The position numbers and the translations under genes are program-made. The notes beneath the pieces were generated by a model. The model was given only the letters and a program-made list of their open reading frames with translations, was not told the origin of the DNA and searched no databases. Positions 1 through 64,000 of a stretch of 64,000 nt of DNA are shown piece after piece; position 1 is the first letter of the stretch, and each line of letters opens with the position of its first letter. Location: NCBI RefSeq assembly GCF_000217995.1, contig NC_015676.1:722103-786102 (forward strand), in the 5' to 3' direction. The DNA comes from Methanosalsum zhilinae DSM 4017. GTDB lineage: Archaea > Halobacteriota > Methanosarcinia > Methanosarcinales > Methanosarcinaceae.

Positions 1-1
1 T

Positions 2-1873
2 GTAGATATTGAGGATGAGTTTAGAAAATATTCTAATCTACCTGTCGAAGAGATCCCATCCTCACTCCTTAAAAAAGCCAAACGCATGGGTCTAACGGAT
101 TCACGAATTGCCGCACTTACAGATAAGACCCGTGAGGAGATTAATGATCTAAGGCGCAGTACAGGTATTTCGGTGACCTACAAGATGGTGGACACATGCG
201 CAGCCGAGTTTGCTGCAGCAACTCCTTATTATTATTCCTGCTATGAAACACAGTGTGAAGCAGAACCTACAGATCGCAAAAAGATACTGATAATTGGTGC
301 GGGTCCCATACGTATCGGTCAGGGTATTGAATTTGATTACTGTACAGTCCATGCTGTTTCTGCTATACGCAGTGAAGGTATTGAAACACATATCATCAAC
401 AATAATCCTGAAACAGTCTCCACAGATTATGATACTTCAGATAAACTGTTTTTTGAGCCCATTACCCTTGAAGATGTAATGAATGTTATTGACAGGGAGC
501 GCCCGTATGGTGTACTGGTACAATTTGGAGGACAGACTTCTGTAAATCTTGCACTTTCACTTGAAAACGAACTTAAAAGACGGCAGGATCTGGAAACTGT
601 TATTCTTGGAACATCCCCTGAGAGTATTGATATCGCAGAGGACAGGGAAAAATTCAATCAGATGATGAACAGATTGGACATAAAACAGCCAGATGCAGGA
701 TATGCAACATCACATGAAGAGGCATTGAAAATTGCATCAAGGATTGGATACCCTGTTCTTGTAAGACCCTCCTATGTACTTGGTGGCAGGGCCATGGAAA
801 TCGTTTATGACAGAAATGATCTTGAACGTTATATGCGGGAAGCTGTAAGAGTTTCTCCGGAGCATCCGATTCTGATTGATGATTTCCTTGAAGGTGCAAT
901 TGAGATTGATGTGGATGCTGTATGTGATGGGAAGGATGTTCTTATAGGTGCTATCATGGAGCACATAGAAGAAGCCGGAGTTCATTCCGGAGACTCAGCC
1001 TGTGTGATCCCGCCGCAATCACTGTCTGAAGATACACTATCCACAGTAAGGGAGTATACCCGCAAAATAGCTCTTTCATTGAATGTAAAGGGTCTGATCA
1101 ACATTCAGATGGCTAAAAAAGGAGATGATATATATGTTCTGGAAGCAAACCCTCGTTCAAGCAGAACAATTCCTTTTGTATCCAAAGCAGTTGGATTGCC
1201 TCTAGCAAAAATAGCTGCTCAGGTTATTATTGGCCATACTCTGAAAGATCTGGGATACACTCAGGAAAAAGAACCCTCTGTAGATCATGTTTCTGTAAAA
1301 GAGGTTCTGTTGCCATTTGATAAACTTCCTGGTGCAGACCCGGTACTTGGTCCCGAGATGAAGAGTACCGGTGAGGTTATGGGTATTGATTATAGCTTCG
1401 GTCTTGCCTTCTTTAAGGCACAGTTGAGTGCTGAGAACCTTTTACCACTTGCTGGTAAGGTATTCATGTCTATCAGGAATGAAGATAAGGAAAAGATGGT
1501 GGAAGTTGCAAGGAAAATGCAGAAAGTAGGATTGGAGCTTATGGGTACCCGCGGCACTTCTAACTACATGTCAGAACATGGGATTGAAATGGAGACCATC
1601 AAGAAAGTTCATGATGGTAGTCCCAATGTTATCGATATGCTCCGGAGAAATGAAGTTTCTCTTATCATAAATACTCCCACTAGCAAGCAGGCACGCAAAG
1701 ACGGCTATCAGATACGTAGAGCGGCTGTTGATTTCAGGGTGCCATACATTACCACTGTTCAGGCTGCAGTTGCAGCAGCCGAGGCAATGGATGCCATGAA
1801 GAATGGTGATATTATAATTAAATCGGTAAACGATTATAACCGGGAAGTATTGCAGGGCAGTTACAAGCAATAA
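2..1873 (+). CDS. carB: Carbamoyl-phosphate synthase large subunit, C-terminal part
   Basis: The reading frame is open from the window edge, so the 5' part lies outside; about 623 codons of a subunit normally near 1070 residues are present. CarB makes carbamoyl phosphate from bicarbonate, ammonia and two ATP for arginine and pyrimidine synthesis. Visible are the end of the first synthetase half, the start of the second half with its GAGPIRIGQG motif (nt about 296-325), the second ATP-grasp core with the EANPRSSRTIPF stretch, and a C-terminal MGS-like allosteric domain (GTRGTSNYMSEHG, then NTPTSKQARKDGYQIRRAA). The gene argG follows 106 bases downstream on the same strand, so two arginine-pathway genes are neighbours. 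Confidence 0.97.
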   Translation, partial: VDIEDEFRKYSNLPVEEIPSSLLKKAKRMGLTDSRIAALTDKTREEINDLRRSTGISVTYKMVDTCAAEFAAATPYYYSCYETQCEAEPTDRKKILIIGAGPIRIGQGIEFDYCTVHAVSAIRSEGIETHIINNNPETVSTDYDTSDKLFFEPITLEDVMNVIDRERPYGVLVQFGGQTSVNLALSLENELKRRQDLETVILGTSPESIDIAEDREKFNQMMNRLDIKQPDAGYATSHEEALKIASRIGYPVLVRPSYVLGGRAMEIVYDRNDLERYMREAVRVSPEHPILIDDFLEGAIEIDVDAVCDGKDVLIGAIMEHIEEAGVHSGDSACVIPPQSLSEDTLSTVREYTRKIALSLNVKGLINIQMAKKGDDIYVLEANPRSSRTIPFVSKAVGLPLAKIAAQVIIGHTLKDLGYTQEKEPSVDHVSVKEVLLPFDKLPGADPVLGPEMKSTGEVMGIDYSFGLAFFKAQLSAENLLPLAGKVFMSIRNEDKEKMVEVARKMQKVGLELMGTRGTSNYMSEHGIEMETIKKVHDGSPNVIDMLRRNEVSLIINTPTSKQARKDGYQIRRAAVDFRVPYITTVQAAVAAAEAMDAMKNGDIIIKSVNDYNREVLQGSYKQ

Positions 1874-1918
1874 AGCAAATGAGGGCTTAAAATGAGTTGC
1901 ATTATGCACTCTGGCCAT

Positions 1919-1931
1919 CTATTTTATATAT
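1919..1931 (+). promoter_or_regulatory. Probable TATA element for argG
   Basis: An ATTTTATATATG stretch lies about 50 bases before the argG start, in a 106-base gap between carB and argG. Transcription would start near 1955. An AGGATCTGA ribosome-binding site precedes the ATG at 1980. This suggests argG has its own promoter in addition to any read-through from carB. It is based on sequence pattern only. Confidence 0.4.
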
Positions 1932-1979
1932 GTACCACAACACATACAGACATTTTATGAGCTTAAAGGATCTGATATT

Positions 1980-3167
1980 ATGGTAAAAAAAGCAGTACTG
2001 GCATACTCTGGGGGTCTTGATACTTCAGTATGCATTCCCCTTCTGAAAGAAAGATATGATTGCGATGAGGTAATCACAGTAGCAGTTGATGTTGGACAGC
2101 CTAAAGAAGACCTGATGAAGGCTGAGGAGAAGGCTCGAAAGATTAGTGATAAGCATTATACCATTGATGCACGCGAGGAGTTTGTTAATGAATATATATT
2201 TCCCCTGATAAAAGCCAATGGGGATTATGAGGGCTATGTGATGGGCACCTCCATAGCACGTCCACTAATTGCGAAAAAAGTAGTAGAGATCGCCAGAAAG
2301 GAGGATGCATCTGCTCTTGCACACGGGTGTACCGGCAAAGGCAATGATCAGCTCAGGTTCGAAGCTGTTTTCAGGCTGACAGACATGGAAGTTATCGCTC
2401 CTATGAGGGATATGAACCTTACAAGAGAGTGGGAAATAGAATATGCAAAAGAACACGGTATACCTGTCACCGCAACATCAGAAAAACCATGGAGTGTAGA
2501 TGAAAATCTCTGGAGCAGAAGTATTGAAGGAGGATTGCTTGAAGATCCCGGATATGTTCCTCCGGAGGAGATCTATGAATGGACTGTTTCTCCTGAAGAT
2601 GCACCGGATCCTCAGATTATTGAAATTGGATTTGAGAATGGTGTACCTGTTTCTCTGAACGGGCAAATGTCTGGTGGTGTTGAGCTGATCGCTACTCTCA
2701 ACACATTAGCAGGTTCTCATGGAGTCGGACGTACTGATCTGATCGAAGACAGAGTACTCGGACTCAAAGCCAGAGAGAATTATGAACACCCTGCAGCTAC
2801 AGTATTGCTGACTGCCCACAGAGACCTGGAAAAATTAGTACTCACACGAGCTGAGCTAAAATTTAAATCTATGGTTGATTCACAGTGGTCTGAACTTGCC
2901 TACTTCGGTCTTGTAGATGAACCCCTGTACCAGGATTTGAACGCTTTTATCGACAGGACACAGGAAAGGGTATGCGGAACTGTTAAACTCAGGCTTCAGA
3001 AGGGCAGTGTATCTATTATGGCACGTACTTCTCCATATGCGCTGTACTCAAAAGAACTGGTATCCTTTGACAGTGAAACAATTGATCAAAAGGATGCAGA
3101 GGGCTTTTCAAAATACCATGGATTCCAGTCCAGGGTCTATAAACGCTTTGTAGAAAAAAATGAATGA
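1980..3167 (+). CDS. argG: Argininosuccinate synthase
   Basis: This 395-residue protein has the usual length for the family. It condenses citrulline and aspartate with ATP to argininosuccinate in the cytoplasm, the penultimate step of arginine synthesis. The N-terminal PP-loop AYSGGLDTS (residues 8-16) binds ATP; the family block [12 protein letters not shown] near residue 120 and [18 protein letters not shown] near residue 170 are intact. The ATG start is supported by an AAGGATCTGA sequence just upstream. It follows carB on the same strand, which places carbamoyl phosphate supply and citrulline use side by side. The 3' end faces a minus-strand small gene ending at 3183. Confidence 0.98.
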
Positions 3168-3182
3168 GAATGCTAATATTTC

Positions 3183-3302
3183 TCAGAAATTCTCTTCATT
3201 ATTTTCACTTTCATCTTCTGGCTCTGAAACAATTTCGAAATCACAGCATTTTTTATCATCTTCTTTTTTACCAAATAACCTGTTCAATAGCTTTTTAACC
3301 AT
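3183..3302 (-). CDS. Small Cys-Cys peptide downstream of the ArsP-like permease
   Basis: A 39-codon ORF begins with ATG at 3302 after an AGGAG ribosome-binding site nine bases upstream. The peptide has a basic N-terminus with several hydrophobic residues, a lysine-rich turn, one KKCCDFEIV segment with adjacent cysteines at residues 19-20, and a very acidic tail. It begins 61 bases after the permease stop codon on the same strand, so it is probably the last gene of that operon. I know of no function. The vicinal cysteines suggest binding of a soft metal or metalloid (inference). It could also be a non-functional ORF, but the good ribosome-binding site, charge pattern and position argue otherwise. 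Confidence 0.6.
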   Translation of the reverse strand: MVKKLLNRLFGKKEDDKKCCDFEIVSEPEDESENNEENF

Positions 3303-3363
3303 TTTTATATTTCTCCTGGAATTTATCTATATATTTATTGGTGGCTCAACTTTGCTGTTGTAC

Positions 3364-4269
3364 TCAGCTCAGGATGGAGAATAATATCCCACCTGATGTT
3401 GCAAGCACCATTACAGTGATTATGAATGCAATAACCAGCTTTCTATTAAATATTGCAGATAGCAATGAAACCATTGGTATACTTGCTCCTGAACCTCCAA
3501 TGATCAATGCCATTACAGCTCCGATTCCCATTCCTTTTGAAATAAGGACATCACTTATTGGTATCATTGTTTCCACTCTTATATACATGGGTATTCCGAT
3601 CAGTGCAGCAGCAGGAATGGCGATTGGATTGGATGGTCCTGCAATTTTTAATATGAATTCTTCCGGAAGATATCCGTAAATCAGTGAACCGATTCCTGTT
3701 CCCAGTAGCATCCATGGAAGCATCTGCTTGAATAAAGTCCATGAATCTCTAAAGGCACCTGCCATCTTCTGTCTGTGACTGCTCTGTATATATGCTTTTT
3801 TGCATGTACTTTGCCGGACTGTGACATTTTTTATTTCATCTTCAAACCCCAGTTTATTCCATACATATCCTGTAATAACTGCTGCCGGGAATACAATGAT
3901 AAAATATATTGCAGCTACCCTGATCCCCAGAAGAGCTATCAATAATCCCATGATAACAGGGTTAATCAGAGGGGATGCTATTAAAAAGGACATTGCAGCT
4001 CCAAAAGGCACACCTCCTTTAAGCATTCCAAGAAGAAGAGGTATTGTGGAACATGAGCAAAAAGGCGTGGTCATACCCAGACCTGCACCAAGACTGTTGT
4101 TTATTATCCAGTTTTGTGAGCGGCATGCAGCATTTTTTATTCTGTCAGGATGAACATATTCCTGCAATAATCCTATCAGAAATGAAATTCCAATAAACAG
4201 AATAGTCAGTTCCAGTGTAATTTTCAGAAAAAATCCCAATGTATCTTCCAGTACAGGGAAAACCATCAT
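3364..4269 (-). CDS. ArsP-like permease (UPF0718/DUF318)
   Basis: This polytopic membrane protein is about 301 residues long with roughly eight hydrophobic segments and a soluble loop in the middle. The motif FCSCSTIPLLLGMLKGG (CSCS at residues 71-74) and the repeat-like SGASIPMVSLL near the C-terminus are typical of the permease family that includes ArsP, a trivalent methylarsenical exporter. The ATG at 4269 overlaps the regulator stop codon as ATGA and has AGAGG just upstream; a start at 4287 is possible but less likely. It lies between a PadR-type regulator and a Cys-Cys peptide, which suggests a regulated metal or metalloid efflux operon. The substrate cannot be read from the sequence. 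Confidence 0.85.
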   Translation of the reverse strand: MMVFPVLEDTLGFFLKITLELTILFIGISFLIGLLQEYVHPDRIKNAACRSQNWIINNSLGAGLGMTTPFCSCSTIPLLLGMLKGGVPFGAAMSFLIASPLINPVIMGLLIALLGIRVAAIYFIIVFPAAVITGYVWNKLGFEDEIKNVTVRQSTCKKAYIQSSHRQKMAGAFRDSWTLFKQMLPWMLLGTGIGSLIYGYLPEEFILKIAGPSNPIAIPAAALIGIPMYIRVETMIPISDVLISKGMGIGAVMALIIGGSGASIPMVSLLSAIFNRKLVIAFIITVMVLATSGGILFSILS

Positions 4270-4634
4270 TTTTCCTCTTTCTGGCACAGTTTTTCATGGA
4301 CATCCAGCAGTGCCTGAGCAGTTTCTTTCCATGCCTCAAGACCAGTGCAGCATGCTCTTTTTCCTTTTTCAGTTAGGGTGCAGACTTTACGGCTTCGACC
4401 ACTCACAGTCTCTTTTTTGCAGATAATATATCCTTCTTTTTCAAATTCTTTCAGAACCGGATACAGTGTTCCTTCAGTCGGTGCACAGCATCCATTTGTC
4501 ATTCTGGATATTTTCCTGGATATCTCATAACCGTGCAGTGGCTCATCATAAAGAACTCGGAGTATAAAGAGTCTTGAAAGACTGATTTTTATCAGTCCGT
4601 TCCAGTATTTTTTATCCAGGTAATCATTGCTCAA
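4266..4634 (-). CDS. PadR-family transcriptional regulator, cysteine-rich
   Basis: This 122-residue protein has the PadR winged-helix signature: FILRVLYDEPLHGYEISRKI (about residues 23-42), then TEGTLYPVLKEFEKEGYI (53-70) and a basic wing. It is unusual in its cysteines: adjacent pairs at 49-50 (NGCCAPTEG) and 95-96 (RACCTG), plus Cys72, 85 and 117. Pairs placed next to the recognition region suggest sensing of a thiophilic metal or metalloid, or of redox state (inference). The start is TTG at 4634, supported by AGGTGA seven to nine bases upstream. It is the first gene of an operon with the permease, overlapping it by ATGA. An inverted repeat in its own promoter suggests autoregulation. Confidence 0.85.
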   Translation of the reverse strand: MSNDYLDKKYWNGLIKISLSRLFILRVLYDEPLHGYEISRKISRMTNGCCAPTEGTLYPVLKEFEKEGYIICKKETVSGRSRKVCTLTEKGKRACCTGLEAWKETAQALLDVHEKLCQKEEK

Positions 4635-4665
4635 CTTTGTATCACCTCTGTATATTCGAGCATCA

Positions 4666-4715
4666 ATACATTGTTATCCAATGCATCAAATATCAATGTA
4701 TACGGATATATAAGC
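4666..4715 (-). promoter_or_regulatory. Promoter and candidate operator of the PadR-permease operon
   Basis: On the minus strand a TTATATA element (4713-4707) would place the transcript start near 4687. Around that point lies an inverted repeat ATACATTG (4666-4673) / CAATGTAT (4694-4701), with a related CAATGCAT copy between the arms (about 4679-4686). Arms overlapping the start site fit a repressor site for the PadR protein encoded downstream. The assignment is by position and symmetry only. Confidence 0.5.
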
Positions 4716-4892
4716 CTGATGCTTTTTCCAGCATTCAAGCCTAAAGTTCTATTTGTAGAATTTATAGCAAAAGAGTGACATAACCTTCATGATCTGAAAT
4801 ATGGAAATGAATAGAGAAATTTTATAAAAGAACAAATAAATAGAAAAAGGTCGGACTTACGCCTGCATAAAATCTAAACTCGGTCAGTTAGC

Positions 4893-5477
4893 ATGCACTC
4901 AAATACTATTTTACAGGAATTTATCCGAAAAAGTATCCATCTTACCTCAGTTGTAATTGTGATCGTTTATTTTTATGCCGGAAAGAATGCTGTCATGGGA
5001 ATGTTGATTCTTTTTTTACTCCTATTTCTGATTATTGAAAATGGGAGGTTAAAGTACAATATAAGCATTCCTCTTTTGCAGTCTCTGTTTAGAAAAAATG
5101 AAATATCTCATCCGGCTGGTCATATTTACTTTATAATTGGGGCGATAATCTCCATTTCGATCTTCAGTTATGAGATTGCCTCGGCTGCAATTCTGATGGC
5201 TACTTTTGGAGATTTGACTGCAGCACTTATTGGAAAAAAATATGGTAGAACAAAGATATTTCACGGTCCAAAATCGCTGGAAGGAAGTTTGAGTGCATTG
5301 ATAGTTAATTTTGTTATTGGATACCTGTTCCTTGGAGGCTGGCCTGTTGCACTCATTATGGCATTATCTGCAACAATTGCAGAGCTGTGGTTTACACATG
5401 TAGACGATAATCTGGCAATTCCAATATTTTCAGGTTCAGTAGGGTATGTTGCAGTTTTCATTATTTCAAATATCTAG
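4893..5477 (+). CDS. Dolichol kinase-like membrane protein (SEC59/DGK1 family)
   Basis: This 194-residue protein is almost entirely hydrophobic with about seven membrane segments. The segment with GDLTAALIGKKYGRTKI followed by GPKSLEGSL (about residues 109-133) matches the CTP-dependent polyprenol/diacylglycerol kinase family. Such enzymes phosphorylate dolichol for N-glycosylation or related isoprenoid lipids in archaeal membranes. It is a single gene: upstream is the divergent PadR operon and downstream, 100 bases away, is citrate synthase. A TATA-like AATTTTATAAAAG lies near 4817. The exact lipid substrate is not visible. Confidence 0.8.
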   Translation: MHSNTILQEFIRKSIHLTSVVIVIVYFYAGKNAVMGMLILFLLLFLIIENGRLKYNISIPLLQSLFRKNEISHPAGHIYFIIGAIISISIFSYEIASAAILMATFGDLTAALIGKKYGRTKIFHGPKSLEGSLSALIVNFVIGYLFLGGWPVALIMALSATIAELWFTHVDDNLAIPIFSGSVGYVAVFIISNI

Positions 5478-5577
5478 TTGTAGTTGTTACAGTGACCAAT
5501 GCTGCAATTATTTATTATATTAGAACGTTATATATAATCTATAACCAGTGAAACTTATATATTTCTGGAGGTAGAGG

Positions 5578-6693
5578 GTGGATAACCGCAAAAAAGGTTT
5601 AGAGGATGTTATTGCCGTTGAAACAAAGATCGCCTATATTGATGGAATTAAAGGGATACTGGCATACAGAGGCATAAACGTAGCTGATCTAATGGATTAC
5701 TCCTATGAAGAAGTATCCCATTTGTTACTTAAAGGCTATCTGCCTGATGAAAGTGAACTCTCAGACTACATAACAACCCTGAGGAATGAAAGAGAGCTGG
5801 ATTCTGGTGTAATAGATATATTGAGGATATGCAATAAACAGGCGGATGCCATGGATGTTTTAAGGACTGCGGTTTCTTACATTTCCCAATATGATGCTGA
5901 TTATAATGACAATTCTGTAGATGCGAATACCAGAAAAGCTGTTAAAATGATTGCTAAATTTCCAACTATAGTTGCTGCATTTTATAGAATAATAAACGGC
6001 CTTGAACCAGTTTCTCCTGATTCTGAGCTTGGACATGGTGCAAATTTCTTATATATGCTTAAAGGGACCCGGCCAACAGAGCTTGAAGCAGAGATTATGG
6101 AAAAGGATCTGATACTGAGCGCTGAACATGGACTCAATGCCTCCACATTTGCTTCAAGGATAACTGCATCCACACTTTCAGATATACATTCTGCTATAAT
6201 CTCCGGTATCTGTACCCTCAAGGGCCCATTGCATGGAGGAGCCAGACTCGGGGCTATGAATATGCTTGATGAAATCGGATCCATAGATAATGTTGAGAAT
6301 TTTGTGGAAGAATGTATCATAGCCAAAAAAAGAATTGCAGGTTTTGGTCACCGGGTTTACAAGACCTATGACCCAAGGGCCAGAGTATATCGCAATCTTG
6401 CAAAAGAACTTTCGTATGAAGATGCCGAAAATGGATGGTATGAGATTGCAGAGAGACTTGAGGATGTGGTCAACAGGGAATTTGTTAAAAAAAGTGCAAA
6501 AATCATTTATCCAAATGTTGATTTTTATGCTGCTGTTGCCTATAAGTATCTAAGCATCCCTGCTCAGCTATCCACTTCCATATTTGCTCTTGGAAGAGTA
6601 GCAGGATGGACGTCTCATTGTCTTGAGCAATATGAAGATAATAGATTGATAAGACCTCGGGCCAAGTTCATCTGGAGAATTTATGACAAATGA
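5578..6693 (+). CDS. gltA: Citrate synthase
   Basis: This 371-residue protein has the length of compact archaeal citrate synthases. It condenses oxaloacetate and acetyl-CoA. The catalytic residues sit where the family has them: His near 219 in GPLHGGA, His258 in GFGHRVYKTYDPRA and Asp315 in PNVDFY; a further His near 153 lies in LGHGANF. The start is GTG at 5578, preceded by GGAGGTAGAG. In methanogens this enzyme would feed an incomplete oxidative branch to 2-oxoglutarate and glutamate (family knowledge). A glutamate/dicarboxylate symporter gene follows directly. A 2-methylcitrate synthase role is formally possible, but no related prp genes are present here. Confidence 0.9.
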   Translation: MDNRKKGLEDVIAVETKIAYIDGIKGILAYRGINVADLMDYSYEEVSHLLLKGYLPDESELSDYITTLRNERELDSGVIDILRICNKQADAMDVLRTAVSYISQYDADYNDNSVDANTRKAVKMIAKFPTIVAAFYRIINGLEPVSPDSELGHGANFLYMLKGTRPTELEAEIMEKDLILSAEHGLNASTFASRITASTLSDIHSAIISGICTLKGPLHGGARLGAMNMLDEIGSIDNVENFVEECIIAKKRIAGFGHRVYKTYDPRARVYRNLAKELSYEDAENGWYEIAERLEDVVNREFVKKSAKIIYPNVDFYAAVAYKYLSIPAQLSTSIFALGRVAGWTSHCLEQYEDNRLIRPRAKFIWRIYDK

Positions 6694-6732
6694 TTCTTTT
6701 ATTTCTCTTTGATGATGTGATCCAGTGATGAT

Positions 6733-8205
6733 ATGCCGATAAAGATCAGACCCCAGGAATCTCTGAAGTTGATACATCCCAGATCACTCAAGTATATGAG
6801 CAAGTATCTGCAATCACTGGTTGAGGGCAGACTATGGCTTAAAATTTTTATAGGGATGTTTCTTGGAATTGCTGTAGGACTATTGCTTGGACCCACCTAC
6901 GGTCTTGTAGATCCGGTAACTGCCACTATACTTGGTGAATGGCTTGCGTTACCAGGGTACATTTTCCTTGGTCTTTTACAAATGATTGTAATACCTCTGG
7001 TATTTGCATCGATTATAAGGGGAATTGCTGCAGGAGAGGATATAGAACAGCTTAAAAAAGTTGGTCTTAGAGTCGTAGGCTATTTTCTGATCACCACTGT
7101 AATTGCTGTATTCATAGGATTGGGGCTGGCCACTACAATACAGCCAGGACAGTACATTAGCAGTGATGCTGTAAGGGCCACAATGGGAGACGTGGTGGCA
7201 CCGGTGGATGTAGTAGAGAATGAAATAAGCAATTCTGTTATAGTATCAATTCCAATGCAGATTGGATCACTTCTTCCTACAAATCCATTGGCTGCAATGG
7301 TATCAGGGCAGATGCTTCAGGTGGTCCTTTTTTCCATAATCGTAGGTATTGCTCTTGTTTCAATGGCTCCTCAGCAGTCAAAGCCATTGCTGGATCTACT
7401 TGGATCTGTTCAGGAAGTATCGATGCTGGTTGTAAAATGGAGTATGCTACTGGCTCCGTTTGCTGTTTTTGGGCTTCTGGCAAAATTTACTCTAAACATT
7501 GGTATTGAGGCACTGCTGGGAATGACTGTTTATGTAGGAACTGTTCTACTTGGTTTATTGTTGCTGTTTTCTCTATATATGCTTATTCTGTATATAGTTG
7601 CCAGTATGAATCCCTTTGTTTTTCTAAGATCAGTACATGATGTTCTTCTTCTTGCATTTTCAACATCAAGTTCTGCAGCAGTAATGCCACTGTCTATTAA
7701 AACGGCTGAAGACAAATTGGGAGTTAGACCTTCTGTATCTCAATTTGTTGTTCCTCTGGGTGCGACTATTAATATGAATGGTACGGCTCTCTATCAGGGT
7801 GTGGCAGCTGTATTCCTGGCTCAGGTATTTGGTGTGGATCTTGGCTTTGGTGAGATGTTATTGATTGTTATTACAGTTGTTGCAGCATCAATAGGTACGC
7901 CTGCAACACCAGGTGTTGGTATTGTAATACTTGCAATGATACTTACCAGTGTGGGAATTCCTGCAAGCGGAATTGCTCTGATAATCGGTGTTGACCGTAT
8001 TCTTGATATGAGTCGTACATCTGTTAATGTTGCAGGTGATCTTGTAGCATGTTCTGTGATGGAAAAATGGGTTGGTGGCGAAAAAAGTGTTCTTGATGAG
8101 ATTGCTCAGGAGCAGGACCTGGAACAGAAAAGAGAACTTATTGATGAAGATGTGATCATCGATTCCAGCAATGTTATCGCTGATGACGGAACAGCATCTG
8201 TTTAA
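6733..8205 (+). CDS. Dicarboxylate/amino acid:cation symporter (DAACS, GltP/GltT type)
   Basis: This 490-residue membrane protein is slightly longer than the usual 420-450 because of N- and C-terminal extensions. Diagnostic motifs are present in order: the serine-rich SSSAAVMPLS loop, NMNGTALYQGVAAVFLAQ, GTPATPGVGIVILAM and DMSRTSVNVAGDL, which carry the substrate- and cation-binding residues in GltPh and its relatives. It imports glutamate, aspartate or C4-dicarboxylates with Na+ or H+. An alternative start is ATG at 6796, which would remove a charged N-terminal stretch. It follows citrate synthase by 39 bases and may be co-transcribed, pairing 2-oxoglutarate/glutamate synthesis with uptake. 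The C-terminal acidic tail is of unknown role. Confidence 0.92.
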   Translation: MPIKIRPQESLKLIHPRSLKYMSKYLQSLVEGRLWLKIFIGMFLGIAVGLLLGPTYGLVDPVTATILGEWLALPGYIFLGLLQMIVIPLVFASIIRGIAAGEDIEQLKKVGLRVVGYFLITTVIAVFIGLGLATTIQPGQYISSDAVRATMGDVVAPVDVVENEISNSVIVSIPMQIGSLLPTNPLAAMVSGQMLQVVLFSIIVGIALVSMAPQQSKPLLDLLGSVQEVSMLVVKWSMLLAPFAVFGLLAKFTLNIGIEALLGMTVYVGTVLLGLLLLFSLYMLILYIVASMNPFVFLRSVHDVLLLAFSTSSSAAVMPLSIKTAEDKLGVRPSVSQFVVPLGATINMNGTALYQGVAAVFLAQVFGVDLGFGEMLLIVITVVAASIGTPATPGVGIVILAMILTSVGIPASGIALIIGVDRILDMSRTSVNVAGDLVACSVMEKWVGGEKSVLDEIAQEQDLEQKRELIDEDVIIDSSNVIADDGTASV

Positions 8206-8289
8206 TAAGTATACTAAACTAATGGTTACGAAAATCTATTTCATCCTTTATTCTTATAGATGAACTATTTAGATATGGGGGTTTGAAAA

Positions 8290-9195
8290 ATAAAAATTGC
8301 AATTTTGTCAGAAAATAAAAATTTATACTCTACCAAAAGACTTGTGGAAGTTGCACAAAAAAGAGGTCATGAGGTAATTGTAATCAACACTCTCAGGTGT
8401 TATATGAATATAACTTCCAGAAAACCAAGTATTCACTATAGAGGTGAGATCTTACCGGCATTTGATGCAGTAATTCCGCGTATAGGTCATTCCATTTCCT
8501 TTTACGGAGCTTCAGTGGTACGTCAGTTTGAGATGATGAATGTTTTCTGTTTGAATGAATCTGTGGCTATAACACGTGCCAGAGATAAACTGAGATCTCT
8601 GCAATTACTTTCAAGAAAAGGCATTGGATTGCCGGTTACAGGTTTTGCTCATTCTCCGGATGATATTGAAGATCTCGTAAAAATGGTTGGAGGCCCTCCT
8701 CTGGTTATCAAGCTTTTGGAAGGTACACAGGGTATAGGTGTTGTCCTTGCAGAAACCAGAAGTGCTGCAAGAAGTGTTATTGAAGCTTTTCTGGAGATGA
8801 AAGTCAATATAATGGTACAGGAATATATACGGGAGTCCGGAGGGGCGGATATACGCTGTTTTGTAGTTGGAAACAAAGTAATTGCTTCAATGATGAGACA
8901 GGCAGTACCAGACGAGTTTCGTTCAAATATCCATCGGGGAGGAACTGGTAAATCTGTGAAACTAACATCTGAAGAACGCAAGACTGCTGTCCAGGCTGCA
9001 AAGATAATGGGTCTTAATGTGGCAGGAATTGATATACTCCGGTCCCAGAGAGGTCCACTTGTAATTGAAGTAAATGCATCTCCTGGACTTGGAGGTATTG
9101 AAAGTTCAACAGGTAAGGATGTTGCAGGAGCAATAATTGAATTTATAGAAAAGAATGCAAAACCCGGAAAAACACGTACAAAGGGTAAAGGTTAA
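8290..9195 (+). CDS. rimK: RimK-type ATP-grasp amino acid ligase
   Basis: The protein is very similar along its whole length to bacterial RimK, which adds glutamates to the C-terminus of ribosomal protein S6. Shared blocks include [59 protein letters not shown] and [14 protein letters not shown]. RimK begins MKIAILS; here the matching codons start with ATA at 8290 (then KIAILS), a stop codon lies two codons upstream, and GGGGGT sits eight bases before. The first standard start would be TTG at 8305, which would delete the first beta strand. The aspartoacylase-like gene follows 26 bases later, probably in one operon. The substrate in an archaeon is unknown, because archaeal S6 is absent; MptN/CofF-type activity is an alternative. 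Confidence 0.88.
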
Positions 9196-9221
9196 AAAAA
9201 GGTAAAGGCAGAAATGTAAAC

Positions 9222-10277
9222 ATGGGAAAGAACAATCAAGGTCTTGTTATTGGTAATACTGAAATAAAACCAGGTGAGCGCAAAGTAGTGGAATTGTCAA
9301 AAGCAGGTATATATTCCCAGACCCCTATAAGGATCCCTGTCCATGTTATACGTGGAAAAAAGGATGGTCCTCGTCTTTTTGTTCTTGCAGGGATACACGG
9401 AGATGAAATCAATGGTATTGAAATTATCAGACGCCTGTTAAGGTCATCCAGATTTAAGAAAATGAGGGGTACTCTGATAGCTGTTCCTATTGTAAACATT
9501 TATGGTTTTATTTTCCTGTCCCGCTATCTTCCAGACAGGCGTGACCTTAATCGGTCTTTTCCTGGTTCAGAGAAGGGGTCTCTTGCTGCAAGACTTGCAA
9601 ATTTACTTATGACTGAAGTGGTCAGCAAGTGTACTCATGGTATTGATTTACATACCGGGGCAATTCATAGAAGTAATCTCCCGCATGTAAGGGCAAATCT
9701 TGATAGAGAAACAACCGAAAAGATGGCAAAAGCATTTAACCTGCCGTTAATACTGGATACAAAATCAATCGATGGATCACTCAGACAGGCATGTGACGAT
9801 TCAAATATTTCAATGCTGCTGTACGAAGGGGGAGAAGCTCTAAGATTTGATGAGGTCTCAATCCGTGCAGGTGTGAAGGGTATAAGAAACGTAATGCATT
9901 ATCTGGGAATGCTACCAACTCCTGCAAGAAAAAAATCCAGCAGTATCATACCCCGAATAGGCAGGTCCAGTAAATGGGTGCGTGCTCCAAACAGTGGAAT
10001 TTTTTATCCGTTAAAAAAGCTTGGAGATCAGACTAACAAGGGAGAATCTACAGGAGTTATTGTAAATCCTTTTGGAAATGAAGAATCCCCTATAGTATCC
10101 TCAACTACAGGAATTATTATTGGAAGAAATAATCTTCCAATGGTAAATGAAGGAGATGCACTGTTTCACATAGTAAGTTTTAAGGATGTCGATTCTATCT
10201 CTGCTAATATTGAAGTACTGGAGGATATGGGTCCTTTTATTACAGGTCCTTTATTTGATATTCAAAACAATAAATAA
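9222..10277 (+). CDS. Succinylglutamate desuccinylase/aspartoacylase-family zinc hydrolase
   Basis: This 351-residue protein has the M14-like zinc site: GIHGDEINGIE (about residues 66-76) supplies the first His and Glu, and GIDLHTG near residue 144 supplies the second His. A DRRDLNRSFPGS stretch matches the substrate-binding Arg-Asn-Arg region of the family. A C-terminal beta-rich lipoyl-like segment (residues about 250-340) is also usual. It lies 26 bases after rimK and begins with ATG after a GGTAAAGGCAG sequence. The family removes acyl groups from amino acids. Next to an amino acid ligase it could remove or recycle what RimK adds (inference). Substrate unknown. Confidence 0.85.
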   Translation: MGKNNQGLVIGNTEIKPGERKVVELSKAGIYSQTPIRIPVHVIRGKKDGPRLFVLAGIHGDEINGIEIIRRLLRSSRFKKMRGTLIAVPIVNIYGFIFLSRYLPDRRDLNRSFPGSEKGSLAARLANLLMTEVVSKCTHGIDLHTGAIHRSNLPHVRANLDRETTEKMAKAFNLPLILDTKSIDGSLRQACDDSNISMLLYEGGEALRFDEVSIRAGVKGIRNVMHYLGMLPTPARKKSSSIIPRIGRSSKWVRAPNSGIFYPLKKLGDQTNKGESTGVIVNPFGNEESPIVSSTTGIIIGRNNLPMVNEGDALFHIVSFKDVDSISANIEVLEDMGPFITGPLFDIQNNK

Positions 10278-10322
10278 TTTTATTTAAAGTGTATAATCTT
10301 AACATAGCTATCAATTCAGATA

Positions 10323-11237
10323 TCAGATCTCATCAAACCTACCCAGTCTGATCCTTATGAAATTATAGATCTCACTGGCAATATCTATATTGCAGCATTG
10401 TTCAATCCCTTCAAATCCAGGTGAAGAATTAGCTTCACAGACCTTGAAGTGATCTCCATCAAAGAGAAGGTCTATTCCTGCTATCTCCAGCCCGAATATC
10501 TTTGCTGTTTCGTTAGCAAGCCACTCAATTTCAGGTGTGATCCTGAATTCTCTGACTGTTCCACCTCTTGAAAAGTTTGCCTTGAAACTATCATCTTTTG
10601 CAGATCTTTCAATACATGCTACAGCACGTCCTCCAATCGTAAATACGCGAAGATCCCTCCCCCTGCTGCAACCTATAAATTCCTGAAGAATTATATTTAT
10701 ATTGCTTTTTGTTGCCTGGATCAATTCCATAAGGTCTGTGAAATTTGATTTATTCTCTGATAAAAATACTCCACTTCCCTGGGATCCGGATACAGTTTTG
10801 ACCACAAGTGGAAATCCCAGCTGCTCTTTAACAAGTTCAACATCAACAGGATATTTAACAAGCATTGTTTTTGGTACTGGAATGCTCTTTTCTGCCAGAA
10901 TCTGCTGAGAGTATAGCTTATCCTTTACAGTATCAATACTGTTTGAAGAATTAACTGTATAGACCCCCAATCGTTCAAGGTGTCGAATAACAGCCAGTGC
11001 AAAATATGTTGTCCCGGCTCCCATTCTGGGTAACAGAAAATCTGGAAGCATTACTACTTTTCCATCAAGGAGTACGCTGTTTCTTCCATCCCTTGTCACA
11101 ATCAGCTCAAACTGTTCAGGTCTAACAACCTTTACATCAATTCCTTTCTTTTCTGCAGCTTCCAGAAAGCGATTTATCTCATAATGCTCCGCTTTTAGAC
11201 TATCCTGAGATTCTTTATATAAAATCCAGCCCTTCAT
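10323..11237 (-). CDS. RimK-related ATP-grasp ligase, second copy
   Basis: This 304-residue ATP-grasp protein has an N-terminal pre-ATP-grasp domain, the phosphate-binding loop SGSQGSGVFLSE (about residues 151-162), a basic SFKANFSRGG loop and the metal-binding VCEANSSPGFEGIE near residue 273. It resembles the RimK/LysX/MptN/CofF group, which joins amino acids to carboxylates using ATP. It is clearly divergent from the rimK at 8290, and faces it convergently across the hydrolase gene. In methanogens two enzymes of this group glutamylate tetrahydromethanopterin and coenzyme F420; either role is possible but not shown. The upstream neighbour, 93 bases away on the same strand, is a histidine kinase. 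Confidence 0.85.
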   Translation of the reverse strand: MKGWILYKESQDSLKAEHYEINRFLEAAEKKGIDVKVVRPEQFELIVTRDGRNSVLLDGKVVMLPDFLLPRMGAGTTYFALAVIRHLERLGVYTVNSSNSIDTVKDKLYSQQILAEKSIPVPKTMLVKYPVDVELVKEQLGFPLVVKTVSGSQGSGVFLSENKSNFTDLMELIQATKSNINIILQEFIGCSRGRDLRVFTIGGRAVACIERSAKDDSFKANFSRGGTVREFRITPEIEWLANETAKIFGLEIAGIDLLFDGDHFKVCEANSSPGFEGIEQCCNIDIASEIYNFIRIRLGRFDEI

Positions 11238-11330
11238 TTATGCTCCATTCCCGATACAACAACTATGATCTGTAAATTTAAATTCGTGTCTGATATCTGG
11301 AAGTGAATATTTTTTAATCATGTATAGCGA

Positions 11331-13583
11331 CTAATTATCATCTTCTGCTTTTTTTAGTGTAATCCAGAACACACATCCTGGGCCTTCGGGGTTATCTTCC
11401 ACACCACCCTCTTCTCCATGAAGATCCATTATCCTCTTGACAATGGCCAGGCCAAGACCGGATCCTTTTACCGAACCTTTTTCAACTCTGGTAAAACGAT
11501 TGAAAATATCTTTTTTTGCCTCATCAGGAATCCCTTTGCCAAAATCAGTTATTTTTATTTTCCATCTCTTTTCTTCATCAGATATGTCAATAATTATCTT
11601 ACCTTTTTCAGGACTGTATTTTATGGCATTTGAAAGAAGGTTTGAAAATACATCTTCTATTATTGGATTTGACATTGCATAGCACTTATTGGGTATTCTG
11701 AGATCAATCTCGATTTCATTTTCATCGATCTGATCCGCATAACTTTGAAGCACATTTCTCATTATTGAACATATATTAGTATATTCAAGTTCTATTTGCT
11801 TTGTATCCTCAAGTTTTGCTATCTTGGCAGCAAGTTCTATCATAGTAATTAGCTTCTCACTGTTGTGTTCTATCATGCTTAATGTATGAGCCTTTTCTTC
11901 ATCCGTCTCCTTTTCCTGCAAAAATTCTGTAAGGCCTTTTATCACAGTTGTTGGGTTCAGGAGATCATGATGCATGATATCTATAAACAGATCTTTAAGT
12001 TCATTTGAATGTCTGAGTTCCTCTGCCATCTTTTTATCACTTACATCAACGATGACTCCAACTACGCCGTCATGCTTTCCGGTATTACTCTCAAAAATAG
12101 ATTTACTAATAATAACATTATGATTTAATCCGTCTGGATACCTGAGGGTTGATTCAAATTTATGAATCCCATCTTCAGGGAGGGCACTTATATTATTTTC
12201 ATATTTTTCCGTATTGAGGTGTTCTGGAAAAATTTCGTTTACTGCTTCACCTATGATCTCTTCTCTGTCAACACTCATTACCTTCTCAAATTCAGTATTG
12301 CATCCAAGTAACAGATTCTCTCTACTTGTGTAATATATCGGGGCTGGAATTGCATCCATCACCTCCTGCAGGAAATGAAGACTCTCATCTTTCAATGCGT
12401 TTGATTTTTCCAGATCCTGTGAGTATTCCTGGAGAGTATTCAGGATTTCATTCAGTCCCCGGGGAATTTCATAAAAATCAATGTCTACATCTGTATCAGC
12501 CCTGGCACTAAGATTGCCCTTGAGCACATCGTCAGATATTCTTTTAAAGTCAGTGACAATTCTGTTTATGGATCCTGCAACTGAGTCTGCTGTCATATAA
12601 GCTATCATCCCCATAAAGACGATAGCTATAAGTGATATTTTGATCAACTCTCTTTTGATCTCATCAACGCCAGCAAGCATTTCATCTTTTGGAACAACCA
12701 GAATGAATGAGAAATTGCCTGTCTGTATAGGTTCATAAAATATTATTGAATCCATTTGATTAACAGGATCCTTTGAAACTACATATCCGCTTTTTCCTGT
12801 ATGTATATCTTCTGCAATTTCCAAACATTTTTCATTTTCCAGATCACAGAGGCTGATATTACCTATCCATTCTTTATTCACAGGGTGTGTAAGCAGAGTC
12901 CCCCTGCTATCTGTCATCAGTGCATAACCGCTATTAAAAGGTTTGATATCGCTTACAACCTCATCTATATATCTCAGTGAAACATCTATGCCGGCAACAC
13001 CTACAAAATCTCCATTTTTAAATATTGGGGAGACGAAGCTTACAATAAACACTCCTTCATAATAGTAGGCATCTGTTATTATACTCTGCTCCAGTCTTTT
13101 TGGAGCCTGGTAGTAGTCTTCTGTTTCATAGTCAACAAGCGGCTCCAGTTTTATATCCCCGTCAATTCTGTTCCAGTAGGGTATGAACCTTCCTGTTGAA
13201 TCATGACCTTCAGAATTAATATATTTGTGATCTTTTCCATCAAAGGCATCTGGTTCATAAGCCACAAATACAGCAAGGATATCTGGATGATCTTCAAGTA
13301 TCTTTTTTAGAATCAAATTTGTTTTTTCTCTGCTTGGGTTTTCATATGCTGACATCGTACCTGCAAGCACATGTGGTATTGCAGCATTTTCTCTCATATC
13401 AGCGTTGAACTGACTGGCGAACTTTTCTGTCATTTCAACAGATTGCTTATATGCAATGCTTTCTTCTCTTGATGTGACTGTGGAGACAATTACTGTTGTA
13501 GTGACAGTCATTATTAAAACAATGCTAATAACGATATACACAATGAGCTTTTTTCTTAATGGTACATCCAGCAATTGTCTCAT
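11331..13583 (-). CDS. Membrane sensor histidine kinase (Cache-HAMP-PAS-HisKA-HATPase)
   Basis: This 750-residue protein has an N-terminal membrane segment (about residues 13-33), a large extracellular double-Cache sensor (about 40-305), a second membrane segment (about 310-330), a HAMP linker, a PAS domain (about 405-520), a phosphoacceptor helix with MHHDLLNPTTVIKG near residue 540 and a HATPase domain with NLLSNAIKYSPEKG, DFGKGIP and GSGLGLAI. It senses an external small molecule and signals by phosphotransfer. No response regulator gene is adjacent, so its partner lies elsewhere. It is transcribed from an AT-rich upstream region. Its ligand cannot be deduced. Confidence 0.92.
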   Translation of the reverse strand: MRQLLDVPLRKKLIVYIVISIVLIMTVTTTVIVSTVTSREESIAYKQSVEMTEKFASQFNADMRENAAIPHVLAGTMSAYENPSREKTNLILKKILEDHPDILAVFVAYEPDAFDGKDHKYINSEGHDSTGRFIPYWNRIDGDIKLEPLVDYETEDYYQAPKRLEQSIITDAYYYEGVFIVSFVSPIFKNGDFVGVAGIDVSLRYIDEVVSDIKPFNSGYALMTDSRGTLLTHPVNKEWIGNISLCDLENEKCLEIAEDIHTGKSGYVVSKDPVNQMDSIIFYEPIQTGNFSFILVVPKDEMLAGVDEIKRELIKISLIAIVFMGMIAYMTADSVAGSINRIVTDFKRISDDVLKGNLSARADTDVDIDFYEIPRGLNEILNTLQEYSQDLEKSNALKDESLHFLQEVMDAIPAPIYYTSRENLLLGCNTEFEKVMSVDREEIIGEAVNEIFPEHLNTEKYENNISALPEDGIHKFESTLRYPDGLNHNVIISKSIFESNTGKHDGVVGVIVDVSDKKMAEELRHSNELKDLFIDIMHHDLLNPTTVIKGLTEFLQEKETDEEKAHTLSMIEHNSEKLITMIELAAKIAKLEDTKQIELEYTNICSIMRNVLQSYADQIDENEIEIDLRIPNKCYAMSNPIIEDVFSNLLSNAIKYSPEKGKIIIDISDEEKRWKIKITDFGKGIPDEAKKDIFNRFTRVEKGSVKGSGLGLAIVKRIMDLHGEEGGVEDNPEGPGCVFWITLKKAEDDN

Positions 13584-13848
13584 GATATTATCCTGTGAAT
13601 TTTGTTATTCACTGCAATTTATGACATTATATATATAGATAATTATAATTTACAGTTAAAATTTTAGTATTTATCATATCTTAACATACTATAGATATAA
13701 TTTATAGATGACCGAATTTTATATAACACTTGTTAAAAAATATATTTGTATATATAACAATTTAAGTTGATTAAATTACTTTAGATGTTGGTTTTATCAA
13801 AAAAGAAGTACGAATTGTTTGTTAAATAAATAATTTCATATAGGAATT

Positions 13849-14841
13849 TCACCAGTTAGGTTCATTACCATCCGGCTGACGATAATCTGCAACTTTTTTT
13901 ATGGCCAGGTATAGTGTGCTTAATAGGAATGCAAACCAGTAAGTTGTAAATCTTAAGACCAGAGCAAAGGTTATGGCAAGAGAAGATGCAATCCCCATTG
14001 AACTCAACAGAACCAAAATGCTTCCTTCAAAGGTCCCGATTCCTCCGGGAGATACTGGAACCATTGCTATCATGTATGAAAGTATTGTTACAGTAAAGAT
14101 TGCAGCAACTCCAAGATCAATATTTATTGCATCTGCAAGCAAATATGCCTTTACTCCAAACAGTCCCCAGATGATAAATGATAGTGTCAGCAATACCGGA
14201 ATATATGAGTTTTTATTTTTCAGTATTCTGACCGAATCTCTAAAATCACTTAAATTATTTGAGATCCTGACTTTGATTGTATTTTTCACTGGGAATTTTT
14301 CAGTAAATCGAATCATTGCTTCAGGAAACATAACTATCAGAGAAAATGATGTAAAAATTCCCAGAAACAGAATAAAAGCTCCTGTAAATATATACATGCT
14401 CTCAGTTTGCTTATCACCATAGAAGATAATCCATCCAAGTGATGCTAGGCAAAGGGTCATAAATGGAAAGAGGCTGATTATTTTCTGGATACAGATAATA
14501 GCTGTGGCATCTGAGCCGGATATATTCCATCTTGAACGCATGAGTAATACCTTTGTCAGTTCTCCTCCGGCTTTTAATGCTGGTGTTATGCTTTCAACAA
14601 CGGTACCTGCCATATTAACATCCAGTACCTGGGAATAACTGATATCTCTGTTCAGTTTTCTTGTGATTATGTGCCACTGACTGCTGATAAGTCCAATTGT
14701 TATACACTGGAGAAGACAGAGTAAAATTACGATCTGTATGTTAACAGACCTGATATCTGATATAGTATTGGAAAGATCAGCAATCCAGAGCGTTGCGATC
14801 AGAGCTGATAGGCCAATCAGATACAATATTACATTTTTCAT
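13849..14841 (-). CDS. Flippase-like integral membrane protein (UPF0104 / LPG synthase TM family)
   Basis: This 330-residue protein has about eight membrane segments. The family blocks GTVVESITPALKAGGELTKVLLMR (about residues 84-107 region) and VPVSPGGIGTFEGSILVLLSS near residue 265 are present. Members translocate or modify lipids, for example MprF membrane domains and archaeal AglD/AglR-related proteins. Its ATG at 14841 lies 65 bases inside the preceding gene and has GGGAG seven bases upstream, so translation is probably coupled. It is the last gene of the feoA-feoB operon. Its substrate is unknown. Confidence 0.82.
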   Translation of the reverse strand: MKNVILYLIGLSALIATLWIADLSNTISDIRSVNIQIVILLCLLQCITIGLISSQWHIITRKLNRDISYSQVLDVNMAGTVVESITPALKAGGELTKVLLMRSRWNISGSDATAIICIQKIISLFPFMTLCLASLGWIIFYGDKQTESMYIFTGAFILFLGIFTSFSLIVMFPEAMIRFTEKFPVKNTIKVRISNNLSDFRDSVRILKNKNSYIPVLLTLSFIIWGLFGVKAYLLADAINIDLGVAAIFTVTILSYMIAMVPVSPGGIGTFEGSILVLLSSMGIASSLAITFALVLRFTTYWFAFLLSTLYLAIKKVADYRQPDGNEPNW

Positions 14842-15418
14842 CCTTTACTCCCATTTCATTTTTAACCAGCAGTACAGTATTTTTCATTGTGCAGTTTATA
14901 CATTTGAGGTTCTGACCTAAACAGTCTGCATTGCTACTGCAAAAATCGGTTTCTATGCCATATAATATATGGCTAAAAATTATCTTTGTTCTTCTCATCA
15001 GTATTCTGGTATGTGGTGTTATCCGGTGACAGATATTTGCAAGCACTTTTTCCTTTGGGTAAACCTGAAGAGCTATATGTACCAGAGAATATCTGTGCGC
15101 ACTGACATTTTCTCCGTCTGCCTGAATCACCTGTATCCTATTGTTCAGATGTAGTCTGCTTACAACTTTTCTGGAAATTTCTACAGCTTCCGGATCGTTG
15201 TCCACAACAGTTACCTGCGCACCCGTCTGCTCAGCTATTTCAATTGCTGTACAGGGAAAGGGTCCTCCACCAATACATAAAATATGATCATTCTGGGATA
15301 TGGTAGCAATTGCTATTTCTTTTGCGACCAGTCTTTTGTAGTACATCCGGTAGATCTTACTAAATATATGACTTTTAGTCGCTATTTCTTCTATTTTTTT
15401 TGTTATGGCTGGAATCAT
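14777..15418 (-). CDS. Nicotianamine synthase-like SAM-fold protein
   Basis: This 213-residue protein has a Rossmann core with GGGPFPCT (residues 50-57) followed by VVDNDPEAVEISRKV (71-85). The GGGP-x-P-x-T loop, the SRKV helix, the later P+KVLANICHR segment and a terminal KNTVLLVKN strand follow the order seen in nicotianamine synthases, including the archaeal one of Methanothermobacter. The N-terminal helical domain of that enzyme is shortened to about 45 residues. A cysteine cluster (Cys160, 166, 173, 176) and about 25 extra C-terminal residues are unusual. Nicotianamine-type enzymes join aminobutyrate units from SAM into metal chelators. Its place after feoB suggests a role in iron handling. 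A plain methyltransferase is the alternative. Confidence 0.7.
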   Translation of the reverse strand: MIPAITKKIEEIATKSHIFSKIYRMYYKRLVAKEIAIATISQNDHILCIGGGPFPCTAIEIAEQTGAQVTVVDNDPEAVEISRKVVSRLHLNNRIQVIQADGENVSAHRYSLVHIALQVYPKEKVLANICHRITPHTRILMRRTKIIFSHILYGIETDFCSSNADCLGQNLKCINCTMKNTVLLVKNEMGVKDEKCNIVSDWPISSDRNALDC

Positions 15419-15445
15419 ATCTATCGTTTTATGGTTTTAGAAAAA

Positions 15446-17209
15446 TTACTGGAATCCAAGCAACCTTGCTATCTGGTTGAATAGACCGGCTAATGTGAAT
15501 GCAATAATTGTGGTAAATCCTATTACGTAGATGGATAGTCTCAGGTTGAACTCTTTAATTATGATCGCCATTACAGTGACACATGGCAAATAGAATAGAG
15601 CGACCAGAGACCCCACAATAAGCTGCAGTGTTGTTAGTTCAAGCTCCAGCAGTGGCAATACTCCCAGCTCTCTTCTAACTATTCCAAGCATCAATGCAAG
15701 ACTTGCTTCCTTTGGAAGGCCAAGCCATCCCTCAACAAGTGGTTTTAGGAGATCTCCTATAACCAGCAGCAATCCTGTTTCTACAAGTACGGCTGCAAAC
15801 AGTATTCCCAGTATCATGGGAATCTCTGCTTCCAGCAGGAACTGCTTTATCCTGATAACTATTTTCTGAGAAAGTGCACTCATAGATGGTTTCAGCAGGT
15901 TTGGAACTTCCATTAACATTGGATCGGTCTCACCTGGTATCACTCTGTTCAATATAAATCCCGCAACCAGAATTGCCACAAACGAAACCATATATACAAA
16001 TACCAGTGCAAGGATCGACTGGTCTCCCAGAAGAGCGATGAATGCACCACTCTGTGCAGTACAGGGTACTGCCAGTGCAACAAGGGATGTTATCATAAGA
16101 CGCTGCTTCTGGCTGGTTGCGGCCCTTGTTCCAAGTATGGCCGGGACTGCACATCCATATCCCATTACCATTGGGACAACATTACTTCCAAGCATTCCGA
16201 TTTTGCGAAGAACACTGTCCAATAATATTCCCAGTCTAGGAAGATACCCACTATCCTCTAAAAATGAAATGACAACATAAAATAGTGTGACATATGGCAG
16301 TATAAGGAAAAAAGGCCATTCAATTCCTTTTATCAGTACACCGTATTCTCCTACCAGTAAGTTGAATACTATTCCTTCAGGAATAAAATATGCTACCAGG
16401 GAAGTTACTGCTGGAATATAATAGTTATCCAGTATTGGAAGGAGCAAAAGTGCTCTAAGGCCCTGTCCACCTCCGACAACAAAAAGCATTGAAAAAGTCA
16501 GGATGATAAGTGCCAGAGGCAAGCCGGGAAAGGGCTGTACCAGTGCATCTCCCAGTTTATCCCAGAATGTCGGATGCCTGTGTTCTACCACCTGCACATT
16601 TTCAGCAATCCTTCCAACTTCCTGCCATCTCTCATCATGTGACATCTGAACCGGCTTTATTGCAATCGGCTCCCTGAGAGCAACGTCCCATGCTCTGTCA
16701 AGAAGATCTTTCAGTCCAATATTGCGTGGAGCAATAGTCGGGATTACCGGTGCTTCCAGCTCCTCTTCAAGTTTTTTTACATCAATTGATATACCTTTAT
16801 TCTCAGCAACATCGATCAGATTAAGTGCATATATTACAGGCACATCTTTATGTTTTATCTGAAGGGCAAGGTTGAGGTTTCTCTCAAGGTTTGTTGCATC
16901 AAGTACACAGATAATTACATTTGCACCCTCTTCAAGAAAATTAACCGCAACCTGTTCAGCAGGGGATGTTGCTTCCAGGGAATATGTTCCGGGAACGTCA
17001 ATCAGGGTAGCGTTTTTACTTCGATAGCTTATACTTCCTGCTGTATAACTTACTGTAGTTCCTGCATAGTTTGCAGTCAAAACATCCATACCGGTTAATT
17101 TGGAAAAAATCACACTTTTTCCAACATTTGGGTTACCCATCAACAGAATTTTAATATCATCTGGTGCACTGGGCGGAAGTTTTCTGGAACCGGTATTATG
17201 ACAACGCAC
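15446..17209 (-). CDS. feoB: Ferrous iron transport protein B
   Basis: This 587-residue protein is shorter than bacterial FeoB (about 770) but has all core parts. An N-terminal G domain shows GNPNVGKS (about residues 27-34), the effector region YAGTTVSYTAG, DVPGTYSLE and NLID. Two Gate regions follow; the first contains MVMGYGCAVPAILGTRA, with the conserved Cys of the iron path. It imports Fe2+ across the cytoplasmic membrane. The start is GTG at 17209, directly abutting the feoA stop codon. The shortened length reflects a reduced cytosolic linker. Downstream, 27 bases away, is the nicotianamine synthase-like gene. Confidence 0.96.
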   Translation of the reverse strand: MRCHNTGSRKLPPSAPDDIKILLMGNPNVGKSVIFSKLTGMDVLTANYAGTTVSYTAGSISYRSKNATLIDVPGTYSLEATSPAEQVAVNFLEEGANVIICVLDATNLERNLNLALQIKHKDVPVIYALNLIDVAENKGISIDVKKLEEELEAPVIPTIAPRNIGLKDLLDRAWDVALREPIAIKPVQMSHDERWQEVGRIAENVQVVEHRHPTFWDKLGDALVQPFPGLPLALIILTFSMLFVVGGGQGLRALLLLPILDNYYIPAVTSLVAYFIPEGIVFNLLVGEYGVLIKGIEWPFFLILPYVTLFYVVISFLEDSGYLPRLGILLDSVLRKIGMLGSNVVPMVMGYGCAVPAILGTRAATSQKQRLMITSLVALAVPCTAQSGAFIALLGDQSILALVFVYMVSFVAILVAGFILNRVIPGETDPMLMEVPNLLKPSMSALSQKIVIRIKQFLLEAEIPMILGILFAAVLVETGLLLVIGDLLKPLVEGWLGLPKEASLALMLGIVRRELGVLPLLELELTTLQLIVGSLVALFYLPCVTVMAIIIKEFNLRLSIYVIGFTTIIAFTLAGLFNQIARLLGFQ

Positions 17210-17440
17210 TCAGTGCACCTCTTTTATGATAATTTGCTCAGCTATCTTTTTATCTATTGCAACACACCGTGTTCCAATCTGTACAACCAGTGGTCCTCCA
17301 AAGAACTGTCTGGATCTGATGGATACCTTTGATCCTTTTCTAAGTCCAAGTGAGTTAAGAAGGTTGATGTCCGGCAGGTTTTCAATTATACAGGGTTTGT
17401 CATTTTCGTAGCTGGCAAGATACATATCAGATTTCTCCAC
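17210..17440 (-). CDS. feoA: FeoA-domain protein
   Basis: This 76-residue SH3-like protein is of typical FeoA length. The stretch NSLGLRKGSKVSIRSRQFFGGPLVVQIGTRCVAIDKKIAEQI shows the family pattern of a GL-x-x-G turn, a glycine-rich hairpin and a terminal helix. FeoA is a small cytoplasmic partner of FeoB that affects iron uptake. It is the first gene of the operon and its TGA stop is immediately followed by the feoB GTG. Confidence 0.92.
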   Translation of the reverse strand: MEKSDMYLASYENDKPCIIENLPDINLLNSLGLRKGSKVSIRSRQFFGGPLVVQIGTRCVAIDKKIAEQIIIKEVH

Positions 17441-17449
17441 TAATATTTC

Positions 17450-17479
17450 ATTAACCTATATTATCTAGAGTGGGTTAAT
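17450..17479 (-). promoter_or_regulatory. Inverted repeat upstream of feoA, candidate iron-regulator site
   Basis: Arms ATTAACC (17450-17456) and GGTTAAT (17473-17479) are separated by 16 bases and lie just before the feoA start. An iron-responsive DtxR-type repressor commonly controls feo genes through sites of this general form, but the match to a known consensus is not established. The region is shared with the divergent deoA gene, whose start is about 220 bases away. Confidence 0.4.
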
Positions 17480-17697
17480 ATAATTAATGGTACTTAAGGA
17501 TTTTCGTATACCCGAATTTTTAATAAGTTGATACCTGACAGTCTAAATTATTTCTTGAGAATGTGCCCGAGATATCTCTTCAGGAAGTACCCATATTATC
17601 TGATGGCTTAGTGAATTCAACCAATCTCACCTATATTCGGGCTAAACCTATTTATTGTATCGTACTAATGTTGAATATATACAAAGTGGTGTAATAA

Positions 17698-19218
17698 ATG
17701 CAATTAAAAGTTCAGCCAATTGATATCAAAGTAGGAAAATATAAAGTAGTTCTCAATTCAATAGATGCAAAGGAGCTTGGTGTCATTGAAGGAGATCGTG
17801 TAAGAGTTAGAAATCATGAATCTTTGACTGCAATTGTTGATTTTACGGAGGATATGATTCCTCCGGGTATGATCGGTGTCTACCATGAACTGCAGCAGAA
17901 GCTCAATAAACAGTGGACTGAAACAGTGGAAGTAACTCCTGCTTCCCGTCCAAAATCTGCCCGACTTATTAGAAAGATAATGGACAGACAGATTTTGACA
18001 AAAGATGAGATATATGAGATCGTAAGGGGAATTGTTGATGAGAGCCTTAGTGATATTGAACTGTCAGCATTTATTACCAGTACCTACATAAACGACCTTA
18101 CTGATGATGAAACTGAATGGTTGACAAGAGCTATGATAGATACCGGGGAAAAAATAGAGTTTGACTCTCATCCAATAATGGATAAGCATTCAATTGGAGG
18201 TGTTCCAGGGAACAAAATATCTCTGCTGATCGTTCCTATTGTAGCTGCGAATGGATTACTGATCCCTAAGACCAGCTCCCGTGCTATAACAGGCGCGGGT
18301 GGCACTGCAGATTTGATGGAAGTACTGGCACCAGTGGACTTTAGTGCATCTGAAATAAAAGAGATGACTGAAAAGGTTGGTGGAGTACTTGTCTGGGGTG
18401 GTGGGACAAACATTGCTCCTGCAGATGATAAATTGATCAAGATTGAATATCCGCTCAAAGTTGATCCCCATTCCCAGCTGCTTGCTTCCATAATGGCAAA
18501 AAAAGGTGCAGTAGGTGCTGATCATGTTGTAATGGATATCCCGATGGGTGCCGGTACCAAGATTCCTGATATCAAAACCGGAAGAAAACTATCCAGGGAC
18601 CTGATAAACCTTGGTGAAAGACTGGGGATGACAGTAGAATGTGCACTGACCTATGGTTCTTCACCTGTAGGTCGAACTGTAGGCCCTGCACTTGAGGTAC
18701 GAGAGGCCTTCAGGGTGCTGGAATCTATGGAAGGTCCAAACAGCCTGATTGAGAAGAGTACAGTGATTGCAGGAATGATGCTGGAGATGGGTGGTATTGC
18801 TGGTAAAGGTAATGGACAGGAACTTGCAATGGAAACCCTCAAAAATGGAAAAGCCCTTGAAAAAATGAAACAGATAATAGAAGTTCAGGGGGGAGATCCT
18901 GGGGTCACTTCTGCGGACATAATAATAGGGGAACATTCCATTCAGCTTTTTGCACCCACAAATGGATATATTCTGGAATTTGACAATAAGAGGATTGTGG
19001 AGATTGCAAGAATAGCCGGTGCTCCGGCAGATAAAGGAGCAGGTGTTGTAATCCACAAAAAACGTGGTGAACCGGTAAAGAAAAATGAACCCGTCCTGAC
19101 TATTTATTCCGAAAAGAAATGGAAACTGGATAATGCTATCAAGAGTGCACAACTAAATCTCCCAATTGTTGTCGAAGGAATGCTGATCGAACGAGTCCCC
19201 ACTTACAGGGAACTTTAA
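17698..19218 (+). CDS. deoA: AMP phosphorylase
   Basis: This 506-residue protein belongs to the thymidine-phosphorylase family, archaeal branch with an extra N-terminal domain of about 85 residues. It converts AMP and phosphate to adenine and ribose-1,5-bisphosphate, the first step of the archaeal AMP-to-RuBisCO route. Visible are the KHSIGGVPGNKIS phosphate-binding loop near residue 162, KTSSRAITGAGGTADLME near 193 and the GAGVVIHKKRGEPV C-terminal segment. Start and length match the family. No RuBisCO or ribose-1,5-bisphosphate isomerase gene is in the window. The aTrm56 gene follows at 68 bases. Confidence 0.95.
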   Translation: MQLKVQPIDIKVGKYKVVLNSIDAKELGVIEGDRVRVRNHESLTAIVDFTEDMIPPGMIGVYHELQQKLNKQWTETVEVTPASRPKSARLIRKIMDRQILTKDEIYEIVRGIVDESLSDIELSAFITSTYINDLTDDETEWLTRAMIDTGEKIEFDSHPIMDKHSIGGVPGNKISLLIVPIVAANGLLIPKTSSRAITGAGGTADLMEVLAPVDFSASEIKEMTEKVGGVLVWGGGTNIAPADDKLIKIEYPLKVDPHSQLLASIMAKKGAVGADHVVMDIPMGAGTKIPDIKTGRKLSRDLINLGERLGMTVECALTYGSSPVGRTVGPALEVREAFRVLESMEGPNSLIEKSTVIAGMMLEMGGIAGKGNGQELAMETLKNGKALEKMKQIIEVQGGDPGVTSADIIIGEHSIQLFAPTNGYILEFDNKRIVEIARIAGAPADKGAGVVIHKKRGEPVKKNEPVLTIYSEKKWKLDNAIKSAQLNLPIVVEGMLIERVPTYREL

Positions 19219-19286
19219 TTATGCTGATCTTAGAATAAAAGGATCACAGATGCAGTAAAATATGATCATTGTTTTCTATGTAGACC

Positions 19287-19826
19287 ATGAAAAGAATAAT
19301 TGTTATGAGATTGGGTCACCGTCCAGAGAGAGATAAGAGGATCACAACACATGTAGGGCTTGTGGCAAGAGCATTTGGATCAGATGGAATCCTGCTTGCT
19401 TCAAATGATCCCGGTATTGAGAAAAGTATAGATGATGTGACTGACAGGTGGGGTGGCGGTTTTTTTTTCAGGAACAATGTGAACTGGAAGCATGAGATAA
19501 AAAAGTGGAAGAAAGAAGGTGGATATGTGTGTCATCTATCGATGTACGGGATAAATCTGCCCGATGTGGTGGAGGAAATAAAACCCTGCGACAAGCTGAT
19601 GATTGTTGTAGGTGCTGAAAAGGTTCCTCCTGAGATATATGAAATGGCGGACTGGAATGTAGCTGTGGGAAATCAGCCTCATTCTGAGGTTGCTGCCCTG
19701 GCAATAACACTGGACCGAATCTCTGATACTGATCCTCTCAAAAAAAAATTTGAAGACTCCAGATTGGAAATAATGCCAATGGATCGTGGTAAAAAAGTGA
19801 TCGAGAATACGGATCTTGATAAGTAA
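19287..19826 (+). CDS. trm56: tRNA (cytidine(56)-2'-O)-methyltransferase
   Basis: This 179-residue SPOUT-fold enzyme methylates the ribose of C56 in the T-loop of archaeal tRNAs using SAM. The N-terminal MRLGHRPERDKRITTHVGLVARAFG block and the knot region VVGAEKVPPEIYEMADWNVAVGNQPHSEVAALAI (residues about 111-144) are characteristic. The length is normal. It lies downstream of deoA on the same strand and is followed by a convergent Nif3-like gene 18 bases away. Confidence 0.94.
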   Translation: MKRIIVMRLGHRPERDKRITTHVGLVARAFGSDGILLASNDPGIEKSIDDVTDRWGGGFFFRNNVNWKHEIKKWKKEGGYVCHLSMYGINLPDVVEEIKPCDKLMIVVGAEKVPPEIYEMADWNVAVGNQPHSEVAALAITLDRISDTDPLKKKFEDSRLEIMPMDRGKKVIENTDLDK

Positions 19827-19844
19827 AAATTATCAGGATATTCC

Positions 19845-20588
19845 TTATTCTGTAAATCTTATGAATGGATTGTGGTCTATGAATTCGATATCTATATCTA
19901 TTTTTTCTTTGAGCTTTGAACTCAGTTCCTTCATTGCAGGATTTTCTGTTGCATAATGGGTAGCATCGATCAACACCATGTCTTCATATTCACGGATCAC
20001 ACTATGTTTGAGTTCTCCTGAAATAACTGCATCAACGTTCTTCTCTCTAGCCACTTGAATGTATGGTTCTTTAAATCCACTGCCTGCAATGGTCATTACC
20101 CTTTTAATATCTTCCCGTTCTCCGACATACTGAATGGGAGTATCAAGACACTTGGAAACATGCTTTGCAAGGGAGATAGATGAGGATCGTGGAATTGTTC
20201 CAATCCGTCCCATATCTAATTTTTCGATATGTGTAAGTCCTAGCTTTTTTGCAAGAACATCATTTACTCCACCCTCTGCTTTATCGTAATTTGTGTGCAT
20301 CACATAAATGGATATTTCATTTTCCAGTGCTATCCTGATTTTTTCTGCAAGTGCTTCTTTTATTGATGTAATGGGAGTGAATATTGGTGTATGATGGACT
20401 ATAAGCAGGTCTGCTTCAATCTCAGCAGCCCTTTTGAGGACGTAATCGGTTGCATCTAACGAGACTGCAATTTTATTTATTTCATTTCCCAGATCAATTA
20501 CCGGTCCAATTTTTCCGTGATCAAAATCCTCTGCCAGTTCAGAAGGTGCGATTTTCTCGAGTATATGGGATATTTCGGATAGTTTCAT
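19845..20588 (-). CDS. Nif3-like dinuclear metal protein (DUF34)
   Basis: The protein of about 247 residues has the family metal ligands: IVHHTP (two His), MHTNYD, and near the C-terminus DATHYATE. The family (Nif3/YbgI/DUF34) forms ring-shaped hexamers with a two-metal centre and has no settled function; cyclohydrolase-like and metal-insertion roles have been proposed. I chose ATG at 20588, which gives the usual MKLSEI start. A longer start at ATG 20651 adds 21 unconserved residues, but that ATG overlaps the stop of a small upstream ORF as ATGA, so it cannot be excluded. Confidence 0.88.
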   Translation of the reverse strand: MKLSEISHILEKIAPSELAEDFDHGKIGPVIDLGNEINKIAVSLDATDYVLKRAAEIEADLLIVHHTPIFTPITSIKEALAEKIRIALENEISIYVMHTNYDKAEGGVNDVLAKKLGLTHIEKLDMGRIGTIPRSSSISLAKHVSKCLDTPIQYVGEREDIKRVMTIAGSGFKEPYIQVAREKNVDAVISGELKHSVIREYEDMVLIDATHYATENPAMKELSSKLKEKIDIDIEFIDHNPFIRFTE

Positions 20589-20647
20589 GAACAGGACTTC
20601 GATCTGTATCAATATCAATTTATCGGATACAGAGTCATCCTGTATCC

Positions 20648-20812
20648 TCATTTAGCGTCAAATCCGCCGGAAATAAATCGGTATAATTCCAGTTCTTCTT
20701 TATTCAGGTTCTTTTTCTGTATTGTGACGGACCTGCATAGGATTATTTTCATTATACATTCGCTATTATTCCGCAATTTTGTACATCTTCTGTATATTAT
20801 CGAGCTGGTCAT
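20648..20812 (-). CDS. Small cysteine-containing ORF upstream of the Nif3-like gene
   Basis: A 54-codon ORF begins with ATG at 20812 and ends with a TGA that overlaps an in-frame ATG of the Nif3-like gene (ATGA). It encodes a basic peptide with Cys10, Cys19 and Cys26 and the segment KEELELYRFISGGFDAK at the end. The residue pattern looks coding rather than random, and the overlap suggests translational coupling. The ribosome-binding site is weak. I do not recognise the family; a small zinc- or iron-binding protein is possible. Confidence 0.4.
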   Translation of the reverse strand: MTSSIIYRRCTKLRNNSECIMKIILCRSVTIQKKNLNKEELELYRFISGGFDAK

Positions 20813-21077
20813 GGTCTATGAATCATTGCCTTCTGTTAATAATATCTGGTTTACATCTAATTTCAGATAATACATATGTAATGATCAAAATATATATTTT
20901 ATGTGTATATTATATAGATAATATATATTAGGATTCTATAATTTTTAAATTCAGATAGTAATGATGCTACAGATAATGCAGTTAAAAATGTTTATTTACA
21001 TGAACCTTTAATATGTAAGATAGATCAGGATCATATATTCCGACTTGCTTTGTTCAATAATAAGGTCAGTGACTCTC

Positions 21078-22646
21078 ATGTTCAAAAAAATTTCATATTT
21101 GCTGATATTTTTATTTGCAATTGGTGTTTTTCTGTCACCTGCTACTGCATCTTCAGATGTGGAATGGACTTCCAGCATAGACTCTAAGAAACTTTACTGG
21201 GGAGATTCTGTAGAACATAAAGATTATACTGTAAGGGCACAGGACTTCAATAAAGATGGGTATGTCCACATATCAATATATATGGATGGACAATTGAAGA
21301 CAGAGGCTCCTCTTCGTGTTGGTGATTCTATAGAACATGGAGATGAAATTCGTGTCTATGTAAAGGAAGTGAAGACCAACATAGATTCATGGTCCGGTGA
21401 AATGAAGGATCCCTATGCAGATGTTCAGATCTTCAGGAGAGGACTCCCTGAACTTGAAATAAATATCAAGCCAGATAGGGATACATATGATCCTAAAAAA
21501 GCATCTGAGTCTTCAATTACTGCAACAGTTGTTGTGAAAAATACAGGAAATGCAAAGGCAGAAGATGTTCGGCTCGCTCTTGACATTGATGGTCTTGAAT
21601 TGATTGAAGGTGATCTGGATCACTCATTTACAGAAATACTCAAAGGTAAATCCAGTGACCCGGTAACAATAAAGATGAAAACTCCTCATATATGGGACAG
21701 TCAAACTTTCAATTTACATGCCAGAGCAACCGGCTTTGATATAAAAGGACAGACGTATGATAAGGAAACGAAAAAATCCGTAACGGTTGAAAAAAAATGG
21801 GACCTTAAGGTCACTAAATTAGTTACTGGGGATATCTATATTGATGAGGTGGCACACGCTACAGTAATGCTCAGAAACAGTGGTCTGGTAGATATTAACT
21901 CTATTGAGGTGTCTGACAGTATTCATAACAATTTCATACCCGAAAAAGATGTATCCTTAAATAAGACTCTATCTCTAAAGCCAGGAGAAAGTATTACTCT
22001 ATTCAAATATTCCATGACCCCGAAAAAACCTGGAAAATATAATCTTCCTCAGGTAAAAACATCTTTTACTTCACCGGAGAACAAAAAATATCAGGTATCT
22101 TCAGACAAGCCAGAAGTTAAAGTTAATGGTCCTTACATTATTCTAAATAAAGAGGCTAATCCCTCCAAATCTTTGATCTCGGAAGAGATCACGATAACTT
22201 TAAAAATAAATAATATAGGTAATGTTGATGCAAGTGTCAATGTATACGATCATGTTCCTGAAAATAGCACGTTAATTTCGGGTGATACAAAATTCAGTGA
22301 CGTTGTTAAAAAAGATTCCTCCACAAGCTTTAACTACAGGATAAAGATGGATCAGGCAGGTGAAATGGAACTGCCTCCTGCGGAGTCTTCTTATGTGGAC
22401 ATGAGTGGATACCGATCAGTTACAGAATCCAATAGACCTTTAATCAATATATATTCTGAAGGTATGCCGGATTCTGCAGCTAATGTCCAGGAAGATGCAA
22501 ATAACCGGAATAATAAAGAATCATTAGATCAGGACGGGACATCTTCATCTGAAGATGAAAAAGTTCAGCCCGGTTTTGAAATACTGATCTCAATTATCTC
22601 TCTGGCTGCAATTTATGTCATGTTTTGCAAAAAGGATGGGATATGA
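21078..22646 (+). CDS. Surface protein with CARDB/DUF11-like domains and PGF-CTERM-type anchor
   Basis: The protein of about 522 residues starts with a signal peptide (MFKKISYLLIFLFAIGVFLS, cleavage near ATASS) and continues with several immunoglobulin-like domains of the COG1361 S-layer-related type, each with phrases like VVVKNTGNAKAEDV, ATVMLRNSGLVDI and LKINNIGNVDASVNVYDHV. The end has a Ser/Asp/Asn-rich linker, PGF, one hydrophobic segment and a basic tail, which matches the three-part signal removed by archaeosortase A. It is therefore secreted, trimmed and lipid-anchored in the cell envelope (inference from the signal). I chose ATG 21078 because the longer start at 21045 places extra residues before the signal peptide. 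Confidence 0.82.
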   Translation: MFKKISYLLIFLFAIGVFLSPATASSDVEWTSSIDSKKLYWGDSVEHKDYTVRAQDFNKDGYVHISIYMDGQLKTEAPLRVGDSIEHGDEIRVYVKEVKTNIDSWSGEMKDPYADVQIFRRGLPELEINIKPDRDTYDPKKASESSITATVVVKNTGNAKAEDVRLALDIDGLELIEGDLDHSFTEILKGKSSDPVTIKMKTPHIWDSQTFNLHARATGFDIKGQTYDKETKKSVTVEKKWDLKVTKLVTGDIYIDEVAHATVMLRNSGLVDINSIEVSDSIHNNFIPEKDVSLNKTLSLKPGESITLFKYSMTPKKPGKYNLPQVKTSFTSPENKKYQVSSDKPEVKVNGPYIILNKEANPSKSLISEEITITLKINNIGNVDASVNVYDHVPENSTLISGDTKFSDVVKKDSSTSFNYRIKMDQAGEMELPPAESSYVDMSGYRSVTESNRPLINIYSEGMPDSAANVQEDANNRNNKESLDQDGTSSSEDEKVQPGFEILISIISLAAIYVMFCKKDGI

Positions 22647-22862
22647 TTTAAATCACTTACCACAGAATTTTTTTATTTAATGAAAGCTTTTGACTGTGTG
22701 ATTACACTGAAATAAATAAAGCAGAAGTTTGTTTCTTTGACTATAAATCATTGATCAGCACAATCAATTGAATTTTTATATGCAACATAGCTGAATATTG
22801 TATTTGAGAAACCTTTTAAATAAACGGGGGCTAATTTTTAGCAGTGACATTGAATTTTAGAG

Positions 22863-23876
22863 ATGGAAATGATAGGTATGAAAAGTAAAACCCAAAGAGA
22901 AAAACCTACTATTATTTTTACTCATGGAGATTCTGATGGAATTTGTGCAGGTGCCATTGCAAAAAACGCATATGAAGAAAGTGATGTTTATTTTACCAGT
23001 CCTGTGAATCTTCTGGATAAACTGAATAACATGGCTGATGGATATGATAACATAGTTATATGTGATATTGCGGTTGATGAACGTACCCAGGCTGGTCTTA
23101 TGGATCGTCTTAATGACCTCTCCAGGCACAGCAAGGTGATTTATATTGATCATCATCCTCTTCCGTATGATGAATGGGGTTCTGACTGGTTTTATCATGA
23201 TACCGGATCCTGTGCTTCAGAACTTACCTATAGGTCTTTGAAGGAAATGCTTGGTCGGGACATAAGAAGAATTGCAATATATGGTGCAATTGGTGATTTT
23301 TCTGACAATACAGACACTATACGTCAATGGTCCAAGGACTGGGATAAGAGGACCCTATATTTTCAGGCTGGAACACTGATACAGGCAGTTACATTTGTGG
23401 GTAGGGACTACAATTTGAAACGGAAGATACTGAATACTTTATCAACAGATGTCATACCTTCTGAAATCCCGGAGCTGCTGGATTTTGCAAAAAGGGCCTC
23501 TGTTCTTGAAGAAGAGCTCAGGCTTCACATAAAAAAGAATGTGTTAAGCCTTTCAAACATTTCGTATATAGTAAATGCGAACGGCTATATGTCAAAAGCA
23601 GCGATATATGCAGCAGCATACGGAAGAAAATCAGTGGGTATTTCTGCAGAACATCGATCCAGAAAGGATGTGTTTGATCTAAGTATCCGCTCCAGAGGAA
23701 ATGTTGATGTGAATCGTATTACACGTAAAGCTTCCAGAAAAGTAGGTGGAACCGGTGGTGGTCATCCTATGGCAGCCGGTGCAAGGATTCCTGAAAAAAA
23801 GCTGGAAATTTTTTTAAGAATATTTGATGATATGGTTGAAGAGTACTCTCAGGAGATCGATGATCGTGAAAAATGA
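22863..23876 (+). CDS. DHH-family phosphoesterase (RecJ-like)
   Basis: This 337-residue protein has motif I FTHGDSDG (residues about 19-26), a metal-binding DIAVDE, the DHH motif IDHHPLP at about 94-100, and the DHHA1 substrate-binding segment GGTGGGHPMAAGA near residue 300. Archaeal members act as single-strand-specific exonucleases or nano-RNA/oligonucleotide phosphatases. Several in-frame ATGs lie at the start (22863, 22872, 22878), so the exact N-terminus is uncertain. It overlaps the start of the EngB gene by 17 bases. A TATA-like CCTTTTAAATAAA precedes it near 22815. Confidence 0.9.
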   Translation: MEMIGMKSKTQREKPTIIFTHGDSDGICAGAIAKNAYEESDVYFTSPVNLLDKLNNMADGYDNIVICDIAVDERTQAGLMDRLNDLSRHSKVIYIDHHPLPYDEWGSDWFYHDTGSCASELTYRSLKEMLGRDIRRIAIYGAIGDFSDNTDTIRQWSKDWDKRTLYFQAGTLIQAVTFVGRDYNLKRKILNTLSTDVIPSEIPELLDFAKRASVLEEELRLHIKKNVLSLSNISYIVNANGYMSKAAIYAAAYGRKSVGISAEHRSRKDVFDLSIRSRGNVDVNRITRKASRKVGGTGGGHPMAAGARIPEKKLEIFLRIFDDMVEEYSQEIDDREK

Positions 23877-24498
23877 CAATCACGATAGCTCTGAAAAACT
23901 CAATGAGATTATTTTTGCAGGAAGATCTAATGTAGGTAAATCATCAATAATTCGTATAATTACCGGAAAAAAGGTAAAGGTAGGCAAAAGGCCAGGCGTT
24001 ACTCTAAAACCTACAAGTATTCAGTATCCTGATTTCCTTATTACAGATATGCCTGGATTTGGATTTATGAGTGGTGTAAAGGAACGAAAACAGGACATTG
24101 TAAAAGATAAGATCATTAAATATATTGAAACGAACACTTCAAGAATTAAGCTGGCAGTTCTGGTTGTTGATGGCTCTTCATTTAATGAAATAGTTGAAAG
24201 ATGGAATTCCCGGGGTCAGATTCCGATAGATATTGAAATGTTTGACTTTCTAAATGAAATATCTATTCCAGTGATAATTGCAATTAATAAGGCTGATAAG
24301 ATAGATCCTGATCGTATGGATGATGTAATTGATGATATTGTTGAGAAATTTGGTCTTCTTCCTCCATGGCGCCAGTGGATCGACCAGGTAGCTGTTATAA
24401 GTGCCAAAAAAAATGCGATTGAACCATTAACAAAGCTTATTCGAAATAGATTGCAGGCATGTGGCAGGAATGATCTCATAAAGCATCTCAGATACTGA
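23860..24498 (+). CDS. engB: EngB-type GTPase
   Basis: This P-loop GTPase of about 212 residues shows G1 GRSNVGKSS (residues 21-29), G2 GVTLKPTS, G3 DMPGFGF, G4 NKAD and a C-terminal SAKK (G5). EngB/YihA proteins assist large ribosomal subunit assembly in bacteria; archaeal relatives are widespread but less studied. AGGAG four bases before ATG 23860 supports this start, with GTG 23866 as an alternative; an upstream ATG at 23824 would extend deep into the DHH gene and is unlikely. The overlap with the DHH phosphoesterase suggests a two-gene operon. Confidence 0.9.
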   Translation: MIVKNDNHDSSEKLNEIIFAGRSNVGKSSIIRIITGKKVKVGKRPGVTLKPTSIQYPDFLITDMPGFGFMSGVKERKQDIVKDKIIKYIETNTSRIKLAVLVVDGSSFNEIVERWNSRGQIPIDIEMFDFLNEISIPVIIAINKADKIDPDRMDDVIDDIVEKFGLLPPWRQWIDQVAVISAKKNAIEPLTKLIRNRLQACGRNDLIKHLRY

Positions 24499-24517
24499 TC
24501 TTTGAGTGAGAATAGTA

Positions 24518-25141
24518 TTATCTAACATAAAAATCAGCTCCCATTTGCTCTGCTATTTGCTGGCATTTTTCTACATTTACTTCTGGCATACCTACTACCG
24601 TTACCCGTGTTTTTATATCCGCAGCAATTGCTTTTTTTACAAATTCAAGCATAGCACTATATGCATTTTTGTGATAGGGTCTGCATAAACGATTGTAGAG
24701 ATCTTCTGATTCTGCGTTCATACTGACGGATACCTCATCAAGTCCCGAATCCTTCAATTCGGAGACCACATCTCTGTGAGGATATAATAGTTCTGCATGG
24801 CCGTTTGTATCCAGCCGTACATAGAGTCCTTTTTTCTTTAACCATGAGATCAAATGGAGGAGATCATCCAGTCTGGTGGTCGGCTCTCCAAAACCTGTGA
24901 AAACAATTTCTCTGTATGCTGAAAGATTGTGTTTTTCAAGTTCATTCACTATTTCATCAACTGATGGCTCTTCAGAAAGGTTCAGATTGTAACCATAGAC
25001 TCCATTAGAAAGATCACGAATACAGAAAGTACATTCTGCAGTACACCTGTTGGTAATGTTCAGGTAAAGATTGCCATGGGCAGGATAGGTGATGACCCCT
25101 TTTTCATTATTTGTATCTGTAATTATTTTTTTTGAATTCAT
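24518..25141 (-). CDS. TatD-associated radical SAM protein
   Basis: This 207-residue radical SAM enzyme has CTAECTFC (Cys33, 37, 40) for the 4Fe-4S cluster, followed by FTGFGEPTTRLDDLL, the SAM-binding GE motif region, and a short C-terminal part. It fits the family usually found fused to or beside TatD-type nucleases (TIGR04038). No tatD gene is in this window. The reaction is unknown; the small size leaves room for only the core barrel. It is the last gene of a minus-strand operon with an AIG2-like protein and geranylgeranyl reductase, 21 bases after the former. Confidence 0.85.
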   Translation of the reverse strand: MNSKKIITDTNNEKGVITYPAHGNLYLNITNRCTAECTFCIRDLSNGVYGYNLNLSEEPSVDEIVNELEKHNLSAYREIVFTGFGEPTTRLDDLLHLISWLKKKGLYVRLDTNGHAELLYPHRDVVSELKDSGLDEVSVSMNAESEDLYNRLCRPYHKNAYSAMLEFVKKAIAADIKTRVTVVGMPEVNVEKCQQIAEQMGADFYVR

Positions 25142-25162
25142 GCTGTGCTCAAATATATCAGG

Positions 25163-25546
25163 TCAAAAATGTTTATTTACTTGTTTTGTCCATTTACCAC
25201 TGGTAACTATATAGTATTTATCATTATATATATCAGTCTCAAGAAAATACATCCAGGCTCTTATATTGCATGACAGATCAACCATTTTCCTTACAAAAAA
25301 GGGTTTTTCCAATTCATCTAGCATTTTCAGGATTTCTGAATCTATTCTGTATAATTCTCCCTTGATATTTGATGCCGTAATTCCTGAACTATCAAATTTG
25401 GCAGTTTCTATCACGCCTGGGAACTGGCCAAGATCCATCATTATGTATTTTTCTTCTGTTTGGGTAGAATGGATGTACTCTGCATTTTTAAGAAGGTAAT
25501 GGTTTGGGTAGTTTCTCTTAAGGGTACCATATACAAGAACATACAT
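25163..25546 (-). CDS. Gamma-glutamylcyclotransferase-like protein (AIG2/GGCT fold)
   Basis: This 127-residue protein starts with VLVYGTLKRNYPNHYLL, the signature YGTL/YGSL loop of the AIG2-like fold, and contains GELYRIDSEILKMLDELE in the middle; the Glu corresponds to the catalytic acid of gamma-glutamylcyclotransferases. These enzymes release 5-oxoproline from gamma-glutamyl compounds. The actual substrate in this archaeon is unknown. Its ATG overlaps the last base of the upstream reductase gene, so the two are co-translated. Confidence 0.85.
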   Translation of the reverse strand: MYVLVYGTLKRNYPNHYLLKNAEYIHSTQTEEKYIMMDLGQFPGVIETAKFDSSGITASNIKGELYRIDSEILKMLDELEKPFFVRKMVDLSCNIRAWMYFLETDIYNDKYYIVTSGKWTKQVNKHF

Positions 25547-26736
25547 TATTTGAGCCCTATATTTAAGTTGATCAAGGTCTTTTTCACAGATTCAGGTAAT
25601 TTACCACATTGAATTGCTTTCATATGTTCAGAAGATATCATCCGGATGGATGCAGACATCATTGAATCCGAACGCATAAGATTATCCATCAACTTTCTGA
25701 TGTAGACCGCTGTTTTGATCTCAAGCCCCATCTGTTCCTTCCATCTGTTCTCATATTCGGTCAGCTGAGATGAACCATTGATTGAATCCACCGCAGTCTC
25801 GCCTGCAATTTTTCCACCTATCATTGATGTAGGAATGCCTCCACCATTTGTTGCAATCAACTGACCGGCTGCATCTCCTGCCAGAAGAATGTTATCTTCT
25901 GCTGTTTTTCCCACAGCTCCACCAACAGGTACAAGTCCGGCAACCACGGAAACGATTGCTCCTCTACTGAGCTTTTTTCCAGCTACTGGATGATTGTACA
26001 TGAAATGATTGAGGTAATCTCTGAAGCTCATCCCTTTTTTGCACATAGGCCTGCGGATACCAATACCTATATTCGCACTATTTCTTTCCTGTGGAATTAT
26101 CCATGCATAGCCACCCGGAACATAATCCTTTCCAAAATACATTTCAACAGCTTCTCTATCAACATCAACTCCTGTGAGCTCATATTCAATAGCTGTCGCC
26201 ATTTCCATTGGGTCATGATCTCTGACCATATTTTTAATTTTTCCAACAGTTGTATTTGGCCCATCTGCTCCAATAATCACATCAGAGTTTATTGAAAACT
26301 TACCAAAGACACCATCGGCTTCAACACAATTTCCCTTTATATCGGTAACATTTGTTCCAACAAGAACCTTTGCACCTGCCTTTGCCGCTTCTTCAACAAG
26401 GAACTTATCAAATCTCCTTCTGTCAATTACTGATGCATTAACTTCAAATCCTTTAGAATTTCCATCGGGTGCAATGAATCTCTGGTAATCTGTGGTTTTA
26501 CGTACACATTCAGATGGATATTTTTTAAGAGTATAGGGGATTTCTGCGTTTGGAACAAGCTCCTGGAGTACATCATAACAGGGAAGGAATCCACCACATT
26601 GCAATGGGACTCCAATATCCTTCTTTCTGTCGACAAGAAGTACAGAAGCACCTTTTTTTGCGGCATATGTAGCGGCAGTTGCTCCTGCCGGTCCAGCGCC
26701 GACAACTATAATGTCGTATGAATCCTCGATTATCAT
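25546..26736 (-). CDS. Geranylgeranyl reductase family flavoprotein
   Basis: This 396-residue protein has an N-terminal FAD-binding Rossmann motif VVGAGPAGATAATYAAKKG (about residues 11-29), the LQCGGFLP substrate-cavity motif near residue 47 with its cysteine, and GDAAGQLIATNGGGIPTSMIGG near residue 290. It fits archaeal enzymes that saturate the geranylgeranyl chains of ether lipids, which are reduced in most methanogens. Related flavoproteins reduce other isoprenoids, so the exact lipid is not certain. It is the first gene of an operon with the AIG2-like and radical SAM genes. Confidence 0.9.
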   Translation of the reverse strand: MIIEDSYDIIVVGAGPAGATAATYAAKKGASVLLVDRKKDIGVPLQCGGFLPCYDVLQELVPNAEIPYTLKKYPSECVRKTTDYQRFIAPDGNSKGFEVNASVIDRRRFDKFLVEEAAKAGAKVLVGTNVTDIKGNCVEADGVFGKFSINSDVIIGADGPNTTVGKIKNMVRDHDPMEMATAIEYELTGVDVDREAVEMYFGKDYVPGGYAWIIPQERNSANIGIGIRRPMCKKGMSFRDYLNHFMYNHPVAGKKLSRGAIVSVVAGLVPVGGAVGKTAEDNILLAGDAAGQLIATNGGGIPTSMIGGKIAGETAVDSINGSSQLTEYENRWKEQMGLEIKTAVYIRKLMDNLMRSDSMMSASIRMISSEHMKAIQCGKLPESVKKTLINLNIGLK

Positions 26737-26898
26737 CTTTTTTCTTCCTTTATCATAATTATACTAAATGGTTATGATACCCTGTGAACCTACTCTGGAT
26801 ATGAAGAACTCAAATAGCAATTAACAAATTAGTTATTATACAATAAACAACAATATTTGAATGGGTAATATACTGGGTAAATGTTATAAGGTTATATT

Positions 26899-28608
26899 GT
26901 GGCTTCGTTAAAGGAACTTGTGGAACTATATGTGGAAATGGAAAATACGTCTTCCCATAAAAAGATTGTAGGATTACTTACATCTTTCTTTAGGTCGCTA
27001 GATCCAGATGATGTAAGAACTGCTGCCTATCTTGTCCTTGGTACTGTAGGGCCGGAGTATGAAGATACTGAACTAGGCATCAGAGAAAAACTGGCAATAA
27101 GATCCATAGCAGATGCATTTGGTATATCCCGGCAGAAGGTGGAAAAAACATATTCTGATACTGGTGATCTCGGTGATGCCGCTTTTGAGTTCAGCAGCAA
27201 TAAAAATAGCGATCTTACCATCAGAGATGTAATGGACTGTCTTACACAGATAAAAAACACTTCCGGAGAAGGAAGTCAGCAGAAAAAGATCGAATTGCTG
27301 GCTGAGATTCTTGCCCGGGCGTCTGCTATGGAAGCAAAATACATTATGAGAATAACTCTTGGAGAACTTAGGCTTGGTTTTGGAGAGCAGTTTGTTCTCA
27401 GTGCTCTTGCAATGGCCTTTACCGGAGATGATAAAAACACTGTCTATTTGGAGGAGGCATACAATGTATGCACTGATATAGGACAACTGGCAGAATCTGT
27501 TTCAGAATATGGACTGGCATCAATAAAGCGATTTTCAGTAAAGATCGGCAGACCTGTCAGATCCATGCTTGCCAAACGGGTTGATAAATTTGAAAATCTT
27601 AATGATAAATTTCCTGAACAGATGGCAGCTGAAGAAAAATACGATGGAGAAAGAATTCAGGTCCATATTATAAATGAGAACATACAGATTTTTTCACGTA
27701 GACTTGATAATATAACCGATCAATTTCCAGATGTCGTGGATGCTGTTAAAAAACATATAAAGGCAGAAAAGGCTGTACTGGATGGTGAAGTGATAGCATT
27801 CAGGAATGAGAATATAAACTCCTTTCAGGAATTGATGCAGAGGCGCAGAAAGTATGATGTTGAAGAATATGTAGATAAGGTTCCTGTTGTTGCTTATATG
27901 TTTGATATTATCTATCTAAATGGAAAATCATACCTGAAGGTTCCCTATCCACACAGAAGAACAGCACTTGAAGAACATCTGGAAGAAAATGAAAAAATCA
28001 GATTGGTTGAAAGAACTGTAAGTGCGGATTTTAATGAAATAAGAAGCTTCTTTGATAGATGTATTGATAAGGGACTTGAAGGAATCATAATCAAATCAGT
28101 TGCAGATAATTCCTTCTATCAGCCAGGAAAGCGTGGATGGCTATGGGTGAAATGGAAAAAAGAGTATGCAGAGGATGTTAGAGACACATTTGATCTAATA
28201 ATAGTTGGTTTTTATTCCGGAAAAGGGAAAAGACAAGGTCTGTTTGGATCTCTTTTATGCGCTGTTTTGAATAAAGAAAAAAACCAGTATGAAACATTTA
28301 CCAGGGTAGGTACAGGATTTACTGATCAGGATCTTGAAGAGATCAGTGAGTTGCTGAATAAAAAGAAAATCAAAAAAAAACCACCAAATCTGGTTGTTGA
28401 AAAAGAGATGGTGCCTGATAGCTATATTGATCCGTCGGTAGTTATAGAGGTCCTTGGATCACAGGTCACTGAAAGCCCTCATCATACAGCAGGTAAGAAT
28501 AAATCTGATAAAGGATACGCACTAAGATTTCCTAGATTTCTGAGAATGCGGTATGATAAAGGACCTCTGGATGTAACTACTATAGAGGAGGTCAGAAACC
28601 TGCTATGA
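26899..28608 (+). CDS. lig: ATP-dependent DNA ligase
   Basis: This 569-residue protein has the length of archaeal replicative ligases. An N-terminal DNA-binding domain (about residues 1-220) is followed by the adenylation domain with the nucleotidyl lysine in EEKYDGERIQVH (Lys247), then DGEVIAF, EGIIIKS and GWLWVKWKKEY, and an OB-fold domain. It seals nicks and joins Okazaki fragments. The start is GTG at 26899. The stop overlaps the ATG of the PolX gene by four bases, so ligase and repair polymerase are translated together. Confidence 0.96.
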   Translation: MASLKELVELYVEMENTSSHKKIVGLLTSFFRSLDPDDVRTAAYLVLGTVGPEYEDTELGIREKLAIRSIADAFGISRQKVEKTYSDTGDLGDAAFEFSSNKNSDLTIRDVMDCLTQIKNTSGEGSQQKKIELLAEILARASAMEAKYIMRITLGELRLGFGEQFVLSALAMAFTGDDKNTVYLEEAYNVCTDIGQLAESVSEYGLASIKRFSVKIGRPVRSMLAKRVDKFENLNDKFPEQMAAEEKYDGERIQVHIINENIQIFSRRLDNITDQFPDVVDAVKKHIKAEKAVLDGEVIAFRNENINSFQELMQRRRKYDVEEYVDKVPVVAYMFDIIYLNGKSYLKVPYPHRRTALEEHLEENEKIRLVERTVSADFNEIRSFFDRCIDKGLEGIIIKSVADNSFYQPGKRGWLWVKWKKEYAEDVRDTFDLIIVGFYSGKGKRQGLFGSLLCAVLNKEKNQYETFTRVGTGFTDQDLEEISELLNKKKIKKKPPNLVVEKEMVPDSYIDPSVVIEVLGSQVTESPHHTAGKNKSDKGYALRFPRFLRMRYDKGPLDVTTIEEVRNLL

Positions 28609-30326
28609 AGAATAGGGAACTTGCAAACACTTTCTATGAAATTGCTGACCTTCTGGAGCTGGAAAATGTGCAATGGAAGCCTGCAGCATACCGTAAAGCA
28701 GCTAGAGGCATAGAAAATCTCACAGAAGATATTTCTGACATCTATGAAAGAGAAGGTACAGAAGGCCTGAAATCGATTACTGGAATTGGATCCAATATCT
28801 GCACTCATATTGTTGAATACCTGAAAACAGGGAAAATAGAAAAGTTCGAAAAACTGAAAAAACAATCCATGTCAGGAGCAAGTGAACTCATTGAAATAGA
28901 GGGACTTGGCCCAAAGACTATACGGAAACTGCATGACGAACTGGACATAAAATCAATTTCTGATCTTAGAGATGCAATATTAAAGCATAAGATACAGGAA
29001 CTTGAAGGCATGGGTGAAAAGACTGAACAGAATCTTCTGGAAGCTATCAGAAATTTTGAAAAAAGTCATGAAAGAATGCAGATAGATGTAGCCATAGAGA
29101 CTGCTGAGGATGTTATCTCTTATTTGAAAGAGCAAAACAAACCTGATATCATAAATTATGCCGGTTCTCTTAGAAGGATGAAAGAGACAATTGGAGACAT
29201 TGATGTACTTGCTGTGACTGATAACTCTGAAGAATTGATAGAATCCTTTGTAAATATGGAGGATATTGAGCGCATAGTTTCAAAAGGTAGAACCAGGAGT
29301 ACAGTTGTCCTCAAAAATGGCGTAAGTGTTGATATCAGGGTAATCAAAAACGAGTCTTATGGATCCGCAATGCAGTACTTTACGGGTTCCAAACAGCACA
29401 ATATAGAATTGAGGAACATTGCTCTGGAAAAGGGATATAAGTTATCTGAATACGGTTTATTTGAAAAGGAGTCCGGTAAAAAAATTGAGGGTAGAAGTGA
29501 AGAGAGAATTTATGGTACTCTGGGTCTGGCATTCATTCCGCCACCACTAAGAGAAAACAGGAGTGAATTTGAAGCCGCAAAATATGATAATGTTCCGGAT
29601 CTGATTGAGGTTGGTGATTTAAGAGGAGATCTTCATATACATACAGATTTCAGTGAAGGAGTGGATAGTATTGAATCCATGGTTTCTATGGCTGAAGAAA
29701 TTGGATACGATTATATTGCTATCACCGATCATTCAAGATCACGCAAGGTAGCAAACGGCCTGAGCATTGACGAATTAAAAGATCAGTGGAAGCAGATAGA
29801 TGATCTATCTGGAAAATATAGTATAAAGATCCTGAAAGGATCTGAGGTTGATATCCTTCCTGATGGGAACCTGGACTATCCAGATAACATACTGGACAAG
29901 CTTGATATTGTGGTGGGAGCTATCCATTCCGGATTTAAGTATCCTGAAAGTAAAATGACCCGTAGGATTATTTCTGCAATGGAAAGCGAACATTTGAATA
30001 TACTTGCGCATCCATCCGGACGCCTGATTGGAAAGAGAGAAGGTTATAAAGCGGATTTTGATTCTGTTTTTGAAGCTGCTGCCAGAAACAACAAGATACT
30101 TGAGATCAACAGCCAGCCAAAGCGCCTTGATCTGAATGACTCAATGATCATCCGTGCGAAAAAAACCGGTGTAAAATTTTGTATAAACAGTGATGCTCAC
30201 GGCTCATCTCAAATGGAACATGTGCGCTACGGTACCGGCCAGGCAAAAAGAGGGTGGCTTACGGCAGATGATGTTGTAAATACATATACATACAATAAGC
30301 TGATGAAAACATTTGATAATAGTTGA
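28605..30326 (+). CDS. polX: DNA polymerase/3'-5' exonuclease PolX
   Basis: This 573-residue protein contains an N-terminal polymerase-beta-like part with helix-hairpin-helix motifs (ITGIGSNICTHIVEYL, IEGLGPKTIRKL, LEGMGEKTEQNLL), the palm with GSLRRMKETIGDIDVLAV near residue 190, and a C-terminal PHP phosphoesterase domain beginning LRGDLHIHTDFSEGVDS near residue 340 with later ITDHS, AHPSGR and NSDAHG metal ligands. It fills short gaps in base excision repair and has proofreading or AP-site activity in characterised bacterial members. It follows the ligase with an ATGA overlap. Confidence 0.95.
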   Translation: MKNRELANTFYEIADLLELENVQWKPAAYRKAARGIENLTEDISDIYEREGTEGLKSITGIGSNICTHIVEYLKTGKIEKFEKLKKQSMSGASELIEIEGLGPKTIRKLHDELDIKSISDLRDAILKHKIQELEGMGEKTEQNLLEAIRNFEKSHERMQIDVAIETAEDVISYLKEQNKPDIINYAGSLRRMKETIGDIDVLAVTDNSEELIESFVNMEDIERIVSKGRTRSTVVLKNGVSVDIRVIKNESYGSAMQYFTGSKQHNIELRNIALEKGYKLSEYGLFEKESGKKIEGRSEERIYGTLGLAFIPPPLRENRSEFEAAKYDNVPDLIEVGDLRGDLHIHTDFSEGVDSIESMVSMAEEIGYDYIAITDHSRSRKVANGLSIDELKDQWKQIDDLSGKYSIKILKGSEVDILPDGNLDYPDNILDKLDIVVGAIHSGFKYPESKMTRRIISAMESEHLNILAHPSGRLIGKREGYKADFDSVFEAAARNNKILEINSQPKRLDLNDSMIIRAKKTGVKFCINSDAHGSSQMEHVRYGTGQAKRGWLTADDVVNTYTYNKLMKTFDNS

Positions 30327-30448
30327 GTATGTAGCCGAAACCAGATAATTTTTTAATTGAAATCAGATATAGATAATGACTAATAGCATTATATTGATTA
30401 TAAGATGGATTTGACAGAATAATATATGGAAGTAAGGTGCAACAAAAT

Positions 30449-31729
30449 ATGTTTACGATAAAGAATCATTTGGAAATAGAAGACGGTCAGCTAACAATTG
30501 GAGGAATTCCTGCAGTAGAAATTGTAAAACAGTACGGCTCACCTGTATACGTTTCAAACGAAAGCAGGATACGTGATAACTTCAGACGATATAAAGACGC
30601 ATTTCCTGATGCTGATCTTTATTATGCTGCCAAGGCTAACTCCAATCTGACCCTGTTTAAGATCATGGCATCAGAAGGAGCAGGTGCGGATGTATTCTCT
30701 GACGGGGAACTTTATCTGGCACTGATGGCCGGTATTCCCAGAGATAAGATACTCTTTAATGGGAATTCCAAATCTGACCGGGAACTGCTAATGGCTGTAA
30801 AGACAGGAGTTCGTGTATCACTTGATTCAATTGATGAACTGAGAACATTATCCAGGATTGCAAAGAAAGAGAAGAAAATAGTAGATGTTTCATTTAGGGT
30901 AAATCCTGATGTATCCCCACAGACCCATCCCAAGATCTCAACCGGGCTTAAAGCATCCAAGTTTGGAATTCCTCATGAGGAAGCAGTTCATGCTTATAAA
31001 GAGGCACTTGATCTGCCAGGAGTAAATCCAATTGGTATACACTGTCACATAGGATCACAAATTCTGGAAATATCTCCCTTTTCAGAAGCCATGAACAAAA
31101 TGATGGATCTTGTTGAGCAGATATCACGCCTTGGTGTGGATGTTAAGTTCGTGGATATGGGCTCAGGTCTTGGAATTCCATATGAGAAAGGTAAGGCAGT
31201 TCCTTCACCAAAAGACCTGGCAGACCTGATTCTTCCAATATTCAAGAGTCGTTGCAGGGATGAAGGTATCAGTCCGAAACTTATTCTTGAACCCGGACGT
31301 TATATAATGGGAGACTCCACACTATTACTGACAACAGTAAATACCATGAAAGAAGCTGCAAAGAAATTCGTAGGTGTGGATGCAGGTTTTAATCTTCTTA
31401 TAAGGCCTGCCATGTATGATTCTTATCACCTTGCTGTGGTTGCAAACAAAGCTGATAAAAAGCCGGAAGAAATCTATAGCATTGTAGGTCCAATATGTGA
31501 ATCCGGGGATATTCTGGCCCATGACCGTGAGCTGCCAAGGATTGAAAAAGGTGACATCATTGCATTCTTTGATGCTGGTGCATATGGATTTTCAATGAGC
31601 TCTCAGTATAATGGGCGGACAAGATGTGCAGAGTTGCTGATCAATGATGGAATGATTGACGTGATCCGAAAAGCAGAATCATATGATGACCTTCTGGCAA
31701 ATCAGCTGGTGCCATCCAGATTCCTGTAA
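30449..31729 (+). CDS. lysA: Diaminopimelate decarboxylase
   Basis: The protein has about 426 residues. It makes lysine from meso-diaminopimelate with pyridoxal phosphate. The cofactor lysine lies in YYAAKANSN (Lys62), followed by the GIHCHIGSQI and MGSGLGIPY phosphate-binding segments, the EPGRYI motif and the C-terminal CESGD and AGAYGFSMSSQYN blocks. I chose ATG 30449 because AAGGTG nine bases upstream fits a ribosome-binding site; the GTG at 30437 lies inside that site. A hairpin followed by a T-rich stretch lies after the stop codon. Confidence 0.95.
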   Translation: MFTIKNHLEIEDGQLTIGGIPAVEIVKQYGSPVYVSNESRIRDNFRRYKDAFPDADLYYAAKANSNLTLFKIMASEGAGADVFSDGELYLALMAGIPRDKILFNGNSKSDRELLMAVKTGVRVSLDSIDELRTLSRIAKKEKKIVDVSFRVNPDVSPQTHPKISTGLKASKFGIPHEEAVHAYKEALDLPGVNPIGIHCHIGSQILEISPFSEAMNKMMDLVEQISRLGVDVKFVDMGSGLGIPYEKGKAVPSPKDLADLILPIFKSRCRDEGISPKLILEPGRYIMGDSTLLLTTVNTMKEAAKKFVGVDAGFNLLIRPAMYDSYHLAVVANKADKKPEEIYSIVGPICESGDILAHDRELPRIEKGDIIAFFDAGAYGFSMSSQYNGRTRCAELLINDGMIDVIRKAESYDDLLANQLVPSRFL

Positions 31730-31751
31730 ATTTGGCTTTATGTCCTTTCTT

Positions 31752-31797
31752 CGTTAAACCTAAAGTTTAACGGTACTTATTTTTCATTTTTTAAAAG
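31752..31797 (+). terminator. Hairpin plus T-rich tract after lysA
   Basis: CGTTAAAC (31752-31759), a five-base loop and GTTTAACG (31765-31772) form a perfect eight-pair stem. It is followed by TTATTTTTCATTTTTT. It lies 22 bases after the lysA stop and fits a transcription terminator. Confidence 0.5.
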
Positions 31798-31943
31798 TTC
31801 CTTTATGTGTCACTCTGTGCGAATCCAAAAAGTTATTAAGGCAGAAACATATTAAGCAAGGCTGACCTCTGGAATATTTTAGATACAGCAATAAATAACA
31901 ATTTGATAAATATAATTAAGTAATGATTGACGGGTTGATTTAA

Positions 31944-32657
31944 TTGAATGTGGAAAAAGGAGATTTTATAAAGATATCTTATACCGGAAAGTTCGATGAT
32001 GGTCAAATATTTGATACTACCAACGAAGATATTGCAAAAGAACATCAGATATACAATCCACGGGGACTTTATGGTGGAGATGTGATTATTGTAGGTGCCG
32101 GGCACACTATTAGAGGTCTTGATGAAGAACTTGTAGGCAAGGAGGTTGGATATTCCGGAGAGGTTTCAATTCCTCCTGAAAAAGCATTTGGAGAACATGA
32201 TCCCAAAATGGTGGAAGCCTATTCAATCTCAAAGTTTAAGGACAAGAATGTCCAGCCTGGTATGCAGGTGGAAGTTGAAGGCAAGCGTGGTGTTGTTGTA
32301 CAGGTTATAGGACGCCGTGCACGTGTTGATTTTAATCATCCTCTTGCAGGTAAGGAAGTTACCTATGAGTATACCATAGAAAATAAGATAGAAGATATAC
32401 CTGAACAGATTAAAGGACTTCTGGCGCTTTATACTGGCATTCCTGATATAGAAGTAGAAATGGATGGCATGAGAGGAAGGATCATCACTCCTCCTGAGAT
32501 AACTTTCAATCAACGCTGGCTTATGTCTAAGGGTCGGATCGCAGAAGAAATTCTGGAAAATACCAGTGTTGAAGAAATTGAATATGTAGAAAAGTATTCA
32601 AAACAGAAAGAAGAGGAAAATTTAGAAGCAGAATCTGAAGAAACTTCTGCTGAATAA
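31944..32657 (+). CDS. FKBP-type peptidyl-prolyl isomerase (SlyD-like)
   Basis: This 237-residue protein begins with an FKBP core (FIKISYTGKFDDGQIFDTT, then VIIVGAGHTIRGLDEELVG and IPPEKAFGEHDP) interrupted by an insert-in-flap chaperone domain, then a C-terminal extension of about 90 residues and an acidic Glu/Ser tail. It fits long archaeal FKBPs that isomerise prolyl bonds and prevent aggregation in the cytoplasm. The start is TTG 31944; GTG 31950 is an alternative. A stem-loop lies downstream. Confidence 0.92.
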   Translation: MNVEKGDFIKISYTGKFDDGQIFDTTNEDIAKEHQIYNPRGLYGGDVIIVGAGHTIRGLDEELVGKEVGYSGEVSIPPEKAFGEHDPKMVEAYSISKFKDKNVQPGMQVEVEGKRGVVVQVIGRRARVDFNHPLAGKEVTYEYTIENKIEDIPEQIKGLLALYTGIPDIEVEMDGMRGRIITPPEITFNQRWLMSKGRIAEEILENTSVEEIEYVEKYSKQKEEENLEAESEETSAE

Positions 32658-32681
32658 ATAAGTTCCTATTCCTGGGTAACA

Positions 32682-32722
32682 AGCAGAAAATAATTTTTCG
32701 TTTCTGCTCTGTTATCTTTTAA
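32682..32722 (+). terminator. Hairpin after the FKBP gene
   Basis: AGCAGAAA (32682-32689) and TTTCTGCT (32701-32708) form a perfect eight-pair stem with an eleven-base loop, 25 bases after the stop codon. A short T-containing stretch (GTTATCTTTTAAT) follows. It probably ends FKBP transcription before the tRNA gene. Confidence 0.45.
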
Positions 32723-32830
32723 TCTTAATAAACAGATAGTACATGTATAAATCGATTTCAGGCACAACTTATTAATACATGGAATTGCATTGAAGAATCG
32801 CTGTCTATACTATTTGATTAGTATCAATGT

Positions 32831-32918
32831 GCTGAGGTAGCCAAGCGGCCTACGGCGCCGGTCTTGAAAACCGGTGGTGCAACGCACTACGTGAGTTCAA
32901 ATCTCACCCTCAGCGCCA
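32831..32918 (+). tRNA. tRNA-Ser (anticodon TGA)
   Basis: The acceptor stem GCTGAGG (32831-32837) pairs with CCTCAGC (32908-32914). The anticodon stem CCGGT/ACCGG encloses loop CTTGAAA, with anticodon TGA at 32865-32867, reading UCA serine codons. A long variable arm (about 32876-32889) is typical of serine tRNA, and the T arm GTGAG-TTCAAAT-CTCAC is intact. The discriminator is G at 32915 and CCA is encoded at 32916-32918. No intron is seen. Confidence 0.97.
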
Positions 32919-33231
32919 TTACCTTATCCTAATTTTACAATTTACAAATTTGGCTATATTCTATACTATCTTCATTTATGAGTAATGTATTAAATATGTG
33001 AGATATATATTTTAAAAATTTTTACCAGGATTATTGGTCTGCTGTAAAAAAAAAGATTGAGGAAATTTCTGCTCCCGCCAATGGCAACATTTTGGAAAAT
33101 TAATAGTAGTAGGCAGATAGTAAGGAGATGCAGCGGGAGCAAAGCATTGGACAATTTAAGATTGGTTTTTCATCAATATAAATCAATCAATTTCCCTGTC
33201 ATGTATTATCTAAATGGGTAATATATTCATC
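32919..33231. other. Intergenic region with GC-rich inverted repeat
   Basis: This 313-base gap between tRNA-Ser and the marC-like gene is AT-rich except for a central island at about 33065-33150. There TGCTCCCGC (33070-33078) and GCGGGAGCA (33133-33141) are perfect inverted repeats nine bases long, enclosing 54 bases. No ORF of convincing length lies inside. A structured RNA, a terminator or the remains of an element are possible; I cannot choose. Confidence 0.5.
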
Positions 33232-33858
33232 TCATAAAGATGTATATATGTTCCATATACCTCTTGATATCATATCTACCGCAATGGCTGCCAGAAACAG
33301 CCCAAGAATTCTGATAATCACAGCCATTCCTGTATAACCTATCCATCGGTGAATCCTTCTGGAAAAAAGCAATGCAATCAATGCAATTGCAAAAGTAAGA
33401 GCAATTGCTATTATTAAAATGACTCTGTAAAATATATCAGTATTTCCGGAAAGGACAATTACAGTGGTGATTGTTCCAGGACCGACCAGCATAGGCATTG
33501 CGATTGGAAATATCCAGATATCTTCCCGTGAATGTGCCACATCAACCTCTTTTTCAGTAACACTTTCCCTGGAGATCTTTGCCTGGATCATATCAAATGC
33601 TATGGTGAACAGAAGTATTCCACCTGCAACCCTTAGTGAATCAACACTTATTCCAAATAAGTTCAGTATGGCTTCACCGGATATTGCAAAGAACACGGCA
33701 ATCAAGAACGCAAGAATTACTGCGTGTTTGGCTATTGTGTTCTTCTGTGAGACTGTCATTTCATTAGTAAGAGAAATAAATATCACGACAGCTCCGATTG
33801 GACTTACAATTACAAACAGTGATATGAAAGCAAATATGAAAAATGCAACTGGGTCCAT
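33232..33858 (-). CDS. MarC-family membrane protein
   Basis: This 208-residue protein has six hydrophobic segments in two similar halves. The blocks IVSPIGAVVIFISLTNEM near the N-terminus and IAMPMLVGPGTITTVIVLSG near residue 120 are characteristic of the MarC/UPF0056 family. Its function is unsettled; early links to multiple antibiotic resistance were not confirmed and transport of amino acids or small metabolites has been suggested. It stands alone, divergent from the RIO2 gene. Confidence 0.88.
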   Translation of the reverse strand: MDPVAFFIFAFISLFVIVSPIGAVVIFISLTNEMTVSQKNTIAKHAVILAFLIAVFFAISGEAILNLFGISVDSLRVAGGILLFTIAFDMIQAKISRESVTEKEVDVAHSREDIWIFPIAMPMLVGPGTITTVIVLSGNTDIFYRVILIIAIALTFAIALIALLFSRRIHRWIGYTGMAVIIRILGLFLAAIAVDMISRGIWNIYTSL

Positions 33859-33984
33859 AGAATATCCATATTGAGCTTAAACTATTAAAGTAACACTGAC
33901 ATTATTTTTCATGTAAGTTATTCAGAGTTTAATTGGCATTCAGACCATAAACTATCTTTAATATCCAGTACAAATATTGTATCA

Positions 33985-34884
33985 ATGATAGATCAGACGG
34001 TAAAAATCTTTAAAGAACTGGATTCCAGGGATATCAGAATATTGATGGGTATAGAGGCAGGTATGCAGCGCCATGAATGGGTGCCTGTAGAAGAACTTAT
34101 GAAATTTACAGGCTTTACATATGAAAAACTGCAGTTTAAACTGGGGAAACTGATGAAAAATGATCTTGTTCTCATAAGGTCGGCACCTTATGAAGGATAT
34201 CAGATATATTTTCCCGGATATGATGTACTGGCAATCAACACATTTGTAAAAAGAAATACTGTCAGTGCAATTGGTGATGAGATCGGAGTAGGTAAAGAGT
34301 CAATAGTTCATGAAGCTATCAGTGAACCTGATATAGGAATAGGAGATCCGTTATCTGTAGTTATAAAATTTCACAGGCAGGGGATGACCAGCTTTAAACA
34401 GGTCAAAAGAACGAGGGAACACCTTGTTGATAAAGAACATTTTTCATGGATATATGCTGCACGTCTGGCAGCACAAAGAGAATATGATGTAATGCAAAAA
34501 ATATATCCGGATGTATCAGTGCCCAGACCCATTGATCACAATCGACATGCTATAGTCATGGAGCTAATTGAAGGAAATTCTCTTAACAAAACAAAACTGC
34601 TTGATCCGCAATATTTTCTGGATGAAATATTGGAACAGATAAAAACACTCTATTCTTTTGGCATAATTCATGCTGATCTGAGTGAGTACAATATTTTTGT
34701 TAATCCCAAAGGAGTTAAAATTATAGACTGGCCCCAGTATGTGACACAGGATCATCCACATGCAGATGAGCTTTTGGAGAGGGATGTAAACAATGTTCTC
34801 AATCACTTTAGTCGAAAATACAAGATCCGCAGAAGTTCTAAAAGTGCCATTGAAGATATATGTGGTTGCAGGGATGATTCGTAG
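33985..34884 (+). CDS. rio2: RIO2-type serine/threonine protein kinase
   Basis: This 299-residue protein has an N-terminal winged helix domain (residues about 10-85) specific for RIO2, then a RIO kinase core. The nucleotide loop is IGVGKESIVHEA (about 98-109), the catalytic loop HADLSEYNIFV has Asp231, and the metal-binding IIDWPQYV has Asp248. RIO2 acts in late maturation of the small ribosomal subunit. Length and order match archaeal members. It is followed at 96 bases by the DUF460 gene on the same strand. Confidence 0.95.
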   Translation: MIDQTVKIFKELDSRDIRILMGIEAGMQRHEWVPVEELMKFTGFTYEKLQFKLGKLMKNDLVLIRSAPYEGYQIYFPGYDVLAINTFVKRNTVSAIGDEIGVGKESIVHEAISEPDIGIGDPLSVVIKFHRQGMTSFKQVKRTREHLVDKEHFSWIYAARLAAQREYDVMQKIYPDVSVPRPIDHNRHAIVMELIEGNSLNKTKLLDPQYFLDEILEQIKTLYSFGIIHADLSEYNIFVNPKGVKIIDWPQYVTQDHPHADELLERDVNNVLNHFSRKYKIRRSSKSAIEDICGCRDDS

Positions 34885-34980
34885 CTAAATGATAAAAATA
34901 TAATATTATAAATATATTTATATATTATATCTATCTATATATTCCAAACAAATTCCAATTTATGGTAACCAATAATTAAC

Positions 34981-36960
34981 ATGCAGAATGAAATAATATA
35001 CGGAATCGATATTGCAAAAAATTCTCCCAGATCCCGGGAATTGCCGAAATATTCAGTTGTGGTCCTCAAAAATGGAGATGCTCAAGCCCACAATATGGTT
35101 CCCAGGCACAGGATACTCAAAATGGTCAGGAATGATCATCCTTCAATAATTGCTGTAGACAATATATTCGAACTTGCTTCGAATAAAAGGGAATTGATAC
35201 ATTTTCTGTCAAAACTTCCATCAGATGTTAAACTGGTGCAGGTTACGGGAGGAATTACTAAAAAATCTCTTGTTAGATTGGCTCATGAGAATAATATTTC
35301 CTTTAATAGATTTGATCCGGATGAAGAGGCAGAAACATGTGCAAGACTTGCAGCTCAGGGCATTGGCTGCGAAGTATCACTTTTTGAGGATATTACCAAG
35401 ATCAAGATCAGTCGTGCCAGATCTCTTGGAAGGGGTGGCTGGAGTCAGAACCGATACCGAAGGAAGGTCCATGGTGCAGTAAAGGTTAAAAGTCGGGAAA
35501 TTGAATCCATACTTGAAAAGGAGTCAAAGGAAAAGGATTTTACATATAGTCGTAAAATCGTTGAAGGCTTTGGAGGCTATGTGCGCTGTGAATTTACTGT
35601 AAATAAAAGACGTGACGAAATCTCTGTAAAATCGTCATCAACATCGGATGTACAGGTGAATGTCAGATCTGTAGAGAGGGATAAGATCAAGTATCTTCCC
35701 CTTAAACAGAATACCCGAAAATTTACTATAGTTGGTGTGGATCCCGGAACTACTGTAGGAATTGCTGTACTGTCTCTGGATGGGGAACTGCTATTTCTGA
35801 AAAGCTGCAGAAGTATTTCCCATGATGAAACAGTTAAAACGATAGCAAAATATGGTAAGCCGGTAGTTGTGGCAACAGATGTTACTCCAACTCCGTCAGC
35901 TGTTGAGAAAATAAGGAGAAGTTTCAATGCTGTCATAGGATCTCCCGGGGAACAGATAGCTTCTGAAGAGAAGATTGCACTTGCCAGATCTTTCAACTTC
36001 AGTTATTCCAATGACCATGAAAGAGATGCACTCTCTGCTGCATTGTTCGCACTGAAAAGCTACCGAACTATTTTTGAAAAGATAGACAAAAAGGCACCTC
36101 CAAACTGTGATGTCGATAAAGTTAGAACTTATGTGATACAGGGGTGCTCTGTGGATGAGGCTATTGAAAAAGCTGTCTTTTCGGTAAATACTGGTTTACA
36201 CAAATCTGGTAATGTCCGGAAAGAATCAGAAACAGAATCTGATGATGAAAGTCGACAAATGGCTGAAAATCTTAAGAGGAAAAATAAAGAGATCAATGAA
36301 CTGATGGAATATGTTCTGGAGCTTAAAGATGAAATTGCAAAAAAGGATCAAAGAATATCAAAACTGGAATTGATGGTAAATAAATTAAGAACAAATGCCT
36401 ATAAAGAAATAAAAAAAGATAAAGAAATAAAGATCAGGAACAGTAAAATCTCAAGGCTTAAAAAAGAACTAAAACAGGTGAAAAAATCTCTCCATCAGTC
36501 CTACAAACATTCACAGAAGCTTAAAAAAATAAGGAAGATGGAAATTAAAGGAGAGGGTATGCCTGTAAAGGTAATATCTGCATTTACAAAAGAAGATATA
36601 TCCGCTACCAGAGAATCATATGGATTAAAAGCAGGAGATATTGTATATCTGGAAGATCCAAGTGGTGGAGGGGCAATGACAGCTTCTATTTTAATAGATG
36701 CTGGAATACGTGCGGTTATTGTACCTGATGAATTGTCCTATGCAGCTCAATCTTCATTTCTCAAAAGCAAGATCCCTGTTATCAAAGATATACCACTTCA
36801 GAGGGCAGACGATTTTGCAATAGTTGATCCTGAAATACTTGAAAAGGCCATCCTTGAATGGGAAGAATATGAACAGGAAATGCGTGCTGCAGAAGAAGAG
36901 CAAAAACTGCAGTTTCTGATTGATGAATACAGGAGCAAACGTAAAAGAGGACTTGTTTGA
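34981..36960 (+). CDS. DUF460 protein, predicted RNase H-fold nuclease (COG2433)
   Basis: This 659-residue protein begins with an RNase H-like region (IYGIDIAKNS, about residues 6-15), repeats such a fold at VGVDPGTTVGIAVLSLDGELLFL (about 255-277), has a long charged coiled coil (about 425-530, LKRKNKEINELMEYVLELKDE onward) and ends with a conserved domain near residues 535-650. It is an archaea-wide family with RuvC-like acidic residues, predicted to act on nucleic acids. No biochemical role is established as far as I know. The RIO2 gene lies upstream on the same strand. Confidence 0.88.
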   Translation: MQNEIIYGIDIAKNSPRSRELPKYSVVVLKNGDAQAHNMVPRHRILKMVRNDHPSIIAVDNIFELASNKRELIHFLSKLPSDVKLVQVTGGITKKSLVRLAHENNISFNRFDPDEEAETCARLAAQGIGCEVSLFEDITKIKISRARSLGRGGWSQNRYRRKVHGAVKVKSREIESILEKESKEKDFTYSRKIVEGFGGYVRCEFTVNKRRDEISVKSSSTSDVQVNVRSVERDKIKYLPLKQNTRKFTIVGVDPGTTVGIAVLSLDGELLFLKSCRSISHDETVKTIAKYGKPVVVATDVTPTPSAVEKIRRSFNAVIGSPGEQIASEEKIALARSFNFSYSNDHERDALSAALFALKSYRTIFEKIDKKAPPNCDVDKVRTYVIQGCSVDEAIEKAVFSVNTGLHKSGNVRKESETESDDESRQMAENLKRKNKEINELMEYVLELKDEIAKKDQRISKLELMVNKLRTNAYKEIKKDKEIKIRNSKISRLKKELKQVKKSLHQSYKHSQKLKKIRKMEIKGEGMPVKVISAFTKEDISATRESYGLKAGDIVYLEDPSGGGAMTASILIDAGIRAVIVPDELSYAAQSSFLKSKIPVIKDIPLQRADDFAIVDPEILEKAILEWEEYEQEMRAAEEEQKLQFLIDEYRSKRKRGLV

Positions 36961-37046
36961 AGGTACTTACTCATTTTTACTCTTAGCTAATAGAACAACT
37001 TTTTTCTGCTTTTGCACCATATTCTGCATAAATTATAGTCTAAAGT

Positions 37047-37592
37047 TCATTTTCTGTCAAAAAATATGTTCTTACCACTGATATTTAGAGGAATTCCATA
37101 GATCATATCAGCATCCATAAGTCCGGCTGCTCTGGCAGCAGCACCTGCAGTATACATTACCCTATTATCAATACATAGATCCTTTGCTTTGGATACTGCT
37201 GCACCAACCGCGATTCCAAGATCAATGTATTTAATGGAACAATTTGGTCCTCGGTAATCGGATTCAACCTTCCCAGCATTGAGCATTTCCTGGCATGTGG
37301 CGTATCCGCACCCTGAACAATCAAGAGAACTGGACTCACATTCTTTGAGTCCTATCAAAATAACTGCGTCTGCTTCTCTTATGTTGCCGGAATCTCTTTT
37401 AAAGAATTCGAACCCTTTTCCCTTTTTATCTGCGATCCTTCCCATTGTGTCTGCAAGGGTGCCAATTTCATCATCTTCAACAATTCCTGTTAGTATGTCA
37501 TCTATACCTCTTGCTTTGGGAGAAGTTCTTGCTGCAGTCAGAATCATTTTTGCAAATGTTTCAATATCATTGTTTTCAGGATTTAATTTCAT
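37047..37592 (-). CDS. DUF2148 ferredoxin-domain protein
   Basis: This 181-residue cytoplasmic protein contains CSGCGYATCQEM (cysteines near residues 95, 98 and 103) and a later conserved Cys in GPNCSIKY, a pattern suited to a 4Fe-4S cluster. The C-terminal AAGAAARAAGLMDADMIYGIPLNISGKNIFFDR block is typical of the DUF2148/COG4739 family of methanogens and clostridia. Its function is unknown; redox or nitroreductase-like roles are only guesses. It lies upstream-adjacent to mobA in a minus-strand cluster. Confidence 0.85.
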   Translation of the reverse strand: MKLNPENNDIETFAKMILTAARTSPKARGIDDILTGIVEDDEIGTLADTMGRIADKKGKGFEFFKRDSGNIREADAVILIGLKECESSSLDCSGCGYATCQEMLNAGKVESDYRGPNCSIKYIDLGIAVGAAVSKAKDLCIDNRVMYTAGAAARAAGLMDADMIYGIPLNISGKNIFFDRK

Positions 37593-37687
37593 GGATATTT
37601 AGTTATGAGTGATCGAGTAAATATCTTTTGGGTTTCAGGGGCCAGAAAAGCATAAATACATTTCTTTCCTGAAAATTGTTTGTGTAA

Positions 37688-38305
37688 CTATTTCTCTAAA
37701 TTTTGCATGTCAGATATGGTATTGATGTTCTGGAATGTTCTAAGTTCTGGATCGATTTTTTGAATAACTGTTGTGTCCACATACAGGATATCTTTCATTA
37801 ATTTCACTGGTGAGAGAACATATTTTTCGTTATTCTCAATTGATTTTTCGGTTGCCCTGAGCATTGTATTTCTCCTGTATACCGAGTGGAGCGGTTCAAA
37901 TTTTTTGTCATTGTATCTGGGAATTGCTGCATCATGGCCATGTGAAAGCTTTGCAAGAAGCTGAATGACATCTTTATTTAAATATGGCATATCTACTGCT
38001 GTAACAAACACATATTCTTCTGAACAGGCTTTCAATCCTTCTCTGATCCCTTCCAGTGGACCGTAACCGGTTTGTTTATCAATTACTGCTGTGTATTCTT
38101 CAAAAATTGTCCCAAACATTTTTTCAAAAAACTCTTTCTGGTCTTCATCTCTTAAAGATATAACAATGTTGTTGCTCACCTGTTTTGTGATCTCTATTAT
38201 ATGCTCTAAGAGGGTTTTATCTTCATATGTGATCAGGGCCTTTTCAATGTTCCCAAGGCGCTGTCCCCTTCCTCCTGCAAGTATCAGTACTGAAAGATTG
38301 TTCAT
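37688..38305 (-). CDS. mobA: Molybdenum cofactor guanylyltransferase-like protein
   Basis: The protein of about 205 residues opens with LILAGGRGQRLGNIEKAL, the nucleotide-binding signature of MobA-type nucleotidyltransferases, followed by TGYGPLEGIREGL, the metal-binding VDMPYLN and HSVYRR. It would attach GMP to molybdopterin, or act on another phosphorylated substrate. Methanogens need such a cofactor for formylmethanofuran dehydrogenase. I chose ATG 38305; an upstream ATG at 38329 adds eight residues. Confidence 0.85.
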   Translation of the reverse strand: MNNLSVLILAGGRGQRLGNIEKALITYEDKTLLEHIIEITKQVSNNIVISLRDEDQKEFFEKMFGTIFEEYTAVIDKQTGYGPLEGIREGLKACSEEYVFVTAVDMPYLNKDVIQLLAKLSHGHDAAIPRYNDKKFEPLHSVYRRNTMLRATEKSIENNEKYVLSPVKLMKDILYVDTTVIQKIDPELRTFQNINTISDMQNLEK

Positions 38306-38413
38306 GTTGTGTAGTTTCCTGAAAAGCAAACAATTTTTCTAAGTGTAATTTGCTAAATGGTCAGTGATTGAGGAGATACAATATTGACCTACTCTTCTGT
38401 AGCTTAAAGGTGT

Positions 38414-38611
38414 TTATTCTCGATATTTATCATAAAATAATCCAAGGAGGAAATAACCAATCACTCCTGCAATGAGAGTTCCCGGGATAAAACCAGGGGT
38501 CTGTGATTCTGTATACATAAAATATAAGTTTACAGCTGCCAGATAAACAACTGAAAAAAGGAAAAATCCCAGCAACTGAATATGTATTTTAGATAGATTT
38601 TTTAAAGTCAT
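38414..38611 (-). CDS. Small membrane protein with two membrane segments
   Basis: This 65-residue protein has two hydrophobic stretches (about residues 11-31 and 42-58) joined by a polar loop with SQTPGFIPG, and ends with a charged FYDKYRE tail. It begins 40 bases after the polyferredoxin gene on the same strand and is probably the third gene of that operon. I do not recognise a family. A role as a small subunit or assembly factor of the membrane-bound iron-sulfur protein is an inference from position. Confidence 0.65.
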   Translation of the reverse strand: MTLKNLSKIHIQLLGFFLFSVVYLAAVNLYFMYTESQTPGFIPGTLIAGVIGYFLLGLFYDKYRE

Positions 38612-38650
38612 ATTTTCTTCTATTGTAATGCAACCCTTAAAACATTATGC

Positions 38651-39268
38651 TCATATTTTTAATGCGGTTACAGGGCAGTTATCAATGCATCTTTCACATT
38701 TTATGCAGTCCGGCTTTGGATCGGCTACATTTACTTCCAATTGCATCGGGCATACCTGATCACATTTTTTGCATTCAATGCATCTGTTTTCATTAAATTG
38801 CAACTGATGTCTGTTACCACCTATAGTTCTCTGGACCGTACCCATTGGACAGAAAGTACACCAGGTTCTTGGAGCAACAGAAACTCCAAGGACTATTGCA
38901 ATAGCTGTTGTCATGGCACACATTATCACAAAGACCATACCTATCTGATTAATTAGTCCTTCTGTTAAAAGAAGCCTGTACCCCATAAATCCCATCAGCA
39001 GAATGAATATTGGAATTCTTATCCAGTAACTTCTCAGCAAATCTGGAATCTTTACATTCTTTGTTATTTTTCCTATCCAGAAGTCCACAAAACTGCCTCT
39101 TGGACATAAATTTCCGCAGAACCATCTTCCTTTAAAGGGTGCTATCAGTAATAGTGTTATAAAAACGATTGGAACAAGGTATCCCAGTAAGGGGAACAGG
39201 AATCCAAATATTGAAACGATCAGAACCAGTATTCCAAGATATGGTGTTATTTTTAGCATATTAATCAC
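38651..39268 (-). CDS. NapH-like membrane 4Fe-4S polyferredoxin
   Basis: This 205-residue protein has four hydrophobic segments. Cys motifs WFCGNLCPRGSF (after the second segment) and WCTFCPMGT are those of the NapH/RdxA/CcoG group, and two C-terminal 4Fe-4S motifs, CIECKKCDQVCP and CIKCERCIDNCP, complete the protein. Such proteins pass electrons between membrane and soluble redox partners. It is preceded by a winged-helix regulator nine bases away and followed by a small membrane protein. The electron donor and acceptor are not visible. Confidence 0.88.
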   Translation of the reverse strand: MINMLKITPYLGILVLIVSIFGFLFPLLGYLVPIVFITLLLIAPFKGRWFCGNLCPRGSFVDFWIGKITKNVKIPDLLRSYWIRIPIFILLMGFMGYRLLLTEGLINQIGMVFVIMCAMTTAIAIVLGVSVAPRTWCTFCPMGTVQRTIGGNRHQLQFNENRCIECKKCDQVCPMQLEVNVADPKPDCIKCERCIDNCPVTALKI

Positions 39269-39277
39269 CTTCTGAAT

Positions 39278-39637
39278 CTATTTGTCGTCTGCCCAAATTT
39301 CAAGTTCATTCTCCAGACGCCTGATCCAGCTTTGTACAGTTGACATTATGATATCTTTAATTTCTTTTTTTGACTTTACTTTGTACACAAAAACGTATCC
39401 TCCTCCATCCAGATTGCTCTGCAGTCGGATAAGAATCTGTTTTTCATGAAGTTTCTTTACAGTTTTTTGAGCCGTCGAAAGGTCGAAATTAAGGGATGTA
39501 GAAATATTTTCTGCAGTATGGTATTTTTCATCATTTTCAATAAAATACTTCAAAATCTGCAGATCTGCTCTTGTGAGATTCAGACTGCATTTGACAACTG
39601 CGTCGATCTCGAATTCTTTGCATGCAAAGTCTATCAT
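39278..39637 (-). CDS. Winged-helix transcriptional regulator (MarR/TrmB-like)
   Basis: The protein of about 119 residues has a helix-turn-helix core: LTRADLQILKYFIEN, HTAENISTSLNFDLSTAQKTVKKLHEKQILIR and a wing GGGYVFVYKV, then a C-terminal helix likely used for dimerisation. The N-terminus MIDFACKEFEIDAVVKCSLNL has two cysteines that could sense metal or redox state (inference). I chose ATG 39637 because GAGGT lies eight bases upstream; the longer start at 39709 adds 24 residues. It is the first gene of an operon with the NapH-like protein, and repeats of AGTACT in its promoter suggest autoregulation. Confidence 0.82.
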   Translation of the reverse strand: MIDFACKEFEIDAVVKCSLNLTRADLQILKYFIENDEKYHTAENISTSLNFDLSTAQKTVKKLHEKQILIRLQSNLDGGGYVFVYKVKSKKEIKDIIMSTVQSWIRRLENELEIWADDK

Positions 39638-39660
39638 GATGTGTACCTCAAATTCTTTAC

Positions 39661-39750
39661 AGTACTGACATATGATGTAAGTATTAATAAAGGATATCAA
39701 GTACTGCACGATTGTGATTAAAAACGTCAGTACTGCATATTATATATTTA
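39661..39750 (-). promoter_or_regulatory. Promoter with three AGTACT elements
   Basis: The palindrome AGTACT occurs at 39661, 39700 and 39730, each followed by G, with an outer inverted pair GTACTGAC (39662-39669) / GTCAGTAC (39726-39733). On the minus strand an AAATATATAA TATA-like element lies at about 39750-39738. The sites therefore lie from just downstream of the TATA element into the leader of the regulator gene, suitable for repression by that regulator. Confidence 0.45.
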
Positions 39751-39828
39751 ATAAAATTGAACTAGCTAGATATAAAAAAATAAGTGCCAGATGAACCATG
39801 CAAACAATATTTTTCATGGCCCAAAATT

Positions 39829-40512
39829 TCAAACTACTGCTGCAGTTTTAGGATAGTCTCCCTGGAAGTTTAGATTTCCGCTTTCTATTGAAAGCTCATC
39901 TATATGCAATCCTGGCATTCTACCCAGATTGGTATTAATTACATTTTCAAGTGCCTTTTCACCTTCCTCCTGCAAACTGCCAGGGACAGGTATCAGCCCG
40001 ACTTTTACACTATCAAAATTTAGTTCTATACTTGCATCACTTGCCTTTTTGATATCCCCTGATATGTAAACTGGACCTTTGAAATTAACACCATGATCAC
40101 GCAGATCAACATATGCTGACAATTCGGCATTATTTTCATCACCCAATCTCACCTGTATTTGCTTTAAAGGACCATCATTGTTACTGACCTGTAAATATGA
40201 ACTCAGCTGTGAACTCGAAAGACTAACATCCATAGGTGCTGGATCTGAATATATGATATCTCTGGTTAACCAGTATTCAGATGGTGGATCTTTGAGATTT
40301 ATCTGATACTCTTCTAACATTGCATCATAAATAGCTGGGTCCACTTCAACACCCAGATCAATCGGTTTATCTGTACCCAATAAAGATGTGACTATTGGAA
40401 TATTAACAGCACCTGTTGCAGCTACTGCAGTAAGTCCTCCAACTATCAGCAGTAGTATGACAGCAACAATGATATTAATACTTCCTCTGTCATTATTTTT
40501 AACTATCCTCAT
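39829..40512 (-). CDS. Membrane-anchored extracytoplasmic protein of unknown function
   Basis: This 227-residue protein has a short basic N-terminus and one hydrophobic segment (about residues 13-33), then a hydrophilic, mostly beta-rich region. The latter contains phrases such as VDLRDHGVNFKGPVYISGD and FDSVKVGLIPVPG, which recall lipid-binding DUF2993/LmeA-like domains, but I cannot confirm this. It is probably anchored in the membrane with the domain outside. An AAGGAGATATAG ribosome-binding site precedes the ATG. It appears to be a single gene. Confidence 0.7.
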   Translation of the reverse strand: MRIVKNNDRGSINIIVAVILLLIVGGLTAVAATGAVNIPIVTSLLGTDKPIDLGVEVDPAIYDAMLEEYQINLKDPPSEYWLTRDIIYSDPAPMDVSLSSSQLSSYLQVSNNDGPLKQIQVRLGDENNAELSAYVDLRDHGVNFKGPVYISGDIKKASDASIELNFDSVKVGLIPVPGSLQEEGEKALENVINTNLGRMPGLHIDELSIESGNLNFQGDYPKTAAVV

Positions 40513-40647
40513 ATCTATATCTCCTTTTCAACCTCTTTTAAAGAAACAACAAAAATAAACTAACATATTAAATTATTCTTGATAGAATAAATCCCTGTCG
40601 ATTTAAGAAAAAATAGATGGATCAGATGCTGAAACTATTTTTGATAA

Positions 40648-41871
40648 TCACACACTACCTGCACCAATTTTATTTATGGTTTCATTAATGTCAGATTCCA
40701 GTTCTTTTGGAAGACCTTTTATGCCAACATCAAGAAAACCGCGAATTATCATTCCAACAGACTGATCTTCGGTCAATCCCCTGGCCATAAGGTATTCTAC
40801 CTGTTCTCTGGCAATTTTTCCAACTGCAGCTTCATGACTCAGTTCAATGTCCTCAACATTTGCTTCAAGGATCGGAATAGCTCTCTGCACGCCCTTGCTG
40901 CTGAGGACCAGCCCATGGCATTCAAGATGTCCTTTAGCCTTATCTGCATTTCCTATCATTTCACCACGTGCGATTACTTTTCCACCAGTGGTGATGGTTC
41001 TGGAAATGAGTTCTGCTTTTGTACCGGGTGAATTGAATATCACGCGGCTTCCAAGATCCAGTTCAGAACCAGGATGCGCGACAGCTACTGTATTCATTCT
41101 GGCAAATGCTCCCTTTCCTTCAAGTTTGACAGTTGGATATGTTTGAACTGATTTTACAGGTTTCAGGCAGATGTAATTATTGATAAAGGTTCCACCCTCT
41201 TCAACATGTACAACGGTTCTGGGTCTTACACCAATTTGCTCAGACCAGTTGTGTATCATGGTAAAATTAAGGGTTGCACCTTTTTTCACATACATTTCAG
41301 AAATTCCCAGATGTATGGCCTTTTCAACTTCTTTCTTAGTTGCACATCCTGTTATGATGTCTAGCTGGGCATCTTCTTCTACAATTACGATATTATGTAC
41401 TGTCTGGGATACATTTTTTGCACCCATCATAAGGCACGTCTGAACCGGCAACGAGGACTTTTTGCCTGCCGGTGCCCGGATAAAATATCCATCTGCATTT
41501 TCCAGATAACTTGACGCAGTATACTTATCGGCATCTACTGGGACAATTTTCCAGTAATAATCCTTCAGCCAGTCATATTTTTGCAATGCTTTCCGGGTGG
41601 ATGTAAGCTCAATGTTCTTATCAGTAACGGATGAGTGTGAAACCGTATTATCTGTCATAAGGAGTGTACCAAGCCTTCCCTCTCCGCTTGGAACAATACC
41701 TGCACTTAGAAGCAATTTTTTTGTATCCTCATCTAAATCCTCCAGGTTCTGTATAGCTTCTGGTCCTTCACTGGTAACTTTGAATTCGCTCAGATCAAAA
41801 TCTTCACCATATTCAGACCTTTTCTCCAGTGCATTCAATGCTTTTTTCTTTAGCTCTGTGTTACTTTGCAT
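40648..41871 (-). CDS. sufB: SufB/SufD-family Fe-S cluster scaffold protein
   Basis: This 407-residue protein has the SufBD core: a right-handed beta helix with HNIVIVEEDAQLDIITGC, MYVKKGATLNFTMIHNWSEQ, GSRVIFNSPGTKAELISRTI and the C-terminal LSHEAAVGKIAREQVEYLMARGLTEDQS. With SufC it forms a scaffold that assembles Fe-S clusters in the cytoplasm. It has no N-terminal SufB Cys motif; it is closer to short archaeal SufB. Its ATG lies 22 bases inside sufC and has GAGGAG upstream. No second SufD, SufS or SufU gene is nearby. Confidence 0.93.
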   Translation of the reverse strand: MQSNTELKKKALNALEKRSEYGEDFDLSEFKVTSEGPEAIQNLEDLDEDTKKLLLSAGIVPSGEGRLGTLLMTDNTVSHSSVTDKNIELTSTRKALQKYDWLKDYYWKIVPVDADKYTASSYLENADGYFIRAPAGKKSSLPVQTCLMMGAKNVSQTVHNIVIVEEDAQLDIITGCATKKEVEKAIHLGISEMYVKKGATLNFTMIHNWSEQIGVRPRTVVHVEEGGTFINNYICLKPVKSVQTYPTVKLEGKGAFARMNTVAVAHPGSELDLGSRVIFNSPGTKAELISRTITTGGKVIARGEMIGNADKAKGHLECHGLVLSSKGVQRAIPILEANVEDIELSHEAAVGKIAREQVEYLMARGLTEDQSVGMIIRGFLDVGIKGLPKELESDINETINKIGAGSV

Positions 41872-42596
41872 TTAATACACTCCTCGTATCCATGTTCTTT
41901 AATTTCACCAAGCAGTTCTCGTGGATTGCCTGAACACATTATGGTCCCATTGCAAAGAATGTATCCCTTATCAGCTTCTACATAATCCATTATCTGCCCT
42001 GTATGTGTGATTATAAGACCGGAATGTCCTTCTTTTCTTCTCTTCCCTGCACATTTCATTTCACCATGCAGGAGTTTGCGTATCATCCCTCCTATCTGGG
42101 ATATATTTACCAGATCAACACCCGATTCCGGCTCATCAAGAAGATATAAGGATGGCTCCTGAGCGGCTAACTGGAGAAGCTCTGACCTTTTGATTTCTCC
42201 ACCTGAAAAACCTACATTTATGTCTCTGTCAAGGAAGCTATCCATGTTCAGCTCATGGACCAGAGCGTCAATATTAACCTTTTCTCCAGCTGTGACCTCT
42301 AAAAGATCACGAAGTTTGACTCCAACCATATTTGGCGGTCTCTGGGTCATTATTCCAAGTCCTTTACTTGCCCTTTCATTTAAAGGAAGATCTGTTATAT
42401 CCTCCCCTTTAAAATAAATATTACCTTCAACTATGTTGTAGCCGGTAAAGCCCATTATTGTCATAAGCAATGCAGATTTACCTGCACCGTTTGGTCCAAA
42501 AAGGACATTGGTATATCCACTCTCAACCTTTAGATTAATGTTCTTTAGTATTCGGCGACCACCAACTTCTACAGAAAGATTTTCTATCTCCAGCAT
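41850..42596 (-). CDS. sufC: SufC ATPase of Fe-S cluster assembly
   Basis: This 248-residue ABC-type ATPase has Walker A GPNGAGKS (residues about 34-41), Q-loop MTQRPPNMVG, the signature FSGGEIKRSELLQ and Walker B LYLLDEPESGVD, with the ESG variation typical of SufC. It energises the SufB scaffold. It is the first gene of the two-gene suf operon. The insert KCAGKRRKEGHSG before the H-loop is an unusual basic, Cys-containing loop. Confidence 0.95.
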   Translation of the reverse strand: MLEIENLSVEVGGRRILKNINLKVESGYTNVLFGPNGAGKSALLMTIMGFTGYNIVEGNIYFKGEDITDLPLNERASKGLGIMTQRPPNMVGVKLRDLLEVTAGEKVNIDALVHELNMDSFLDRDINVGFSGGEIKRSELLQLAAQEPSLYLLDEPESGVDLVNISQIGGMIRKLLHGEMKCAGKRRKEGHSGLIITHTGQIMDYVEADKGYILCNGTIMCSGNPRELLGEIKEHGYEECIKCKVTQS

Positions 42597-42729
42597 TCTA
42601 CAATACCCCGGGTATATTTTTCACTCCATTAACAGCTAATGAATTATATTTTCAATTGTACTTTAATTTATCTCAGGTGGCCTTCATGATAATCAAATTT
42701 GATCATACAATGATGCAGGATCAATATGA

Positions 42730-43968
42730 TCAGATCCTGTAAGAACTGCCGTTTTCAGGTGCATATGTGTCAACACCTATTTCCTGATTGATCCATTGGG
42801 AAAACTGTTCTGATTGCTCACCGTGCATTGTAAATATGGTTTCAGTACCACGGTCACAGAAATCCTTTACGATTTCTTTAAGCTGCTTGTCTCCGCAATG
42901 GGCAGAAAAGTCATAATATTCAATAATATTCTTAAGATGCTGGTGAGCCCCATTGTTCATAATAGATCCATTATCCAGTGCCATTCTTCCATTGGTTCCT
43001 TCAGCCTGGTATCCAGTCAACATGATTTTTGTTTTTGGATCCCTGCAAAGCTTATCAAGGTAGTACATTACAGGCCCTCCGCTAAGCATTCCGGATGTTG
43101 TGACTATCACCGACGGATTTTCTGTAATTCTTGCCCTTTTATTTGGTTTAACAACAGACGCGTTTTTAAATGCTCTCTTTAAATGTACCGGATTTTTTAC
43201 ATATTCCTGATGTTTCATTATGAGTTTATATGCATCAATTCCCATCCCATCCACGTATGCATTAATATTGTGGGCATCCAGCATCATCAGTATTTCCTGA
43301 GTTCTTCCTATGGCAAACGCAGGAATGATCACATTTCCTCCAATATCAAGTGTTTCCTGTACAGATTCTATAAATGCTGATTCGGTGTCTTTTCTGGATG
43401 GATGATCTTCTCCATAATAGGTGCTTTCAATGATAAGAGTGTCTGCATCTGGGAACTGGTCTGCACCTGTAACAAGTCTTGTATCATGAGTATTTATATC
43501 TCCGGTGTAGAAAAGAGATTCATTATCAGGTGAATTAAGATATACTGAAGCAGAGCCTGGTATATGGCCTGCATTATAAAATGCTGATGTGTATCCTGAA
43601 GCACTGAATTCAACATCAAAGTCAACCTTTTGTACTGAATTCATAAATATTCTCAAATCTTCCCTGTCAAAGGGCGGATAATACCCCATGGACTCAGCTA
43701 TTTTAATTGTATCCCGTGCAAGGAGATTTGAAAAAGATAGTGTAGGAGGTGTCATAAAAATGTCTGGATATATGTCGATCAGTGATGGAACTGCTCCACA
43801 ATGGTCTAGATGACCATGAGATATTATAACTGACCTGGGATGAAGGCCATTTAATGGATACTGGAAACTATCACCAGGCTTTAGACCATAATCTATCAGT
43901 ATTTCTTCATTTACAAGAAGTGCCGATCTTCCTACTTCCCGGCATCCGCCTTTGAACTGTAATAACAC
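42730..43968 (-). CDS. MBL-fold beta-CASP ribonuclease
   Basis: This 412-residue protein has the metallo-beta-lactamase motif HGHLDH (residues 51-56), a later GH in AGHIPGSAS, the TGDINTHDTRL acid, and beta-CASP motifs ESTYYGED, TTSGMLSGGP and HCGDKQL. It fits archaeal RNases related to the CPSF73 and RNase J family (beta-CASP) without KH domains. It would degrade or process RNA in the cytoplasm. The start is GTG 43968 after GGATGA. It lies 17 bases after topA on the same strand, so the two are probably co-transcribed. Confidence 0.9.
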   Translation of the reverse strand: MLLQFKGGCREVGRSALLVNEEILIDYGLKPGDSFQYPLNGLHPRSVIISHGHLDHCGAVPSLIDIYPDIFMTPPTLSFSNLLARDTIKIAESMGYYPPFDREDLRIFMNSVQKVDFDVEFSASGYTSAFYNAGHIPGSASVYLNSPDNESLFYTGDINTHDTRLVTGADQFPDADTLIIESTYYGEDHPSRKDTESAFIESVQETLDIGGNVIIPAFAIGRTQEILMMLDAHNINAYVDGMGIDAYKLIMKHQEYVKNPVHLKRAFKNASVVKPNKRARITENPSVIVTTSGMLSGGPVMYYLDKLCRDPKTKIMLTGYQAEGTNGRMALDNGSIMNNGAHQHLKNIIEYYDFSAHCGDKQLKEIVKDFCDRGTETIFTMHGEQSEQFSQWINQEIGVDTYAPENGSSYRI

Positions 43969-43985
43969 AATCTGTCATCCTGTAT

Positions 43986-46274
43986 CTAATTTTGTCTATC
44001 GGGAACTGCAATTTTCTGCCAATTCTTAATTTTCTTGACGGAAATATTGGTTTTTCTGGATATTTCCGTTGCATCTGCATTTAGTAGGTCTCCTATTTTC
44101 ACGATTCCAGCTTCATCCAGTTTTTCTGCTGTAACCTTACCAATACCGGAGATCTCTGTTACCTTATCCGATTTTTTTTTGCTGGCAGGGACAGTTTTTT
44201 TGTGAGCATTTTTGCTGGTAACCTTCTCGTTCTTCTCTTGATTTTCGTTATTCTGGGACTTTTGCCATTCAAGGAAATTACACTGAGGGCATCCAAGGTT
44301 CCAGGGTCTTCTCCCTTTTGAAATTATTCTCAAGTGATATAATCCGTGCTCATCACATGATTTGTCCGTTACAATTATCTGTCCGCTTTTTGGAAGAGGC
44401 AGTGAAAATGTACAATCAGGATAGTTACTACACCCTATAAAACGTGATCCTCTCCTGGATCGCCTGATTGACAGCTTGGAATTACATTCCGGACACGATC
44501 CCACAATCTTATCTTCTCTAAGGCCGGCCCTGAGAGATTCGGCTATCTTGTCCTGGCATTTTTCAAATTCAGAAAATATAGACTGCAGCATCTCCCTTGA
44601 TTCATCAATTACATCATTTTCTGTAATTTCACCTTCTGCAATTTTATCCATATCCTGTTCCAGCTTGCTGGTCATATCAGGCTTTGTGATTGTTGGAGCA
44701 TATTTTTCCAGTGTCTCAATGACTGCATATGCTGTTTTTGTTGGGATAAGTGGACTTCCGTGAACATATGTCCTTGAATATAATTTACTGATGGTTTCAT
44801 GCCGGGTAGCTTTTGTTCCCAGCCCCAATTCTTCCATTAAACGTATCAGTCTTCCCTGTCCATACCTTCCAGGGGGCTTTGTTTCTTTATCCACCATATC
44901 AATTTTTTCAACACTAAGTATGTCTTTTTCTTCCATTTGAGGAAGTAATCTGTCCTCTGGAGCATTATATGGATAATACCATCTCCAGCCGGCATTTACA
45001 AGTCTGGCACCACTGGATTTGAATTCCTCTTCATTTATTTCAAATTTGATACGCATGGTTTCCCAGCGGGCAGGTTCTGCAAATGTTGCAAAGAACCTTC
45101 TGACCACCAGTTCGTATAATTTCCATTCCTGTTCATTAAGCTCTGATTTTTTAGCATATGAAGCTGGGTATATTGGAGGATGATCTGTAGATTCCTTTTT
45201 ACCACGGGTTGGGATCAACTCTTTCTTTTTAAGAAGCTCGTTGGCATACTCTTTAAATATTCCTGAAGAAAATATTTCGATCTGTGCTCTAAGATCCAGA
45301 GAAGCTGGATAAACAGTATTATCAGTTCTTGGATATGAGATATAACCATTGGTATAAAGAGACTCGGCGATGCGCATTGCATTAGAAGCTGTAAATCCGA
45401 TTGAGCTGGCTGCACTGATCAGCTCTGTTGTATTGAATGGAGTTGGCGGCTTATCGGTTTTGCTGGATTTGCGTATCTGGGATACAACTGCTTTTCTGGC
45501 CTTATTGACTTTTTCCATTACGGTATCTGCCTCGTCTTTATCCCAGAACCTTCCCTTTGAATGGCTGGCTAAGACTTCGTTTTTATTTTTATCTTCCAGC
45601 AGGGCATCTATTTCCCAGTATGGCTTTGGAACAAACTCGTCCCTTTCCTTTTCTCTATCTACAATTATGGCAAGCGTGGGTGATTGAACTCTTCCAACAG
45701 ACAGGAACATATTTCCGAGTCTGCCGGAAACAAGAGATAGGTATCTGGTAAGCGATGCTCCCCATACAAGATCTATAACCTGCCTTGAATGTCCTGCTGC
45801 AGCAAGATTGAAATCAATTGATACCGGATTTGAAAACGCGTCGTTTATTTCTTTTGGGGTAATTGCACTGTACCTTACACGGTCAAATTTAAGATCTGGA
45901 TTTGCTTTTTTGAGTATATTTAAGGCTTCAACACCGATCAACTCACCTTCACGATCATAGTCAGTAGCAATTGTTACATTTGTTGCTTTCTTAGCCATTT
46001 TTTTAAGAACAGAAACAATTTTTGAATGGGTCGCCACTGTAACTATTTCAGCATCAATCAATTCCCGGGACTCAACCTTTTGCCAGTTTTTATATTGCGG
46101 AGGAAAATCAACTGTAACAATATGCCCACTCAATCCTATAACAACAGTTTCTTCTTTATTTTTGAATTGATAGGTATCCACACCATTAACTCTTGACTGC
46201 TTGGGTTTTTTTGGTGCAAGTATTGAGGCAATCCTTTTTGCAGCAATGTTCTTTTCCGCAATAATAAGATGCAT
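43986..46274 (-). CDS. topA: DNA topoisomerase I (type IA)
   Basis: This 762-residue protein has an N-terminal Toprim domain (ATDYDREGELIG, about residues 104-115), SVGRVQSPTLAI near 200, the catalytic tyrosine in YISYPRTDN near residue 310, then the C-terminal region with a zinc-ribbon CPECNSKLSIRRS...FIGCSNYPDC and a final helix-hairpin-helix segment ISGIGKVTAEKLDEAGI. It relaxes negatively supercoiled DNA. The lysine-rich linker near residue 680 is not conserved. It is the first gene of an operon with the beta-CASP RNase. Confidence 0.96.
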   Translation of the reverse strand: MHLIIAEKNIAAKRIASILAPKKPKQSRVNGVDTYQFKNKEETVVIGLSGHIVTVDFPPQYKNWQKVESRELIDAEIVTVATHSKIVSVLKKMAKKATNVTIATDYDREGELIGVEALNILKKANPDLKFDRVRYSAITPKEINDAFSNPVSIDFNLAAAGHSRQVIDLVWGASLTRYLSLVSGRLGNMFLSVGRVQSPTLAIIVDREKERDEFVPKPYWEIDALLEDKNKNEVLASHSKGRFWDKDEADTVMEKVNKARKAVVSQIRKSSKTDKPPTPFNTTELISAASSIGFTASNAMRIAESLYTNGYISYPRTDNTVYPASLDLRAQIEIFSSGIFKEYANELLKKKELIPTRGKKESTDHPPIYPASYAKKSELNEQEWKLYELVVRRFFATFAEPARWETMRIKFEINEEEFKSSGARLVNAGWRWYYPYNAPEDRLLPQMEEKDILSVEKIDMVDKETKPPGRYGQGRLIRLMEELGLGTKATRHETISKLYSRTYVHGSPLIPTKTAYAVIETLEKYAPTITKPDMTSKLEQDMDKIAEGEITENDVIDESREMLQSIFSEFEKCQDKIAESLRAGLREDKIVGSCPECNSKLSIRRSRRGSRFIGCSNYPDCTFSLPLPKSGQIIVTDKSCDEHGLYHLRIISKGRRPWNLGCPQCNFLEWQKSQNNENQEKNEKVTSKNAHKKTVPASKKKSDKVTEISGIGKVTAEKLDEAGIVKIGDLLNADATEISRKTNISVKKIKNWQKIAVPDRQN

Positions 46275-46547
46275 TGATAGCTCCGTTAATTTCCTGTTTG
46301 AATCAAATTATTTAGATACAGTTCAGCTCAGTAGCAGGCTAAACTTTAGTTGTTGAACACATTTTCTAGAATAAAAGGTTTTGGGTTGACATTAAATAAA
46401 AATTCTCTATATTCCATCAATATGAAAATCCCGGTCTAAATTTTAGTCTTAAAAATAGTCTGAAAGTATACGGTTCATTTATAAGTGTCCTCGGACAATA
46501 TTTTATCATCAATAATTTATCTTCAATAATCTCAGGAGTTAAAATAT

Positions 46548-46973
46548 ATGTTAGAAGAAGAACGTTTTCTGGAACAGGATACTTTTATAGTTGTTACTGA
46601 CAGAACAAAACCGGCTATGAAACTCACAGTCGATGAACTCAAAAAAAGGGGTAAAACAGTATATGTGGCCGATGTTTCAAAGAATCCGGAGTCTACTGAA
46701 ATTACCCGAATCGCAGATATTCCTGAAGGAATTGAAAATGCGATTATAGGACTAAAGGAGACAGATCCTGGATATATAATCGAGCCTCTAGAGAAAAAAG
46801 GGGTGAAAAAAATATGGATTCACTGGAGAACTGATACCGATAAGGCCAAGGAGATGTGCAGGACCTCTGATGTTGAGTGTATAATAGGGAAATGTCCTAT
46901 GATGTACCTTGGGAAAAGTTTCAGCATTCATGGAGTACACAGATCTATTGCAAAACTGCTGGGAAAATACTGA
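46548..46973 (+). CDS. CoA-binding-like Rossmann protein
   Basis: This 141-residue protein fits the short CoA_binding_2 family: VVTDRTKPAMKLTVDELKKRGKTVYVADVSKN near the start, EKKGVKKIWIHWRTDTDKAKEMCR in the middle and VECIIGKCPMMYL near the end. Members bind nucleotides or CoA and have no settled role. The ATG follows AGGAGT. It is flanked by divergent topA and the convergent TIGR00725 gene eight bases downstream. Confidence 0.8.
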   Translation: MLEEERFLEQDTFIVVTDRTKPAMKLTVDELKKRGKTVYVADVSKNPESTEITRIADIPEGIENAIIGLKETDPGYIIEPLEKKGVKKIWIHWRTDTDKAKEMCRTSDVECIIGKCPMMYLGKSFSIHGVHRSIAKLLGKY

Positions 46974-46981
46974 AATGAAAT

Positions 46982-47458
46982 TCAGGATATCTGGTGATCA
47001 GGTCCATGGATACTCTCAAATGCCATTTTTACAGCTTCGTTTGCGGAAAAAGCAATCCTGACCCCTCTTATTTTCCACTGTGAATTGAGTGCTATTACAG
47101 GTTTACCAATCTTTAAGCCCAGTGCTATTTCAGAAAGTGTGCCATATTCGCCATCAACCGCAATAAGTGCATCACTAGAATGAGCGATCAATGCATTTCG
47201 TGCATGGCCCATATTTGTGACTATTACTGTATCAATATACTCGTTTGCATCCCTGAAATTCTCACCTGGTAATATTCCTACAGTCGTTCCCCCATTAATT
47301 TTTGCACCTCTGGATGCAGCTTCCATCACCCCTCCAAGCCCTCCGCAGATAAGTATTGCATCCATTTCTGCTATATTTTTGCCAACTTCCTCAGCTATTC
47401 TGGATACTTCAGTACTGCATGCGCCTGCCCCAATGATACCAATATGTGGTTTTTTCAT
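46982..47458 (-). CDS. TIGR00725-family protein (LOG/lysine-decarboxylase-like fold)
   Basis: This 158-residue protein has IGIIGAGACS at the N-terminus, CGGLGGVMEAASRGAKINGG (about residues 39-58) and GTLSEIALGLKIGKPVIAL (about 111-130), the PGGxGTxxE-like pattern of the fold. Related LOG proteins release cytokinin bases from nucleotides; this branch has no known reaction. It follows the Tsr3 gene at 36 bases on the same strand. Confidence 0.86.
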   Translation of the reverse strand: MKKPHIGIIGAGACSTEVSRIAEEVGKNIAEMDAILICGGLGGVMEAASRGAKINGGTTVGILPGENFRDANEYIDTVIVTNMGHARNALIAHSSDALIAVDGEYGTLSEIALGLKIGKPVIALNSQWKIRGVRIAFSANEAVKMAFESIHGPDHQIS

Positions 47459-47494
47459 TTTTACAACCTCATAATATGCATTTAGAATGGAAAC

Positions 47495-48016
47495 TCAAAT
47501 ATATTCTTCCTGTATTTTGATAATTTCAGAACTGTCTCTGGCGCTTGAATATTCTTCAAGCAGCTGCTTATTGAGATCAAAGAAGGTTTTTCCCCACTTG
47601 AACTTGGAAAGAAGTTCCTCTGCCTGCTCCTTATAACCCAATATATATAGCGCAGCAGCAAATGCTTCTCCGGAGGTTAGCCTGAATGGTCTTCCGAAAT
47701 TAACCGGATTCGCTGCTACCAGAAATGGAAGAGCCCTGTGTTGCATTCTTTTTTTCTGTAGAAGAGGAAATATTTCTTCTACCTTTTGCCATGAACAATC
47801 CAGGACAGTAATCCCTTTTGTGATGTTATCTGCAGGAGAAATTGCCTTTTCTGCCATCGGGTCAAGCAAAATTGATCCTGCAGGAATTCTGTTCACATTT
47901 TTGTACAAATTTATTAGATCAAAACGGGCAAGTTTTTTTCCTGTACATTTTTTTGGATGACATTGATCTGCGTGGTAGAGATAGAGTTTCAGATGTTTCT
48001 TAGCTATAGGTGGCAT
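47495..48016 (-). CDS. tsr3: rRNA aminocarboxypropyltransferase Tsr3 (DUF367)
   Basis: This 173-residue protein matches the DUF367/Tsr3 family: [22 protein letters not shown] at the N-terminus, [60 protein letters not shown]. Tsr3 transfers the aminocarboxypropyl group of SAM to a hypermodified uridine of small-subunit rRNA. The length is typical of archaeal members. A small Cys pair (CHPKKC) near residue 18 belongs to the family RNA-binding part. Confidence 0.94.
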
Positions 48017-48205
48017 TGCATATCATTTACATATTCTGGAATTTAATTTTAATCTATTAACAGGATATTTTTCTAACTGAGAAATGAATTCAATCAGTTA
48101 TATGGCTTTTTATTCAATCATTCAGGAATTGACCATAGAATCTATTGAGTAAATAATTGCGGTAGCAATAAATAGTGCGGAGTAGTTCACAAATATGATC
48201 TGGAT

Positions 48206-50413
48206 ATGTGTGCAATTGTTGGTTTTTTCAATAATCCTGATAACTGGGTATATGCCATCAGATCCCTCTCAATACTTCAAAACCGGGGTCAGGACGGCTG
48301 TGGAGTATGTGGTGTGAACTGGGTGGAATATTCTCCAGATATTAATACCTTGAAAGTTCATAAAGATAGAATTGGGATCATGGGTCAAAATCTCCATTCA
48401 CTTGTTAATTTTGCTGCACAGCCTATAGTTTACAGAGGGAAGTTTGCAGGAAACTGTGAATTGTATAACTGGAAAGAAGTTGATACAAAATATGCAATGA
48501 ATGCTGAAAATGATGCTGATCTTTTAATTAAGCTGATTGAGTGTAATATAGATAACTTTGAACAATCAAATGGAAAAGTAGCATCTTCTGATATGGTATA
48601 CAAACTTATAGAAAAAACACTTGATGAATTCAGTGGGGTTTATTCATTTGCTTACTGGCTAAATGAGTATGTATATGTATTCAGGGATATTATTGGTGTA
48701 AAGCCGCTGTGGTATAGTTATGATACCTCCTACGGATTTGCATTTTCATCAGAGAGAAAGGCCTTATCCATTAATTTTTGTTCAGATTCAAAAGAACTGG
48801 ATCCAAGAATTGCTTTATGTTATGATATAACACAGAACAAAATCCATCACTATAAACGTAAATCCCTGTCCATATATCCTCCTCACAGTAACCGGTATGA
48901 TGAGATGAGGTCTAAACTCGAAATCCTGGTTGAAAAATCTATTAAAGAAAGGCTTCCAGAAACCCCCTTTGGCATCTTATTTTCAGGAGGTGTGGATTCT
49001 GCAATATTGGCCTATATGTGTGTCCGGATCGGAAAAATACCAGGACGTGATTTTTTCTGCTACTCAGCCGGGCTTCTGGATAAAAAGTCAGCTCATGATG
49101 TGAGATATTCAAAAATTGTGGCAAAAAAGCTGAACCTTGAACTTAGAATAAATGAAGTTCCTCTTGAAGAAACTGAGAGTATGCTGAAGACCGTTATCAG
49201 ACTTGTTGAAGATACAGAGGTCCCAAAGGTCGGGGTAGGTTTAACAATGTTTGCAGCCTGCCTTGCTGCCAGAGAAGACGGTGTCAGGATAATGTTATCC
49301 GGTTCTGGTGCAGATGAATTACTTGCAGGCTATAATAGACATAAATCATCTGATAATGCTAATGAACAGTGTTACATGGATATAATGGATATTTATCAGA
49401 GAAATACTTACAGGGACGATGTTGTTTCCATGCACAATGGGATAGAACTGCGCTTTCCATATCTTGCCCTGGAAGTTGTCGATTTCTGTCTCAAAGTTCC
49501 TGCAAAATATAAAATACAAAACGAAACAAATAAGATGATATTAAGAGATATTGGTAAAAAAATAGGTATTTCTGAAGATATTTCTATGAGACGTAAAAAA
49601 GCTGCACAGTATGGAAGCGGATTTGATAGGGCTATCAATAAACTATCAAAATCAAACGGATTTAAGACAAAGACTGACTACCTGAAGGATATCCAGGAAG
49701 TTCAAAATTACAGACTGGGAGTACTCTTTAGTTCTGGAAAAGACAGTAATTACTCTCTGTACCTGATGCAAAAACAAAAATATCCCATTGAATGCCTGAT
49801 AACTATCAGGAGCAAGAATCCTCATTCTTATATGTTCCATACTCCAAATATTGATATGGTGCATCTTCAATCTCAGGCAATTGGTATTCCACTGATTGAG
49901 AAGGTCACCGAAGGAGAAAAAGAGATTGAACTTGAAGACCTTAAAGAAGCACTTGAGGCTGCTATCCGGCAGTATGGGATAAATGGAGTAGTTACCGGTG
50001 CTCTCTATTCTACCTATCAAAAAGATAGAATTGAAAAAATATGTTCTGAACTTGGGTTGAAAGTCTTTTCGCCCCTCTGGCATACTGATCAGGAACAGGA
50101 AATGAGAGATATATTGAATGAAGGCTTTGAATTCATTTTCAGCAGCATCGCAGCATATGGTCTTGATAGATCCTGGCTTGGCCGCAGAATTGAAGAAAAG
50201 GATATAGATGACCTTGTAGATCTCAATGAAAGGATCGGAGTTAATATTGCAGGTGAAGGTGGCGAATTTGAAAGTTTTGTTACTGATGGTCCAATCTATG
50301 AGAAAAAGATCGAAATACTTGATTATGATGTTGATGAAATGGACGAAAATACTGCCCGAATAATTATCAGGGACGCAAGGCTGATTGATAAGGATGGATC
50401 AGAGAAAATGTGA
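48206..50413 (+). CDS. Fusion: asparagine synthetase-type glutamine amidotransferase plus Dph6-type ATPase
   Basis: This 735-residue protein joins two ATP-pyrophosphatase enzymes. Residues 1 to about 490 are asparagine synthetase B-like: Cys2 (the nucleophile of class II amidotransferases), QNRGQDGCG, GNCELYN, and the synthetase PP-loop LFSGGVDSA near residue 260 with SGSGADELLAGYNRH near 375. Residues about 500-735 are diphthine-ammonia ligase-like (ATP_bind_4/Dph6): SSGKDSN near 508, GALYSTYQKDRIE near 610 and GEGGEFESFVTDGP near 690. Dph6 amidates diphthine on elongation factor 2. Fusion to a glutamine-dependent unit suggests internal ammonia supply. Both halves keep their key motifs. Whether it also makes asparagine is unknown. 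Confidence 0.9.
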   Translation: MCAIVGFFNNPDNWVYAIRSLSILQNRGQDGCGVCGVNWVEYSPDINTLKVHKDRIGIMGQNLHSLVNFAAQPIVYRGKFAGNCELYNWKEVDTKYAMNAENDADLLIKLIECNIDNFEQSNGKVASSDMVYKLIEKTLDEFSGVYSFAYWLNEYVYVFRDIIGVKPLWYSYDTSYGFAFSSERKALSINFCSDSKELDPRIALCYDITQNKIHHYKRKSLSIYPPHSNRYDEMRSKLEILVEKSIKERLPETPFGILFSGGVDSAILAYMCVRIGKIPGRDFFCYSAGLLDKKSAHDVRYSKIVAKKLNLELRINEVPLEETESMLKTVIRLVEDTEVPKVGVGLTMFAACLAAREDGVRIMLSGSGADELLAGYNRHKSSDNANEQCYMDIMDIYQRNTYRDDVVSMHNGIELRFPYLALEVVDFCLKVPAKYKIQNETNKMILRDIGKKIGISEDISMRRKKAAQYGSGFDRAINKLSKSNGFKTKTDYLKDIQEVQNYRLGVLFSSGKDSNYSLYLMQKQKYPIECLITIRSKNPHSYMFHTPNIDMVHLQSQAIGIPLIEKVTEGEKEIELEDLKEALEAAIRQYGINGVVTGALYSTYQKDRIEKICSELGLKVFSPLWHTDQEQEMRDILNEGFEFIFSSIAAYGLDRSWLGRRIEEKDIDDLVDLNERIGVNIAGEGGEFESFVTDGPIYEKKIEILDYDVDEMDENTARIIIRDARLIDKDGSEKM

Positions 50414-50460
50414 TTTTCGATCACATAAGCCAGTTTCATCAAATACTCGTATTATTGCGT

Positions 50461-50916
50461 TTATAATCTTCTTTTTTCAAAATATTGCTGGTGATAGTCT
50501 TCTGCAGGATAGAATTCCCTGGCAGGTATAATCTCTGTAGCAATCTCTTTATTGTACTTGCCGGACTTTTCCAGTTCCTTTTTAGATTCGATTGCATCAA
50601 ACTTTTGCTCTTCATTGTGGTAGAAAATGATTGAACGGTACTGGCTGCCAATATCCGGTCCCTGGCGGTTAACCTGGGTTGGATCATGAACATCCCAGAA
50701 TATATCCAGTAACTCTTTGTAACTGACAATTGATGGATCATAAATGATTTCGACACTTTCAGCATGACCGGTCCTACCAGTCGAAACCTCTTTGTATGTA
50801 GGGTTTTCTGTATGACCCCCGGCATAACCTACACGTGTGGATATGACTCCCTCTACCTTTCGAAACGAATCTTCAACTCCCCAGAAACAACCTGCAGCAA
50901 ACGTAGCTTTTTCCAT
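50461..50916 (-). CDS. msrA: Peptide methionine sulfoxide reductase A
   Basis: The protein of about 151 residues starts with [17 protein letters not shown]; Cys10 in GCFWG is the catalytic nucleophile. [19 protein letters not shown] and a C-terminal [11 protein letters not shown] block match the family. It repairs methionine-S-sulfoxide in proteins. I chose ATG 50916 because GGGGGAG lies nine bases upstream; an earlier in-frame start at 50949 is not needed. No MsrB gene is adjacent. Confidence 0.95.
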
Positions 50917-51018
50917 GCTTACAATCTCCCCCTTCAAATTTATCAGCATTATGAAGTTATACTGCCATTAATATAAAACTATGTAACATCACATTTTGTA
51001 CAATTAAGATATGGATAT

Positions 51019-51711
51019 TTATTCTGCGATTTTGCCGTCAACTATATGGATTACTCTATCCGCTTTCCGGGCAAGTGCTTCGTCATGGCTGACCAGTATA
51101 AATGTCTGTCCATGTTCACGATTGAGTCTTCTTATAAGTTCATAAATCTTCTCACTTGATTTTGTATCCAGGTTACCTGTAGGTTCATCACCTATTACGA
51201 TGGCAGGACTGTTGGCAAGAGCTCTTGCAACTGCAACTCTCTGATTCTGGCCGCCGGAGAGTTGCGTTGGTCTGTGATCGATACGGTCTTCAAGGCCCAC
51301 CTCAGCTAAAAGTTCATTTGCCATTCTGGTTGCTTCTTCTCTGGTCCTGCCTGCAATTAACAAAGGCATCATCACGTTTTCAAGAGCTGTAAAATCAGGC
51401 ATTAAGTGGTGATACTGAAACACAAACCCCAGCACTTGATTACGAATTCTGGAACGGTCCTTATCAGGCATCTGACTTACATCATTTCCAGCGATGAAAA
51501 TGGAACCTCTGGTAGGTGTATCCAGTATACCTATGATATGAAGAAGTGTACTTTTGCCTGAACCGGAAGGACCTACTATTGCCAGAAACTCGCCTTTATG
51601 GATTTCCAGATTTATAGAATCCAGTGCATAAACATCCACACCGTCTGAATAGATTTTACTCAGATTCCTGATTTCAATGATTATTTCTTCACTGGTCATC
51701 TTATTGGCCAT
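51019..51711 (-). CDS. ABC transporter ATP-binding protein (LolD/MacB type)
   Basis: This 230-residue ATPase has Walker A GPSGSGKST (residues 47-55), Q-loop VFQYHHLMPDFTALENVMMPL, signature LSGGQNQRVAVARAL and Walker B VIGDEPTGNLD. The GNLD and the sequence around the Q-loop place it with LolD/MacB/FtsE-like ATPases that work with FtsX-fold permeases. No such permease is next to it: downstream on the same strand is msrA and upstream is the divergent pyruvate kinase gene. Its partner must be elsewhere. Confidence 0.92.
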   Translation of the reverse strand: MANKMTSEEIIIEIRNLSKIYSDGVDVYALDSINLEIHKGEFLAIVGPSGSGKSTLLHIIGILDTPTRGSIFIAGNDVSQMPDKDRSRIRNQVLGFVFQYHHLMPDFTALENVMMPLLIAGRTREEATRMANELLAEVGLEDRIDHRPTQLSGGQNQRVAVARALANSPAIVIGDEPTGNLDTKSSEKIYELIRRLNREHGQTFILVSHDEALARKADRVIHIVDGKIAE

Positions 51712-51841
51712 ATTGCTATAATAGTGATTAGAGTTTATAGTTTATTGGTCATTATATCGATATTAAATACTTGAATTAAGTTTAGAGGGGTAAATTTAAT
51801 TATTCCCGATTAAAAAAGTAGATCATTTAAATGATAGAGGT

Positions 51842-53329
51842 GTGGGATTGTTGCAAGAGAATGAACCTAAAAATGTGCTGGAAGACGTTTCATGTTTTAA
51901 GCTTCCTGATCATAAGACCAAAATCGTCTGTACCCTGGGCCCGGCTTCTTCATCTGAAAATATAATCCGGAAACTAATAATGAAGGGAATGAATATTTCC
52001 AGACTTAACTTTTCCCATGGTAATTTTCAGGATCATAAAGATGTGATTCAGAAGATAAGGAATATTTCCAGAGAGCTATGCATAGAAATTGCTATTATGG
52101 CAGATCTTCCGGGTCCAAAGATCAGAACCGGAAAGCTGGAGACCGAGCCTATACACCTGTCAAAGGGTGATGAAGTAATATTGACCACAGAAAATGTTCG
52201 GGGAGAAGGCCAGATCATTCCTGTAAATTATAAAAAACTTCCAGAATCTGTATCCCCTGGAAACTTTATTTACCTCAATGACGGATTTATCCAGCTTGAA
52301 TGCCTGAAAATTTTAAAAAACAATGTCTATTGCAGGGTAATCACTGAAGGTCCACTTTCATCAAATAAAGGTGTTAATCTCCCGGGAATCGATATTGATC
52401 TTGAGCCAGTAACTGAAAATGATCTTAAGGTAATCGATTTTGCACTTGATGCAGGAGTGGATATATTCAGCATTTCATTTGTAGAAAAGGCAGAAGATAT
52501 TGAAAAGGTTAGGAATTTTGCTTTGAAGAGGGGCAAGTCGGTTTTTCTTATTGCAAAGATCGAACGTGAGAAAGCAGTCCGGGATATTGACCGGATTATA
52601 GAGGTTTCTGATGGACTTATGATTGCAAGGGGTGATATGGGAGTAGAATTACCAATCCAGAATGTGCCCCAGGTCCAAAAGGAACTTATCGCTAAAGCTA
52701 CAATGAAAGGCATACCTGTAATAACAGCAACACATATGCTTGAATCAATGACGGAGAACATCCGGCCTACCCGGGCAGAAGTGACTGATGTTGCAAATGC
52801 GATACTTGATGGAACTGATGCTGTGATGCTTTCTGGTGAAACTGCAGTAGGAAAATATCCTGTAGAAAGTGTAGAAATGATGTCATCGATAGCAAAAGCC
52901 TCTGAAGAGTGGAGGGACAGGACCAGATGGGGAATTGAAAGAATAGAGACCCGAATATGTGGTGTTGAAATGAATATCGATGATGTTATTTCCCATCATG
53001 TCAATGAAGCGGTACAGAGGTTATCGGTCGATTATGTTGTAACTCCCACAATGTCGGGACAAACCGCAAGAAGAATCTCCAGGTTCAGGCCATCTACATG
53101 GATCCTAGCCTTTAGCCGCTATCCGCTAACTGCCCAGAGTCTCACTTTATCTTATGGTGTATTTCCTGTATATGTAAAAAAATTAGAAACAGACTGGGAA
53201 AATACAGTCCTTGGTAAAATGAAAGAGTGGGGAATATATCAGTCTGGAGATATTGTAGTCCTTACTCAGGGACAATCACCTGGCAGGCCGGGCGGAACAA
53301 ACCTGCTAAAAATACTTACACTTGTCTGA
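51842..53329 (+). CDS. pyk: Pyruvate kinase
   Basis: The protein of about 492-495 residues has TKIVCTLGPASSS near the N-terminus, NFSHGN, MADLPGPKIRTG, the catalytic KIEREKAV region, MIARGDMGVELP, TATHMLESM and a C-terminal allosteric domain with TPTMSGQTARRISRFRP. It converts phosphoenolpyruvate and ADP to pyruvate and ATP. The longest start is GTG 51842, but GAGGTG (51837-51842) looks like the ribosome-binding site, so TTG 51848 or 51851 is more likely the true start. It is divergent from the ABC ATPase. Confidence 0.95.
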   Translation: MGLLQENEPKNVLEDVSCFKLPDHKTKIVCTLGPASSSENIIRKLIMKGMNISRLNFSHGNFQDHKDVIQKIRNISRELCIEIAIMADLPGPKIRTGKLETEPIHLSKGDEVILTTENVRGEGQIIPVNYKKLPESVSPGNFIYLNDGFIQLECLKILKNNVYCRVITEGPLSSNKGVNLPGIDIDLEPVTENDLKVIDFALDAGVDIFSISFVEKAEDIEKVRNFALKRGKSVFLIAKIEREKAVRDIDRIIEVSDGLMIARGDMGVELPIQNVPQVQKELIAKATMKGIPVITATHMLESMTENIRPTRAEVTDVANAILDGTDAVMLSGETAVGKYPVESVEMMSSIAKASEEWRDRTRWGIERIETRICGVEMNIDDVISHHVNEAVQRLSVDYVVTPTMSGQTARRISRFRPSTWILAFSRYPLTAQSLTLSYGVFPVYVKKLETDWENTVLGKMKEWGIYQSGDIVVLTQGQSPGRPGGTNLLKILTLV

Positions 53330-53424
53330 TTGCCGTGCTTTATTGTATTTTAATAGGAACTTTAATGAAAAAGGCAGGCATTCAATCAATATAACTGCCA
53401 ACCAAAATAAAGGGGTTGAATAAT

Positions 53425-53916
53425 ATGATCGGAATAATGTCTGATTCACATGATTCTTTAGATTCAATAAATAGGGCTGTGAAAATCTTTAATGAAGAAA
53501 AAGTAACTGCTGTACTTCATGCAGGTGATATTGTATCTCCATTTACAGCAAAGGCCTTTCAGGAACTTGATGCAAAATTGTATTTTGTTTTTGGTAACAA
53601 TGATGGGGACAAACTAACTCTAAAATCATGGTTTGAGGATTTTGGAGCTCATCTATGCGGAGATTTTGGGAATCTGGAAATAGATGGCATAAAAATCGGA
53701 CTTCTGCATGGGGTCGATGAGACTATGGTACAGTCTCTTGCAATTTCAGGAAATTTTGATGTCATTGTACGGGGACATACTCACAGGTCAGCTATAGAAA
53801 GCATGAATGGAACTCTTGTAATAAATCCCGGTGAAGCTTCAGGTGTGCTTACCGGCAGATCCACAGTTGCATTTCTTGATGCCGGAGAATTGGATGTGAG
53901 AATTGTGGATATTTAG
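53425..53916 (+). CDS. YfcE/MJ0936-type phosphodiesterase
   Basis: The protein of about 163 residues has the calcineurin-like metal site: MSDSHDS at the N-terminus, HAGDI, FGNNDGD, GLLHG and RGHTHRS. Methanocaldococcus MJ0936 of this family hydrolyses phosphodiesters. I chose ATG 53425 with AGGGGTTGA just upstream; TTG 53416 is the longest start. It converges on the next metallophosphoesterase with a four-base overlap. Confidence 0.9.
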   Translation: MIGIMSDSHDSLDSINRAVKIFNEEKVTAVLHAGDIVSPFTAKAFQELDAKLYFVFGNNDGDKLTLKSWFEDFGAHLCGDFGNLEIDGIKIGLLHGVDETMVQSLAISGNFDVIVRGHTHRSAIESMNGTLVINPGEASGVLTGRSTVAFLDAGELDVRIVDI

Positions 53917-54605
53917 TATCCACGCTTGAGTATATCTATAAGCTGGTCCTGATCGGGCATATTTTTGTCTCTGATCAGGCGATAAATTCCTTTAATATCG
54001 TACTGAAGTCTGATAATTTCTGTTTCACAGGATACAGTGTCAAAAACTGCACAGCTGGCTCTTATATCTCCGTCACGGGGCTGTCCAACTGAACCTGGAT
54101 TTATAATGGTGGTATTCTTCACTTTCCTTACAAACGGGATATGCGAATGTCCTATAAAAAGAAAATCGCTATCTATGCCTTCAATCATTTTCTCAATTTC
54201 ATTAACTGGAGTATCAGGTTTTATGTAATTATACATTGATACAGGACTTCCATGCGTAAAATACAGTCTGTGGCCATCAATATTCTCTTTGAGGTTCAAA
54301 GGCAGATTTTTCAAAAAATGGATATGTTCCTGATCAAGATGCTGCCAGGTGTATTCTCTGGAAGATATTGACAGATTTTTATACTCATATCCACATCCAC
54401 AATCAATGCGATAGGCAACTGCATTGTCATGGTTACCTCTGATTGTGGGTATCTTCAAATCCTTTATAGCATCAATGCATTCAACTGGCATAGGTCCATA
54501 ATCCACAAGGTCTCCTAAACAAATAATCCTGTCATGGGGTACGGTTAATGTCCTGTCAAGTGCTATCTTATTTGCGTGGATGTCAGAAATAAGTAGAAGC
54601 TTCAT
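53913..54605 (-). CDS. Calcineurin-like metallophosphoesterase
   Basis: This 230-residue protein has LISDIHANKIALD, CLGDLVDYGP, IRGNHDNAV, FTHGSP and GHSHIPFVR, a full set of two-metal phosphoesterase ligands, and the INPGSVGQPRDGD block typical of this subgroup. A CGCGYEY segment near residue 70 adds a Cys pair of unknown use. The natural substrate is unknown. It is convergent with the YfcE-type gene, so two different phosphoesterases meet tail to tail. Confidence 0.9.
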   Translation of the reverse strand: MKLLLISDIHANKIALDRTLTVPHDRIICLGDLVDYGPMPVECIDAIKDLKIPTIRGNHDNAVAYRIDCGCGYEYKNLSISSREYTWQHLDQEHIHFLKNLPLNLKENIDGHRLYFTHGSPVSMYNYIKPDTPVNEIEKMIEGIDSDFLFIGHSHIPFVRKVKNTTIINPGSVGQPRDGDIRASCAVFDTVSCETEIIRLQYDIKGIYRLIRDKNMPDQDQLIDILKRGY

Positions 54606-54758
54606 TATACATCACAGATAAATTGCTTTCTTTCAGACTATAAATACTATATGGTAGGTCCAATGACATTTAAAACCGTTAGCTTTTTGCATTCATACAC
54701 TAATATTTGTGTAAGTTACTATGATCCAGTGGCATGACCTGAGTTTTCTAAACTTAAA

Positions 54759-54869
54759 ATTCGGCTTCGAATCTCCATTGGAGCATTTTTAATATCAGCA
54801 AAAGTTCATTGAGTCTCAACTAATATTAGAAATAGATGTTGTAGCTGAGAGATAATCCTCTCATTTTTT
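54759..54869 (+). terminator. Terminator-like hairpins with no plus-strand gene upstream
   Basis: TGAGAG (54846-54851), a six-base loop and CTCTCA (54858-54863) form a perfect stem followed by TTTTTT, the form of a terminator for a plus-strand transcript. Upstream on the same strand ATTCG-GCTT-CGAAT (54759-54772) and CTCC-ATT-GGAG (54773-54783, followed by CATTTTT) are further hairpins. No plus-strand protein gene lies between 53916 and this point. A small RNA from about 54670 on is possible. Confidence 0.4.
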
Positions 54870-54887
54870 ACTTATAGCTGATAATCT

Positions 54888-55790
54888 TTAAATCCCTTTA
54901 ACATAATTATTTGCATAATAGGCAGCAATTGCTCCATCACCAACTGCAGTTATCACCTGGCGCAATGGGGTAGTTCGACAATCACCCGCTGCATAGATTC
55001 CTTCTACTGATGACTGCATGTCATTATCGGTGACGATAAAACCATCTTCGGTCTTTGCAACGTCAATAAAATCGGTATTTGGCTTTATGCCAACATAAAT
55101 GAAGACTCCGTTGACTGGAATTTCTTCTACCTTTCCAGTAATTATATTTCTTACAACAATCTGTTCAACTTTATTGTTTCCTTTGATCTGTTCAACCACA
55201 CTGTCACAGATGAATTCGATGTTTTCTGTTGCAAAGGCTCTATTTTGGAGTATTGTTTCTGCTCTCAACTCGTTTCTCCTGTGCACTACATATACATTGT
55301 CTGCAATGCCAGACAGAACCAGTGCTTCTGCAACTGCTGAATTACCTCCTCCAATAACTGCGACATTCCTCTTCTTAAAAAACGGACCGTCACAGGTTGC
55401 ACAATAAGAGACACCTTTGCCTGTGAATTTAATTTCTCCAGGAACGTCTAATTTCTGAGGCTTTGCACCACTTGCTATAATTATGCTCTTTGCCTGGAGT
55501 TCTTCATTTTCAGTCTGGACTATTTTTCTATCATTATCAATGATAACATTTCTAACATTTGAATAATTTATATCTATACCCATTGCCTTTGCATGATCTT
55601 CAATTTTTTTTATCAATTCCATGCCGCTTATTGACGCAAATCCCGGATAATTCTCTACTCGATCAACCAGTGCGATTTGACTATTTATCTCATTTTTTTC
55701 CAGTACAAGAGTGTCCAGTCCATACCTTGAACCATAGATTCCCGCACTTAGCCCGGCTGCCCCGGCTCCCACTATAATCAGATCATGCAT
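54888..55790 (-). CDS. trxB: Thioredoxin reductase-like flavoprotein
   Basis: This 300-residue protein has FAD motif IVGAGAAGLSAGIYGSRYG (residues 6-24), the redox-active CATC (Cys130 and Cys133) and a second dinucleotide-binding GGGNSAVAEALVLSG, followed by the C-terminal GIYAAGDCRTTPLRQVITAVGDGA. It reduces thioredoxin; methanogen enzymes of this type use NADPH or F420H2, and the donor cannot be fixed here. A thioredoxin gene lies 14 bases upstream in the same operon. Confidence 0.94.
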   Translation of the reverse strand: MHDLIIVGAGAAGLSAGIYGSRYGLDTLVLEKNEINSQIALVDRVENYPGFASISGMELIKKIEDHAKAMGIDINYSNVRNVIIDNDRKIVQTENEELQAKSIIIASGAKPQKLDVPGEIKFTGKGVSYCATCDGPFFKKRNVAVIGGGNSAVAEALVLSGIADNVYVVHRRNELRAETILQNRAFATENIEFICDSVVEQIKGNNKVEQIVVRNIITGKVEEIPVNGVFIYVGIKPNTDFIDVAKTEDGFIVTDNDMQSSVEGIYAAGDCRTTPLRQVITAVGDGAIAAYYANNYVKGI

Positions 55791-55804
55791 TAAAACTGCT
55801 CCTG

Positions 55805-56047
55805 TCAGGAGAGCATAGAAACAGCTTCATCCTTTTCAGGAACGCCCACATAAATAACTTCATCATCGATGATTGTGGTTGGCACTCCCATTATGGAGTG
55901 CTTGCCGGCAAGCTCCTGCCCTTTTTCAGTATCAATGTCCACTTCTTCATATTCGAATTCGTATTCAGATTGCAGGCTTTTCCATAATTTGCTTGCTGCG
56001 GGACATAATCTGCACCAGTCTGCATGTACGAGTGTAACTTTAGGCAT
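55805..56047 (-). CDS. Thioredoxin/glutaredoxin-like protein
   Basis: The 80-residue protein begins MPKVTLVHADWCRLC with redox cysteines 12 and 15, and has IMGVPTTII with the cis-proline and GVPEKDEAV near the end. It is a compact disulfide reductase partner for the adjacent thioredoxin reductase. The dipeptide between the cysteines is RL, unlike the usual GP or PY. I chose ATG 56047 because AGGAG lies eight bases upstream. Confidence 0.9.
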   Translation of the reverse strand: MPKVTLVHADWCRLCPAASKLWKSLQSEYEFEYEEVDIDTEKGQELAGKHSIMGVPTTIIDDEVIYVGVPEKDEAVSMLS

Positions 56048-56083
56048 TTTATCTACTCCTATAAAACTATATATAAAATTCAT

Positions 56084-56435
56084 TTTTGCAATATATTAAA
56101 CTAACTAATGTCTGAGAGCATGTTGATACAAAACAGCGGATGCTATAATCTTATTGCAATCAATAAAGTCCCGAATCTGGAGTTTCCAACTGTACGTGTG
56201 ATTAAATTTATATTCAATGGTTTCATTTTATTTAGTGCAGGCAAAAGTTATATTTCGTGAATTATATCCCCTCGACTTCTCGTCATATTACTAATTATAA
56301 TAACTTTTGTCTGCTTCTCATCTGGTAATGTGATATTCGTATTTTATGATATATGATCCACGAGTACTTTTTTCTTTTAATTTTGACCCATCCAACAGCA
56401 ATTTATATATAAAATATCTTATTTCTAAGATAACC
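56084..56435. other. Intergenic region with a long inverted repeat
   Basis: This gap of about 350 bases lies before the larA-like gene. GCAGGCAAAAGTTAT (56237-56251) and ATAACTTTTGTCTGC (56300-56314) are inverted repeats of 15 bases with one mismatch, separated by 48 bases. A TTATATATAAAATA element (56403-56413) then lies about 25 bases before the ATG at 56436, so the larA message may have almost no leader. No protein gene is visible in the gap. Confidence 0.55.
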
Positions 56436-57689
56436 ATGGCAACTGTAGAGCTTCCGTATGGCAATACCAGAATGGTTTTAGAGGTTCCGGATAAAAACCT
56501 ATCACAGATCATACTACCTTCTGAACCGGATATAACTGAAAGTGAAGGCGAGATCCTGAAGGGTGCACTAAATAATCCCATTAACAATAAATCCCTACAG
56601 GAGATAGCAGATTCCAAATCCTCTGTTGCCATAATTGTAAGCGATGCTACAAGAGCGTCTCCTACAAAAAAGATGCTTCCTCCTCTTTTTGAAAAGCTTC
56701 ATGAGGCAGGTGTCAGAGATGAAAACATCACAATAATCTTTGCTCTGGGCCTCCACCGGAAACAGTCGGAAGAAGAGATGAGATATATTGTCGGGGATGA
56801 TATTTATGAACGGATAAGATGTATTGAACACGATCGTTCCAGATGTCGTCGGGTAGGGGTAACTTCGGCAGGCACTCCCGTTGAAGTATTTGAAGAGGTA
56901 CTGGATTCCGATATAATCATCTGTACAGGTAATATTGAACTCCATTATTATGCAGGGTATAGTGGAGGTGCAAAGGCGATACTCCCTGGAGTTAGTTCTG
57001 AAGAATCAGTTATTGCCAATCACAGATTAATGGTGAATGAAAGAGCAACCAGTGGAAATATTGAAAGTCCTGTAAGAATTGATATGGAGGATGCTATCAA
57101 TTTTGTCAAGGTTGATTTTTTGTTCAATGCAATTATTGACAGCAAAAAAAATATTGTTGCAGCTACAGCAGGACATATCATTGATGCTCATCGAAAGGGT
57201 GTGGAAGTTGTGGATCAAATGTATAAAGTTGAAGTTGAACCGGCTGATATTGTTATTGTTTCTGCAGGCGGTTATCCCAAAGACATAAACCTCTATCAGG
57301 CTCAAAAAGCCCTGGAAAATGCAAAAAGTGCGGTAAAAGAAGGAGGATCTATCCTCATGGTTGCTGAATGCAAGGATGGGTTTGGAAATGCAATATACGA
57401 AAAATGGAACCGTGAACTGAAAACCCCGGATGATGTACTGAATAAGTTTCATCATTCGTTTGAACTTGGAGGACATAAAGCAGCATTTGTAGCACAACTG
57501 ACCAAAAAATCAAAACTGTATCTGTCCTCAGACCTGCCGGAAGTTGATGTCCGGAATGCTTTTTGTGTTCCATTTAAAGGGATTCAGGAACAGCTTGATG
57601 ATCTTCTGGAAGATTGTCCAGATGCAAAGGTACATATTATGCCATACGGAGGATTGACACTTCCTGTATCTACAGCTACTGCTAGATAG
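56436..57689 (+). CDS. LarA-like nickel-pincer racemase family protein
   Basis: The protein of about 417 residues fits the LarA (DUF2088) family. Residues matching the catalytic set of lactate racemase are present: SDATRAS near 69, His107 in LGLHRKQ, and His170 and Lys180 in HYYAGYSGGAK. LarA uses a nickel-pincer nucleotide to racemise or epimerise 2-hydroxy acids. No larB, larC or larE genes are in this window, so the cofactor would be made elsewhere. The ATG at 56436 is preferred over one at 56346, because the TATA element lies between them. Substrate unknown. Confidence 0.88.
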   Translation: MATVELPYGNTRMVLEVPDKNLSQIILPSEPDITESEGEILKGALNNPINNKSLQEIADSKSSVAIIVSDATRASPTKKMLPPLFEKLHEAGVRDENITIIFALGLHRKQSEEEMRYIVGDDIYERIRCIEHDRSRCRRVGVTSAGTPVEVFEEVLDSDIIICTGNIELHYYAGYSGGAKAILPGVSSEESVIANHRLMVNERATSGNIESPVRIDMEDAINFVKVDFLFNAIIDSKKNIVAATAGHIIDAHRKGVEVVDQMYKVEVEPADIVIVSAGGYPKDINLYQAQKALENAKSAVKEGGSILMVAECKDGFGNAIYEKWNRELKTPDDVLNKFHHSFELGGHKAAFVAQLTKKSKLYLSSDLPEVDVRNAFCVPFKGIQEQLDDLLEDCPDAKVHIMPYGGLTLPVSTATAR

Positions 57690-57776
57690 AAATTGATATG
57701 AAACATTCATTCTAAGTTACTTGTTTTTAGCAGAATCTCCTGAGCTATGAATCGGATTTATAGTGTTCCTGGTAAC

Positions 57777-57811
57777 TCCCTGTACAGACTGGTGCCTGAT
57801 ATTTACAGGGA
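57777..57811. terminator. Hairpin between two convergent genes
   Basis: TCCCTGTA (57777-57784) and TACAGGGA (57804-57811) form a perfect eight-pair stem with a 19-base loop, midway between the larA-like stop (57689) and the U32 peptidase stop (57855). It may end transcription in either direction. No long T tract follows. Confidence 0.3.
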
Positions 57812-57854
57812 TATAAATATGTCCTGAACAGGAACAACACTTGCTCATTTTTAT

Positions 57855-59081
57855 TTATTTACAGGTATCCTTTGAATTAATCAACTTAAATATACGGTCA
57901 TTCTTTCGGACCTTCGATACAACTTCCAGACCCACTTCATCACCCTTATAAGCATGTTTTATGGGTGTATTGTCTTTAATGATAGATTCCACATTTTGTT
58001 CCAGAAAGGTTGTATTCCCTTCGATTACTATTCTATCTTCTGCACAAAGAGAGGAATGTTTTAAAATAACGGATGCTGCTTTCTTTTTTGAGTAATAGTT
58101 TGTGACGATTCCCACAGGTTGCTTTTTTGTAGAGGATGCATTCATTGGCTTGTTGAGCATAATTTCTTTTGATGAAGGGGTACCAAAATAAAATCCGGTA
58201 GATAATCCTCTGTTAAATACAGATTCAATATCTTTCTTTAAAGCAGATACATTATCTATGCTAAAATTTCCGTCCTTTACTGATGATAAGGCATTTGCAT
58301 AGCAGCTTGATACATGTGAAATATATCTTGTATCTCTTAATCTTCCTTCAATCTTAAAGGCATCTATGCCAGTATCTACAAGTTCCTGAATATGTTCTAT
58401 CATGCATAAGTCCTTTGCACTTAGTAGATATTTACCTCCGACCTCTACCATTGATCCATCATCTGCAACCAGTGTCCACTCCCAGCGGCATGGTTGAGTG
58501 CACTCACCACAATTTGCTGAACCTCCTGCCAGGTATGCAGAGAGATAACATCTCCCGGAAATCGAATGACACATTGCACCATGAACAAAAACTTCAAGTT
58601 CCATATCCGTTTTATTACGGATATCTGCAATTTGTTCCAGGGACAATTCTCTTGAAAGAACCACCCTTTCAGCACCCAGAGAGTGATAAAATTCTGCAGA
58701 TCTATGGTTTGAAACATTTGCCTGGGTGGAAATATGGACCTTGAGTCCATTATCCAGAGCCTGCTCTATTGTAGCTGGATCCCAGCAAATAACAGCATCT
58801 ATTTCTGCAGAGGATGCATGATCCATTATGGTATCCAGTTCCTTGATGTCTTCAGGGTAGATGACCGAGTTTACTGTAAGATAAGCTTTGAGTCCTGCGT
58901 GATGGACAGCATGAACAAAATCAGATAAGTACTCAGATGAAATTTCCTGAGCTCGGGCTCTTAGACTGAAGCGGTCAAGAGAAAAATAAACTGCATCCAC
59001 ATGATTTTTGCATGCATTCAGTGTTGATATGTTTCTGACACCAGCAACAAGCTCCGGAAATGCTGATACTCTTTTTGTCAT
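57855..59081 (-). CDS. U32-family peptidase/hydroxylase-like protein
   Basis: This 408-residue protein starts with ELVAGVRNISTLNACKNHVDAVYFSLDRFSLRARA and contains the family signature EVFVHGAMCHSISGRCYLSAYLAGGSANCGECTQPCRW (residues about 167-205), with cysteines expected to hold a 4Fe-4S cluster. U32 proteins act as collagenase-like peptidases or, in better studied cases, in prephenate-dependent RNA or quinone hydroxylation. The role here is unknown. Confidence 0.9.
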   Translation of the reverse strand: MTKRVSAFPELVAGVRNISTLNACKNHVDAVYFSLDRFSLRARAQEISSEYLSDFVHAVHHAGLKAYLTVNSVIYPEDIKELDTIMDHASSAEIDAVICWDPATIEQALDNGLKVHISTQANVSNHRSAEFYHSLGAERVVLSRELSLEQIADIRNKTDMELEVFVHGAMCHSISGRCYLSAYLAGGSANCGECTQPCRWEWTLVADDGSMVEVGGKYLLSAKDLCMIEHIQELVDTGIDAFKIEGRLRDTRYISHVSSCYANALSSVKDGNFSIDNVSALKKDIESVFNRGLSTGFYFGTPSSKEIMLNKPMNASSTKKQPVGIVTNYYSKKKAASVILKHSSLCAEDRIVIEGNTTFLEQNVESIIKDNTPIKHAYKGDEVGLEVVSKVRKNDRIFKLINSKDTCK

Positions 59082-59262
59082 GCTTTAATGAATGTTTATC
59101 AGGCATTAAATATTGCTGTTATCAATAGTTTCATTGAGGTAATGTTAATGTCCAGAGTATTTCTGTTCTTATTCTTAGCTGGTTCAAGAATCTGTTCGCA
59201 GTGAATGAAAACACTTATTTAATAACACCTCTATGGATAAAAGTAGTTAAAAGTATGACATT

Positions 59263-59324
59263 TTTATATAAAATTCATACTATCAATTATCTTTAGTTGA
59301 ATTTGATGATATTTTAGGAGGATC
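59263..59324 (+). promoter_or_regulatory. TATA element and strong ribosome-binding site of the repeat surface protein
   Basis: A TTTATATAAA element (59263-59272) precedes the ATG at 59333 by about 65 bases, and AGGAGGATC (59316-59324) lies eight bases before the ATG. Both are close to consensus, so this gene is probably well expressed. Confidence 0.5.
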
Positions 59325-59332
59325 CTGGAATT

Positions 59333-60379
59333 ATGAAAAATAGAGTTATAATATTGATTCTGGCTATGGTCTTTACATTGGTCTGTATGCCGCTTTCAGC
59401 ACAGGCAAATGACGATAATGTAGAGGAAATGATAGAGATTCTGGATGAGATTAGGTCTCTTGCAAATGAACTGCATGATCAATCTGAATTTATAGCAGAT
59501 GATGTAGAACCAACAGTTGGATTGGACTGGAAGCTGATGGGTAAGGCAGAAGTTGTGCACGGCACTTCACATGACATTGAAAGGTTTGCGAGTATTGCCC
59601 ATGATAGATTGAAAGATGGTCTGGATACCGGTGAATTCGATAAGAACGAGATAACTCGCAGAATTACAATGCTTCAGGGTGTTACTAATGCAATATCTCC
59701 TCTTGTGGATGATATAGACCATGAAACTCCGCAATCGCATAGAGAATATGCAGATGCACTGAGGAATGCACAATCTGATTTACAGCAGCTTGTTTCAGAA
59801 TTGCACCTGATGGCAGAATCCGCAGTCTTTGTTGCAGAAAATAACGTGGATATTTATCTTATGGGCAAAGCAGAGGTAATCCATGGTACTTCACATGATA
59901 TGGGAAGATTTGCAAATATTGGATACAATGAACTAAATAGGGGGCTGGAAACAGGCGAATTCAATAAGAATGAGATAACTCGCAGAATTACAATGCTTCA
60001 GGGTGTTACTAATGCAATATCTCCTCTTGTGGATGATATAGACCATGAAACTCCGCAATCGCATAGAGAATATGCAGATGCACTAAAGAGCGAGTTTGCT
60101 TTTTTGCAGGAACTTTCTTCACAACTGAATCAGCTGACAGTTGAAGAAAATGCCTCTGAGATGAGTGAAATAATGCAGCAGATAATGGATATATCAAGAG
60201 AGATACACGATATTTCTGAGTTCATAGCAGATGACGTAGATCCAGCGGCAGATGATACAATAATTGATGAAGTTGATGACCCTGTTGAGCAGGACCCAGA
60301 AACCGAAGATACTCCTGGACTTGGAGCAATAAGTGCTGCTTTTGGAATACTTTCAATGGCCTATTTAATCAGACGCTAA
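59333..60379 (+). CDS. Secreted surface protein with two internal repeats and C-terminal sorting signal
   Basis: This 348-residue protein has a signal peptide (residues 1-24, ending near SAQA), two repeats of about 108 residues beginning LMGKAEV-x-HGTSHD, a related partial copy of SEFIADDV-x-P at both ends, an acidic linker and a C-terminal TPGLGAISAAFGILSMAYLIRR signal that resembles PGF-CTERM with Leu for Phe. It is probably exported and anchored in the envelope. It contains many acidic residues and no cysteine or clear enzyme motif. A helical bundle is likely. I do not recognise a family function. Confidence 0.8.
   Translation: MKNRVIILILAMVFTLVCMPLSAQANDDNVEEMIEILDEIRSLANELHDQSEFIADDVEPTVGLDWKLMGKAEVVHGTSHDIERFASIAHDRLKDGLDTGEFDKNEITRRITMLQGVTNAISPLVDDIDHETPQSHREYADALRNAQSDLQQLVSELHLMAESAVFVAENNVDIYLMGKAEVIHGTSHDMGRFANIGYNELNRGLETGEFNKNEITRRITMLQGVTNAISPLVDDIDHETPQSHREYADALKSEFAFLQELSSQLNQLTVEENASEMSEIMQQIMDISREIHDISEFIADDVDPAADDTIIDEVDDPVEQDPETEDTPGLGAISAAFGILSMAYLIRR
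59648..60084 (+). repeat. 113-base perfect direct repeat inside the surface protein gene
   Basis: Bases 59648-59760 are identical to 59972-60084, an offset of 324 bases or 108 codons. The parts of the two repeats on either side (for example 59535-59647 against 59859-59971) differ at many positions. Perfect identity of one block between diverged flanks suggests gene conversion or recent duplication. Confidence 0.9.
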
Positions 60380-60385
60380 AACAAT

Positions 60386-60425
60386 AATGAGGTCCTAAAA
60401 TGCCTCATTCATTTCTAATTTTTAA
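60386..60425 (+). terminator. Hairpin plus T-rich tract after the surface protein gene
   Basis: AATGAGG (60386-60392) and CCTCATT (60403-60409) form a seven-pair stem with a ten-base loop, followed by CATTTCTAATTTTTA. It lies seven bases after the stop codon. Confidence 0.5.
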
Positions 60426-60461
60426 ATACATAAATTATAGACTAAAAAATACTGATTTCTT

Positions 60462-62051
60462 TCAGGATTTTCCATAACACCATTCCAGGTGTTCATCTGA
60501 CGGAGGCTCTGTAATCAGGCTCACCACAATGGCTGCAATTGCTGCAAGCGGTGTTGCAATCAGTATCGGATCTACAAGAGTCCAAGTACCTGTAATAACT
60601 GTTTCAGTTGAGAATATAAATTCTGATATTCCCAGTGGAACTGCATTTGCAGCATGTACAAAGGTCAGCCAGAACAGACTTGAGAGCGTGCCTACTATCA
60701 GACCTGCAATTGCACCTTCCCTTGTCATTCTTTTCCAGAAAAGGGCACCGGCATATATAGGCAGGAATGCAGCTGCACAAAGTCCAAAGAAAATTGCGGT
60801 CGCACGTGCAATGATACTGATCGGAAGAAAGTATGCAAAGATCACACTGATCAGAATGGTGACTGCAATACCAAGACGGGTAATATTTACTGTTCGTCCG
60901 GCTTTGCCGCTTAGAAGGTAGCCTCGATAAAAATCATGGCCTATTGAAGTGCCCATGGTGTGATACTGTGAACTGAGAGTTGACATGGACGCCGCCAGCA
61001 ACACCAGCATGAACAATATCACAAATGCATCCGGCATTGCATTATTAATGTACATCGGAATAATTAGATCGGTATTCCCTCCAGCAATCTCAAGTGCAAT
61101 CTGGCCAAAATTCTCAAAGAAATATACGTTTGAAAGTGCACCTGTGATGTAGGCTACTCCTGCCATCATCAGGATAAAGGGCCCTCCCACAAATATTGCT
61201 CTGTTGAATGATTTATCACTTTCCACTGTCATGAATCTCACTGCCAGCTGAGGTTGGGCAAGTACACCAATTCCTACTCCAAGTATTATGGTTGATACCA
61301 TTGTCCACCATATTGGAGATCCGAGCTCCGGCATCATGGTCCATCCCTGGTGCCCTCCCTGAACCAGTGCCTGAGGCACAAGATGTCCCAGTTCAGTAAG
61401 TGACTGATGTGCCTGGTTAATGCCACCCAGTATTCTGTATGTGAATACCAGCAGTATGCCCATTCCAATAAACATCAGAAAACCCTGTAATGCATCAGTG
61501 TACATTACTGCAATAAGGCCGCCTGTAATCACATAGGCAGCAACAATAATGGTAAAGATCAAAACAGCTATATCATAATGGACACCAAGTGCGGTCTCAA
61601 TAAACCGTGCTGCTCCGATCAAAACAATACCTGCATAAAGCGGCATGAATACTCCTATCAGTGCACCTGAAAATCCCTGAATGAACCTGGATTCGAACCT
61701 TTTTCCTAGAAGTTCAGGAAAAGTGACTGCACTCAGGTTCTGGCCAATTCTTCTTGTTTTTGGTCCAAAGATGGCGAAAGCAATAAAAATCCCTACAAAA
61801 ATATTCATGAAGACCAGCCATAGTAATCCCATACCAAGTGAACCAGCTACGCCACCAAATCCAACAATTGCAGCAGTACTGATAAAGGTTGCACCATAGG
61901 AAAGGGCAAGAATAAAAGGGTGTATCTTTCTACCTGCAACCATGTAGTCATCGTCTTTACAGGTACGCTTGTAGCCAAGCCAGCCGAGATAGAATATTAC
62001 CATCAAATAAATCAGGATGACAATACCAAATGTAGAAGTACTTACTGCCAC
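60462..62051 (-). CDS. Sodium:solute symporter (SSS family)
   Basis: This 529-residue membrane protein has about 13 membrane segments. Typical blocks are DDYMVAGRKIHPFILALSYGATFISTAAIVGFGG at the first core helices and AASMSTLSSQYHTMGTSIGHDFYRG in the region of the eighth, where SSS proteins bind Na+. It imports a small solute such as an amino acid, carboxylate or osmolyte; the substrate cannot be told from sequence. It is a single gene, convergent with the surface protein gene. Confidence 0.92.
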   Translation of the reverse strand: MAVSTSTFGIVILIYLMVIFYLGWLGYKRTCKDDDYMVAGRKIHPFILALSYGATFISTAAIVGFGGVAGSLGMGLLWLVFMNIFVGIFIAFAIFGPKTRRIGQNLSAVTFPELLGKRFESRFIQGFSGALIGVFMPLYAGIVLIGAARFIETALGVHYDIAVLIFTIIVAAYVITGGLIAVMYTDALQGFLMFIGMGILLVFTYRILGGINQAHQSLTELGHLVPQALVQGGHQGWTMMPELGSPIWWTMVSTIILGVGIGVLAQPQLAVRFMTVESDKSFNRAIFVGGPFILMMAGVAYITGALSNVYFFENFGQIALEIAGGNTDLIIPMYINNAMPDAFVILFMLVLLAASMSTLSSQYHTMGTSIGHDFYRGYLLSGKAGRTVNITRLGIAVTILISVIFAYFLPISIIARATAIFFGLCAAAFLPIYAGALFWKRMTREGAIAGLIVGTLSSLFWLTFVHAANAVPLGISEFIFSTETVITGTWTLVDPILIATPLAAIAAIVVSLITEPPSDEHLEWCYGKS

Positions 62052-62638
62052 TTTTTAATCCTCTTATTCTCTACTTATTGTATTTATTTCTGTCAGGTTG
62101 TATTATATTTACATAAGTTGTTATACTGAACTATGTTAACATATGACATATATGTTTTAAAATAAGCAAATATTTATACCTATCTATAATAGTAGGTGGC
62201 AGAATAAACAGGATTGTCACTGATCCTGATGCAAATGTAGAAAAGAACTTCAATTAATCTATAGGATCAAAATAATTAGAATAGTGAAAGGAGATCCCCA
62301 CTCCCATCCGCTATGATTCCACTTCCCAACCTGCTCCAATATAGTCTTTATGAGATCTATATTGTATCTCAATATGTTTTGTAATTATTGTTTACTAGTA
62401 GCATCAATATATAGTATTGTGTGAAATCAGTGCTACTTCAATGATAAACGTCGATAGCTTCTTATTTCTGAATCAAACACTACTAACCGAAATCCTTATA
62501 TTCAGATGAATAGCTAAATGCCAGCAGAGTTTGTAATATATTGATAGCAATACACTGGTAATAATTTTATCAAATAATATTTATTGCACATTAAAATGGT
62601 CAATACATTATTTGTACTTTTATAAAAATAGGGATATC
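62052..62638. other. Long intergenic region between SSS symporter and ahbC
   Basis: This 587-base gap has no convincing gene. It holds a perfect ten-base palindrome ATGTTAACAT (62133-62142), close to the expected promoter of the symporter on the minus strand. A C-rich stretch at about 62288-62342 (G-rich on the minus strand) stands out from the AT-rich surroundings and could be the end of a decayed element or a fossil coding piece. Several TATA-like stretches lie just before ahbC. Confidence 0.5.
62133..62142. promoter_or_regulatory. Perfect palindrome upstream of the SSS symporter gene
   Basis: ATGTTAACAT lies about 80 bases before the symporter start, next to a TATGACATATATG stretch. It is a candidate site for a dimeric regulator, by symmetry and position only. 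Confidence 0.25.
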
Positions 62639-63859
62639 ATGATTGGGATTTCAAAGCTGTACTGCGGAACTGTTGAACCTTCAGATGCTCTCAGATATGG
62701 GCGTGACTCTAAAAAACTTCCTCCTCATCTGCTGCAGTTTTCTAAGGATAAAAAGCCTGTTGTCGTATGGAATGTAACGAAACGATGTAATTTAAAGTGC
62801 CTTCATTGCTATTCTAAATCAGGGGATTCAAGTAGTGAGGATGAGCTGAATGCTGAACTAAATACTGAGGAAGGTAAACAGTTAATTGATGATCTTGCGG
62901 ACTTTGGGACTCCTGTTATCCTGTTTTCTGGTGGAGAACCCTTGGTACGAAAAGATCTTCCGGAACTTGTTTCCTATGCCAGATCTAAAGGTATGCGTGC
63001 GGTAATATCAACCAATGGAACCCTTATTGATAAAGATATGGCAAAAGTCCTCAGAGACATCGGCTTATCCTATGTGGGTATTTCACTTGATGGCACATTA
63101 AAGACCAATGATAAGTTCAGGGCTATTCCAGGTGCATTTGATGCAGCAATGGAGGGGCTTCGCAACTGTCAGAGGGAAGGAATTAAGGTAGGTCTTCGAT
63201 TTACTATTAATAAATACAATGTACAGGATATACCTGCGATATTTGATCTTATAGAAAAAGAAAACATACCAAGAATATGTTTTTACCATCTGGTGTATTC
63301 AGGCCGTGGATCTGAACTGATTGATCAGGATCTTTCTCATGAAGAAAGCAGAAGAACGGTTGATATGATCATGGATCGAACAGAGCAACTTCATACAAAA
63401 GGCCATCCTGTTGAAGTTCTCACAGTCGATAATCACTGTGACGGCCCCTACATCTATATGCGGCTTCAGAAAGAGGATCCTGAACGTGCACAGGAAGTAC
63501 TCGAATTGCTAAAGATGAACCAGGGCAATTCTTCAGGAATAGGGATTGGTTGTGTTTCATGGGACGGTTCAATACATCCAGATCAGTTCTGGAGACACTA
63601 CAGCTTTGGGAATGTGCGTGAGAGAAAATTCAGTGAAATCTGGATGGATACTTCTGATAAATTAATGGCTGGTCTAAAGAACAGAAAACCACTGATTAGG
63701 GAAAATGCTGACAGATGTGCACGCTGCAGGTGGCTTGATGTATGTAATGCCAACTTCAGGGTGCGTGCAGAAGCAGTTCATGGAAATCTATGGGCTGATG
63801 ATCCGGCTTGTTATCTTACAGAAGAGGAAATTAAAATACCCGACGATCAGCAAGTATAA
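62639..63859 (+). CDS. ahbC: 12,18-didecarboxysiroheme deacetylase-type radical SAM protein
   Basis: This protein of about 406 residues has KRCNLKCLHCYSKSG with the cluster cysteines 50, 54 and 57, FSGGEPLVRKDLPEL, ISTNGTLIDKDMA and a C-terminal SPASM-like cysteine set (GIGCVSWDGSIHPDQFW, then CARCRWLDVCNANFRVRAE). It fits AhbC, which removes acetate side chains in the siroheme-dependent heme pathway of archaea. AhbD is the closest alternative. I chose ATG 62639; TTG 62612 is the longest start. No other ahb gene is in view, and the window ends 141 bases later. Confidence 0.85.
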   Translation: MIGISKLYCGTVEPSDALRYGRDSKKLPPHLLQFSKDKKPVVVWNVTKRCNLKCLHCYSKSGDSSSEDELNAELNTEEGKQLIDDLADFGTPVILFSGGEPLVRKDLPELVSYARSKGMRAVISTNGTLIDKDMAKVLRDIGLSYVGISLDGTLKTNDKFRAIPGAFDAAMEGLRNCQREGIKVGLRFTINKYNVQDIPAIFDLIEKENIPRICFYHLVYSGRGSELIDQDLSHEESRRTVDMIMDRTEQLHTKGHPVEVLTVDNHCDGPYIYMRLQKEDPERAQEVLELLKMNQGNSSGIGIGCVSWDGSIHPDQFWRHYSFGNVRERKFSEIWMDTSDKLMAGLKNRKPLIRENADRCARCRWLDVCNANFRVRAEAVHGNLWADDPACYLTEEEIKIPDDQQV

Positions 63860-64000
63860 ATATGACTGCAGATCCATCCATCCATCCATTCACTCATCCT
63901 GGTAATTTCAAAGAAGAATGAACCATACGTATAATTCATTTTAGACCTCAATGCAGTTTTCCCAAAGGCCATGAATATTGCAGTATTCTGTTGCGCACAA

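Follow-up and report, generated by a model that had tools for sequence, protein, structure and literature searches.

An AsnB-like PP-loop domain fused to the diphthamide enzyme Dph6 in Methanosalsum zhilinae and other archaea

Class II glutaminases use an N-terminal Cys as the nucleophile, together with a glutamine-binding Arg, an oxyanion Asn and an Asp. In E. coli asparagine synthetase B (AsnB), Glu348 is catalytic, and Thr322 and Arg325 bind aspartate. A fusion of an AsnB-type protein to DUF71 (Dph6) has been described before: de Crécy-Lagard et al. (2012; PMC3541065) name it in Methanohalophilus mahii, Methanosalsum zhilinae and Ca. Nanosalinarum, and the passages of that paper on the fusion propose that the glutaminase could feed ammonia to both PP-loop enzymes; in the same passages a reviewer asks which domain takes the ammonia and what role the AsnB-like domain plays. 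In yeast, the function of Dph6 requires its fused C-terminal domains (PMC3585130). The AsnB-Dph6 fusion is absent from the main text of a survey of archaeal fusions published in 2024, and in the open-access literature we found no experimental work on it. Likewise, our literature search found no test of the amide-nitrogen source of archaeal diphthamide.

In this work, we analyze the fusion gene of M. zhilinae DSM 4017, which lies in a window of 64,000 nucleotides (the whole stretch of DNA under study). An initial annotation, made from the window alone, had suggested that glutamine-derived ammonia is channelled to diphthine on elongation factor 2 (EF2), or that two amidations share one glutaminase. 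Since the 2012 paper names the architecture and makes the ammonia proposal, both the fusion and this interpretation were already in print; what our comparison appears to add to its passages on the fusion is that the glutaminase is often decayed and that the AsnB-like half is unlike a true asparagine synthetase.

Anatomy of the fusion ORF

The ORF consists of 735 codons running from ATG to TGA with no internal stop, in a genome assembled as a single contig of 2,138,444 bases. Pfam places GATase_7 at residues 71-187, Asn_synthase from residue 238 and Diphthami_syn_2 at residues 505-716. The single fused polypeptide seen by the initial annotation is borne out by the intact ORF, by its Pfam and NCBIfam domains and by the 79 fused loci described below, and so are its two separate ATP-pyrophosphatase sites, each with a PP-loop of its own (Table 1).

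Table 1. Features of the fusion gene (positions in the window)
Feature	Position	Strand	Basis
Fusion ORF, 735 aa: class II glutaminase + AsnB-like PP-loop synthetase + Dph6	48206..50413	+	ORF reading, Pfam, NCBIfam
Class II glutamine amidotransferase domain, residues 1-190	48206..48775	+	Pfam, active-site residues
AsnB-like PP-loop ATP-pyrophosphatase domain, residues 232-495, Dph6-linked subfamily	48899..49690	+	
PP-loop SGGVDS of the AsnB-like half, residues 260-265	48983..49000	+	
GSGADE, residues 366-371, against GEGSDE of E. coli AsnB; catalytic Glu replaced by Ser	49301..49318	+	
Dph6 (diphthine--ammonia ligase) domain, residues 503-731	49712..50398	+	
Dph6 PP-loop SSGKDS, residues 509-514	49730..49747	+	
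GEGGEFES, residues 683-690, Dph6 signature; catalytic Glu E689 = E188 of PF0828	50252..50275	+	

The fusion of glutaminase, AsnB-like domain and Dph6 is real. The initial annotation had raised the possibility of two genes merged by a sequencing error near the junction, but no stop or frameshift is present there, and the junction between the AsnB-like domain and Dph6 is likewise open in the sister species (94-95% identity). A frameshift or assembly merge is excluded because 78 other fused ORFs occur in related genomes and the domains on either side of the junction are constrained. The dN/dS values between M. zhilinae and its sister (0.26 for the glutaminase, 0.09 for the AsnB-like domain and 0.08 for Dph6) rule out chance or a pseudogene.

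Next to the fusion, on the minus strand at 47495-48016, lies a gene for a Tsr3/DUF367-type aminocarboxypropyltransferase. Enzymes of this type make the acp modification on rRNA, by chemistry like that of the Dph2 step; the gene is not a recurrent neighbor in other genera. Across the genera compared there is no conserved gene neighborhood that is diphthamide-related or indicates a substrate, and the recurrent neighbors resemble housekeeping genes (purQ/purS, pyruvate kinase, CDP-alcohol transferase; names read from sequence, mostly without a domain scan).

Properties of the two PP-loop halves

The C-terminal half passes the sequence tests for a genuine Dph6, as the initial annotation had read from its GEGGEFES signature. 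It scores 282 bits against TIGR03679 (Dph6_archaeal, NCBIfam; cut-off 197.3) and 235 bits against PF01902 (cut-off 23.2), and it aligns over its full length with PF0828 and PH1257. The EF2-contact residues predicted for PF0828 (compared at S44, Y45, E78, Y103, Q104, A149, E183, E186 and E188) are all identical in the fusion (S541 to E689), which carries the EGGE/DxE motif rather than the ENGEF/YH of DUF71-B12. The genome encodes one Dph2, one Dph5, an EF2 with the HRG diphthamide histidine, and one Dph6, namely the fused one; a genome-wide search found no second Dph6 in M. zhilinae. Elsewhere, the genome G076 contains a second DUF71 protein (L130) that scores 147 bits, under the Dph6 cut-off, and is perhaps of the DUF71-B12 type.

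For the AsnB half, the PP-loop called by the initial annotation stands, but the name asparagine synthetase, taken in the strict sense, is not supported by the family scores and active-site alignment. The half scores 204 bits against TIGR01536 (asparagine synthase, NCBIfam), below the cut-off of 267.1, whereas the stand-alone AsnB of Methanosarcina scores 307.8 bits. In the alignment to E. coli AsnB, Ser367 occupies the column of Glu348, Gly343 that of Arg325 and Pro340 that of Thr322, whereas the bacterial AsnBs compared have both Glu348 and Arg325, or at least Glu348. The PP-loop SGGVDS and the equivalent of Lys449 (Lys464) are retained, and the closest characterized fold is that of AsnB (1ct9, TMt 0.75). 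Note that the loss of Glu348 is wider than the fused subfamily, because stand-alone archaeal AsnBs have Gln in this column (GQGADE), and it is therefore no proof of a new substrate. The stand-alone archaeal "AsnB" proteins at L198, L206, L207, L210, L212 and L049 all read GQGADE, and their annotation as asparagine synthetases also deserves testing.

The M. zhilinae genome contains no other asnB-type synthetase, the weaker matches being short PP-loop proteins. It encodes only one PF00152 protein, which is of the AspRS type, so neither AsnRS nor archaeal AsnA is found in that family; GatB and GatE are present. Without AsnRS, free asparagine should be dispensable for translation, and the asparagine of proteins should form on tRNA. 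The AspRS (L092) has Tyr where the GWVHEVRDLGG of its relatives has His, a site linked to tRNA-Asn acceptance; given the missing AsnRS, the enzyme is probably non-discriminating.

Across the fusions, the PP-loop, GxGxxE, YRD and RxKxAxQYG motifs of the AsnB-like domain are invariant or almost so, although the PP-loop of Methanococcoides reads SAGIDS. In all likelihood, this domain is active and works as an ATP-dependent ligase on a carboxylate substrate of its own.

The initial annotation had also looked to structure prediction for an ammonia tunnel. AlphaFold models (pLDDT 87) have a pTM of 0.67 for the full length and 0.58 for the part comprising the PP-loop domain and Dph6; they contain no confident domain arrangement and thus offer no support for a tunnel, which they neither show nor exclude.

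Distribution, glutaminase decay and phylogeny

A search for the architecture across archaea, as the initial annotation had proposed, retrieved 79 loci with a fused ORF, M. zhilinae included. They occur in seven genera of Methanosarcinaceae (g1, g2, g3, g10, g11, g12 and g14) and, within the same phylum, in family f20 and many genera of family f10, which may be ANME-1, and, further afield, in two Altiarchaeota, LFW-252 and DeMMO1_7; the Ca. Nanosalinarum fusion named in 2012 is not among the loci retrieved. The sister genera of Methanosalsum include Methanolobus, Methanococcoides and Methanohalophilus. In some lineages the two genes are separate: they overlap by about 14 bases in g9, lie about 14 kb apart in f27, and are adjacent in Methanococcoides (g7), where in most copies examined the second begins a few bases past the stop of the first. 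In one MAG of this genus (L042), a stop splits Dph6 into ORFs of 137 and 117 aa, probably through an assembly error.

In M. zhilinae the class II glutaminase is complete, as initially annotated: Cys2, Arg27, Asn83, Glu85 and Asp103 are all present, and NCE stands in place of the NGE of E. coli AsnB. Among the 79 fused ORFs, however, this site is intact in only 38 and decayed in 41. Intact sites are found in six Methanosarcinaceae genera, the two Altiarchaeota and LFW-252, and decayed ones in g3, the Methanohalophilus group (g10, 8/8 genomes), f20 and all of f10; the split genes of Methanococcoides have lost Cys2 as well. In many f10 glutaminases Cys2 is retained, but Asp replaces the oxyanion Asn and the glutamine-binding Asp is lost; these are predicted to be inactive. 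At L201, a 523-aa fusion of the PP-loop domain and Dph6 has no glutaminase domain at all.

On the PP-domain tree, the label intact or lost switches at least four times. Between close pairs, the AsnB-like PP domain has dN/dS values of 0.03-0.23 and Dph6 values of 0-0.19, whichever lineage was tested; those of the glutaminases are 0.17-0.48 (mostly 0.3-0.48) when decayed and 0.13-0.26 when intact. Since both PP-loop domains are under purifying selection where the glutaminase is decayed or absent, the conserved unit is the AsnB-like PP-loop domain plus Dph6, and the glutaminase appears to be an optional part that has repeatedly been lost. In this sense, Methanohalophilus and Methanococcoides are naturally occurring Cys2 "mutants", Methanolobus and Methanosalsum the "wild types", and L201 a domain deletion.

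One clade (support 96/94) unites the AsnB-like PP domains of the fusions with those of the split pairs and of a few PP-only proteins that stand alone; it is separate from other archaeal AsnB-like proteins and extends to Altiarchaeota. Constraining the fused Dph6 of Methanosarcinaceae, taken as the taxonomic family, to group with the Dph6 of Methanosarcina lowers the log-likelihood by 128 units and is rejected, so the fusion Dph6 is not orthologous to that of Methanosarcina; constraining all fused Dph6 as one group is not rejected (p = 0.28). The NCE that the intact glutaminases of Methanosarcinaceae and Altiarchaeota have in common, in place of NGE, points to one origin. These data would best fit one ancient fusion event followed either by transfer between lineages or by differential loss, with the genes later split in places.

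Two kinds of PP-only locus are of separate interest. In three Woesearchaeota (L197:2320-2715, L202:3098-3511 and L213:4845-5258), a conserved family of 132-138 aa that resembles DUF371 is encoded near the stand-alone PP-only AsnB-like gene, and in Altiarchaeota (L215:2649-4166), a PP-only AsnB-like gene follows a hisF-like gene and converges without a gap on a stand-alone Dph6 gene.

In g47, a genus of f10 (L178, L180, L181 and L179), the fused Dph6 half is without its motifs (NSGIES, HRGEYQT) or missing. One of its genomes (G232) has a separate Dph6 of other ancestry, which groups with family f4, while the AsnB-like domain persists; g47 is thus a natural case of Dph6 replacement.

Possible functions and relation to known systems

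The explanation that we consider best overall, and to which we give an even chance, is a polypeptide of two enzymes, a true Dph6 and a distinct AsnB-family amidotransferase, with an optional glutaminase. By homology, the C-terminal part would be the sole Dph6 of the cell, adenylating diphthine on EF2 and amidating it with ammonia. The N-terminal part would belong to the AsnB-family amidotransferases, in a distinct archaeal subfamily linked to Dph6, and would not be a conventional asparagine synthetase. In M. zhilinae, its intact glutaminase would free ammonia from glutamine, most likely into the neighboring AsnB-like site as in AsnB, and Dph6 may use surplus ammonia or free ammonium. Selection retains the AsnB-like PP-loop domain and Dph6 together, and the two halves are probably linked in function, not just in regulation. 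A bolder version, tentative and in our view doubtful, makes the AsnB-like half an unrecognized ATP-dependent amidoligase acting on diphthamide/EF2 or another translation substrate, but not on aspartate, in several archaeal lineages and with an optional glutaminase. The link to diphthamide is not obligatory, because g47 keeps the AsnB-like domain beside a decayed fused Dph6 and the PP-only relatives in Woesearchaeota stand alone.

A glutamine-dependent diphthamide synthetase, in which the glutaminase supplies Dph6 alone or shares its ammonia with the AsnB-like site, is what the 2012 passages proposed and resembles other glutamine-dependent PP-loop ligases in architecture. It would suit the lineages with intact glutaminase residues, and channelling from glutamine to diphthine is possible in M. 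zhilinae itself. As a general explanation, however, this part of the initial annotation fails: the site is decayed in g3, g7, g10, f10 and f20 and, overall, in most fused ORFs, and L201 lacks the domain, yet the PP-loop domain and Dph6 stay constrained and joined (or, in Methanococcoides, adjacent), so that channelling cannot be what maintains the fusion. Moreover, the glutaminase of AsnB serves AsnB's own synthetase domain, and the domain packing in the models is not confident; we regard this alternative as unlikely. An ordinary asparagine synthetase that merely shares a polypeptide with Dph6 would agree with the AsnB-type fold, the retained PP-loop and Lys449 equivalent, and the status of the gene as the only AsnB-like one in the genome, but the score under the TIGR01536 cut-off, the missing equivalents of Glu348 and Arg325, and a translation system that would obtain Asn-tRNA by amidation on tRNA, with free asparagine dispensable, make it distinctly improbable. 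Still less probable is a catalytically dead AsnB-like scaffold that assists Dph6 in binding EF2 or keeps it in solution: the dependence of yeast Dph6 on its fused domains (PMC3585130) and the SAGIDS of Methanococcoides could be read in its favor, whereas the near-invariant motifs, the strong constraint and the existence of PP-only relatives not fused to Dph6 speak against it. The reviewer's question of 2012 on the role of the AsnB-like PP-loop domain appears to have gone unanswered since, and the present comparison makes it testable.

Compared with the archaeal Dph6 enzymes PF0828 (3RK1) and PH1257 (2D13), the C-terminal half has about 39-45% identity across the whole enzyme, a TMt of up to 0.94, and identical catalytic and EF2-contact residues; the difference is that Dph6 stands alone in those organisms and is fused in M. 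zhilinae. Yeast Dph6, with its C-terminal RidA-like domains, is similar in that Dph6 is joined to a possible ammonia source, but there the partner domain is unrelated and at the opposite end. With E. coli AsnB (1CT9), the fusion shares a class II glutaminase, a PP-loop domain and a common fold; it lacks the conserved Glu348 and Arg325 and falls below the family cut-off. The stand-alone archaeal AsnB-like proteins of Methanosarcina, Methanocaldococcus and Thermococcus share the GxGADE and KKAAQYG-type motifs and the absence of Glu348, but they form a separate clade, those seen here have no Dph6 fusion, and the glutaminase motifs are intact in the members examined. Finally, the fusion in PMC3541065 has the identical domain order and is very probably the same M. 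zhilinae gene and genome; relative to its passages on the fusion, the degenerate glutaminase of the Methanohalophilus group, the fusions in f10, f20 and Altiarchaeota, the form without a glutaminase domain and the active site unlike that of AsnB are added here.
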